From Actinomycetota bacterium (lineage in GTDB: Bacteria > Actinomycetota > Acidimicrobiia > Acidimicrobiales > CADCSY01), in the NCBI GenBank assembly GCA_019348555.1, contig JAHWJH010000004.1:1-43340 (forward strand): DNA of 43,340 nucleotides, read 5' to 3'. The notes under the pieces were generated by a model. It was not told the origin of the DNA, made no database searches, and was given only the letters and a program-made list of their open reading frames with translations. Shown here one piece after another: positions 1 through 43,340 of the stretch. The position numbers and the translations under genes were made by a program. Each line of letters opens with the position of its first letter. Within the stretch, counting starts at the first letter, position 1.

Positions 1-204
1 GACGTCGACCGTGGCACCCTCGGGGACGAGGATCTCCGCCAGGTAGCCGGCGGCGGGCGCCGGAACCTCGGAGTCGACCTTGTCGGTGGAGACCTCGAAG
101 AGGACCTCGTCGGCGGCCACCCGGTCGCCGACCTGCTTGAACCAGCGAGTGATCGTACCTTCGGTGACCGTCTCGCCCAGCTGAGGCATGGTGACGTCGG
201 CCAT
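1..204 (-). CDS. 2-oxoacid dehydrogenase E2 component, N-terminal lipoyl domain (partial)
   Basis: The 68 visible codons form the start of a dihydrolipoyl acyltransferase (E2) and run off the left edge of the window. The protein opens [16 protein letters not shown], the usual beginning of a biotinyl/lipoyl domain. The TDKVDSE motif carries the lysine that receives lipoate (about residue 44), followed by an Ala/Pro-rich turn. E2 carries acyl groups between E1 and E3 in the pyruvate or 2-oxoglutarate dehydrogenase complex. The E3 gene lies directly upstream on the same strand, which fits one operon. A GGGAGG Shine-Dalgarno sequence lies about 10 bases before the ATG. Which oxoacid complex it serves (sucB or a pdh E2) cannot be decided from the lipoyl domain alone. 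Confidence 0.9.
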
Positions 205-323
205 CAGCCGCCAACCTCCCGGCCGTGATCGCCCGAGCCCCTGGCGGCCGGCTTCGCCGGCCGAGTGATCGTACGCTCTGTGATCGCGGTCTCGCCCAGC
301 TGAGGCATGGTGACGTCGGTCAT
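204..323 (-). pseudogene. Degenerate tandem copy of the E2 gene start (39-codon ORF)
   Basis: This 39-codon ORF begins [20 protein letters not shown], nearly repeating the start of the adjacent E2 gene ([20 protein letters not shown]). The first 35 or so bases after the ATG are almost identical to the real gene, and the similarity continues for about 60 bases with a net 3-base insertion. It then turns into unrelated Pro/Ala/Gly-rich sequence and stops. There is no lipoyl-lysine motif, so it cannot work as a lipoyl domain. Its ATG overlaps the lpdA stop (TGATG), and its own TGA overlaps the true E2 ATG in the same way, so it could still act as a translational relay between the two genes. I read it as the remnant of a local duplication. 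Confidence 0.75.
245..263. repeat. Perfect inverted repeat inside the E2 duplication remnant
   Basis: Eight-base arms CGGCCGGC and GCCGGCCG flank a TTC loop. It lies in the non-homologous tail of the duplicated E2 start, between lpdA and E2. No T-tract follows, so a terminator role is doubtful. It may simply mark the rearrangement point or weaken read-through. Confidence 0.45.
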
Positions 324-1723
324 CAGCCGTGGAGCCCTCGGCCGGTCAGGGCCATGGTCGCCTCGCCGAAGGTCTCGGAGAGCGTGGGGTGGGGCTGCAC
401 CAGCTCCGCCACCTCGTCGACGCTCGCCTCCCAGTTGACGGCCAGGTAGGCCTGGCCGAGCTGCTCGGTGACCCAGGGCCCCACCATGTGCACGCCGAGG
501 ACCTGGCCGGCCGAGCCGTCGGACCGGCGGGCGGCGATCACCTTCACCAGGCCGTCGGGCTCGCCCACGATGAGCGCCCGACCGTTGCCCCGGAACCGGT
601 GGACGGCCACCACCACGTCGAGGCCGGCCCGGCGGGCAGAGTCCTCCGAGTGCCCGGCGAAGGCCACCTCGGGATGGCAGTAGATGCACCACGGGACCCG
701 GTCGTACTGCACGGGCAGGGGCTCCTCGCCGAGGATGTCCTTCACGGCGACGATGCCCTCGGCGAAGCCCACGTGGGCGAGCTGGGGGGTCGCCACCAGG
801 TCGCCCACCGCCCACACCCCCGGTGACGACGTGCGACAGGTCTGGTCGACCTTGACGAAGCCCCGCTCGTCGACCTCCACGCCGCTGCCTTCGAGGCCGA
901 GGCTCTCCGACAGCGGGCGGCGACCCACCGACACGATCACACGCTCGACCTCGACGGGCTCGCCGCCGGCCAGCTCGACCACCGTGGTCGACTCGGCCGG
1001 CCTGTGGCCGAGCACCTCCACGCCGGTGCGTACGTCGATGCCACGCTGCTCGAAGCTCTTGTGCACCACCGTCGCCACGTCGGCATCGCAGCCGGGGAGG
1101 ATCTTGGGCAGACCCTCCAGCAGGGTGACCCGCACACCCAGGTCGGCAAGCATCGAGGCGAACTCACAACCGATGGCGCCGCCGCCGATCACGGCGGCGG
1201 ACGCCGGGAGATCGGCCATCGACAGCACCTGGTCACTGCTGAGCACGAAGCGACCGTCGAGGTCGAAACCGGGGAGCGTCCGGGGCACCGACCCCGATGC
1301 CAGGATCACGTGCTCGGCATGGAGCTCGGTGTCGGTCTCGCCCTCGCGGGACACGACGACGTTCCCCGAGCCGGCGAAGGTGCCGGTACCGGCGAAGGTC
1401 GTGATCTTCCGGCGCTTGAGCAGGCCCTGGAGCCCCTTCCAGAGGTTGTCGACCACCTGCTGCTTGCGGCCCATGGTGACCCCGAAGTCGACCGAGGGCG
1501 CAGCGGTGACCACGCCGAAGTCGCCGGCGCCGGTCACCGTGCGCAGAACCGACGCCGTCTCCAGCAACTCCTTGGCCGGGATGCAGCCCCGGTGGAGGCA
1601 CGTGCCGCCCACCCGGTCGCGCTCGACCAGGGCGACCTCCAACCCGGCGGCGGCCCCATAGAGGGCGGCGGCGTAGCCGCCTGGCCCGCCTCCCACGATG
1701 ACGACGTCGAACTCCTGGGCCAC
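323..1723 (-). CDS. lpdA: Dihydrolipoamide dehydrogenase (E3)
   Basis: This 466-residue flavoprotein reoxidises the dihydrolipoyl group of E2 and passes electrons to NAD+. The FAD-binding [11 protein letters not shown] motif is at residues 11-21. The redox-active disulfide is in CLHRGC (Cys42 and Cys47). A second Rossmann motif, [11 protein letters not shown], lies near residue 180, followed by the AVGDL FAD motif. The C-terminal interface has the catalytic His-Glu pair in HPTLSE (His445, Glu450). The length is normal for the family. The start is GTG, with AAGGGAG a few bases upstream. It is the first gene of a minus-strand unit leading into the E2 gene, with the short duplicate ORF between. 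Confidence 0.96.
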
Positions 1724-1767
1724 CCCGCTCCCTTCTCGGCCGCGAGGGCTCAGGCTATAGGCAGGCG

Positions 1768-1962
1768 CTACTCGGCCTCTCGTTGGCCTTCGTCGACCTC
1801 CTCCTGCACCTCGTCGGCACCCTGGTCGACGGCGTCGTCGACCTCGCCGACCTCCTCGTCACTTCGGGCCCCGTCGGCGTCCTCGTCGGCGCAGGCGCCG
1901 AAGCCGAAGGCGAGCGTGGCCGCCACCAGCACTCCACTGATCTTGCGGGTGATGTTTGCCAT
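1768..1962 (-). CDS. Small acidic secreted protein, probable lipoprotein
   Basis: The 64-residue product starts MANITRKISGVLVAATLAFG, a short basic N-terminus followed by a hydrophobic stretch. It then reaches a GAC sequence that could be a lipobox (Cys24), although the -3 residue is Phe and not Leu. The remainder is almost entirely Asp/Glu/Ala/Val/Gln and probably forms an acidic, low-complexity helix. It would sit on the outer face of the cytoplasmic membrane. I recognise no family. There is no clear Shine-Dalgarno sequence, so either the start or the gene itself is somewhat uncertain. It lies upstream of lpdA on the same strand but is not clearly co-transcribed with it. Confidence 0.6.
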   Translation of the reverse strand: MANITRKISGVLVAATLAFGFGACADEDADGARSDEEVGEVDDAVDQGADEVQEEVDEGQREAE

Positions 1963-2006
1963 ACAAGACGTTTACCCGACGACAGCCCTGGAGCAACGGT
2001 CGCCAC

Positions 2007-2099
2007 TCAACGGCTGAGCACGACCAGCTGGAGGGTGGCGGCGACCAGGATGGCCAGCCCGCAGAGCAGCGCGGCGACGATCAGCTTGCGGGTGCTCAC
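2007..2099 (-). CDS. 30-residue single-pass membrane microprotein
   Basis: A GTG-started ORF encodes V-S-T-R-K-L followed by about 20 hydrophobic residues (IVAALLCGLAILVAATLQLV) and a short VLSR end. The layout is a basic N-terminus, one membrane helix and a tiny tail. A second in-frame GTG lies immediately upstream, so the start may be one codon earlier. The reading frame is clean and has the composition of a real membrane helix, which chance rarely gives. It is divergent from the OB-fold gene and would share the short upstream region. No function can be assigned. A role as a regulatory subunit of a nearby membrane system is possible but unsupported. Confidence 0.5.
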   Translation of the reverse strand: MSTRKLIVAALLCGLAILVAATLQLVVLSR

Positions 2100-2161
2100 C
2101 ACCCGTCAACGTACTCCGGTGCGTCGCTGGCGCCGGAGAGGTGCAGGGATAAGCTCGTCGT

Positions 2162-2521
2162 GTGGGACTGAAGAATCTGGTCCGAGGCTGGAACGTGTCC
2201 GTGAACGACCTCGACCACGAGCGGCTGGCCTCGAGGTTCAAGCCGGCGAAGCTCGGCAGCGCCGACCTCGGTGACTGTCCGCTCCGTTGCCACGTGCGGG
2301 TGATGGGTGAGGTCACGGGGATACGGGTGGTGCCGAGGGCCGGGAGCCCGAGCCTGGAGGTCACCGTGGACGACGGCACCGGTACCGCGGTCGCCGTGTT
2401 CACCGGTCGCCGCGCCATCCGCGGCCTCGACCCGGGCCGCGGTGTGGTCCTCGAAGGGGTGGTCCGCCGGGAGCGCTGCCGCCTCACCATGGTGAATCCC
2501 GCCTACACGCTGCTGCCCTGA
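2162..2521 (+). CDS. OB-fold nucleic-acid-binding domain protein
   Basis: The 119-residue protein matches the small actinobacterial OB-fold proteins encoded beside TrkA genes. The core has alternating beta-strand sequence: RVMGEVTGIRVVPR, then SLEVTVDDGTGTAVAVFTGR, then VVLEGVVRRER. DGTG is the typical OB turn seen in RecG- and tRNA-anticodon-type OB domains. Residues 1-40 form an N-terminal extension of uncertain structure. The GTG start is not preceded by an obvious Shine-Dalgarno sequence. It runs convergently into the trkA pair with a 19-base gap. The conserved neighbourhood suggests a link to that locus, but the ligand and role are unknown. Confidence 0.75.
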   Translation: MGLKNLVRGWNVSVNDLDHERLASRFKPAKLGSADLGDCPLRCHVRVMGEVTGIRVVPRAGSPSLEVTVDDGTGTAVAVFTGRRAIRGLDPGRGVVLEGVVRRERCRLTMVNPAYTLLP

Positions 2522-2540
2522 CGAGCGAACGTCTCCTCGT

Positions 2541-3212
2541 TCAGCCGCCGATCAAGGCGCTGCGCACCGCCGTCTCGGAGTCGGGCGTCACGAGCGCGAG
2601 CACCTCGTCGCCGGCCAGCAGGAGGGTGTCGCCCCTCGGCACCACCACGTGGTCGTCGCGGATGATCGCCACCACCGTCGAGTCGCGAGGCAGGTGCAGG
2701 TCGACCACGGCGTTGCCAGCCGCCGGCGACGCCTCCGCCAGCGTGACCTCCACGAGTCGGGCTCGACCTCCCTCGAACTGGAGAAGCCGGACGAGGGTGC
2801 CCACGGTGACGGCCTCCTCGACCAGGGCGGTGAGGAGGTGGGGGGTCGACACGGCCACGTCGACCCCCCACGACTCATTGAACAGCCACTCGTTCTTGGG
2901 GTGGTTCACTCGGGCGACGACCCGCGGGACCCCGAACTCCTGCTTGGCCAGGAGGCTGATCACCAGGTTGTCCTCGTCGTCACCGGTGACCGCGGCCACC
3001 ACGTCGGCAGTCTCGAGCTTCACCTCCACCAGCGCGCTGACCTCGCACGCGTCGGCGACCTTGAACTCGACGCCGGGGTGCTCCCCGGAGGCGAGGGCCC
3101 GCTCGACGGCCTCGGGCGACTGCTCCAGCACCATCACCTCGTGGTCGGACGAGCGCAGGTCGGAGGCGATGTACTTGCCGACGTTGCCGCCGCCGGCGAT
3201 GACCACGCGCAT
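2541..3212 (-). CDS. TrkA family potassium uptake regulatory protein (second copy)
   Basis: The 223-residue RCK protein has an N-terminal nucleotide-binding Rossmann fold and a C-terminal TrkA-C domain. It begins MRVVIAGGGNVGKYIASDLR, with the glycine motif at residues 7-12. An acidic residue ends the second strand (VLEQSPE), as expected for NAD(H) binding. The C-terminal half (DSTVVAIIRDDHVVVPRGD) is typical of TrkA-C. Such proteins gate K+ transporters in response to nucleotides. Its ATG shares one base with the stop of the other trkA gene, so the two are translationally coupled. This matches the ceoB/ceoC arrangement of mycobacteria. An upstream in-frame extension is rejected because it would read through the other trkA gene. 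Confidence 0.92.
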   Translation of the reverse strand: MRVVIAGGGNVGKYIASDLRSSDHEVMVLEQSPEAVERALASGEHPGVEFKVADACEVSALVEVKLETADVVAAVTGDDEDNLVISLLAKQEFGVPRVVARVNHPKNEWLFNESWGVDVAVSTPHLLTALVEEAVTVGTLVRLLQFEGGRARLVEVTLAEASPAAGNAVVDLHLPRDSTVVAIIRDDHVVVPRGDTLLLAGDEVLALVTPDSETAVRSALIGG

Positions 3213-3910
3213 CAGCTCCGCCTCCTCTTGGCTCCCGATCCGCCGGCGACGTCGTCCGGGCCGGCGCCGACCAGGCGCTCCTCCATGCTGTCCAAATCGG
3301 CGTTGCCGACGCTCAACAGGACCACGTCGCCCTCCTGGCCCACCAGGTCGGGCCCCGGCACCATGCCCTGGCCGGTTCGGCGCACGGCGCTGAGGCGCCA
3401 TCGACCAGGTTCCTCGAGGAAGCGCAGCGGCCGGCCGGCCCACGACAGCGGCAGCGCCCGCTCCACCAGGCTGACCTTGCCACTGGCGTCGGTCCACTCC
3501 GTACGCGTCTCGACCGGGAGGAGCTTTCGCAGCGCCTGGTCGGTGGTCCAGGCCACCGTGGCCACGGTGGGGATGCCGAGCCGTTCGTAGATGGCTGCCC
3601 GCCCGGGGTCGTAGATACGGGCGACGACCCGGTCGATGCCGAAGGTCTCGCGGGCGATGCGGGCCACGACGATGTTGGAGTTGTCGCCGCTGGTCACCGC
3701 GGCCAGGGCGTCGGCCTCCTCGATCCCTGCTTCGAGCAGGCGGTCACGGTCGAAGCCGAAGCCGGTGACGGCCCGGCCGCCGAAGTCGGGGGGTAGTCGC
3801 ACGAAGGCCGAGGCGTGCTTGTCGATGATCCCGACGGTGTGGCCCTCTGCCGTCGCCAGAGTGGCCAGCGACGACCCCACGCGCCCGCACCCGACGACCA
3901 CGACGTGCAC
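3212..3910 (-). CDS. TrkA family potassium uptake regulatory protein (first copy)
   Basis: The 232-residue RCK protein has a Rossmann fold opening V-H-V-V-V-V-G-C-G-R-V-G-S-S-L and a C-terminal TrkA-C half (GDVVLLSVGNADLDS). The second strand ends IIDKHAS, with Asp as the probable ribose-binding acid. I place the start at the GTG of VHVVVVG because GGGAGGGCGAGG sits just before it and family members begin directly at this strand. GTG at 3943 or ATG at 3928 would add 11 or 6 residues. It overlaps the second trkA gene by one base. The divergent neighbour at 4043 is a KimA-like K+ transporter, its likely partner. Confidence 0.92.
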   Translation of the reverse strand: MHVVVVGCGRVGSSLATLATAEGHTVGIIDKHASAFVRLPPDFGGRAVTGFGFDRDRLLEAGIEEADALAAVTSGDNSNIVVARIARETFGIDRVVARIYDPGRAAIYERLGIPTVATVAWTTDQALRKLLPVETRTEWTDASGKVSLVERALPLSWAGRPLRFLEEPGRWRLSAVRRTGQGMVPGPDLVGQEGDVVLLSVGNADLDSMEERLVGAGPDDVAGGSGAKRRRS

Positions 3911-4042
3911 CCTCGCCCTCCCGGTCATGAACGAAGTGGTCACTGTACCGAGGCCGCCGGCTTGGTCGAGTTGACGCTGCCCAGAGCCGATCTACGCTGT
4001 GACGCTGCTGGTCACCGTCGATCGGCGAGGGGAGACGCGCCC

Positions 4043-6058
4043 GTGTCGACGTTGAAGCGACTGCTGGTCGGCAAGCCCCTCGCCAGCAGCGAGGAGGGCC
4101 ACCAGCGCCTGGGCAAGCTGGTGGCACTGGCGGTGTTCGCCTCCGATGCCATCTCGTCGACGGCCTACGCCACCGAGGAGATCCTGCACGTGCTCGTGCC
4201 CCTCGGTGGTCTGGATGCTCTCGAGTTCCTCATCCCCATCGCCCTCATCGTGGTGGTGCTGTTGGCCATCGTGATCACGAGCTACCGCCAGACGATCTTC
4301 GCCTACCCGAGCGGCGGCGGGTCCTACGTGGTGTCGCGCGACAACCTCGGCGTCACCCCCTCGTTGGTGGCCGGGGCATCCCTGCTGGTCGACTACACCC
4401 TCACCGTGGCCGTCTCGGTCTCCGCCGGGGTGGCGGCCATCACCTCGGCGTTCCCGGAGCTGCGCGCGAGCCGGGTGGCCCTGTGCCTCGGGTTCATCGC
4501 GCTGCTCGTCGCCATCAACCTGCGGGGCGTGAAGGAGAGCGGCCGGCTCTTCGCCGTACCCACCTACGTCTACGTCGTGACCCTCGGGGGTCTCCTCCTG
4601 ATCGGCCTGGTGCGGAGCTTCACCGGGAGCCTGCCGGCGCTTCCTCCCAACCAGCAGGCGCTCGATGAGCTCACCCACGGCGGTGCGCTGCTCACCGGCA
4701 TCACGGCCATGGCGCTGATGCGGGCGTTCTCCTCGGGGGCGGTGGCCCTGAGCGGCATCGAGGCCATCTCCAACGGCGTGCCGTCGTTTCGCGAACCCGA
4801 GTCGAAGAACGCCGCCACCACCCTCGTCTACATGGGCCTGATCCTCGCCGCCTTCTTCTTCGGGATCTCCGTGCTCGCGCACCGCCTGCAGCCGACGGTC
4901 GAGGAGGGTGGCGAGACCCTGTTGTCGATCATGGCCGGCACGGTGTTCGGGAGCGGTTCGGCCGCCTACTTCACGCTGCAGGCGGCCACCGCCGCCATCT
5001 TGATCCTGGCCGCCAACACCGCCTTCAACGCCTTCCCCAGCATGTCGTCGATCCTGGCCAAGGACGGATACCTTCCCCGCCAGCTCCACAACCGCGGTGA
5101 CCGGCTGGTCTACTCCAACGGGGTGTTGGTCCTCGCCGGCGCCGCCGCCCTGCTGGTGATCGCCTTCGGCGGGATCACCACCGCCTTGATCCCGCTGTAC
5201 GCCGTCGGGGTCTTCACCGGCTTCACGCTGTCGCAGTGGGGCATGGTGCGCCACCACCTCCGCCACCGGGAAGCGGGATGGCGCCGCAACACGGGGGTGA
5301 ACGCCGTGGGCGCCATCGCCACCTTCGCGGTGCTGGCCGTGGTGGTGATCTCGAAGTTCACCATCGGGGCGTGGATCCCCGCCATCGTCATCCCGCTGAT
5401 CGTGTTCCTGCTTCGGGGCATCCACCGTCACTACCAGCAGGTGGCGGCCGTGCTGGCCGTGCCCGAGGGGTACCGGCCCCTGCCCCACACCCACACCGTG
5501 GTCGTGCTCGTGGGGACGGTCCACCAGGGCGTGCTCGCCGCACTGACCTACGCCAAGTCGCTCTCACCCGACCGTCTGATCGCCCTCTCGGTGGTGTCCA
5601 GTCCAGAAGAGTCGCAGGCACTGCGGGAGCAGTGGGATCAGTACCACCTCGATGTGGAGCTCGAGCTCAAGTACTCCCCGTACCGGGAGCTCACCCAGCC
5701 CGTGCTCAAGTACCTCGACGAGCTCGACGCCTCCTACGAGAACGACATCATCACCGTGGTGGTGCCGGAGTTCGTGCTCAGCCGGTGGTGGGAGCAGCTC
5801 CTGCACAACCAGAGCGCGCTGTTGCTGAAGGGCCGGCTGCTGTTCCGGCGCAACACCGTCGTGACCTCGGTGCCGTTCCACATCTCCGGGCCCCTGGTCG
5901 ACAGTGACGAGGCGACGGTGGGCTTCAACGAACGCGAAGAACCCGCCACCACGGTGGCGGGTTCTTCGGCGGGCGATGTCGAGGGCAACGGTCGCGGTGC
6001 GGCGGAGCCTCAGGCGGAGCCCACCAGCCGTCCCGAGCCGGAGCGGCCCCGGGCGTAG
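4043..6058 (+). CDS. KimA-like APC-superfamily potassium transporter
   Basis: The 671-residue protein has about 12 membrane segments (residues 25-460) and a cytoplasmic C-terminal domain that resembles a universal stress fold. It aligns from memory with Bacillus subtilis KimA. Shared features are LLVGKPL at the N-terminus, SDAISSTAY (Asp35, Tyr42), SYRQTIFAYPSGGGSY, LLVDYTLTVAVSVSAG (Asp117, Thr121, Ser125), AFSSG, GIEAISN, LAANTAFNAFPS and HNQSALLL near the end. Several of these positions line the K+ site in KimA as I recall it. Generic pipelines call the family 'amino acid permease', and amino acid transport cannot be excluded. A good AGGGGAG Shine-Dalgarno sequence precedes the GTG start. 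It is divergent from two TrkA genes. The last 41 or so residues are a Glu/Pro-rich tail that runs through a terminator-like hairpin. Confidence 0.85.
   Translation: MSTLKRLLVGKPLASSEEGHQRLGKLVALAVFASDAISSTAYATEEILHVLVPLGGLDALEFLIPIALIVVVLLAIVITSYRQTIFAYPSGGGSYVVSRDNLGVTPSLVAGASLLVDYTLTVAVSVSAGVAAITSAFPELRASRVALCLGFIALLVAINLRGVKESGRLFAVPTYVYVVTLGGLLLIGLVRSFTGSLPALPPNQQALDELTHGGALLTGITAMALMRAFSSGAVALSGIEAISNGVPSFREPESKNAATTLVYMGLILAAFFFGISVLAHRLQPTVEEGGETLLSIMAGTVFGSGSAAYFTLQAATAAILILAANTAFNAFPSMSSILAKDGYLPRQLHNRGDRLVYSNGVLVLAGAAALLVIAFGGITTALIPLYAVGVFTGFTLSQWGMVRHHLRHREAGWRRNTGVNAVGAIATFAVLAVVVISKFTIGAWIPAIVIPLIVFLLRGIHRHYQQVAAVLAVPEGYRPLPHTHTVVVLVGTVHQGVLAALTYAKSLSPDRLIALSVVSSPEESQALREQWDQYHLDVELELKYSPYRELTQPVLKYLDELDASYENDIITVVVPEFVLSRWWEQLLHNQSALLLKGRLLFRRNTVVTSVPFHISGPLVDSDEATVGFNEREEPATTVAGSSAGDVEGNGRGAAEPQAEPTSRPEPERPRA
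5935..5968. terminator. Perfect 16-bp hairpin inside the 3' end of the kimA-like gene
   Basis: The arms CGAAGAACCCGCCACC and GGTGGCGGGTTCTTCG are perfect complements separated by AC. The GGGTTCTTC right arm and the GAAGAACCC left arm give a T-rich end on either strand, as in bidirectional actinobacterial terminators. It lies 90 bases before the transporter stop codon. It would also serve the convergent gene that ends at 6069, since only 10 bases separate the two stops. Confidence 0.65.
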
Positions 6059-6068
6059 CGGTCGGCGC

Positions 6069-6644
6069 CTAGGCGGCCGGGTTCAGCCGCCGCACCACGC
6101 CCTTGGCGACCTCGCTGGCCCGTTGCTGCTCACCCATCTTGGAGTCGAGGATCACCGTGGCGCCGGTGAGGGCGGGCACGGCCCACTGGAGCACCTTCAG
6201 CTTGCGCTGGGCGTCGGCCACCTCGGGCGGTGTCGAAGCCGAAGGCTCGGTCGCTCCCTCGACCGGCGGCGTCGCCGCATCCATCACCTTCTGGCCGAGG
6301 GCTCGGCTGTAGGCGGTGGCTCCCATGGCCGCAGCGGTGAGCACCGTCTTGATGATGGCGGTCCGTGCCACGCCCTTCTGTCCGGCCAGGCGTCCGCGGT
6401 TGGCGCCGGTGAGCCACAGTGATCCGACCGTGTAGGCGCCGATGGCGGCGAGGTTCGCAGGGGTCCACCGGGCCCACCCGGCGTTGGCCACCTTGGCCCG
6501 CTCGCCGGGCTGGTCGACCTCGGCGGCGGCGCCGTTCAGGCCGATGGCGCCCATGAGCGACCCTCCGAACCACGCGGCGAGCCCCAGGTCGTTCAGGGCC
6601 CGGACGATGGTGTTGCCGTTCTTGGACTTGGAGCTTCGACGCAT
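6069..6644 (-). CDS. Conserved hypothetical membrane protein
   Basis: The 191-residue protein begins MRRSSKSKNGNTIVRALNDL and has about four hydrophobic stretches: LGLAAWFGGSLMGAIGL, NLAAIGAYTVGSLWLTG, a central KTVLTAAAMGATAYSRAL segment, and VLQWAVPALTGATVIL near the end. A linker of Pro/Glu/Ala residues (VMDAATPPVEGATEPSAS) separates the third and fourth. The ATG at 6644 is favoured over one seven codons upstream because GAGGAGGAAC lies immediately before it. It resembles actinobacterial proteins of unknown function. It is convergent with the K+ transporter and shares its terminator-like hairpin. Confidence 0.8.
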   Translation of the reverse strand: MRRSSKSKNGNTIVRALNDLGLAAWFGGSLMGAIGLNGAAAEVDQPGERAKVANAGWARWTPANLAAIGAYTVGSLWLTGANRGRLAGQKGVARTAIIKTVLTAAAMGATAYSRALGQKVMDAATPPVEGATEPSASTPPEVADAQRKLKVLQWAVPALTGATVILDSKMGEQQRASEVAKGVVRRLNPAA

Positions 6645-6881
6645 GTTCCTCCTCGGTGTGACCACGACATAGCCGCCGTGGTGGCGCTGCTCTGGCGGAG
6701 ATCCGCCATCGAACGCGGCGTACCCGGGTCTCGGGCAACGAAACCGGGCGGAACGGGCTGGCGCCTCAGCGGCACCTGTCCGTCTCGTCGCTGCCGCTCC
6801 AGGGGAGTGGGAAGCGGGCGACGACGCCGGGGTGCTTGGCCACCACCCCGTGTGCGGCCGTCGCCGTGGCCGGCCGAGCGA

Positions 6882-7235
6882 TCAGGTGCCGGGACGATCG
6901 TCACCCGCCACGTCGGCGGACAGCTGCTCGGCCAACCAGGCGTCGAGGCTGGAGGGGGAGGTGTCCGGGCCGGACAGGCGGGCGAGCTCCTGGCCGTCGG
7001 AGAAGAGCAGCAAGGCCGGCAGCCCCATGACCCGCAGCTCCATGCACAGCCGGCGGGCCTTGGGCGCCTCGACCTTCACCACGTCGAGGTCGGGCCTCTC
7101 TTCGGCGAGACGCTCGACGTGGGGCATGAGCGCCATACACGGCACGCAGTCGGGGCCCCACACGTCGACGAGCACCAGCCCTTCGGCAACGAGCTCGCGG
7201 AAGTTCTCCTTCGTCGCTTCCTTCACCTGGCCCAT
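6882..7235 (-). CDS. Thioredoxin-family protein with a CVPC active site
   Basis: This 117-residue cytoplasmic protein has a thioredoxin fold. Strand LVLVDVWGPDCVPC carries the active-site pair Cys30 and Cys33. The sequence VMGLPALLLFSDG holds the cis-proline loop, followed by the GxE turn (GQELARLSG). The motif is CVPC and not the classic CGPC, and the tryptophan just before the first cysteine is replaced (WGPDC in place of WAxWC), which should change its redox potential or partners. The start at 7235 has AAGGGAG upstream, and a longer form beginning at 7313 is unlikely. It is divergent from the aldehyde dehydrogenase gene. About 237 bases with no recognisable gene separate it from the membrane protein gene downstream. 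Confidence 0.88.
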   Translation of the reverse strand: MGQVKEATKENFRELVAEGLVLVDVWGPDCVPCMALMPHVERLAEERPDLDVVKVEAPKARRLCMELRVMGLPALLLFSDGQELARLSGPDTSPSSLDAWLAEQLSADVAGDDRPGT

Positions 7236-7351
7236 CGGCGGCTCCCTTCGTCGGTGTGTCGGTCCCGAGGATCGCGGGTCGGCGACGAGTCTTCCATGGA
7301 CGAATCCCGGCACAAGGGTTAGGCGCAGGTGAAGGTGGGCAGTCAGCCGGC

Positions 7352-8719
7352 ATGTCCGAGCTGGTGGTGGCCGATCCGTCGTCGGGCGAGACGATCGGGC
7401 GGCTGCCCTGCAGCGATCCCGACGTGCTCGTCAGCACCGCCCGGGCGGCGCACCCCGCGTGGGAGCGCACGGCGCCCTCAGCACGTGCAGCGGCGCTCAA
7501 GTCCGGTGCCTTGCGTCTGCGCGAGCACGCCGAGGAGATCGCCCTGCTGCAATCCAGAGAAGGCGGCAAGCCCCTCGACGACTCGAGGGGAGGTGTCGGC
7601 GCTGGGATCGGCGCGGTCGAGCAGTACGCCGAGCTGGGCCCACTCCACCGCGGCCGTTCGCTCCTCGGCGCACCCACGTCGTCCGACTGGATGATGCCGG
7701 TCAGCCGGGGCGTGGCCGCCCTGTGCTTGCCGTGGAACGACCCCGTCGCCATCGCCTGCGCCCAGATCGCCGCCAACCTCGCCGTGGGCAACGCCGTCAT
7801 CTGCAAGCCCAGCGAGAAGACGCCGATGTCGACGCTGGCTGTCGTCGACGTGCTCCAGGCCGACCTGCCCAACGGCGTGCTGCAAGCAGCGGTTGGCGAC
7901 GCCGGTCTCGGTGCCGCCCTCGCCGGCCATCCCGACGTGGACCTCGTCGTCCACGTCGGCTCGGTGGCCACGGGGCGCTCGGTGGCACTGGCCTGCGCCG
8001 GTCGAGGCGCCAAGGCCGTGCTCGAGCTGGGGGGGAAGGACCCGTTGATCGTCGATGCCGGCGTGGATCCGGCGTGGGCGGCCGATCAGGCGGCGGTCGG
8101 CTGCTTCGCCAACGCCGGGCAGATCTGCACGTCGATCGAGCGTGTCTACGTCCACCGCGCCGTCGCCGAGGCGTTCGTCGACGAGCTGGTGCAGCGGGCG
8201 CGGTCGCTGCGGGTGGGGCCGGCGACCGACCCGTCCACCGAGATGGGGCCGATGATCGACGCCGGCCAGCGGGCGGCGGTCGACGCCCACGTGCAGAGGG
8301 CCGTCGCCGCCGGTGCCGAGCTCCGCTGCGGCGGTGCACCGATGGCGGGCGAGGGTTCCTTCTACCCGCCCACGGTGCTGACCGGCGTCGCCCCCGGCAT
8401 GGACGTGGTCGAGGAGGAGACCTTCGGGCCCGTCGCCGCCGTCCAGGTCGTCGACTCCTTCGACGAGGCCCTCGTTCTCGCCAACGCCACCCGCTACGGC
8501 CTGGCGGCGGTGGTGCTGACCCCCGACATGGCCCACGCCCAGCGGGCGGCCCGGGAGCTCGCCGTGGGGACCGTCAAGGTCAACGCCGTCTTCGGCGGAG
8601 CGCCGGGCGGCGCGGCTACTCCCCACGGCGCGTCGGGCGACGGCTTCGGCTACGGCCCCGAGCTGCTCGACGAGCTGACCCGTACCCGCGTCGTGCACGT
8701 GGAGCCGCCTCCTTCGTGA
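7352..8719 (+). CDS. NAD(P)-dependent aldehyde dehydrogenase
   Basis: The 455-residue protein is a full-length member of the aldehyde dehydrogenase superfamily, which oxidises aldehydes to acids with NAD(P)+. The catalytic machinery is visible. CLPWND contains the oxyanion Asn129, and CKPSEKTP contains cofactor-binding Lys152. ELGGKDP carries the general base Glu225, and GQICTS carries the nucleophile Cys259. EEETFGPV holds the second cofactor glutamate. The substrate cannot be predicted. The ATG at 7352 gives the usual N-terminus; the Shine-Dalgarno sequence is weak. It is flanked by a divergent thioredoxin gene and an rpf gene with its own promoter, so it is probably monocistronic. Confidence 0.93.
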   Translation: MSELVVADPSSGETIGRLPCSDPDVLVSTARAAHPAWERTAPSARAAALKSGALRLREHAEEIALLQSREGGKPLDDSRGGVGAGIGAVEQYAELGPLHRGRSLLGAPTSSDWMMPVSRGVAALCLPWNDPVAIACAQIAANLAVGNAVICKPSEKTPMSTLAVVDVLQADLPNGVLQAAVGDAGLGAALAGHPDVDLVVHVGSVATGRSVALACAGRGAKAVLELGGKDPLIVDAGVDPAWAADQAAVGCFANAGQICTSIERVYVHRAVAEAFVDELVQRARSLRVGPATDPSTEMGPMIDAGQRAAVDAHVQRAVAAGAELRCGGAPMAGEGSFYPPTVLTGVAPGMDVVEEETFGPVAAVQVVDSFDEALVLANATRYGLAAVVLTPDMAHAQRAARELAVGTVKVNAVFGGAPGGAATPHGASGDGFGYGPELLDELTRTRVVHVEPPPS

Positions 8720-8728
8720 GGTAGCGGT

Positions 8729-8748
8729 CGGGCCCGATTTGGGGCCCG
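8729..8748. terminator. Short hairpin after the aldehyde dehydrogenase gene
   Basis: CGGGCCC and GGGCCCG form a 7-bp GC-only stem around a six-base loop, ten bases past the aldehyde dehydrogenase stop. No T-run follows. It overlaps the proposed -35 box of the rpf promoter, so termination and initiation may be closely spaced here. Confidence 0.4.
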
Positions 8749-8767
8749 CACGATCGAGCTGTAGGTT
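8739..8767 (+). promoter_or_regulatory. Candidate promoter of the rpf gene
   Basis: TTGGGG at 8739-8744 and TAGGTT at 8762-8767 are separated by exactly 17 bases, a good match to a housekeeping sigma promoter. Transcription would start near 8774 and leave an untranslated leader of about 83 bases before the rpf ATG. Confidence 0.5.
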
Positions 8768-8856
8768 CTGGCGCTTCGGTCCGCCGTGAGTTCACCGGTG
8801 CGCGCCGTTCCCCTTCCCCCCGATTGCCGCCTCGTCGGCTGCCCAAGGAGACCTGC

Positions 8857-9207
8857 ATGCTCGTTCGTCCATGGCCAAGGTTCGTCGCACTGCTCACGAT
8901 GACGGTCGGTCTGGTCCTGCCAGGGATCGGTGTGGCCGGCGCCCACGCGACCGGCCCGGCGCCGGCCACCGACCAGAACCTGGCGCGCCTGCGCTGGTGC
9001 GAGTCGGGGGGCGACTACTCGGCGACGACCCGCGGTCGCTACTTCGGCGCCTACCAGTTCTCCGGCCCCACCTGGCGCTCGCTCGGCTACCAAGGACTTG
9101 CCCATCAGGCGCCCCCCGGGGTGCAGGACGAGGCAGCCCGCAGACTCCATGCTCGTGACGGGTGGGGACCCTGGCCTGGGTGCGCGCGGAGCCTCGGCCT
9201 GAGGTGA
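8857..9207 (+). CDS. Resuscitation-promoting factor-like secreted transglycosylase
   Basis: The 116-residue precursor has a signal peptide (residues 1 to about 31, ending GVAGAHA) followed by one Rpf catalytic domain. That domain has a lysozyme-like fold and cleaves the glycan backbone of peptidoglycan. The catalytic glutamate is Glu49 in RWCESGGDY. The GAYQFSGPTWRSLGY stretch matches the family core. Cys48 and Cys109 could form the conserved disulfide. There are no LysM, G5 or DUF348 domains, so this is the minimal type. AAGGAG lies six bases before the ATG. Rpf domains are essentially confined to Actinomycetota, which helps to place the organism. Confidence 0.92.
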   Translation: MLVRPWPRFVALLTMTVGLVLPGIGVAGAHATGPAPATDQNLARLRWCESGGDYSATTRGRYFGAYQFSGPTWRSLGYQGLAHQAPPGVQDEAARRLHARDGWGPWPGCARSLGLR

Positions 9208-9262
9208 TCGCTCGGAGCGCCTTCAACGGTCGAGCTCCGCGCCGGGTCTAACCTTCCCGCTC

Positions 9263-9862
9263 GTGGGCGCCCCCTTCCCCCCCTCGGGCAGCGGGTGGCC
9301 CGGTCCAGCGGGGCCGCCACCTCCACCTCCGCCGCCGTACGGAGAACCTCCGCCACCCGGCTACGGAGCGCCTCCGCCACCCGGCTACGGCTCGACGCAA
9401 CCGCCCTCGGGCGGCGCCGGCGTCAGCGGGCCGAGCGGTCCGAGGGCTGGGTTCTGGCGCCGTCTGGCGGCGGTGCTGATCGACGCCATCCTCCTCGGCC
9501 TCGTGAACGGGATCGTGCAGGCGTTCGTCGGTGAGGCGGCCGCCTTCGTCTTGGGGCTGGTGCTCGGCTTCCTCTACTACGGCTACTTCGAGGGCGGTCC
9601 GGCGGGCCAGACCGTCGGCAAGAAGGCGCTCGACATCCGGGTGGTGCGCAGCATCGACGGTGGAGCGCTCGGATGGGGCACGTCCCTGCTGCGTCACCTC
9701 TGCAGCTACCTCTCGGCGCTGCCGTGCGGCCTCGGGTACGTCTGGATGCTCTGGGACCAGGAGAAGCAGACGTGGCACGACAAGCTGAGCGCCACCGTCG
9801 TGGTGCCCGCCGCCGCCTGGCCGCCTCCGGCCGACAGCTTCGGCAAGGCGCCACAGGCGTGA
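9263..9862 (+). CDS. RDD family membrane protein
   Basis: The 199-residue protein has a Pro/Gly-rich cytoplasmic N-terminus (residues 1-55) with near-repeats of GYGAPPPP, then an RDD domain. Markers are GFWRRLAAVLIDAILLG (first helix with the Arg and Asp), GQTVGKKALDIRVVR (loop) and TWHDKLSATVVV (end). About three or four membrane helices are expected. RDD proteins are of mostly unknown function; some act in ion or solute transport. The GTG start lies only 55 bases after the rpf stop, so co-transcription is possible. Its stop overlaps the start of the next gene. Confidence 0.88.
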   Translation: MGAPFPPSGSGWPGPAGPPPPPPPPYGEPPPPGYGAPPPPGYGSTQPPSGGAGVSGPSGPRAGFWRRLAAVLIDAILLGLVNGIVQAFVGEAAAFVLGLVLGFLYYGYFEGGPAGQTVGKKALDIRVVRSIDGGALGWGTSLLRHLCSYLSALPCGLGYVWMLWDQEKQTWHDKLSATVVVPAAAWPPPADSFGKAPQA

Positions 9863-10230
9863 TGGCCGCCGGGCGGCCCTCGACGCTGCTCGTCGCCGAC
9901 GGACGCCAGCTGGCAGGCACAGGGGCGGCCATGCTCGGGGCCGCCACCGTCCTTCCCCTGCTTCCGGGGCTGCCGGCTCTGGGATGTCCCCTTCGAGCCC
10001 TCACCGGCGTCCCGTGTCCGTTGTGCGGCATGACCACCAGCGTGGTCGCCACGGTCCACCTGCGCCTCGCCGACGCCCTGGCCGCCAATCCCGCCGGCGT
10101 CGCCGCCGTCGTGCTCGCCGTCGTCGTGTTGATGTGGCGCCCCGACCGGCTCAGCCTGCGCCTCTCCTTCGCCGTGGTCATCCTGGCGGTGATGTGGTTC
10201 TTCCAGCTCCATCGCTTCGGGTTCCTCTAG
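9862..10230 (+). CDS. DUF2752 family membrane protein
   Basis: The 122-residue protein has three hydrophobic segments (about residues 18-40, 75-93 and 100-115). It carries the DUF2752 hallmark CPLCGMTTS (Cys52, Cys55), preceded by GCPLRALTG. The paired cysteines lie at a membrane boundary and could bind metal or form a disulfide, but no function has been established that I know of. Its ATG shares one base with the TGA of the RDD gene (TGATG), so the two are translationally coupled. RDD and DUF2752 genes being adjacent suggests a shared membrane role. Confidence 0.85.
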   Translation: MAAGRPSTLLVADGRQLAGTGAAMLGAATVLPLLPGLPALGCPLRALTGVPCPLCGMTTSVVATVHLRLADALAANPAGVAAVVLAVVVLMWRPDRLSLRLSFAVVILAVMWFFQLHRFGFL

Positions 10231-10278
10231 AAGCTGGCAGGGTTCGGGCCTCGGTTCCTGTCCCACCCCCTTCGTAGG

Positions 10279-11478
10279 GTGATCGACGTGCGAGCACCGT
10301 TCGAGCTCATGGCCCTCGGCCTCTTCGCCGCCCTGGTGGGTGGCGTGGTCGCCGCGCTGGTCGTCGGCGCCGCCCAGCGCCGTCGCCGGGCCGGCCCTGC
10401 CGGTGGAGGCGCCTCGGGCTGGGTCGACGCCGGCGTGGTCGACTCCGTGGTGGCGGTGGCCGACGAGCGCCTCGGGGCCACCCACGGGCTGATCGACGGC
10501 CAGCTCCGCTCGCTGTCCGACGAGCTGGGTCGGGTCACGGCGGTCGTGTCGCGCCTCGAAGCTGACCGGTCACGACAGCACGGTGAGCTCAGCGCCCAGC
10601 TCCGCGCCACCGTCGATCAGACCGCCAGCCTCGCCACCACCGCCGGAGCCCTGCGCCAGGTTCTGGCCAACCCCAAGGCGCGGGGTCAATGGGGCGAGCG
10701 CATCGCCGACGATGTGCTGCGGGCGGCAGGGCTGGTCGAGGGCATCAGCTACGTCAAGCAACGCGCCACCGCCTCCGGCAGCGTGCCCGACTTCTCCATC
10801 GTGTTGCCGCGGGGCCTCGTCGTGCACCTCGACGCCAAGTTCCCGGTGGCCAACTACGCCCGGTGCCTCGAGGCCACCTCCGACCACGAACAGGCGCTGC
10901 ACCGGTGTGCCTTCTTGAAGGACGTCCGGGCCCGGGTCCGGGAGCTGGGCGGACGCGGCTACGTCGACCCGGCCGGCGGCACCGTCGGCTTCGTGCTGGC
11001 GTTCATCCCCAACGAGAGCATCTACGCGTTCGTCCACGAGCACGACCCCGGCCTGCTCGATGCCGCTCTGGCCCAGGGAGTGGTGCTGTGCTCGCCGCTC
11101 ACCCTCTTCGCGGTGCTCGCCGTGGTGCGCCAAGCCGTCGAGGCGTTCGCGGTCGAGAGCACGGCGAGCGAGATCGTGGGCATCCTCGGCGACTTCAGCG
11201 ACCAGTGGGAGCGGTTCTGCGCCTCGCTCGACCGGATGGGTCGTGCCGTCGACGGCATCGAGCGTGCCTTCGGCGAGCTGTCGGGCACGCGGCGGCGGGG
11301 GTTGGAGCGAACGCTGGCACGCATCGAGGAGCTGCGAGGCCGGCGGGCGCCGCCGTCGGTCGAGCGGGCGAGGGTGCGCGACGGGTTGCGCTCGGTGCAG
11401 CAGTCAGCACCTTTCAGCTCCTGGGCAGGCGGCCCCCTGCCCGATAACGACCGGGAGGCACGGTCGCCGCCTCGGTAG
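10279..11478 (+). CDS. rmuC: DNA recombination protein RmuC
   Basis: The 399-residue protein has an N-terminal membrane anchor (about residues 8-30) and a predicted coiled coil (about 55-125). A nuclease-fold RmuC domain follows (about 130-330), marked by GQWGERIADDVLRAAGL, SGSVPDFSIVLP, VHLDAKFPVANY and FIPNESIYAFV. RmuC limits inversions and other rearrangements during recombination. The C-terminal 60 or so residues are Arg/Pro-rich and less conserved. The start is GTG at 10279; another in-frame GTG follows three codons later. It precedes metG by only nine bases and may be co-transcribed with it. Confidence 0.92.
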   Translation: MIDVRAPFELMALGLFAALVGGVVAALVVGAAQRRRRAGPAGGGASGWVDAGVVDSVVAVADERLGATHGLIDGQLRSLSDELGRVTAVVSRLEADRSRQHGELSAQLRATVDQTASLATTAGALRQVLANPKARGQWGERIADDVLRAAGLVEGISYVKQRATASGSVPDFSIVLPRGLVVHLDAKFPVANYARCLEATSDHEQALHRCAFLKDVRARVRELGGRGYVDPAGGTVGFVLAFIPNESIYAFVHEHDPGLLDAALAQGVVLCSPLTLFAVLAVVRQAVEAFAVESTASEIVGILGDFSDQWERFCASLDRMGRAVDGIERAFGELSGTRRRGLERTLARIEELRGRRAPPSVERARVRDGLRSVQQSAPFSSWAGGPLPDNDREARSPPR

Positions 11479-11487
11479 ATTGGTCCG

Positions 11488-12999
11488 GTGAGCCGCCCGT
11501 TCTACGTCACCACGCCGATCTACTACGTGAACGACGCGCCTCACATCGGTCACGCCTACACGACGGTGGTCGCCGACGCCATGTCCCGGTGGCACCGGCT
11601 GGTGGGCGACGAGGTCTTCTTCCTCACCGGCACCGACGAGCACGGCCTCAAGGTGGCGCAGGCGGCCGAGGCGAACGGCGTCAGCCCCCAGGAATGGACC
11701 GACCGCACCAGTTCGCGCTTCACAGCTGCCTGGCGCCAGCTCGACATCGCCGAGGACGACTTCATCCGGACCACCGAGGCCAGGCACCACACCACCGTGC
11801 AACGTTTCCTCGGCGCCATCTACGACCGGGGCGACATCGAGCTCGGCACCTACGAGGGCCCCTACTGCGTGGCGTGTGAGGACTACTACACCGAGGCCCA
11901 GCTCGTGGACGGCAACTGCCCGTTGCACCTCCGGCCGGTGACCTCGATGAAGGAGGAGAACTACTTCTTCAAGCTGAGTCGCTACGAGGACCGTCTCCTC
12001 GAGTGGTACGAACGCCACCCCGACGCCGTGCGGCCCGCCACCAAGCGCAACGAGGCGCTCGGCTTCATCCGTTCGGGACTCGACGACATCTCCATCACCC
12101 GCACGTCCCTGCGCTGGGGCGTGCCCGTCCCCTGGAACACCGACCACGTCTTCTACGTCTGGTACGACGCCCTGGTCAACTACGTCACCGCCATCGGCTA
12201 CGGCGTCGACGACGACCGTTTCCGGCGGTGGTGGCCGGCAGTCCACCACCTCATCGGCAAGGAGATCCTGCGGTTCCACTGCGTGTGGTGGCCGGCGATG
12301 TGCATGGCTGCTGGCATCGAACCACCGGCCTCGGTGTTCGTGCACGGCTGGCTGCTGGTGGGCGGAGAGAAGATGAGCAAGACCCGGCTGAACCAGATCG
12401 CCCCCTCGGACCTCATCGCCGACGTGGGGGTCGACGGCTACCGCTACCACTTCTTGCGTGACGTGCCGCTCGGCGCCGACGGCGACTTCTCCCACGAGGG
12501 CATGGTGGCCCGCTACAACGCCGACCTGGCCAACAACCTGGGCAACCTGCTCAGCCGGGTGACGGCGGTGGTGGCCAAGAAGTGCGACGGCATCGCCCCG
12601 GCGCCGCCGGCCGACAGCCCACTCGCCGCGCTGGCCAGCGCGGTCGTGGTCGAGGTGACCGACGCCTGGGAGCGCTTCGCTCCCCACGAGGCCCTCGAAG
12701 CCACCTGGCGGCTGATCCACGCTGCCAATGCCCACCTCGAGCACCACGAGCCGTGGAAGGCCGATCCCGGACCCGGCGTGGATGCGGTGCTGGGTACAGC
12801 GATCGAGGTGCTGCGCATCGTCGCCCTACTGGCGACGCCGGCCATGCCGGCGGCCTGCGCCGAGCTGTGGACGAGGCTCGGGTTGGCCGGCACTCCCGAG
12901 CACCAGCGCCTGCCGGCGGCGACGGTCTGGGGCGGTTACCCGGGGGGCCTTCCCATCTCCCGAGGCGCACCCCTGTTCCCCCGCATCCAGGCGGGCTGA
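11488..12999 (+). CDS. metG: Methionyl-tRNA synthetase
   Basis: The 503-residue class I synthetase charges tRNA-Met. The HIGH motif is at residues 19-22 and KMSKT begins at residue 295. One zinc knuckle is present, CVAC (127-130) paired with CPLH (144-147), the single-knuckle Thermus-like type. The helical anticodon-binding domain follows (NADLANNLGNLLSR onwards). There is no C-terminal dimerisation or EMAP domain. Translation starts at GTG shortly after rmuC. tatD begins 14 bases downstream, the usual metG-tatD order. Confidence 0.97.
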   Translation: MSRPFYVTTPIYYVNDAPHIGHAYTTVVADAMSRWHRLVGDEVFFLTGTDEHGLKVAQAAEANGVSPQEWTDRTSSRFTAAWRQLDIAEDDFIRTTEARHHTTVQRFLGAIYDRGDIELGTYEGPYCVACEDYYTEAQLVDGNCPLHLRPVTSMKEENYFFKLSRYEDRLLEWYERHPDAVRPATKRNEALGFIRSGLDDISITRTSLRWGVPVPWNTDHVFYVWYDALVNYVTAIGYGVDDDRFRRWWPAVHHLIGKEILRFHCVWWPAMCMAAGIEPPASVFVHGWLLVGGEKMSKTRLNQIAPSDLIADVGVDGYRYHFLRDVPLGADGDFSHEGMVARYNADLANNLGNLLSRVTAVVAKKCDGIAPAPPADSPLAALASAVVVEVTDAWERFAPHEALEATWRLIHAANAHLEHHEPWKADPGPGVDAVLGTAIEVLRIVALLATPAMPAACAELWTRLGLAGTPEHQRLPAATVWGGYPGGLPISRGAPLFPRIQAG

Positions 13000-13013
13000 A
13001 CCGGGAGCTGCCC

Positions 13014-13763
13014 GTGTGGACCGACACGCATTGCCACCTGCCTGCCGGCGAGGAGGCGGACGCCATGGTCGCCGCTGCAGAGGCGGCAGATGTCGGTCGC
13101 CTCGTGGTGGTCGGCACCGACGTGGCGTCGTCCCGACACGCCATCGAGACCGCTGCGGCCCACCCGGCGGTGTGGGCCACCGCCGGCGTGCACCCGCACG
13201 ACGCGAGCGGAGGCCTCGACGGCATCGCCGAGCTGCTGGGCGAGCCGGGGGTGGTGGCCGTGGGGGAGTGCGGGCTCGACTACCACTACGACCGGTCGCC
13301 CCGCGCCGTGCAGCGCCGGGTCTTCGCCGCCCAGGTCGGTCTGGCGCTCGAGCGCGATCTCGCCCTGGTCGTCCACACCCGGGAGGCCTGGGACGACACC
13401 TTCGCCGTGCTCGACTCCGAGGGCACTCCGGCCCGGACGGTGTTCCACTGCTTCACCGGGGGTCCCGCAGAGGCGGAGCGGGCCCTGGCCACCGGTTCGG
13501 TCCTCAGCTTCAGCGGGATCGTCAGCTTCAAGGGGGCGACCGACGTGCGTGAGGCGGCCCGGCACTGCCCCCTCGACCGCCTCGTCGTGGAGACCGACAG
13601 CCCGTACCTCGCCCCCGTGCCCAACCGTGGCCAGGCCAACCGGCCGGCCTGGCTGCCGCTGGTGGGCGCGGCGGTGGCCGAAGCCAAGGGGCTCGCTGCG
13701 GAGGTGGTCGAGCACGCCTCCACCACAACGGCGGCGGCGCTGTTCCGCCTGGAATCCTCCTGA
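13014..13763 (+). CDS. tatD: TatD family metal-dependent deoxyribonuclease
   Basis: The 249-residue TIM-barrel hydrolase has the family metal ligands in order: TDTHCHL (residues 3-9), VGECGLDYH, VVHTREAW, HCFTG and VVETDSPYLAP. TatD proteins are 3'-5' exonucleases active in DNA repair and nucleic-acid turnover. The GTG start is preceded by GGGAG. The gene follows metG by 14 bases, the conserved bacterial order, and is followed by a 107-base gap holding a candidate promoter for the RlpA-like gene. Confidence 0.93.
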   Translation: MWTDTHCHLPAGEEADAMVAAAEAADVGRLVVVGTDVASSRHAIETAAAHPAVWATAGVHPHDASGGLDGIAELLGEPGVVAVGECGLDYHYDRSPRAVQRRVFAAQVGLALERDLALVVHTREAWDDTFAVLDSEGTPARTVFHCFTGGPAEAERALATGSVLSFSGIVSFKGATDVREAARHCPLDRLVVETDSPYLAPVPNRGQANRPAWLPLVGAAVAEAKGLAAEVVEHASTTTAAALFRLESS

Positions 13764-13780
13764 ACGCGACCGGCGATATT

Positions 13781-13810
13781 TTGCGGTTTCGTTACGACGG
13801 CCCCTAGGGT
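13781..13810 (+). promoter_or_regulatory. Candidate promoter of the RlpA-like gene
   Basis: TTGCGG at 13781-13786 and TAGGGT at 13805-13810 are separated by 18 bases, in the gap after tatD. The start of transcription would be near 13817, about 54 bases before the proposed TTG start. Confidence 0.4.
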
Positions 13811-13870
13811 CACCCTGGTCCGGGGAGAAGGACTAGGGGAAAGGGTGGGGTCCTGGCGTCCAAGGAAAGC

Positions 13871-14575
13871 TTGTTTCGTCGCGTCTGGTTGCTGGTCGCC
13901 ATCGCCACCACGGTGGTCCTCGGTCCCAAGTTGTTCCCGGGCGAGAGGGCGTCCACACCTCCGCTGGAGGTGACGCTGGCCGTCGGGCATCCCGACCTGG
14001 CCCTCGTGCCCGAGCCCGAGCTGTCCTCCTCGGCGAGCCCCGGCGTCACGGTGGTGCTCAGCCCCCCGGAGGTGACCACGACCACGGGCGTCGTCGACCA
14101 GGCAGCGATCACCACCACGACCGAGGCGCCGGCGTCGAGCGCAACCGAGGCGACCGACACCTCGACCACGTCCACCACCGCCGCTCCTCAGGTGACCACC
14201 ACCACGTCGGCGCCCCCACCGGAGAAGGCTTCGGAGACGAGCACGGCACCGACCACCACGACGACCACGACGGCTGCCCCCGCTGCGGCGGCGTCGCCGG
14301 CCCCTCCCGTGGCCCAGGCCGACGGCACCCAGTTCGGTGATGTCTCGTGGTACGACCTCGAGGGTGCACGGTCCGGCATCTGCGCCCACCGCTACCTCGA
14401 CAAGGGCACCGTGGTGACCGTGACCAACCTCGGCACGGGGCGCTCCATCACCTGCACGGTCGACGACCGTGGGCCCTACTCGGGTGACGGCAAGGTGCTC
14501 GACCTGTTCCGGGACGACTTCGCCCGGCTGGCCCCGCTCGAGGAAGGCGTGGTGGCGGCCCGCCTCGACTGGTGA
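13871..14575 (+). CDS. RlpA-like cell-wall protein with a Thr-rich stalk and DPBB domain
   Basis: The protein of about 234 residues has an N-terminal hydrophobic segment (WLLVAIATTVVLGP), which is a membrane anchor or signal. A long Thr/Ser/Ala/Pro-rich stalk follows (about residues 50-150, with runs of threonine). The last 80 residues form a double-psi beta-barrel. Features of that barrel are GDVSWYDLEG, GICAHRYLDKGTVVTVTNL, VDDRGPY and LDLFRDDFARLAPL, resembling RlpA and expansin-type peptidoglycan-binding or lytic domains. It would act at the cell wall outside the membrane. No ATG or GTG is in frame near the start. TTG at 13871, with AAGGAAA just upstream, is my choice; CTG at 13853 is an alternative. 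Its stop overlaps rsmA. Confidence 0.8.
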   Translation: MFRRVWLLVAIATTVVLGPKLFPGERASTPPLEVTLAVGHPDLALVPEPELSSSASPGVTVVLSPPEVTTTTGVVDQAAITTTTEAPASSATEATDTSTTSTTAAPQVTTTTSAPPPEKASETSTAPTTTTTTTAAPAAAASPAPPVAQADGTQFGDVSWYDLEGARSGICAHRYLDKGTVVTVTNLGTGRSITCTVDDRGPYSGDGKVLDLFRDDFARLAPLEEGVVAARLDW

Positions 14576-15429
14576 CCCAGTCGCGCCGGGAGGTGATCGC
14601 GCTCCTGGCCCGCCACGGTCTGCGACCTCGACGGGCGCTCGGGCAGCACTTCGTGGTCGACCCCAACACCGTGCGCCGCATCGCCCGCCTGGCCCGGGTG
14701 GGTCCCGGCGACCGGGTGGTGGAGATCGGCGCAGGCCTGGGATCGCTCACCCTTGCCCTGGCGGAGACCGGTGCCGAGGTCGTGGCCGTCGAGGTCGACG
14801 ACGATCTGATGGCGCCGCTGCGCGAGGTGGTCGAACCCCACGGCGTACGGGTGGTCCACGGCGATGCCCTGGCCCTCGACTGGAACACGGTCCTCGACCG
14901 TCCGGCCGCGGGGTCGTGGGTACTGGTGGCCAACCTGCCCTACAACGTGGCGACGCCGCTCGTCGCCGATCTGCTCGACGAGGTCCCCGCCATCGGTCGC
15001 ATGTTGGTGATGGTCCAACACGAGGTGGCTGAGCGGCTTGCCGCCGGGGTGGGCGATCCCGGCTACGGGGCGGTCTCGGTCAAGGTGGCCTACTGGGCCA
15101 CCGCTCGCCTGGCCGGGCGGGTGGCGTCCGGCGTCTTCCTGCCCGAGCCCGCCGTCGACTCCTCGCTGGTGGCCATCGAGCGACGCTCGACCCCGGCGGT
15201 GGACCCCGCGGTGGTCGAGGCGAAGGCGCTGTTCAGGTTGGTGCGCGCCGGCTTCGCCCATCGCCGCAAGATGCTGCGCGGAGCGCTCGGGAACCACGTC
15301 GAGCCCGCCGACTTCGCCTGTGCCGGCGTTCGTCCCGAGGCCCGGGCCGAGGAGCTCGACGTGGCGGCGTGGGGCCGCCTGGCTGCGTGCGTCGAGGAGC
15401 GCCGAGCCGGCCTCGCCGGAGCCAGATGA
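14572..15429 (+). CDS. rsmA: 16S rRNA dimethyladenosine transferase
   Basis: The 285-residue RsmA/KsgA enzyme dimethylates two adjacent adenosines in helix 45 of 16S rRNA during small-subunit assembly. The SAM-binding motif is VEIGAGLGSLT, with LGQHFVVDPN before it. The adenine-binding active-site motif is NLPYN. The C-terminal helical domain includes AGFAHRRKMLRGAL. The GTG start overlaps the stop of the RlpA-like gene by four bases (GTGA), and its own stop overlaps ispE in the same way. rsmA followed by ispE is a conserved actinobacterial order. Confidence 0.96.
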   Translation: MTQSRREVIALLARHGLRPRRALGQHFVVDPNTVRRIARLARVGPGDRVVEIGAGLGSLTLALAETGAEVVAVEVDDDLMAPLREVVEPHGVRVVHGDALALDWNTVLDRPAAGSWVLVANLPYNVATPLVADLLDEVPAIGRMLVMVQHEVAERLAAGVGDPGYGAVSVKVAYWATARLAGRVASGVFLPEPAVDSSLVAIERRSTPAVDPAVVEAKALFRLVRAGFAHRRKMLRGALGNHVEPADFACAGVRPEARAEELDVAAWGRLAACVEERRAGLAGAR

Positions 15430-16169
15430 TCGTCGTCACCGCCCCCGCCAAGCTCACCCGTTCGCTGCGTGTCACCGGCGTGCGCCCCGACGGCTACCAC
15501 CTCATCGACGCCGAGATGGTGACCCTCGACCTCGCCGACGAGCTGGCCTTCGACGACGGTGACGCCCTGGAGGTCGTGGGGGCCAGCGGGCTGGCCGTGC
15601 CCAGTGGCGACGACAACCTGGTGCGCCGTGCCCTGCGGGCGGTGGGGCGGCGGGCAGCCGTGCGCCTGGTGAAGCGCATCCCGGCCGGAGCGGGCCTGGG
15701 TGGGGGGTCGGCCGACGCCGCTGCGGTGCTGCGCTGGGCTGGCTGTTGCGACCCGGCCGTGGCGGCGGCTCTCGGCGCCGACGTGCCGTTCTGCCTACGG
15801 GGGGGCCGGGCCCGGGTGACGGGAGTGGGCGAGATCGTCACGCCGCTGCCGCCGCTGGAGCTGGTGGTGACCCTGGTGGTGCCGCCTTTCGGCGTGGCCA
15901 CGGCCGAGGTCTACGCCGCCTGGGACCGGCTCGGTGGCCCCACCGGCTCGGGTGGCAATGACCTCGAGCCAGCCGCGCTGGCGGTCGCCCCGGAGCTGGC
16001 GAGGTGGCGGGACCGACTCGGCGATGCCACGGGCGCTTCTCCGGTGCTCGCCGGCAGTGGGTCGGCCTGGTTCGTGGAGGGAGCGTTCCCAGGTGGCGAG
16101 CGGGTGGTGGCGCGGGCGGTGGGGCCGGCGGCTACTTCTTCGCCCGACGTTGGAAGCGGGTGCGCTTGA
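15426..16169 (+). CDS. ispE: 4-diphosphocytidyl-2-C-methyl-D-erythritol kinase
   Basis: This GHMP kinase of the non-mevalonate isoprenoid pathway phosphorylates CDP-methylerythritol. APAKLTRSLRVTGVRPDGYH is the substrate-binding N-terminus. The ATP loop is PAGAGLGGGSADAA, and SPVLAGSGSAWF is the third GHMP motif. At 247 residues it is short for the family (usually about 280-310), with compact loops and an abbreviated C-terminus. The last 38 bases overlap, on the opposite strand, the gene for ribosomal protein bS22. The overlap may explain the atypical C-terminal sequence. The start overlaps the rsmA stop. Confidence 0.93.
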   Translation: MIVVTAPAKLTRSLRVTGVRPDGYHLIDAEMVTLDLADELAFDDGDALEVVGASGLAVPSGDDNLVRRALRAVGRRAAVRLVKRIPAGAGLGGGSADAAAVLRWAGCCDPAVAAALGADVPFCLRGGRARVTGVGEIVTPLPPLELVVTLVVPPFGVATAEVYAAWDRLGGPTGSGGNDLEPAALAVAPELARWRDRLGDATGASPVLAGSGSAWFVEGAFPGGERVVARAVGPAATSSPDVGSGCA

Positions 16170-16230
16170 GCATCTTCTTGTGCTTCTTCTTACGCATGCG
16201 CTTCCGGCGCTTCTTGATCAGAGACCCCAT
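16132..16230 (-). CDS. 30S ribosomal protein bS22 (AURKAIP1/COX24 domain)
   Basis: The 32-residue product, MGSLIKKRRKRMRKKKHKK followed by MLKRTRFQRRAKK, is over half Lys/Arg. It matches the small actinobacterial protein first annotated as AURKAIP1/COX24-domain and later seen in the mycobacterial 30S subunit as bS22. It probably binds 16S rRNA near the decoding region. The ATG lacks a good Shine-Dalgarno sequence. A TACCCT box on the same strand ends nine bases upstream, so the mRNA may be almost leaderless. The 3' end overlaps ispE antisense by 38 bases, and the 5' end is divergent from tRNA-Gln. Genes this short are often missed. Confidence 0.88.
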   Translation of the reverse strand: MGSLIKKRRKRMRKKKHKKMLKRTRFQRRAKK

Positions 16231-16295
16231 CCGGCGACGAGGGTAGCGCCAAGATCGTCGGTCGTTCCAGGCCGGTAGCCTCGCAGCGCTGCCGG

Positions 16296-16366
16296 TCGGG
16301 GGTCGTCCAATGGCAGGACATCTGGTTTTGGTCCAGAGAATGGGGGTTCGACTCCTCCCCCCCGAG
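16296..16366 (+). tRNA. tRNA-Gln (anticodon TTG)
   Basis: The cloverleaf folds fully. The acceptor stem is TCGGGGG with CCCCCGA, followed by a G discriminator. The D stem is GTCC/GGAC with the loop AATGGCA. The anticodon stem TCTGG/CCAGA closes the loop TTTTGGT, with the anticodon TTG at 16328-16330. The variable loop is GAAT. The T arm is GGGGG-TTCGACT-CCTCC, with one G-U pair. The 3' CCA is not encoded (CCC follows). It lies between the divergent bS22 gene and glmU, 42 bases before the glmU start. A TAGCCT box at 16276-16281 may be its -10 element. Confidence 0.95.
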
Positions 16367-16408
16367 CCCGACGCGGCCCGCCCGGCGGAGGCTGCTAGCA
16401 ATCAAGGC

Positions 16409-17512
16409 GTGACCACACGAGCGCCGTGGTGCGTGGTCCTGGCCGCCGGCGAGGGGACGAGGATGCGGTCGGCCCGCCCCAAGCCCCTGCACCTCCTGTG
16501 CGGTCGCGCCATGCTCCTGCACATCCTCGACGCCATGGCCGAGGTTCCGGTCGCCAGGGCTGTGGTGGTGGTGGGCCACGGCGCCGAACGGGTCACCAAG
16601 AAGCTCGTGGACGACGGCCCCGTCGGTCTGCCGATCGACTTCGTCGAGCAGCAGGTGCAGCGGGGGACCGGCGACGCGCTCATGGTGGCGCTGACCGCGA
16701 TTCCCGACGACGACCTCGACGACGAGGACGACAGCGAGCTCGTGGTCGTTCCCGGCGACGCGCCGCTGATCCGCTCCAGCACGCTGGCAAAGCTGGTGGC
16801 CACCCACCGGGAGCGCAGCGCCGCTGCCACGCTTCTCAGCGCCCGCCTGCCCCAACCCACCGGTTACGGCCGGGTGGTGCGGGACCGCAACGGTGGCGTC
16901 CGCCGCATCGTCGAGGAGGTCGAGGCCAGTGCCGAGGAGAAGGCCATCGACGAGGTGGCGACCTCCATCTACTGCTTCCGGCGAAGCCTGTTGGCGCCCG
17001 CGCTGCGTCGACTGACCCCGGAGAACCGCCAGGGCGAGTACTACCTCACCGACGTGATCGCCGTCCTGGCCGCCGCCGGCCACCCGGTGACCTCCCTGCA
17101 GGCCGACGACGCCATGGAGACCGTCGGCGTCAACGACCGGGCGCAGCTGGCGGTGGCCGAGGCCGAGCTGCGGCGGCGCATCAACCAGCGGTGGATGGCC
17201 CAGGGCGTCACCATGGTCGACCCCGCTCGCACCTACGTCGAGAGCGCCGTGCGCCTCGACGTCGACGTGACCCTGTTCCCCGGCACGGTGCTCGGGGGCC
17301 ACACCGTGGTGGGCCGCGGCGCCGAGGTCGGTCCGGACACCCGCCTGGTCGACTGCGTGGTGGGAGACGGCGCCGTCATCGACCACAGCGTGGGTACCGA
17401 TGCCGAGATCGGCGCCGGTGCCCGCGTGGGTCCCTTCGCCGCCCTCGGCCCCGGCGCGGTGGTGCCCGCCGGGGCGGTGACCGGGCCGTTCTACACTGCT
17501 CCCGGGCGCTGA
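16409..17512 (+). CDS. glmU: GlmU-type N-acetylglucosamine-1-phosphate uridylyltransferase, acetyltransferase end missing
   Basis: The 367-residue protein has a complete N-terminal nucleotidyltransferase domain (about residues 7-235). LAAGEGTRMRS (11-21) binds the nucleotide, and QRGTGDALMVAL, VVPGDAPLI and NRQGEYYLTDVI follow the GlmU pattern. A left-handed beta-helix begins near residue 265 (FPGTVLGGHTVVGRGAEVG and similar hexapeptides), but the protein ends after about five turns with GPFYTAPGR. Bifunctional GlmU is normally about 450-480 residues. The missing part holds the acetyl-CoA site and the catalytic Lys/His/Tyr/Asn residues. It should therefore make UDP-GlcNAc from GlcNAc-1-P but not acetylate GlcN-1-P. 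The GTG start is weakly marked. It precedes prs by 16 bases. Confidence 0.9.
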   Translation: MTTRAPWCVVLAAGEGTRMRSARPKPLHLLCGRAMLLHILDAMAEVPVARAVVVVGHGAERVTKKLVDDGPVGLPIDFVEQQVQRGTGDALMVALTAIPDDDLDDEDDSELVVVPGDAPLIRSSTLAKLVATHRERSAAATLLSARLPQPTGYGRVVRDRNGGVRRIVEEVEASAEEKAIDEVATSIYCFRRSLLAPALRRLTPENRQGEYYLTDVIAVLAAAGHPVTSLQADDAMETVGVNDRAQLAVAEAELRRRINQRWMAQGVTMVDPARTYVESAVRLDVDVTLFPGTVLGGHTVVGRGAEVGPDTRLVDCVVGDGAVIDHSVGTDAEIGAGARVGPFAALGPGAVVPAGAVTGPFYTAPGR

Positions 17513-17528
17513 GCGGAGAGGTCGACGG

Positions 17529-18554
17529 ATGGGCACTGGAAGCGGGAACGGAGGGTCCCACCGGGTTGGCATGGAGCTGGTGCCCAGCCGCAAGCTCCAC
17601 CTCCTCACCGGCCGCACCCACCCCCAGCTGGCGAGCGACATCGCCAAGCACCTCGGCGTCGAGCTTGGTGAGGCCAATCTCGCCGACTTCGCCAACTCGG
17701 AGATCCGCTGCCAGTTCGGTGAGTCGGTGCGCGGTGCCGACGTGTTCATCATGCAGACCCATGCCATGGGCCAGCAGCACTCGCTCAACGACGCCATCCT
17801 GGAGCAACTCATCATGATCGACGCCGCCAAGCGGGCGTCGGCCAAGCGCATCACCGCCGTCTGCCCCTACTACGGCTACTCCCGCCAGGACCGCAAGAGC
17901 CAGGGTCGCGAGCCGATCACGGCGAAGCTGGTGGCCGACCTGATGGCAGCGGCCGGCGCCAACCGGGTCCTCAGCGTCGACCTGCACTCCGGCCAGATCC
18001 AGGGGTTCTTCGACGGGCCGTTCGACCACCTCACGGCCATGCCGGTGCTCGTCGAGCACCTTCGCGGCCACCTGGGCAGCGAGATCGTGGTGGTCGCCCC
18101 CGACGCCGGGCGCATCAAGGCCGCCGAACGATTCTCCCGGCACCTCGGCACCGACATGGCGTCGGTCTACAAGCGGCGACGTCGGGGTGCGGTGCACCAG
18201 GTCGAGGCTCTCGGGGTCATGGGTGACGTGGCCGGTCGCACCTGCGTCCTGGTCGACGACATGATCGACACCGCAGGCACCGTGGTCGCCGCCGCCGACC
18301 AGCTCAAGGAGCGTGGAGCGACCACCGTGTGGGCCGCCGCCACCCACGGGGTGTTCTCCGGCCCGGCCATCGATCGACTCAAGAACTCCGTGATCGACCG
18401 GGTGGTCATCACCGACACCGTTCCGATGCCTCCGGAGAAGGAGATCGACAAGATCGAGGTGCTGTCGGTGTCCCAGCTCATCGCCGACGCCATCGATGCC
18501 GTGTTCGAGGACACGTCGGTGTCGGAGATCTTCGGCGGCGAGAACCAGTCGTAG
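17529..18554 (+). CDS. prs: Ribose-phosphate pyrophosphokinase
   Basis: The 341-residue enzyme makes PRPP from ribose-5-phosphate and ATP for nucleotide, His and Trp synthesis. Diagnostic segments are FANSEIRCQFGESVRGADVF, CPYYGYSRQDRK (ATP loop), SVDLHSGQIQGFFDGP (metal-binding DLH) and VLVDDMIDTAGTV (PRPP loop). The ATG at 17529 has GGAGAGG upstream and adds 14 residues before a second possible start at 17571 (MELVPSRKLH). It lies just after glmU, the common glmU-prs order that links nucleotide-sugar and PRPP supply. Confidence 0.96.
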   Translation: MGTGSGNGGSHRVGMELVPSRKLHLLTGRTHPQLASDIAKHLGVELGEANLADFANSEIRCQFGESVRGADVFIMQTHAMGQQHSLNDAILEQLIMIDAAKRASAKRITAVCPYYGYSRQDRKSQGREPITAKLVADLMAAAGANRVLSVDLHSGQIQGFFDGPFDHLTAMPVLVEHLRGHLGSEIVVVAPDAGRIKAAERFSRHLGTDMASVYKRRRRGAVHQVEALGVMGDVAGRTCVLVDDMIDTAGTVVAAADQLKERGATTVWAAATHGVFSGPAIDRLKNSVIDRVVITDTVPMPPEKEIDKIEVLSVSQLIADAIDAVFEDTSVSEIFGGENQS

Positions 18555-18586
18555 GGTCGGCCGGGGTCGTTCCCGGCACCCTGGCC

Positions 18587-18592
18587 TACACT
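18587..18592 (+). promoter_or_regulatory. -10 box for a probably leaderless rplY transcript
   Basis: TACACT ends seven bases before the rplY ATG, which has no Shine-Dalgarno sequence. That spacing puts the transcription start at or next to the A of the ATG. I see no convincing -35 box. Confidence 0.4.
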
Positions 18593-18599
18593 TCCGGCC

Positions 18600-19229
18600 A
18601 TGGCAGAAGTGGCGCTGCGGGCGGAATCCGGACGAAAGATGGGCTCACGGGCCTCGAGACGCTTGCGCGCCGAAGGGAAGATCCCGGCGGTGCTCTACGG
18701 CCACGGTGCCGAACCCCGATCGGTGGCGGTGGTGCGGCGCGAGCTGCGCCAGGCCCTGACCACCGAGGCGGGCATGAACGCCCTCATCGACCTGGAGGTC
18801 GACGGCACGCAGCACCTCACGATCGTGCGCGACGTCCAGCGTGATCCCGTGCGCAACCGGGTGACCCACGTCGACTTCATCCTCGTGAACCGCGACGAGG
18901 TCATGACCGTCGAGGTGCCGGTCGTGCTCCACGGCACCGCCGAGGAGGTCAAGCGCGAGGGCGGCACCATCGACCAGGTGCTGTTCAGCCTCACCGTGTC
19001 GGCCACGCCAGGCCAGATCCCCAACGAGCTCGCCATCGACGTGACCGGCATGGTCATCGGCGACACCGTCCGGGTGAGCGATCTCGCCGTTCCGGCCGGC
19101 GTCACCATCGAGGTCGACGGCGACGAGCCGGTGGTAACCGCCGCCGTCAGCCAGACCACCATCGAGGCCGAGGAGCTGGACGCCGAGGCCGAAGCCGTGG
19201 CCGAAGAAGACCAGGAGGCAGCGGGGTAG
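18600..19229 (+). CDS. rplY: 50S ribosomal protein bL25 (CTC type)
   Basis: The 209-residue protein is the long (CTC) form of bL25. The N-terminal 5S rRNA-binding domain includes RAESGRKMGSRASRRLRAEG and PAVLYGHG, and a C-terminal beta domain follows (ITVEVPVV-like strand MTVEVPVVLHGTAEEVK, then LAIDVTGMVIGDTVRVSDL). It ends in a Glu/Ala-rich acidic tail. It binds 5S rRNA in the large subunit. No Shine-Dalgarno sequence precedes the ATG, which sits seven bases after a -10-like box. The stop overlaps the pth start (TAGTG), the conserved rplY-pth pairing. Confidence 0.95.
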   Translation: MAEVALRAESGRKMGSRASRRLRAEGKIPAVLYGHGAEPRSVAVVRRELRQALTTEAGMNALIDLEVDGTQHLTIVRDVQRDPVRNRVTHVDFILVNRDEVMTVEVPVVLHGTAEEVKREGGTIDQVLFSLTVSATPGQIPNELAIDVTGMVIGDTVRVSDLAVPAGVTIEVDGDEPVVTAAVSQTTIEAEELDAEAEAVAEEDQEAAG

Positions 19230-19840
19230 TGCGCTTCGGTGGCCGGCCAGGGGCCGGCCACGGCCGGGGGACGCCTGCCGACCTTGTCGCCGTCGGGCTG
19301 GCCAACCCGGGGAGCGAGTACGACGGCACCCGCCACAATGTGGGCGGCGAGGTGGTGGCCCTGCTGGTCGAGCGCCACGGGGCCCGGCTCAAGCGGGCGG
19401 TGGGGCGGGCTCTTTCCGCCGAGGTGCGTGTCGACGATCGGTTGCTGGTGCTGGCCGTGCCTGCCACGTTCATGAACCTCTCGGGTGAGGCCGTCGCCCC
19501 GCTGGTGCGTCGGTACTGCCCCGACGACGTCGGCCGCCTGGTGGTCGTCCACGATGAGCTCGACCTGCCAGCGGGTCGGATCAAGGTCAAGGTCGGTGGA
19601 GGTCTGGCCGGCCACAACGGCCTCAAGTCGATCAAGGCGCACCTCCACACCGATGCCTTCCTGCGGGTGCGCATCGGCGTGGGCAAGCCGCCCGGCCGTC
19701 AGTCGGGCACCGACTACGTGCTCGGCCGGCCGGGCAAGGCCGACCGCACCGAGCTCGACATCGCCGTCGCTGATGCCGCCGACGCCGTGGAGGTCCTTCT
19801 CACCGACGGCCCCCAGGCGGCCATGAACCGCTACAACTGA
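19229..19840 (+). CDS. pth: Peptidyl-tRNA hydrolase
   Basis: The 203-residue enzyme recycles peptidyl-tRNA released by stalled ribosomes. Family motifs are VGLANPGSEYDGTRHNVGG (with the catalytic histidine), FMNLSGEAV, VVHDELDLPAGRIKVK and GGGLAGHNGLKSI. The N-terminus has a 16-residue Gly/Arg-rich lead that other Pth enzymes lack, so translation might begin slightly later. However, the GTG at 19229 overlaps the rplY stop and suits coupling. It ends 25 bases from the convergent kinase gene of the glycosyltransferase cluster. Confidence 0.95.
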   Translation: MRFGGRPGAGHGRGTPADLVAVGLANPGSEYDGTRHNVGGEVVALLVERHGARLKRAVGRALSAEVRVDDRLLVLAVPATFMNLSGEAVAPLVRRYCPDDVGRLVVVHDELDLPAGRIKVKVGGGLAGHNGLKSIKAHLHTDAFLRVRIGVGKPPGRQSGTDYVLGRPGKADRTELDIAVADAADAVEVLLTDGPQAAMNRYN

Positions 19841-19865
19841 ACGGCCGGGTTGCGTGCCGACCGCG

Positions 19866-21101
19866 CTATCGGCCAAGGCAGGCGTTGACGACGTGCGGGC
19901 TGCCCCCGTCGACGTCGAGGAGCTGACCGGCAAGTCCGCGCCAGCGGGGGCGGAAGGCGTACACGCAGGCCAGTCGCAGCCGGCTGGCTGCGGCGTAGGC
20001 CACCATGCGCTCCATCAGCGGCGGCGCCGGGTGATAGCCCTCGAGAAAGGCGTCGGCCGCGACGTGGGCGGCGTCGAGGCTGGCGTGGCCCTGAAGGACC
20101 CGGAGCTGGAGGTGGGCGAACAGGTTGGCGACGTCGAGGGCCGGGTCGCCGATGGCCAAGGTGTCGAGGTCGAGGAGACCGACACCCGTGTGGTCGTCCA
20201 CGAGGATCTGCTTGTCGTGCATGTCACGATGGATGAGTGATGAAGCTGCTGCGGTGAGCCCGGCAAGGCGGCCGTGCACGTCGGCCAGCGCTGATCTGGC
20301 GGCCGCCGCCTCGGCGGGGGACAGCACCCCGTGCGCCAGGGAGTTCTTCGTCCATCGGTCGGTGACCTCGGCCTCAGAGGCTGCGTCGTGGTGGCGCGCA
20401 CCCGCCGGCGGTGGGCTCTCGTGGAGACCACGCACGGCGGCGCCGGTAGCTCGGAAGGCAGCCGACGTCTCCGCCTGGGACACGCCGGCGTCGCCGAGCA
20501 ATTCGTGGAGAGCGCGGCCCGGCAGCGCGCTGCACTCCACGGTCCCCGTCGAGGCGTCCGATGCAATGGCCACCGGCGTGCGCGCCCCGCCAAGCCCTTC
20601 GAGCGGCATGGCGCTCAACTGCGGCGAACGGCCATCGGGACGTACCACCTTGAGGTAGGTGGTGGCCGCAGGCCCGGACCGGCGAACCACGGCCCGCCGC
20701 TCGGGCCGGTGCACGAGAAGGGTCGACTCCGGATGGCCGAGGATGCCGGTCAGCGCCCGCAGTCGACGGTCGGCCCCGCCTCGTTGCAGCATCAAGCCGC
20801 GGTCTTTGATGGTCGTCACCAGTGCTGGGAACGCCGCCGCAGTCTGTCGGGCCACCGTCTCGAACTGGTCTCCGTCGGCGAACCACTGGGCCGCCACGGT
20901 GGCAACGGTGCGGTCCGAGTCGTCGACCTCGACGTACTCGAGAAGGAGGTGCCCGGTGCCACGAGGCCAAGCTCGACGCAGGCGCAGAACTCGACCGGTG
21001 CTCGGGCAGACAACCTCCACCAAACTCGCCAAGGTGCTCGTGCTGTCCCGTGGGTAGGGACGAGGCATCGCCATCCAGGGCGTCTGTGATCCGGAACTCA
21101 C
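19866..21101 (-). CDS. APH-fold phosphotransferase, last gene of the glycosyltransferase cluster
   Basis: The 411-residue protein has the aminoglycoside-phosphotransferase (choline kinase-like) fold. The catalytic loop is LIHRDMHDKQILVDD (HxD, with the metal-binding residue downstream), and the second metal site is GLLDLDTLAIGDPALDVANL. The N-terminal half is diverged and shows no clear glycine loop. Such kinases phosphorylate small hydroxylated compounds, including sugars, choline, amino alcohols and antibiotics. The substrate here is unknown. The GTG start overlaps the stop of the upstream kinase by four bases. The setting favours a role in making or modifying an exported glycoconjugate over drug resistance. 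Confidence 0.82.
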   Translation of the reverse strand: MSSGSQTPWMAMPRPYPRDSTSTLASLVEVVCPSTGRVLRLRRAWPRGTGHLLLEYVEVDDSDRTVATVAAQWFADGDQFETVARQTAAAFPALVTTIKDRGLMLQRGGADRRLRALTGILGHPESTLLVHRPERRAVVRRSGPAATTYLKVVRPDGRSPQLSAMPLEGLGGARTPVAIASDASTGTVECSALPGRALHELLGDAGVSQAETSAAFRATGAAVRGLHESPPPAGARHHDAASEAEVTDRWTKNSLAHGVLSPAEAAAARSALADVHGRLAGLTAAASSLIHRDMHDKQILVDDHTGVGLLDLDTLAIGDPALDVANLFAHLQLRVLQGHASLDAAHVAADAFLEGYHPAPPLMERMVAYAAASRLRLACVYAFRPRWRGLAGQLLDVDGGSPHVVNACLGR

Positions 21102-22372
21102 GGTCTGGCGGTCAGCGGCGACACTGTCGCCGCCCGCTCCAGCAGAAGTTTCGTCGCTTCCGGCCAGTCGGGCCAGCGGAGACGGAACGGCTCGACCGCC
21201 AGACGCACCAGGGAGGCGGCCACGTGGAGCACCACCCGTTCGCTCGCTGCCCGTCCACCGGCCGACCGGTAGCCGTCCAACAGCGTGGCCGTACGAGCCT
21301 CGAGCGGCCCGGCGCCCGCCCGGCTCCTGAGAGCGTCCAGCTCGAGCGTGGCCACGAACTGGCCCAGGTCGGTGGCCGGGTCACCGACACCAGACCGGTC
21401 GAAGTCGATGAAGGCGATGTCAGACGCCCCGATGATCACCTGGTCGGGGGAGAAATCGCCATGGCAGGGCGTCATGTCGATCGAGCCGGCGTCGAGGCGG
21501 CGAGCGAGGGCGAGGCCGAGGCGGGTGACCATCGAGCTGAGTTCGGGGACGAGCGCACCCACGCCGGCGGCGGCGGAGATGACGGCCTCGGCGTCGTCGA
21601 TGGGGGGCGACGGGGAAAGGCGGCCGGGCGGCTGGTCGTGGAGCGCGGCAAGCGCCAGGCCCACCTGGGAGAAGTCCTCGACCGGCCTTGCGACACCACC
21701 GCAGAGCTCGCTCAGCGGTACGCCGGACAGCCACGAGCTGGCGACGGCCCCTGCCCGGTTGGATCTGCCGATGAGCCGCGGGGTGGCGACGGGAATGGTG
21801 CGGGCGAAGCTCAGCCCGGCGCGGGCCCGAGCCAGATCACCGCCGCGGTAGCCCTTCACCAGGGCCACTGGTTCTCCGGATCGAGCGACGAGGCCTACCC
21901 AACGGCGCTCGGGCTTGTAGCGCAGGCACCGGGGTTCGTCCTTCCACAGGTCGGCTTCACCCGGGAGCAGCGAGCGGAGCAGCTGGCCTCGGGTGCCGGG
22001 GTCGGCCAGGCGGCTGGGCAGGCGCAGGTCCCGATCATCGGCCGTCCGGCCCACAACAGCCAGTTCCGTCTCGAAGGTGGTGAGCTCACCGCTCGACCGA
22101 CGGTCGCTGGCCTTGGCCAGCTTGGTCCGGTCACCACGCCCGTAGGCCTTGGCGAAGGCGGGGGTCCAGCGTCCGGCGACCTCGAGTTCGAGACCGACGA
22201 GACAGCTCGTCCCCGGCTTGTAGCGCACATAGCGGACCCGGGCCGATGTCGGCCCGGCACCAGGCCGGGCGGCTCGCAGCCGATCGGCGAGGGCGTCGGG
22301 ATCGAGGACGAGGGCGAGGCCCGGAATGGCGGTGTCGCGCCGGGCAACGGCGGCGTCAGCGGGCGCCAGCAT
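21098..22372 (-). CDS. APH-fold phosphotransferase, second kinase of the cluster
   Basis: The protein of about 424 residues has the APH-type core TPCHGDFSPDQVIIG (catalytic Asp) and AFIDFDRSGVGDPATDLGQF (metal-binding Asp). Its N-terminal region has two similar segments, RYVRYKPGTSCLVGLELEV and RCLRYKPERRWVGLV, which look like an internal repeat or two halves of a nucleotide-binding lobe. It is clearly distinct from the neighbouring kinase. The proposed ATG at 22372 overlaps the end of the ABC transporter gene by 17 bases; a longer N-terminus from 22558 would lie entirely over that gene and is unlikely. The substrate is unknown. Confidence 0.8.
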   Translation of the reverse strand: MLAPADAAVARRDTAIPGLALVLDPDALADRLRAARPGAGPTSARVRYVRYKPGTSCLVGLELEVAGRWTPAFAKAYGRGDRTKLAKASDRRSSGELTTFETELAVVGRTADDRDLRLPSRLADPGTRGQLLRSLLPGEADLWKDEPRCLRYKPERRWVGLVARSGEPVALVKGYRGGDLARARAGLSFARTIPVATPRLIGRSNRAGAVASSWLSGVPLSELCGGVARPVEDFSQVGLALAALHDQPPGRLSPSPPIDDAEAVISAAAGVGALVPELSSMVTRLGLALARRLDAGSIDMTPCHGDFSPDQVIIGASDIAFIDFDRSGVGDPATDLGQFVATLELDALRSRAGAGPLEARTATLLDGYRSAGGRAASERVVLHVAASLVRLAVEPFRLRWPDWPEATKLLLERAATVSPLTARP

Positions 22373-24215
22373 CGCGTATCCTCGGCCGCCGAGCCGCGGC
22401 CGACGGTTGTCGACGGGCGCGGCCGTCCGCTCGGGTGGACCTGCGGGAGATGAGGCGGCCGCCGAAATCCAGTACATCGCCTGGCGGGCCCTGGGCCACC
22501 ACCCGACCGTCCTCGAGGGCGATGACGACGTCGGCGTCGCGAACAGCGCCCAGGTCATGAGCGATCACAAAGGTGGTGCGCCCGGCGGTCAGACGCCGCA
22601 GAGCTTCACCCACCTCGGCCTCGTTGGCGCCGTCGAGACCGGTCATGGCCTCGTCGAGGACCACGATCGGAGCGTGACGGATGGCCGCCCGGGCGATGGC
22701 AAGGCGCTGGCGCTGGCCGCCCGAGAGGGTGGCACCCCGCTCACCGATCACGGTGTCATAGCCGTCGGGCAGGGCGGTGATGAAGTGGTGGGCGTTGGCC
22801 AGGACGGCCGCAGCCTCGATCTCCGCATCAGTTGCCCCTGGTGATCCATGGCCGATGTTCTCGCGAACGGTCGTCGCGAACAGCACGCTGTCCTGGAGGA
22901 CGATGGCCACCTGCCGGCGCACCGAGGCGAGGGTGAGGTCGCGTAGGTCGAGGCCGTCGATCAGCACCTGGCCGTGGCTCGGTTCGTAGAGGCGCAGCAG
23001 CAGACCCATGAGCGTCGACTTGCCGGCACCCGACGCGCCGACCACGCCCACGCGTTGACCCGCGCCCACGTGCAGATCGAGATCGTGAAGCACCGGATGC
23101 CCCGGTTCATGGGCAAAGGTGACACCAGAGAAGCGAATGTCGCCCTCGAACGACGGCGCCTCTCGAGCCCCGGGCCTGTCGCGGATCTCGGGCTCGGTGT
23201 CGAGCAGTTGGATGATGCGCTCGCCCGACGCCGATGCCTTGGCCAGCCTTCCGGTGTACTTGGCCACGTCGCGCATGGGTCGGAACGCCTGCTTGAGATA
23301 CGACACGAACAGCACCAGGTCGCCGGGCGTCAGGTGTCCGGAGAGGACGCGGCGGGCGCCGAGGAACAGCACCAGTCCTGTGGCCAGAGCCACCAGCACG
23401 TCGGTGGTGCGCTCCAGGCCGGCCGACAGGCGTGTTGCCTTCACTCCGTCGCGCAGGCTGCGATCGTTGTTCACCGCGAAGCGGCGCTCGAGGGTCTCCT
23501 CCAGCGCGTAGGCCTGTACCACCGTCATCGCTCCCAGGGCTTCTGAGGCCACCGACGCCAGTTCACCCTCCTGCTGGCGCTGCTTCCGCGACACCTGGGT
23601 GATGCTCCGGCTCATGCGCACACCGGAGAGGGCGAAGAGCGGGAAGGTGGCGGCGGCCACGAGGGCGAGCTGCCAGTCGACCCACGCCATGACCGCCGCC
23701 ATGCCCACCAGGGTGACGGCGTTGCCGGCGAGGGGCAGGGCGGCGGTCACCGTGACCTCCTGGAGCCGCCCCACGTCGCCCGTCATGCGGGTGAGGAGGT
23801 CGCCGGCGCGGGCCCTGCCGTGGAAACCCAGAGACAGGCGCTGCAGGTGGGCGTACAGGTCGGCCCTGACCTGGGTGACCACCCGGTTCCCCGCCAGGGC
23901 GAACGCCACGGTGCAGAGGTAGGAGGCCAGCGCCCGCAGGCCGGTGAGGACCACCACGGCCACCGCCGCCACCGCCAGCACGGTGGTGGAGCCGCCGAAG
24001 GCGTCGGGCTGTCCGGCAGGCTCCACGATGGTGTCGATGATGAACTTGAGCGGCCACGGTTCGGCCAGGCGCAGCAGTACCTCCATGAGAAGCGCCAACG
24101 ACCCGCCGACGATCACCGCCCGCTGGCCCCGAAGGTGTGGCCCGAAGCGGCGCAACGTACGCAGCAGGCCGGGCACCGCCTCCCGTAAGGACGTCGTGGG
24201 AGCTGAGGTGGTCAT
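22356..24215 (-). CDS. ABC exporter, fused permease and ATPase
   Basis: The 619-residue half-transporter has six membrane helices (about residues 30-320) and a C-terminal ATPase. The ATPase has Walker A GASGAGKST, signature LSGGQRQRLAIARA, Walker B IVVLDEAMTGLD and the H-loop VIAHDL. It belongs to the MsbA/lipid-drug exporter class and would act as a homodimer. The last 40 or so residues are Arg/Ala-rich and may be disordered. Its ATG overlaps the stop of the upstream glycosyltransferase by three bases. Placed between three glycosyltransferases and two kinases, it most likely flips or exports their product. A lipid-linked sugar is plausible but not shown. Confidence 0.92.
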   Translation of the reverse strand: MTTSAPTTSLREAVPGLLRTLRRFGPHLRGQRAVIVGGSLALLMEVLLRLAEPWPLKFIIDTIVEPAGQPDAFGGSTTVLAVAAVAVVVLTGLRALASYLCTVAFALAGNRVVTQVRADLYAHLQRLSLGFHGRARAGDLLTRMTGDVGRLQEVTVTAALPLAGNAVTLVGMAAVMAWVDWQLALVAAATFPLFALSGVRMSRSITQVSRKQRQQEGELASVASEALGAMTVVQAYALEETLERRFAVNNDRSLRDGVKATRLSAGLERTTDVLVALATGLVLFLGARRVLSGHLTPGDLVLFVSYLKQAFRPMRDVAKYTGRLAKASASGERIIQLLDTEPEIRDRPGAREAPSFEGDIRFSGVTFAHEPGHPVLHDLDLHVGAGQRVGVVGASGAGKSTLMGLLLRLYEPSHGQVLIDGLDLRDLTLASVRRQVAIVLQDSVLFATTVRENIGHGSPGATDAEIEAAAVLANAHHFITALPDGYDTVIGERGATLSGGQRQRLAIARAAIRHAPIVVLDEAMTGLDGANEAEVGEALRRLTAGRTTFVIAHDLGAVRDADVVIALEDGRVVAQGPPGDVLDFGGRLISRRSTRADGRARRQPSAAARRPRIRDAGAR

Positions 24216-25381
24216 AAGGCCAGTGCCCCGACGGGGCCGGCCTCGGCAGCCAGGGCGAGGATCCGGTCCACCACTCCGTCCCAGGAGTGGGAGGTCACGG
24301 CAGACGCCCGACCGGCGCGACCGAGGGCGGCCCGACGTCGAGGATCGTGCCGCAGCCCGGCCACCGCCGCCGCCAGCGCCACCGGGTCACCGGGGGAGCA
24401 CAGCAGGCCGTTGCGGCCGTCGTCGATCACCTGCGCAACCTGGCCGACGTCGCTGGCCACGACCGGCAGCCCAGCGGCGAGGTACTCATAGAGCTTGAGA
24501 GGCGAGAAGTAGAACGACGCCAGGTCAGGGTACGGCGCCGTCGCCACGTCCATGCGATGGAGGTGACGCGGCACCTCGGCGGGGTCGACGGCGCCCGTAC
24601 AGGTGGTGACGTCGCTCAGGCCTCGCTCCCTCACCAGATCGAGAACGGCACCGGCCTCTGGACCGTCACCCACGATGAGCAGCCGGTACGTCCGGTCCGT
24701 GCGGGCGAGAAGGGCGACCGCATCGATCAAGGTGTCGAGACCGTGCCAGGGCTTGAGCGTGCCGACGAAGCCGACGGTGAAGGTGTCGCCCAGCCGGTCG
24801 TGGGACCGCGGAGTGATGCGCCCGGTGTCGACCCCGTTGGGCACCACGTGGACCCGCTCGGTGCTCATCGTGCGGGCTCGCACCCAGTCGGCGACGGAGT
24901 CCGACACGGCCACCACCCGGGCGGCGTCGGCGAAGACCTGCCGGGCGACTGCTTCTGCGCCAGCGCGGTCGACCAGCGACCGGTGGGTGACCTGCTCGTC
25001 GATGAGGGGGGCGTTGACCTCCAACACCCCCGGCACGCGGCTTCGGCGGGCCCAGGCCATCCCGGCTCGGCTCCACAGCCAGTACCGCTCGTAGACCAGG
25101 TCGAAGGGTCCGGCGGTGGAAAGGGCGCGGTCGAGCGCCGAGTTGGCGTCGCGGCCCCGCGCCTCGCGCTCCTCGGGCGGACCGGCCCCTATGGCCGGCA
25201 GCTGGTGAACCGGGATATCGGCGAGGTCGGGCGGAGGATCACCCCCCAGACGGGTGACGAAGAGCTCGACGCGGTGACCCTTGCGCAGGAGGGCCCGAAC
25301 CACCTCCTGGGCATGCACCGTCCCACCCTTTCGGCCGAACACAGGAAGTCCGGGGTCGGCGCACACGTAGGCCAGCCGCAT
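24212..25381 (-). CDS. Glycosyltransferase family 4 protein (third of three)
   Basis: The protein of about 389 residues has the GT-B fold of GT4 retaining glycosyltransferases. It starts MRLAYVCADPGLPVFGRKGG, with the glycine-rich acceptor loop. The donor half has VGFVGTLKPWHGLDTLIDA, LLIVGDGPE and FSPLKLYEYLAAGLPVVAS (the E-x7-E sugar-nucleotide motif). The sequence VVPNGVDTGRI is typical of GT4 enzymes. It probably works on the cytoplasmic face of the membrane. The ATG at 25381 overlaps the stop of the upstream glycosyltransferase. The donor sugar and acceptor cannot be predicted. Confidence 0.92.
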   Translation of the reverse strand: MRLAYVCADPGLPVFGRKGGTVHAQEVVRALLRKGHRVELFVTRLGGDPPPDLADIPVHQLPAIGAGPPEEREARGRDANSALDRALSTAGPFDLVYERYWLWSRAGMAWARRSRVPGVLEVNAPLIDEQVTHRSLVDRAGAEAVARQVFADAARVVAVSDSVADWVRARTMSTERVHVVPNGVDTGRITPRSHDRLGDTFTVGFVGTLKPWHGLDTLIDAVALLARTDRTYRLLIVGDGPEAGAVLDLVRERGLSDVTTCTGAVDPAEVPRHLHRMDVATAPYPDLASFYFSPLKLYEYLAAGLPVVASDVGQVAQVIDDGRNGLLCSPGDPVALAAAVAGLRHDPRRRAALGRAGRASAVTSHSWDGVVDRILALAAEAGPVGALAL

Positions 25382-26625
25382 CAACCACACGCCTGGGCCG
25401 GCGTCAGTCCAGCCGCGGGAGCCGGAGCGGGAGCGAAGTGCCGGCGCAGCCGTGCCGCCTGTCGGTGAACATCGAACTCCTCTTCGATCAGCGCCCGCGC
25501 CGAACCGGCCAACCGCACTCGCAACTCGCTGTCGTCGAGGAGTTGCTCGATCGCCGCTGCAAGTGCCTCGGGGTCGTGCTCGTCCACCACAAGTCCGGTG
25601 AGCCCATGGCGGATGGCCTCGGGGATGCCTGTGACCGGTGTGGTGACACAGGGGGTTCCGAGGGCCATTGCCTCGAGCAGCACGGTCGGCAGCCCGTCAC
25701 GATTGCCGTCGGCCGCGACGACACATGGTGCGGCGAGCACGGCTGCGCCTGCCACCAGCGACCGCACACCGCTCTGGGGTAACGGCCCGGACAGGATCAC
25801 CGTGTCGGCGAGTCGGTGCTCGGCGATGCGACGGCACAACGCTTGGTGCTCCGGTCCACCTCCGACGATCTGGCAGCGGAACTTTCGGCCCCTCTCCACC
25901 AGCAGCGCGCAGGCGTCGACCAGGTCGACGAAGCCCTTCTTCGCCACCAGGCGACCCACGCCGACGACGAGGGGAGGACGAAGCGTGGGGGCGGCATAGG
26001 GGAACCGCTCGAGGTCTAGGCCGTTGTAGACCCGTACCGCGGTGGACGCCGCCGCCCCGTGGCAGGAACGGAGATGAGCCAAGTTGAAATCGCTCACCGT
26101 GACCGCGGCGACGGTTCCCTCGAGCTTGTGGCGGAAGTCGACGGGGTCGACCTCCTCGTGAAAGATGTCCTTGGCATGAGCGGTGAAGCTGTAGGGAATC
26201 CCGGTGAGCATCGACGCCAGCCGAGCGACGGTGGTGGCCACCGAGGCGAAGTGGGCATGGAAGTGACCGACACCCCGCGCCTGGGCGAGCAGCGCCAGCT
26301 CCACCGCCTGGGCGCCGTCTTCGACGTCGGCGGCCAGCAGCTCGTGGAGGTTGAGGGCGAGACCGGGCAGCTCGGCGGCGCCGGTCCGGAGCAGGTCCCA
26401 CAGATCACCCGACCGGCGACCGTGGTGGTGCAGGTAGGTCACCGAAGCACGGACCTCGGCCAGAGCCTCGTGGAAACGTCCGTCGGCCGGTGGCCGTAGG
26501 GAAAAGATCTCCAGGTCGGTCCCGGCCGCCTCGTGGGCCAGGATCTCGCTGAGGACGAAGGTCTCCGAGAACCGCGGGTACATCTTGAGGACATAGCCGA
26601 TCCGAGGGAGATCAGACGGCGACAC
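25381..26625 (-). CDS. Glycosyltransferase family 4 protein (WcaL-like, second of three)
   Basis: The 414-residue GT-B enzyme has the N-terminal signature YVLKMYPRFSETFVLSEI, which is typical of exopolysaccharide glycosyltransferases such as WcaL and AmsK. Further features are HFHAHFASVATTVARL, SFTAHAKDIF, VVGVGRLVAKKGF and DGLPTVLLEAMALGTPCV (donor site). The GTG at 26625 is preceded by GGAG at eight bases and overlaps the upstream gene by 14 bases; a longer start near 26712 is less likely. The WcaL-like signature is the best clue that the cluster makes an extracellular or membrane-linked saccharide. Confidence 0.92.
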   Translation of the reverse strand: MSPSDLPRIGYVLKMYPRFSETFVLSEILAHEAAGTDLEIFSLRPPADGRFHEALAEVRASVTYLHHHGRRSGDLWDLLRTGAAELPGLALNLHELLAADVEDGAQAVELALLAQARGVGHFHAHFASVATTVARLASMLTGIPYSFTAHAKDIFHEEVDPVDFRHKLEGTVAAVTVSDFNLAHLRSCHGAAASTAVRVYNGLDLERFPYAAPTLRPPLVVGVGRLVAKKGFVDLVDACALLVERGRKFRCQIVGGGPEHQALCRRIAEHRLADTVILSGPLPQSGVRSLVAGAAVLAAPCVVAADGNRDGLPTVLLEAMALGTPCVTTPVTGIPEAIRHGLTGLVVDEHDPEALAAAIEQLLDDSELRVRLAGSARALIEEEFDVHRQAARLRRHFAPAPAPAAGLTPAQACG

Positions 26626-27838
26626 GGACGGTTCTCCGATTGCTCGGGTGGCAACGCGCCCCCGGCCGATTGGGCGCGAGGAGGGCGCGGACCAAGCCCG
26701 GGAGCCGAGCAAGTCCGTCGAGATCGATGACCCCGGCCGCCCTGGGCATCTCCGGCCCGATGGTCATCCAGGCCGAGAGGCGTTCGGCCGAGAGGGCGTC
26801 GGGATGGATCACGTCGACGAGCCCTCGCTGGGCCAGGCGCTGCGCCCGTACCAGCTGCTCGGCCCGGGGCCGAACTCGGGGCACCAACAGCGTCCGCTTG
26901 CCACGGGCGAGCAGCTCGCAGACGCTGTTGTAGCCACCCATCGACACGACGCACTCAGCGGCAGCGATGAACTGCTCGGCCATGTCGACATAGCCGACCA
27001 CCGCCATATCAGCCCGCGCGGAGACCAAGCGGTCGAGCTCTTGGCGGTCTTCGTCGGGCATGTACGGGCCTGCGAGCACCACGCCGACATGCCCGTGGGG
27101 GAGCCGGGCCTGCACGAAGCAACGGGCGAGTTCCAGCCCGTCTTGTCCGCCGCCGACCAGACACAGGCTGAAGGGGTCCGGCGGAACGGGTGCGGGGAAG
27201 TCCGGAAGAGGGGTAGGTCGGCCATGGCCGAGGTAGCCCGTGAATGTGGTGCGGGAGGCGACCACCGGCGGAAGCCCGTACGCGGTGATGGGATCGAACA
27301 CGAGCCGGTCGCCGTAGACCCAGACTGCGTCGTAGTAGTGGTCAACGGCCTCGGTGGAGCGCTGTTGGCGCCAGTCCCGGGAGGCGGCAGCCGCACTGTC
27401 GAGCACGTCGCGCAGGCCGAGGACACAGCGGGTACGACCCGTCGACCGGAGGTCCGCCAGTGCCCGATCGAGCTCACCGCCAGCTCCGCGAGGAACCTTG
27501 TCGACGATGAGCAGGTGGGGGTCGAAGGTGTTCAGGGCGGCTTGGAGAATTCGTGACCTGAGGTCGATCAGGGCGCCTACGGGCGTGCGCAGCGAGCGGG
27601 CCTCGTAGAGCCCGTCGAGCCGCTTGCCGAAGGCGGGCAGGGTGAGGAAATCGGCGCCGGGAGGAGCGGGAAGCACGCCGGCTGCCGGTGCACCGGTGAT
27701 CAGCAGGATCTCCGGAGCGGGATCGCCAGACGCCAACGTGGTGGCAATGGCCAGATTCCGTCGGATGTGGCCCAAGCCCTGGGTGTCATGAGAGTACAGG
27801 GCGATCCGAAGACGCTGCGCATCTCGAATGTCGAACAC
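26612..27838 (-). CDS. MurG/GT28-like predicted glycosyltransferase (first of three)
   Basis: The protein of about 408 residues fits the predicted glycosyltransferases of the COG4671 type. The N-terminus has YSHDTQGLGHIRRNLAIA, the acceptor side, where GLGH resembles the GT28 glycine loop. The donor side has CLVGGGQDGLELA and VSMGGYNSVCELLARGKRTL, similar to MurG. I place the start at the GTG at 27838 because GAGGAG lies nine bases upstream; a longer form from 27904 is possible. It is the first gene of the six-gene minus-strand unit, so its promoter should lie in the 347 bases shared with mfd. Confidence 0.87.
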   Translation of the reverse strand: MFDIRDAQRLRIALYSHDTQGLGHIRRNLAIATTLASGDPAPEILLITGAPAAGVLPAPPGADFLTLPAFGKRLDGLYEARSLRTPVGALIDLRSRILQAALNTFDPHLLIVDKVPRGAGGELDRALADLRSTGRTRCVLGLRDVLDSAAAASRDWRQQRSTEAVDHYYDAVWVYGDRLVFDPITAYGLPPVVASRTTFTGYLGHGRPTPLPDFPAPVPPDPFSLCLVGGGQDGLELARCFVQARLPHGHVGVVLAGPYMPDEDRQELDRLVSARADMAVVGYVDMAEQFIAAAECVVSMGGYNSVCELLARGKRTLLVPRVRPRAEQLVRAQRLAQRGLVDVIHPDALSAERLSAWMTIGPEMPRAAGVIDLDGLARLPGLVRALLAPNRPGARCHPSNRRTVRVAV

Positions 27839-28185
27839 GTGGCGGTCTCCTCGGGGAACGGCCGGTGAACGGCAGCTGTGCGCAGTCGGACGCGCGGTCC
27901 CCATTCCTTCGACACCTCAGCCTTCGCTCTTGAGGAGGGATATGTCGGTCTCCCGTGCCCAGGTGGCGGACGGCACGCAGGCACCGCCGCCCGCAGCACC
28001 GCCGTGCCGCGACGTCCGCGTCCAGCCACTCGCTCGAGGATGCAGGTCGACTCGACGGCCGAGACGGCGCCACGGGGCAGCTGCAACCGGTCCGTTCGGT
28101 GTCGGGTCAGGCGGGAGTGGACCGGCAACCGGCTGCCCGGAACGGTGGCGGTCGGCGGGAGGGGAGGCGGTAGCCTCGGGGACCC
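27839..28185. other. Divergent intergenic region between the glycan cluster and mfd
   Basis: The 347-base gap should hold the promoter of the six-gene minus-strand cluster and that of mfd. I find a TAGCCT box just before mfd but no clear -35/-10 pair for the cluster. A strong GAGGAGG followed by ATG (27942) occurs on the plus strand, but the frame only continues as an mfd shadow. No RNA gene or riboswitch was recognised. Confidence 0.4.
28171..28176 (+). promoter_or_regulatory. Possible -10 box of mfd
   Basis: TAGCCT ends nine bases before the mfd GTG, which has no Shine-Dalgarno sequence at normal spacing, so the mRNA would be leaderless or nearly so. The same ten bases, GGTAGCCTCG, occur upstream of tRNA-Gln at 16274-16283. 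Confidence 0.3.
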
Positions 28186-31635
<3,450 letters not shown>

Positions 31636-31639
31636 GTCG

Positions 31640-32713
31640 GTGTCGAGAACCCGCGTGCTCCGCTTTCCGTCGCTCGCCCTTGCCCTCGCGCTGACACTCG
31701 GCGCCTGTGCCAGCGAGGAGCCTGCCGTCACGGTCAACGGTGACACCATCACCACCGAAGCCCTGGAGGCAGAGCTCTCGGCCATCCAGGGCAACCAGCG
31801 CTACCGCGAGGGCGTCGAGCAGGGCCTCGCCCAGCAGGGCGTCGACATGAGCATCAGCGGCGAGGGTGAGGGCACCTTCGACTCGGCGTTCGTGGCCCGG
31901 CTGCTGTCGCTGAACGTCTACTACCAGCTGCTCGAGCAACAGGTGGCCGAGCGTGGCCTGCAGATCACCTCCGAGGATCTCGAAGCCATCCGCCCCCAGG
32001 CCATCAACGCCGTCGGCGGCGACGACGTGTTCGCCGCCTTCCCGACCGCGTTCCAGGACCAGCTGGTCCGCCGCCAGGCGCTGACCCAGAAGCTGCGAAG
32101 TGCCGTGGCCGCCGACTACGCCCCCGACAAGGCTCGTCAGTTCTACGACGAGAACCCCGGCGAGTTCACCGGCGTGTGCGTGAGCCACATCTTCGCCAGC
32201 AAGGAGCAGCGAGGGCCCGACGGTGCGCGTGCCCGCATCGAGGAGCTCGCCGGCCAGCTGGCCACCGGAGCCGACTTCAGGGCGCTGGCCACCGAGCAGT
32301 CCGACGACACCACCGCCGCCGCCCAGGGCGGCAGCCTCGGCTGTGGCGGGCGGGGCCGCTTCATCCCCGAGTTCGAGCGGGCGGCGTTCACCATCCCGGT
32401 GGGCGAGGTCAGCAACCCGGTGGAGAGCGCCGTGGGCTTCCACCTCATCCTCGTCACCGAGCGCCGCATGCTGCCCTTCGAGGAGGTCCAGGGCCAGGTG
32501 GAACAGGCCCTCCAGCGCCGACAGATCGAGGAGTTCGGCACGTTCGTCGACGGTCTCACCTGCGATGCCCAGGTGGAGGTCAACCCCCGGTACGGCAACT
32601 GGCGCAACGGCTGCGACGACCCCCAGCAGGTCGGCCAGGTCGAGCCTCCCGAGGGCCCTGCCCCCTCCCCGGCCGACCAGGTCCCCGGCGGCGCCGGCCA
32701 GCCGTCCCGCTGA
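31640..32713 (+). CDS. SurA/PpiC-type peptidyl-prolyl isomerase lipoprotein
   Basis: The 357-residue precursor has a lipoprotein signal (LALALALTLGAC; lipobox LGAC). A SurA-like N-terminal helical domain begins with EEPAVTVNGDTITTEAL. One parvulin (rotamase) domain follows (about residues 180-285; CVSHIFASKE, GADFRALATEQSDD, LGCGGRGRFIPEFERAAF, VESAVGFHLILV). The C-terminus is Pro/Gly-rich. It would fold secreted proteins at the outer face of the membrane. The start is GTG at 31640, just after the mfd stop. The mfd-surA-mazG-eno order is common in actinobacteria. Confidence 0.93.
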   Translation: MSRTRVLRFPSLALALALTLGACASEEPAVTVNGDTITTEALEAELSAIQGNQRYREGVEQGLAQQGVDMSISGEGEGTFDSAFVARLLSLNVYYQLLEQQVAERGLQITSEDLEAIRPQAINAVGGDDVFAAFPTAFQDQLVRRQALTQKLRSAVAADYAPDKARQFYDENPGEFTGVCVSHIFASKEQRGPDGARARIEELAGQLATGADFRALATEQSDDTTAAAQGGSLGCGGRGRFIPEFERAAFTIPVGEVSNPVESAVGFHLILVTERRMLPFEEVQGQVEQALQRRQIEEFGTFVDGLTCDAQVEVNPRYGNWRNGCDDPQQVGQVEPPEGPAPSPADQVPGGAGQPSR

Positions 32714-32740
32714 GCCCGCTGAGCCCCTGAGTCGGCTCTG

Positions 32741-34087
32741 ATGGGCGCCCGAGTGGTGGTGGTCGGGATGGGTCCGGCGGGCCCCGAGCTGCTCGGCGTC
32801 GGGGCGTCTGCAGCCGTGGCGGCCATACCGGTGCGCTTCGTGCGCACCGCCCGCCATCCGGCGGTCACCGCCATCGGCGAAGCCGTCGCCTGCGACGACC
32901 TCTACGACTCGGGCGGCTCGCTGGAGGGCGTGTACGCCGCCATCGTCGAGCGCCTGGTCGCCGCCGCCGAGGCCCACGGCGAGGTGCTCTATGCCGTGCC
33001 CGGCTCTCCGAGGGTGGCAGAGCGCAGCGTCGAGCTGCTCGAGGCCGACGGTCGGGTGGCCGTCGAGGTGCATCCCGCCCTGTCGTTCCTCGACCTGGCG
33101 TGGGACCGCCTCGGGATCGACCCGCTCGCCGCCGGCGTGCGCCTCGTCGACGGTCGCCGCTTCGCCGCCGAGGCGGCGGGGGAGCGCGGGCCCCTGCTCG
33201 TGGCCCAGTGCGACACCGCCTCGGTGCTGTCGGAGGTGAAGCTGGCGGTCGAGTCGCCCCCCGCCACGGTGGTGGTGCTGCAGCGCCTGGGCCTTCCCGA
33301 GGAGACCGTGACCGAGGTCGAGTGGGCCGACCTCGACCGCGCCGTCGAGGCCGACCACCTCACCTCGCTGTGGATCCCCGAGCTGGCCTCGCCGGTGGGT
33401 GCCGAGATGATCGGCTTCGTCGAGCTGGTGCGCACGTTGCGGGCGTCGTGTCCCTGGGACCGCGAGCAGACCCACGCCAGCCTGACCCGCCACCTGCTGG
33501 AGGAGACCTACGAGCTGCTCGAGGCTCTCGGCAGCCTGGTCGTGGCCGAGCCCGCCGCCGACGACGCCACCCTCGACGCCGCCTATGCCCACGTCGAGGA
33601 GGAGCTGGGCGACGTCTTGTTCCAGGTGTGCTTCCACGCCGCCCTCGCCGCCGAGGCAGGGCGCTTCGACATGGCCGACGTCGCCCGCGGCATCTCCGAG
33701 AAGCTGGTACGGCGCCATCCCCACGTCTTCGCCGGCGTGGAGGTGACCGGCACCGAGCAGGTGGTGCGCAACTGGGAGGAGATCAAGCAGGCGGAGAAGG
33801 GCCGGGCCAGCGTGATGGACGGCGTACCCGCCAACCTGCCGTCGTTGCTCTACGCCCACAAGGCGCAACGCAAGGCGGTGACGTTGGGCATCGACGTCGA
33901 GGTGCCTCCCCGACTGGAGCTCGACGACCTCGCTGCCGGCGCCGACGCCGTGGGGAGCGCACTGTTCGCCCTGGTGGCGGCGGCCCGTCGGGTCGGCGTC
34001 GACCCGGAGACCGCCCTTCGGGTGGCCACCGCCCGCTTCGTCGACGAGGCGGTCGCCGCCGAGGTGGGCCGTGGGTCCTCGGGCTGA
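32741..34087 (+). CDS. mazG: Tetrapyrrole methylase-like / MazG pyrophosphohydrolase fusion
   Basis: The 448-residue protein joins two domains. Residues 1-210 resemble the SAM-dependent tetrapyrrole methylase fold found in YabN of Bacillus (VVVVGMGPAGPELLGVGA at the start, VLYAVPGSPRVAERSVELL in the middle). Residues about 225-345 are a MazG nucleoside triphosphate pyrophosphohydrolase. MazG features are LRASCPWDREQTHASL, LLEETYELLEAL (EExxE metal site), HVEEELGDVLFQVCFHA (second ExxD metal site) and RRHPHVF. MazG removes aberrant nucleotides and affects ppGpp levels. The methylase half may no longer be catalytic. The ATG at 32741 follows the parvulin gene by 27 bases. Confidence 0.93.
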   Translation: MGARVVVVGMGPAGPELLGVGASAAVAAIPVRFVRTARHPAVTAIGEAVACDDLYDSGGSLEGVYAAIVERLVAAAEAHGEVLYAVPGSPRVAERSVELLEADGRVAVEVHPALSFLDLAWDRLGIDPLAAGVRLVDGRRFAAEAAGERGPLLVAQCDTASVLSEVKLAVESPPATVVVLQRLGLPEETVTEVEWADLDRAVEADHLTSLWIPELASPVGAEMIGFVELVRTLRASCPWDREQTHASLTRHLLEETYELLEALGSLVVAEPAADDATLDAAYAHVEEELGDVLFQVCFHAALAAEAGRFDMADVARGISEKLVRRHPHVFAGVEVTGTEQVVRNWEEIKQAEKGRASVMDGVPANLPSLLYAHKAQRKAVTLGIDVEVPPRLELDDLAAGADAVGSALFALVAAARRVGVDPETALRVATARFVDEAVAAEVGRGSSG

Positions 34088-34718
34088 GCACCCTGGTGAC
34101 GCCGTCGAGCCTCCGACGGCGGCCGTGTTGCTGTCGGGCGGGCTCGGTGTGGTGGCCGTGGTGGCGTTCGTGGCTGCGCTGGTCTTCGGCGTCGAGGTCA
34201 AGAACCCCCCGCCCGGCGCCAGGCTGGGCCTCACGTCCTCCGCCGGTCCCGCCGGGGTGGCGCTGCTCGTGCCGCGGTGTCGCAGCGAGCGGGTCACCGC
34301 CGTCGAGCTGCGGTCGAAGGAAGCCACCCTGTGGCGCATCGTCTCCCGCAAGGGCTCGATCGACGAGCGCTACGTGGTGGGTGCCGACGGCCCCCCCTTC
34401 GGCTTCGTCGTCGAGCAACGGTTCTCACCGCCCCTTCCCGACGGCCGGCTGACCCTCCTCGCCGCCGTGGAGGGGGAACCGTTCGACACCACCGACCAGG
34501 TCGACTTCTCGGTCGACGACATTTCCATCGAGGGCGTGACCCACCTCGGCCAGGTGGTGGACCCGGCGGCGTTCGAGGCCCGGGCGGCGGCCGCCGCCGA
34601 CTGCCGGGGTCCGGGAGCGCACCTCGGGTTGGTCAACGGGCTGTTCGTGGTGGCCGCCGCCGGGGTGGTCGTCGCCTACGTCGTCATGGTCGGCCGCTAC
34701 CTGCGCGGCCGCAGATGA
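34071..34718 (+). CDS. Hypothetical membrane protein with an extracytoplasmic domain
   Basis: The 215-residue protein has two membrane helices, about residues 18-40 (LLSGGLGVVAVVAFVAALVFG) and 187-207. They enclose a domain of about 145 residues that is probably outside the cell. That domain is beta-rich and contains a few cysteines (one in VPRCRSERV and one in AADCRGPG). I recognise no family. The GTG start overlaps the end of mazG by 17 bases, so it is probably in the same transcript. The gene between mazG and eno is lineage-specific as far as I can judge. Confidence 0.7.
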   Translation: MGPRAEHPGDAVEPPTAAVLLSGGLGVVAVVAFVAALVFGVEVKNPPPGARLGLTSSAGPAGVALLVPRCRSERVTAVELRSKEATLWRIVSRKGSIDERYVVGADGPPFGFVVEQRFSPPLPDGRLTLLAAVEGEPFDTTDQVDFSVDDISIEGVTHLGQVVDPAAFEARAAAAADCRGPGAHLGLVNGLFVVAAAGVVVAYVVMVGRYLRGRR

Positions 34719-34727
34719 CCGACCAGG

Positions 34728-36659
<1,932 letters not shown>

Positions 36660-36663
<4 letters not shown>

Positions 36664-36681
36664 CCCCGACCTCGGGGTCAG
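36660..36681. terminator. Hairpin at the end of ftsB
   Basis: CTGACCCCGA and TCGGGGTCAG form a perfect 10-bp stem around CC and include the ftsB stop codon. No T-run follows. It lies between two convergent units, so it could stop transcription from both sides. Confidence 0.5.
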
Positions 36682-36793
36682 CGGCGTTCTGGTGGCGGGG
36701 GGCGTGGGCGCTCACCCGAGCACCGAGGTCGGCGCGCTCACCCTCGTCGTCGGCCACGTCGTCGCCGACGTCGCCGACGCCGTCGTCTCCGCG

Positions 36794-37615
36794 TCACCCT
36801 CGGCGTGGTGTGGGCGTTCCTGCCTGTCGGTGGTCAACGCCTCCCGCTGCCGGAGGGGTCGGGGGCAAACCCGAAGGATGGCGGCCGAGGTCCTGTGCCG
36901 GCAGCTCCTCGGGCAGGCCGCGCCCGCCGGCCACGTCGTCGCCGGACGACAAGGGCGGCGGGGCCACGGAGCGCCCTCGACCTCGTAGCGGCAACTCCTG
37001 GCCGGGCCGGAACTCGTTCGCCGGTGGCACGGGCGAGCCCGGCGCCCGCGAGCCCGATGCGGTTCGGTTGTCCTCTGGCACCGGTGCAACCTCGATGCCG
37101 GAGGAAGGCACGGCGGGGCCGGTCTCCGAGCCGGTGGGCTGGTGGGGCCCGGCAGGGCTCGGCGACGGCGCCGCAGGGATGGTCCCCTCCGGCGAGGACG
37201 GTGGCGCTCCCACCGGAGCAGGATCGGCAGGCGCAGGGGGTGGTGCGCCGGCGGCGTCGGGACCCTCCTCGCCCACGCCGACGACGACGTTGGCCCGGTC
37301 GAACGCCGCCTGCACCGGACCCGGGAGCGCCCCGGCGGCACCGGTGCCGAGCAGGAGGCCGCCGGCCAGGACCATGCCGAGGGTGGCCCGAGCACGCCCC
37401 CACCGGCTGGTCGACGCTCGTTCGGCACCGACCGCGCCGCGGCCCTGCCGCGTCGCCATCGCCTCCTCGGGCGGGCAACCGAGCCCCCGGCGGAGGACGG
37501 CGGCCAGCCGGTCGTCGACCTTCGGCGCCGGCCCGGCATGGAGCTCGCTGCGCAGGTCGACGAGAAAGGCGGCCAAGGCGTCGTCGCCACCGTCGAGGTC
37601 CATGGCGGGGATCAT
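36794..37615 (-). CDS. Membrane protein coupled to the sigma factor, possible anti-sigma factor
   Basis: The 273-residue protein has a short cytoplasmic N-terminus (residues 1 to about 75, with ALAAFLVDLRSELHAGPAPK and DDRLAAVLRRGLG). One membrane helix follows (about 87-108, TLGMVLAGGLLLGTGAAGAL), then a long Pro/Ala/Ser/Gly-rich outer region. No zinc-binding HxxxCxxC motif is present, so it is not a classic ZAS anti-sigma factor. Its ATG overlaps the stop of the sigma gene (ATGA), and the topology fits a membrane-bound regulator that holds the sigma factor. That role is inferred from position and topology only. The C-terminal half is low complexity and poorly constrained. Confidence 0.7.
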   Translation of the reverse strand: MIPAMDLDGGDDALAAFLVDLRSELHAGPAPKVDDRLAAVLRRGLGCPPEEAMATRQGRGAVGAERASTSRWGRARATLGMVLAGGLLLGTGAAGALPGPVQAAFDRANVVVGVGEEGPDAAGAPPPAPADPAPVGAPPSSPEGTIPAAPSPSPAGPHQPTGSETGPAVPSSGIEVAPVPEDNRTASGSRAPGSPVPPANEFRPGQELPLRGRGRSVAPPPLSSGDDVAGGRGLPEELPAQDLGRHPSGLPPTPPAAGGVDHRQAGTPTPRRG

Positions 37616-38319
37616 GGGGCTGCCAGCACGGCCGACACGTCGACCGGGTCGCCGACGTGCTCGGGGTCCGCTGTCCGTAGCCGGCGGCGCAGCGTGGCCA
37701 GCGCTCGTCGCTGGAGCTGCTTCACCGAGCCCGTGGTCTTGCCGAGCGTGTGCGCCACCTGGTCGACGGTGAGGTCGGCCACCACCCGCAGCAGCAGCAC
37801 GTCGCGCTGGTCGGGGGAGAGTTCGTCGAGCAGCAGCGACACCCGCGAGAGCCCGATGTGGGCCAGAGCATCGGCCTCGGTGGAGGACGGACCGGCGATG
37901 TCGGGCAGCTCCCCCTCGGCGAGGGCCGGGCGGCGCCGGCGGCGCCGGCAGTCGTCGGCCAGCACGTGGTGGGCGATGGTGAACACCCAGGAGCGGAAGG
38001 CCCCCTCGTTGCCCTCGAAGCGCGGGAGGTTGCGGAACACCCGGAGGAACACCTCGTTGGCGAGCCCGTCGGGGTCCTCGGCCCTCCGGCCGCGCAGGTA
38101 GCCGACCACCGCAGGGCTCAGCCAGTCGAAGAGCCGCTGGTAGGCCCACGGGGCGTCGGCCCTGGCGGCATCGAGCACCGCCGGGAAGGCGGCACCGAAG
38201 GTCGGGGTGCCTCCGGACGCACCACGGGACGCCACCTCCGGACCATCGGCAGGCGCCGCCGGTCCCTTGAGCTTCTTCTTGGTCACATTGACGACAGGTT
38301 GGCGGCATCGAGCGTTCAT
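37612..38319 (-). CDS. ECF-like RNA polymerase sigma factor
   Basis: The protein of about 235 residues has sigma region 2 (AYQRLFDWLSPAVVGYL, GLANEVFLRVFRNLPRF, GAFRSWVFTIAHHVLADD) and region 4 (LSPDQRDVLLLRVVADLTVD, then QVAHTLGKTTGSVKQLQRRA). Regions 1.1 and 3 are absent, as in group IV sigma factors. The basic N-terminal tail, MNARCRQPVVNVTKKKLKGP, is uncommon. The ATG at 38319 has no clear Shine-Dalgarno sequence, and GTG at 38286 (VTKKKLKG) is a possible start. It is followed by an overlapping membrane protein gene, its likely regulator, and is divergent from urtA. Its regulon is unknown. Confidence 0.9.
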   Translation of the reverse strand: MNARCRQPVVNVTKKKLKGPAAPADGPEVASRGASGGTPTFGAAFPAVLDAARADAPWAYQRLFDWLSPAVVGYLRGRRAEDPDGLANEVFLRVFRNLPRFEGNEGAFRSWVFTIAHHVLADDCRRRRRRPALAEGELPDIAGPSSTEADALAHIGLSRVSLLLDELSPDQRDVLLLRVVADLTVDQVAHTLGKTTGSVKQLQRRALATLRRRLRTADPEHVGDPVDVSAVLAAP

Positions 38320-38401
38320 GTTGCCGACGCGGGGCCGACACGACCGGTTCCTACCGTGAGCCCGTCCGCCACCCGGGGCGGCGCAGGCATGAAGGAGCCG
38401 C

Positions 38402-39646
38402 ATGTTCTCTTCCCGTTCGTCTCGACGTCCGCTGCTCGCTGCCCTGGTGGTGACGACCCTGATGGCGGTGGGGTGCGTGAGCGACTCGCCCGACGGCGCC
38501 GACGTGAAGGCAGGTGGCACCTCCGACGGCGACACCATCAAGGTGGGGATCCTGCACTCCCTCAGCGGCACCATGTCGATCAGCGAGGTGTCGGTACGCG
38601 ACGCCGAGCTGCTGGCCATCGAGGAGATCAACGCGGCCGGCGGGGTCCTGGGCAAGCAGCTCGAGCCGGTGATCGAGGACGGCAAGTCCGACTGGCCCAC
38701 CTTCGCCGAGAAGGCCGACAAGCTCATCAACGTCGACGACGTCGCCGCCACCTTCGGGGGATGGACCTCCGCCAGCCGCAAGGCCATGCTCCCGGTCTTC
38801 GAGCGGAACGAGGCGCTGCTCTACTACCCGGTGCAGTACGAGGGCCTGGAGGCGTCCCCCTACATCTTCTACTCGGGGGCGACGACCAACCAGCAGATCG
38901 TGCCCGCGCTCGACTACCTGAAGGAGCAGGGCGCTCGGAGCCTGTTCCTCGTGGGCAGCGACTACGTGTTCCCTCGCACCGCCAACAAGATCATCAAGGC
39001 CTACGCCGCCGCCAACGGCATGGAGATCGTGGGCGAGGAGTACACGCCCCTCGGCAACACCGAGTACGCCACGGTGGTGAACAAGCTGGCCGAGGCCGAC
39101 CCCGACTTCGTGTTCAACACCCTCAACGGCGACAGCAACGTGGCGTTCTTCAAGCAGCTCAAGAGCAACGGGCTCGACGCCGAGTCGATGCCAACCCTGT
39201 CGGTCAGCATCGCCGAGGAGGAGATCCGCGGCATCGGCGCCGACAACCTCGCCGGGCACCTGGTGGCGTGGAACTACTACCAGACCACCGACACGCCCGA
39301 GAACGAGAAGTTCGTGGCGGCGTTCAAGGCCAAGTACGGCGACGAACGGGTCACCGACGACCCCATCGAGGCCGGCTACGTGCAGGTCCACCTGTGGGCC
39401 ATGGCCGTGGAGAAGGCCGGCACGACGGAGGTCGAAGCGGTGAAGGAGGCGTCCAAGGGACTGTCGTTCGCCGCCCCGGAGGGGACCGTCACCATCCACA
39501 TGGAGAACCAGCACATCTCCAAGACCGCCCGCATCGGTGAGATCGGCACCGACGGTCTGATCGAGGAGATCGCCGGCTCCGAGGGCCCCATCGAACCCGA
39601 CCCCTTCCTCACCACCTACCCGTGGGCCCAGGGCCTGGCCGGCTGA
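38402..39646 (+). CDS. urtA: Urea ABC transporter substrate-binding lipoprotein
   Basis: The 414-residue lipoprotein precursor has a signal peptide ending MAVGC (lipobox VGC). A periplasmic-binding-protein fold of the branched-chain amino acid/amide group follows. Segments specific for UrtA include [84 protein letters not shown] and [18 protein letters not shown]. It captures urea outside the membrane. The start is well supported (AAGGAG, four bases, ATG). It is the first gene of a complete urtABCDE set and is divergent from the sigma factor gene. No NtcA- or GlnR-like site was recognised upstream. Confidence 0.96.
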
Positions 39647-39673
39647 TGCGAGCCCTTCCCGGCGATCCCAACG

Positions 39674-39722
39674 CTTCTGGCGTCACTCGGTCTCGGATTC
39701 CGACACCCCTTGACGCCGGAAG
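39674..39722 (+). promoter_or_regulatory. Structured intercistronic element between urtA and urtB
   Basis: CTTCTGGCGTCA and TGACGCCGGAAG pair over 12 positions (one G-U) around a 25-base loop that contains the nested TCGGA-T-TCCGA hairpin. It lies in the 94-base gap of an otherwise tight operon. It may stabilise urtA mRNA or partly terminate transcription. A TTGACG at 39710-39715 could also be a -35 box for urtB, but the -10 region is poor. Confidence 0.5.
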
Positions 39723-39740
39723 TGGTCGGCGACCAGGTCC

Positions 39741-40646
39741 GTGGGGATCCGTTCGGTGACCGTCCTGCTCTCGCAGCTCTTCGCCGGGCTGGGAATCGCC
39801 GCCGTGCTCCTGCTGATCGCCCTCGGGCTGACGTTCACCTTCGGCCAGATGAACGTGATCAACATGGCGCACGGCGAGTTCATCATGGCGGGCGCCTACG
39901 CCCCCTACCTGCTGCAGGGGGTGTTGGGCGCCGGCCTGGCGGGGCTGGCCTTCGGTCTGGCCCTGCCCGTCGCCTTCGTCACCACGGGGGCCGTCGGTCT
40001 GCTCCTCGAACGCACGCTGATCCGACGGCTCTACGGTCGCCCACTCGACACCCTGCTGGTCACCTGGGGCGTCAGCCTCATGCTCCAGCAGCTCGCCCGC
40101 GACCTCTTCGGCGCCCCAAACGTGCAGGTGGTGGCCCCGGCAGCGTTGCGGGGTGCCCTCTCTCTCGGACCGGTCACCTTGTCGTACGCGCGGCTGTTCA
40201 TTCTCGCCCTGGTGGCGGTGATCGTGGCCGCCATCGGGGTGTACCTCGCCCGCATGCCCCACGGCCGGCGCATGCGGGCCGTCATGCAGAACCGCCAGCT
40301 CGCCGGCTGCAGCGGGATCGACACCGACCGGGTCGACCAGCTCACCTTCTTCGTGGGCTCGGGGCTGGCAGGGCTGGCCGGGGTGGCGCTGACCCTGCTC
40401 GGGCCCATCGGCCCCGGTATCGGCACCTTCTACATCGTCGACGCCTTCCTGGTGGTGATCGTCGGCGGTCTCGGCCAGCTCCGCGGCGCCGTCATCGCCG
40501 CCCTGGTGCTGGGGCTGCTGAACTCCTTTCTCGAGTACGGCACCAACGCCAGCCTGGCCAAGGTGTTGGTGTTCGCCGCCATCGTGGTGTTCCTGCAGTT
40601 CCGGCCCCAGGGGCTCATCGCCCTGCGCACCCGGGCCCTGACCTGA
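39741..40646 (+). CDS. urtB: Urea ABC transporter permease
   Basis: The 301-residue protein has about eight membrane helices and belongs to the LivH-type permease family. Markers are ALGLTFTFGQMNVINMAHGE near the N-terminus, LLVTWGVSLMLQQLARDLFG, MQNRQLAGCSGIDTDRVDQL and FLVVIVGGLGQLRGAVIAA near the C-terminus. The specificity for urea is taken from its place after urtA. The GTG at 39741 is probable, and another GTG five codons later is possible. Its stop overlaps the urtC start (TGATG). Confidence 0.94.
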   Translation: MGIRSVTVLLSQLFAGLGIAAVLLLIALGLTFTFGQMNVINMAHGEFIMAGAYAPYLLQGVLGAGLAGLAFGLALPVAFVTTGAVGLLLERTLIRRLYGRPLDTLLVTWGVSLMLQQLARDLFGAPNVQVVAPAALRGALSLGPVTLSYARLFILALVAVIVAAIGVYLARMPHGRRMRAVMQNRQLAGCSGIDTDRVDQLTFFVGSGLAGLAGVALTLLGPIGPGIGTFYIVDAFLVVIVGGLGQLRGAVIAALVLGLLNSFLEYGTNASLAKVLVFAAIVVFLQFRPQGLIALRTRALT

Positions 40647-41740
40647 TGGCGACCGTGCCGGCGGGCCGCACCGCCCCCCACGTGCGCACGGGGCTGGTGA
40701 TGGTGGCGACCGCCGCCGTGGTGGTGGTCCTGCCGCTGGTGATGTCGGAGTTCCGCCTCGCTCTGCTGTCGAAGTACCTGGTCTTCGCCGTGGTGGCCGT
40801 CGGGCTGAACCTTGCATGGGGCTACGGCGGGATGCTCAGCCTCGGCCACGGCGTGTTCTTCGGTCTGGGTGCCTACTGCACGGCCATGCACCTCAAGCTC
40901 GCCGAGGCAGGCACCGGGCTTCCCGACTTCATGAGCTGGAGCGGCGTCGAGTCGTTGCCGGCCATCTGGGCGCCGTTCCGCCACGCCTGGTTCGCCATCC
41001 CCGCCGCCGTGATCATTCCCACGGCCGTGGCCGCCCTGCTCGGGGCGTCGGTCTTCCGACGACGGGTGCGCGGCGCGTACTTCGCCCTGCTGACCCAGGC
41101 CCTGGCGGCGGCGTTCGCCATCCTGCTCATCGGTCAGCAGGGCCTCACGGGCGGCACCAACGGCCTCACCAACATCACCGAGCTCTTCGGCCTCGAGCTC
41201 GGAAACCCACGCAGCACCCAGGTGCTGTTCTTCGTGGTCGCCGGCGCCCTGGCCGTCACCGTGCTGGTGGTCCGCCAAGTCGTGCACAGCCGCTTCGGAC
41301 GGCTGCTCGTCGCCGTGCGCGACGGAGAGGACCGGGTGCGCTTCCTCGGCTACGACGCCACCAGGGTGAAGGTGGTGGCGTTCGCCGTCTCGGCCGGCAT
41401 CGCCGGCCTGGCCGGAGCGCTGTTCGTGCCCATCGTCGGCATCATCTCGCCGGCCAACGTCGGTGTGGTGCCGTCGATCGAGATGGTGATCTGGGTGGCC
41501 ATCGGCGGGCGGGCCACGTTGCTCGGCCCGGTGGTCGGGGCGGTGGTGGCCAGCTACGCCAACACCTCGCTCTCGGAGTGGTATCCGGGCGGGTGGCTGT
41601 ACCTCCAGGGGGCGCTGTTCGTGGTGGCCATGGTGTGGGCGCCTCGTGGCCTGGCCGGCGTGGTCGACGCCGTACGGCGGCGGCCCCGTTCGCAACCGGC
41701 AGCCGCGCCCACCGAGGTGGCCGTCGGGACGGCGGCGTAG
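40646..41740 (+). CDS. urtC: Urea ABC transporter permease
   Basis: The 364-residue LivM-type permease has about ten membrane helices. Family segments are YLVFAVVAVGLNLAWGYGGM, LSLGHGVFFGLGAYCTAMHL, GGTNGLTNITELFG, DGEDRVRFLGYDATRVKVVA and IEMVIWVAIGGRATLLGPVV. It pairs with UrtB to form the membrane channel. The ATG overlaps the urtB stop. The gap to urtD is 14 bases. Confidence 0.95.
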   Translation: MATVPAGRTAPHVRTGLVMVATAAVVVVLPLVMSEFRLALLSKYLVFAVVAVGLNLAWGYGGMLSLGHGVFFGLGAYCTAMHLKLAEAGTGLPDFMSWSGVESLPAIWAPFRHAWFAIPAAVIIPTAVAALLGASVFRRRVRGAYFALLTQALAAAFAILLIGQQGLTGGTNGLTNITELFGLELGNPRSTQVLFFVVAGALAVTVLVVRQVVHSRFGRLLVAVRDGEDRVRFLGYDATRVKVVAFAVSAGIAGLAGALFVPIVGIISPANVGVVPSIEMVIWVAIGGRATLLGPVVGAVVASYANTSLSEWYPGGWLYLQGALFVVAMVWAPRGLAGVVDAVRRRPRSQPAAAPTEVAVGTAA

Positions 41741-41754
41741 GTGAACGGTCGCTG

Positions 41755-42570
41755 ATGGGTGCCCTGCTGCAGGTGAGCGGCGTCGCCGTGTCCTTCGACG
41801 GCGCCCCCGCTCTCGACGGCGTCGAGCTGGCCGTCGACGAGGGGGAGATCCGCTTCCTCATCGGGCCCAACGGGGCGGGCAAGACCACCCTGATCGACGT
41901 GATCACCGGCCTGACCGCTCCCTCTGCCGGCTCGGTCATCTTCGACCGGCGCGACCTCATCGGCCGGCGGGAGCACGCCATCGTGGGGCTGGGGGTGGGG
42001 CGCACCTTCCAGACACCGAGCGTCTTCGAGCAGCTGAGCGTGGTCGAGAACCTCGACCTGGCCCACAACCACCGTCGGCCTCTCCGGTCGCTGCTGCGCC
42101 GCCGCCGGGGCGTCGATCCTGAGGTGGCGGAGGCCCTCGAAGCCGTGGGGCTCGACGAGCGGGCCGACGAGCCGGCGGGAGCGCTGTCGCACGGCCAGAA
42201 GCAGTGGCTCGAGATCGCCATGCTGCTCGTCCAGCGGCCCCGGCTCCTGCTGCTCGACGAGCCGGTGGCCGGAATGAGCGCAGAGGAGCGCCTGGCCACG
42301 GGAGCCCTGATCGAGACCATCGCCGAGACGTGCACGATCGTGATCGTCGAGCACGACATGGAGTTCCTGCGGCGCTTCGCCCGGCGGGTCACGGTCATGC
42401 ACGAAGGCAAGGTGGTCAGCGAAGGCTCGGTCGACCACGTGCGGGCCGATCCCCTGGTGCAGGAGGTCTACCTGGGGCGCAGCCGCGACCGGCGCGGCCA
42501 CGGCGGACCCGAGCCCGAGGCGCAGGACCACGACGAGGTGACGTCTCCGGCGCCGGTGGTGCGCACGTGA
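41755..42570 (+). CDS. urtD: Urea ABC transporter ATP-binding protein
   Basis: The 271-residue ATPase has Walker A GPNGAGKTTLID, the Q-loop in GVGRTFQTPSVFE, and Walker B LLLLDEPVAGMS. The signature LSHGQKQWLEIAM has a His in the second glycine area, as is usual for UrtD (SHGQKQWLEI). The H-loop is in VEHDMEF. The C-terminal 25 residues are an Arg/Asp/Glu-rich extension beyond the usual end. It forms a heterodimer with UrtE. Its stop overlaps the urtE GTG by four bases. Confidence 0.95.
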   Translation: MGALLQVSGVAVSFDGAPALDGVELAVDEGEIRFLIGPNGAGKTTLIDVITGLTAPSAGSVIFDRRDLIGRREHAIVGLGVGRTFQTPSVFEQLSVVENLDLAHNHRRPLRSLLRRRRGVDPEVAEALEAVGLDERADEPAGALSHGQKQWLEIAMLLVQRPRLLLLDEPVAGMSAEERLATGALIETIAETCTIVIVEHDMEFLRRFARRVTVMHEGKVVSEGSVDHVRADPLVQEVYLGRSRDRRGHGGPEPEAQDHDEVTSPAPVVRT

Positions 42571-43265
42571 TCCTGTCGGTGCGCGGCTTGCACGTGGCCT
42601 ACGGTCGGGCGCCGGTCCTCCACGGCATCGACCTCGAGATCCCCGCCGGCGGGTTCTTGTGCCTGCTCGGGCGCAACGGCGTGGGCAAGACCACGCTGCT
42701 CAACACCGTGATGGGCGTGCTGGCGCCATCCAGGGGAGAGGTCCGTTTCGACGGGCGTGACGTGACGTCCGCCGCCCCCTACGCCCGGGTGCGGGCCGGG
42801 ATGGCCTACGTGCCCCAGGGGCGCGACGGCTTCCCGCACCTCACCGTGGCCGAGAACCTCGGCGTGGTGGCCGAGGCCAGCGCCAGGGGGGATCGCAGCG
42901 CCATCGACGAGGTCCTCGACCTGTTCCCCCGTCTGGTGCCCCTCCTCGGGCGGCGGGGGGGCAACCTCTCCGGAGGCCAGAAGCAGCAGCTGGCCATGGC
43001 CCGCGCCCTGGTGACCCGGCCCCAACTGCTGGTGCTCGACGAGCCCACCGAGGGCATCCAGCCGTCGATCATCGCCGAGGTCGAGGACGCTGTGCTGGGC
43101 TTGCGCCAGCGGGGCGACCTCGCCTTCCTGTTGGTCGAGCAGTACGTGGAGTTCGCCCTGCGTCTGGCCGACACCTACGCGGTGATGGACGTCGGGCGCA
43201 TCGTCGACACCGGCCCCGCCGCCAGCCTCCACGCCGACGACGCCAGCCGCCTCCTGGCGGTCTAG
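42567..43265 (+). CDS. urtE: Urea ABC transporter ATP-binding protein
   Basis: The 232-residue ATPase of the LivF class has Walker A GRNGVGKTTLLN, the Q-loop in AYVPQGRDGFPHLTVAENL, signature LSGGQKQQLAMARAL and Walker B LLVLDEPTEGIQPS. The VPQGRxxFP stretch and EGIQPSI are characteristic of UrtE. It starts at GTG overlapping the urtD stop. It is the last gene of the transporter operon. No urease gene follows within the remaining 75 bases. Confidence 0.95.
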   Translation: MILSVRGLHVAYGRAPVLHGIDLEIPAGGFLCLLGRNGVGKTTLLNTVMGVLAPSRGEVRFDGRDVTSAAPYARVRAGMAYVPQGRDGFPHLTVAENLGVVAEASARGDRSAIDEVLDLFPRLVPLLGRRGGNLSGGQKQQLAMARALVTRPQLLVLDEPTEGIQPSIIAEVEDAVLGLRQRGDLAFLLVEQYVEFALRLADTYAVMDVGRIVDTGPAASLHADDASRLLAV

Positions 43266-43287
43266 CCGGGCGCTGACAGGGATTTGT

Positions 43288-43322
43288 GGACGATCGGAGT
43301 GGCTGAGCCGCTTCGATCGTCC
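43288..43322. terminator. Long hairpin after the urt operon
   Basis: Two 15-base arms (GGACGATCGGAGTGG and CCGCTTCGATCGTCC) pair throughout, with two G-U pairs, around a CTGAG loop, 22 bases after the urtE stop. Outside them, ATTT and AAAT flank the stem. No T-run follows, so it is either a GC-type terminator or part of a repeat family that cannot be judged from one copy. Confidence 0.5.
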
Positions 43323-43340
43323 GGAAATGCGAGTCAGCGG

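Follow-up and report, generated by a model that had tools for sequence, protein, structure and literature searches.

Bacterial UDP-GlcNAc synthesis is described as relying on a bifunctional enzyme, GlmU, each of whose two activities is studied as a drug target. The glmU gene discussed here raises the question of which enzyme acetylates glucosamine phosphate in a bacterium whose GlmU ends before the acetyltransferase site. The gene lies in the window, by which we mean the whole stretch of 43,340 nucleotides that was analysed. It is nearly certain that GlmU has been truncated and that acetylation has been outsourced, and a small GNAT, called A1 below, is our best candidate for the replacement acetyltransferase, as inferred from its co-occurrence with truncated GlmU.

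A uridylyltransferase-only glmU gene

The features of the locus are as follows.

16296..16368, plus strand: tRNA-Gln (TTG), directly upstream of glmU (ARAGORN)
16409..17512, plus strand: glmU, uridylyltransferase-only form, 367 aa, with a likely GTG start and a TGA stop at 17510-17512
16430..17170 (limits approximate), plus strand: uridylyltransferase domain of glmU (Pfam PF00483/PF12804, TIGR01173; catalytic motifs)
17200..17509 (limits approximate), plus strand: residual left-handed beta-helix of glmU, about five turns (alignments, Hexapep PF00132)
17447..17449, plus strand: codon of Gly347, at the place of the 'LRPG' Arg of full-length GlmU (Mtb R344), by alignment
17529..18554, plus strand: prs, ribose-phosphate diphosphokinase (NCBIfam PRK03092, 446.3 bits, above the cut-off), with an ATG start

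The GTG at 16409 is preferred as the start of glmU because the ATG at 16310, which would open a longer frame, sits within the tRNA-Gln gene. The initial annotation described a complete uridylyltransferase part, a beta-helix that stops after about five turns and a next gene that begins 16 bases on, and each of these descriptions holds. The motifs LAAGEGTRM, PKPLH, GTGD, GDAPL, GYGR and GVND are all found in the window protein, its match to NCBIfam TIGR01173 covers positions 4-344 of 452, and 16 bases separate the glmU stop from the ATG of prs at 17529. With 343.7 bits, this match falls below the equivalog cut-off of the family (366.85 bits). The closest PDB matches are GlmU chains, and 3d8v (Mtb, 495 aa) is aligned only up to residue 359. 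Ending at 344/452 and with the LRPG Arg replaced, the protein lacks a complete C-terminal beta-helix with an acetyltransferase site. The initial annotation had also stated that the missing half is not simply in another frame, and indeed no frame of the window encodes it (best tblastn E 0.40), and no second copy of this half was found at E<=10 in the source assembly, a MAG of 283 contigs that is 85.8% complete. The gene product is best explained as a monofunctional GlcNAc-1-phosphate uridylyltransferase, as predicted from its motifs.

Compared with bifunctional GlmU (TIGR01173; E. coli, M. tuberculosis), the uridylyltransferase is orthologous and has the same motifs, whereas the form found in the order lacks the C-terminal beta-helix half that bears the acetyl-CoA and GlcN-1-P site. 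Its uridylyltransferase with a partial beta-helix, cut at a similar site, resembles the laboratory-truncated E. coli GlmU (PDB 1fwy/1fxj, 331 residues). However, that protein is a man-made construct, whereas the truncation described here is natural and order-wide. On the minus strand of the window (19866-22558), two neighbouring APH-family phosphotransferase genes lie next to an ABC transporter and glycosyltransferases.

Loss of the acetyltransferase half in Acidimicrobiales

A GlmU match was found in 49 of 59 relatives, which come from many families of the order. All 30 of the relatives' GlmU sequences that were read have the same C-terminal end as the window's, and 30 of 30 order members retain every uridylyltransferase motif. 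In an alignment of order members, the truncated proteins share a conserved tail, 'VGPFaxLxPG...TGpFyta'. We also used a class-wide sample in which every genome except the window's own is at least 90% complete. Truncated GlmU occurred in all 31 Acidimicrobiales genomes having a GlmU match, and all end at or before position 362 of TIGR01173: 29 end at positions 333-347, and of the two outlying proteins, the match in G017 runs beyond a stop to 362 and that in G086 ends at 240. By contrast, in the 66 genomes of other orders whose GlmU scored above the family cut-off, the protein always extends to at least position 431. The initial annotation had pointed to the GlmU lengths of close relatives as a check on its reading. 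Within the order all detectable GlmU are truncated, which leaves that reading unrefuted, and full-length forms were found only in other orders.

When the uridylyltransferase part was used to build a maximum-likelihood tree, truncated GlmU fell into a single clade (99/98) nested within full-length forms. Since this nesting implies one old loss, and since full-length GlmU is seen only between orders and not within this one, which places the loss in the ancestor of the order, we regard it as shown, on phylogenetic grounds, that the acetyltransferase half was lost once, long ago, in that ancestor. Judged from its residues, the remnant has also lost the acetyltransferase constraint. The position of the 'LRPG' Arg, which is equivalent to Mtb R344 by counting along the alignment with 3d8v and belongs to the GlcN-1-P site, holds Arg in 0 of 30 truncated GlmU vs all full-length ones examined. 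In one order member (G086:C27, L427), GlmU is without any beta-helix, with the C-terminus '...AEAETIMKRRLG*' followed by prs; from this genome, the remnant beta-helix seems dispensable. In open-access papers, we did not find truncated GlmU in Acidimicrobiales described. If our reading is true, an abundant actinobacterial order of soil, freshwater and marine habitats is without one GlmU activity, the automatic annotation 'bifunctional GlmU' is wrong in the order, and pathway models are short of a gene.

A candidate replacement acetyltransferase

Our enzyme inventory covered two families, PF00583 (GNAT) and PF00132 (Hexapep). A second left-handed beta-helix acetyltransferase, which the initial annotation had considered, was not supported, as no order-wide one was found. 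The standalone beta-helix proteins of the window's genome were DapD, nucleotidyltransferases and one short fragment only. Those of six well-assembled relatives, named from sequence reading, were DapD, CysE, gamma-carbonic-anhydrase-like, NeuD-like and LpxA-like proteins and nucleotidyltransferases; no acetyltransferase-like one common to all six was seen, and the carbonic-anhydrase-like protein was absent from G042 and the window's genome when searched. No acetyltransferase gene is conserved within the glmM-glmS operon. Downstream of glmM, many order members carry a GlmS-like protein of ~1120-1240 aa starting with MCGI (for example G000:C273:4917-6626, and loci L098 and L100), which reaches only 207-238 bits against TIGR01135 and has a long insertion and a C-terminal extension; an ordinary ~610-aa GlmS takes its place in 17 of 57 genomes. 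No acetyltransferase domain was recognised by eye inside the long protein, and GlmU is truncated in the genomes with ordinary GlmS too.

The GNAT inventory is small, at 10-15 per genome, and three families were found in all five genomes compared (the window's genome and four well-assembled relatives): mycothiol synthase; A2, an ArsN1/PPT-like GNAT (G000:C144:16815-17297 in the window's genome); and A1, a GNAT of 142 aa (G000:C199:26137-26565 in the window's genome; NZ_CP077604.1 about 2496582-2496998 in Aquihabitans sp. G128). Of the 35 order genomes, 34 have A1 (165-254 bits), against 3 of 75 genomes outside the order (G100, G102 and G150, 181-187 bits; next best <=78). Records with A1 bear the names Aquihabitans, Ilumatobacteraceae and Microthrix, which identify the order as Acidimicrobiales. 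In a tally that ignores relatedness, A1 is present in 31 of 32 genomes with truncated GlmU vs 2 of 66 with the full-length form. Several points count against a role of A1: the order-wide co-occurrence amounts to a single event in evolution, a pattern to be expected of every gene specific to the order; G151 has truncated GlmU and no A1; G100 and G102 carry A1 alongside full-length GlmU with an intact acetyltransferase half; and no linkage to cell-wall genes was found at the A1 loci, which are flanked by genes for GlnD, Nudix, PAC2 and citrate synthase (named from sequence reading).

The independent case of co-occurrence is one genome, G150. This member of another order has A1 together with a GlmU that terminates after the uridylyltransferase ('...LSRRRQSNTD*') and is followed by prs. 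Sister genera have kept GlmU whole: the protein is full-length in five relatives from the family of G150 (G064, G108, G116, G140 and G148), none of which shows a strong A1 match. Because the uridylyltransferase of G150 is nested with those of full-length G116 and G140 (97/90), its GlmU loss is a second, independent one. The chance that the single truncated genome outside the order would be an A1 carrier is 3/67 among assessable genomes (p about 0.045). In the A1 tree, the G150 copy clusters with the G100 and G102 copies (support 91), inside the Acidimicrobiales copies (support 90), which suggests that these three genomes acquired A1 by lateral transfer, and G100 and G102, with A1 and intact GlmU, may represent an intermediate state. 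Two MAG records titled Bifidobacterium breve (L348 and L358) have A1 copies that group among those of Acidimicrobiales; from this placement, the titles look wrong. Outside the class, A1 is also present in genomes of Chloroflexota (ADurb.Bin325, L386) and Acidobacteriota (L357, L360, L383).

A1 contains the invariant motif 'IPTGxRAxIEDVVVD' and the conserved motif 'DLTSRPSRxAANRLY'. Its GNAT fold is indicated by a PF00583 match and by an AlphaFold2 model (pLDDT 95.5) with Z up to 18.5 to GNATs. The fold did not serve to identify A1 as GNA1, as GNA1s, at Z 16-17, tie with other GNATs, at Z up to 18.5. In a profile search of the PDB, the second-best chain was 3fb3, a T. brucei acetyltransferase (E 2.4e-9) that we take to be T. 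brucei GNA1; the GNA1s of T. brucei, C. elegans, human and Arabidopsis were similar to A1, and other GNA1 chains stood lower in the list. A Glu-Asp pair is also found in other GNATs, such as SSAT. In C. elegans GNA1, Glu104 and Asp105 bind the 3- and 4-hydroxyls of the sugar, Tyr149 stabilises the thiolate, Lys136 and Arg164 are phosphate ligands, and Cys141 is conserved (PMC3413214). By the alignment with 3fb3, E75, D76 and Y123 of A1, invariant in 35 sequences, match the Glu-Asp pair and the Tyr, and A1 resembles eukaryotic GNA1 also in being a small single-domain GNAT, with the pair set in 'IED(V/I)VVD', and in its profile similarity. It differs in that the positions of the phosphate Lys and the conserved Cys are Thr/Ser by alignment, the Lys not being conserved, in that it has a C-terminal 'RETNVYR' tail, and in that its activity is predicted. 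The C-terminal Arg of A1 may correspond to Arg164 of GNA1. On these residues, we do not class A1 as GNA1, yet it may work like one.

To our knowledge, apicomplexan parasites have no GlmU. In Apicomplexa, a separately recruited GNAT took over GlcN-phosphate acetylation (PMC5838249), which is a precedent for such recruitment, and the apicomplexan GNA1 of C. parvum (6yug) is similar to the A1 model (Z 17.2). However, it belongs to another lineage, and its substrate is GlcN-6-P. A bacterial GNAT for this acetylation step was not found described in open-access papers.

Proposed route and alternative explanations

We suggest, with a probability of about 0.6, a route in which GlmS or the GlmS-like protein would make GlcN-6-P, an ordinary GlmM would turn it into GlcN-1-P, A1 would move an acetyl group from acetyl-CoA onto the amine of GlcN-1-P, and the truncated GlmU would uridylylate GlcNAc-1-P to UDP-GlcNAc. 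That another enzyme must acetylate the sugar had been proposed from the locus itself, and this proposal gains support, the best candidate being a GNAT with GNA1-like features. We infer GlcN-1-P as the substrate of A1, and GlcN-6-P is less likely. It is about equally probable that the order replaced half of GlmU by an unrelated GNAT, that this was repeated in another order after A1 had been acquired, and that the genomes with A1 and intact GlmU are possible intermediates. If true, half of an essential enzyme would have been displaced in nature by a non-orthologous protein, in a case that offers a candidate gene, two independent losses and possible intermediates.

A different order of steps, as in eukaryotes, was also raised by the initial annotation. 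With A1 as the enzyme, A1 would acetylate GlcN-6-P like GNA1, and GlmM or a paralogous mutase would isomerise GlcNAc-6-P to GlcNAc-1-P. The GNA1-like motif of A1, its profile similarity to the GNA1s named above and a second PGM-type mutase in order genomes speak for this order, and the GNAT part of that suggestion has gained ground. The mutase part is weakened by two findings on GlmM: all 30 sequences carry the canonical GGEQSGH motif, which speaks for GlcN-1-P being acetylated downstream of GlmM, and the GlmM cut-off is passed in 53 of 57 genomes. Moreover, the phosphate Lys of GNA1 (PMC3413214) is not conserved in A1. We thus consider this order of steps doubtful. An acetyltransferase from outside the GNAT and beta-helix families is rather unlikely: our inventory was limited to PF00583 and PF00132, which leaves room for one, but all enzymes for GlcN-phosphate acetylation known to us are beta-helix or GNAT proteins. 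There is little to recommend another order-conserved GNAT such as the ArsN1/phosphinothricin-like A2, which occurs in 33 of 35 order genomes. A2 also gave strong matches in 21 of the 75 genomes from other orders, and GlmU is full-length in nearly all of these 21. Its match in G150 is weak (114 bits), and ArsN1 and PPT acetyltransferase are the named families nearest to it.

It would be conceivable that sugar phosphates are not acetylated de novo at all, GlcNAc being salvaged, or GlcN-1-P being uridylylated and then acetylated. The residue aligned with the sugar-site Asn of GlmU is indeed variable in the window's genus (EVN to EVA), but the Asn is retained in most order members. Furthermore, the de novo route as far as GlcN-1-P is intact, given that all 57 genomes have glmM and that, at the threshold used, 45 of them gave a match for glmS or a GlmS-like gene. 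We regard salvage or late acetylation as very improbable. Finally, the fragmented and incomplete MAG from which the window comes might suggest an assembly error, a frameshift or a decaying pseudogene. This is hardly credible, because the same GlmU form is found in the 49 relatives, including single-contig G013, G017 and G042, and its new C-terminal tail is conserved; an end that is alike in relatives is not the product of chance, frameshift or assembly error.

Some order members are without a GlmU match at E<=1e-30 (G001, G036, G037, G040, G043, G044, G045, G049, G058, G094 and G153), all of them about 89% complete or higher. In the search of relatives, 8 of 45 good genomes gave no GlmU match, which exceeds the expectation from incompleteness, and the uridylyltransferase may have been replaced in these members. 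Four of them (G043, G044, G094 and G153) carry A1.
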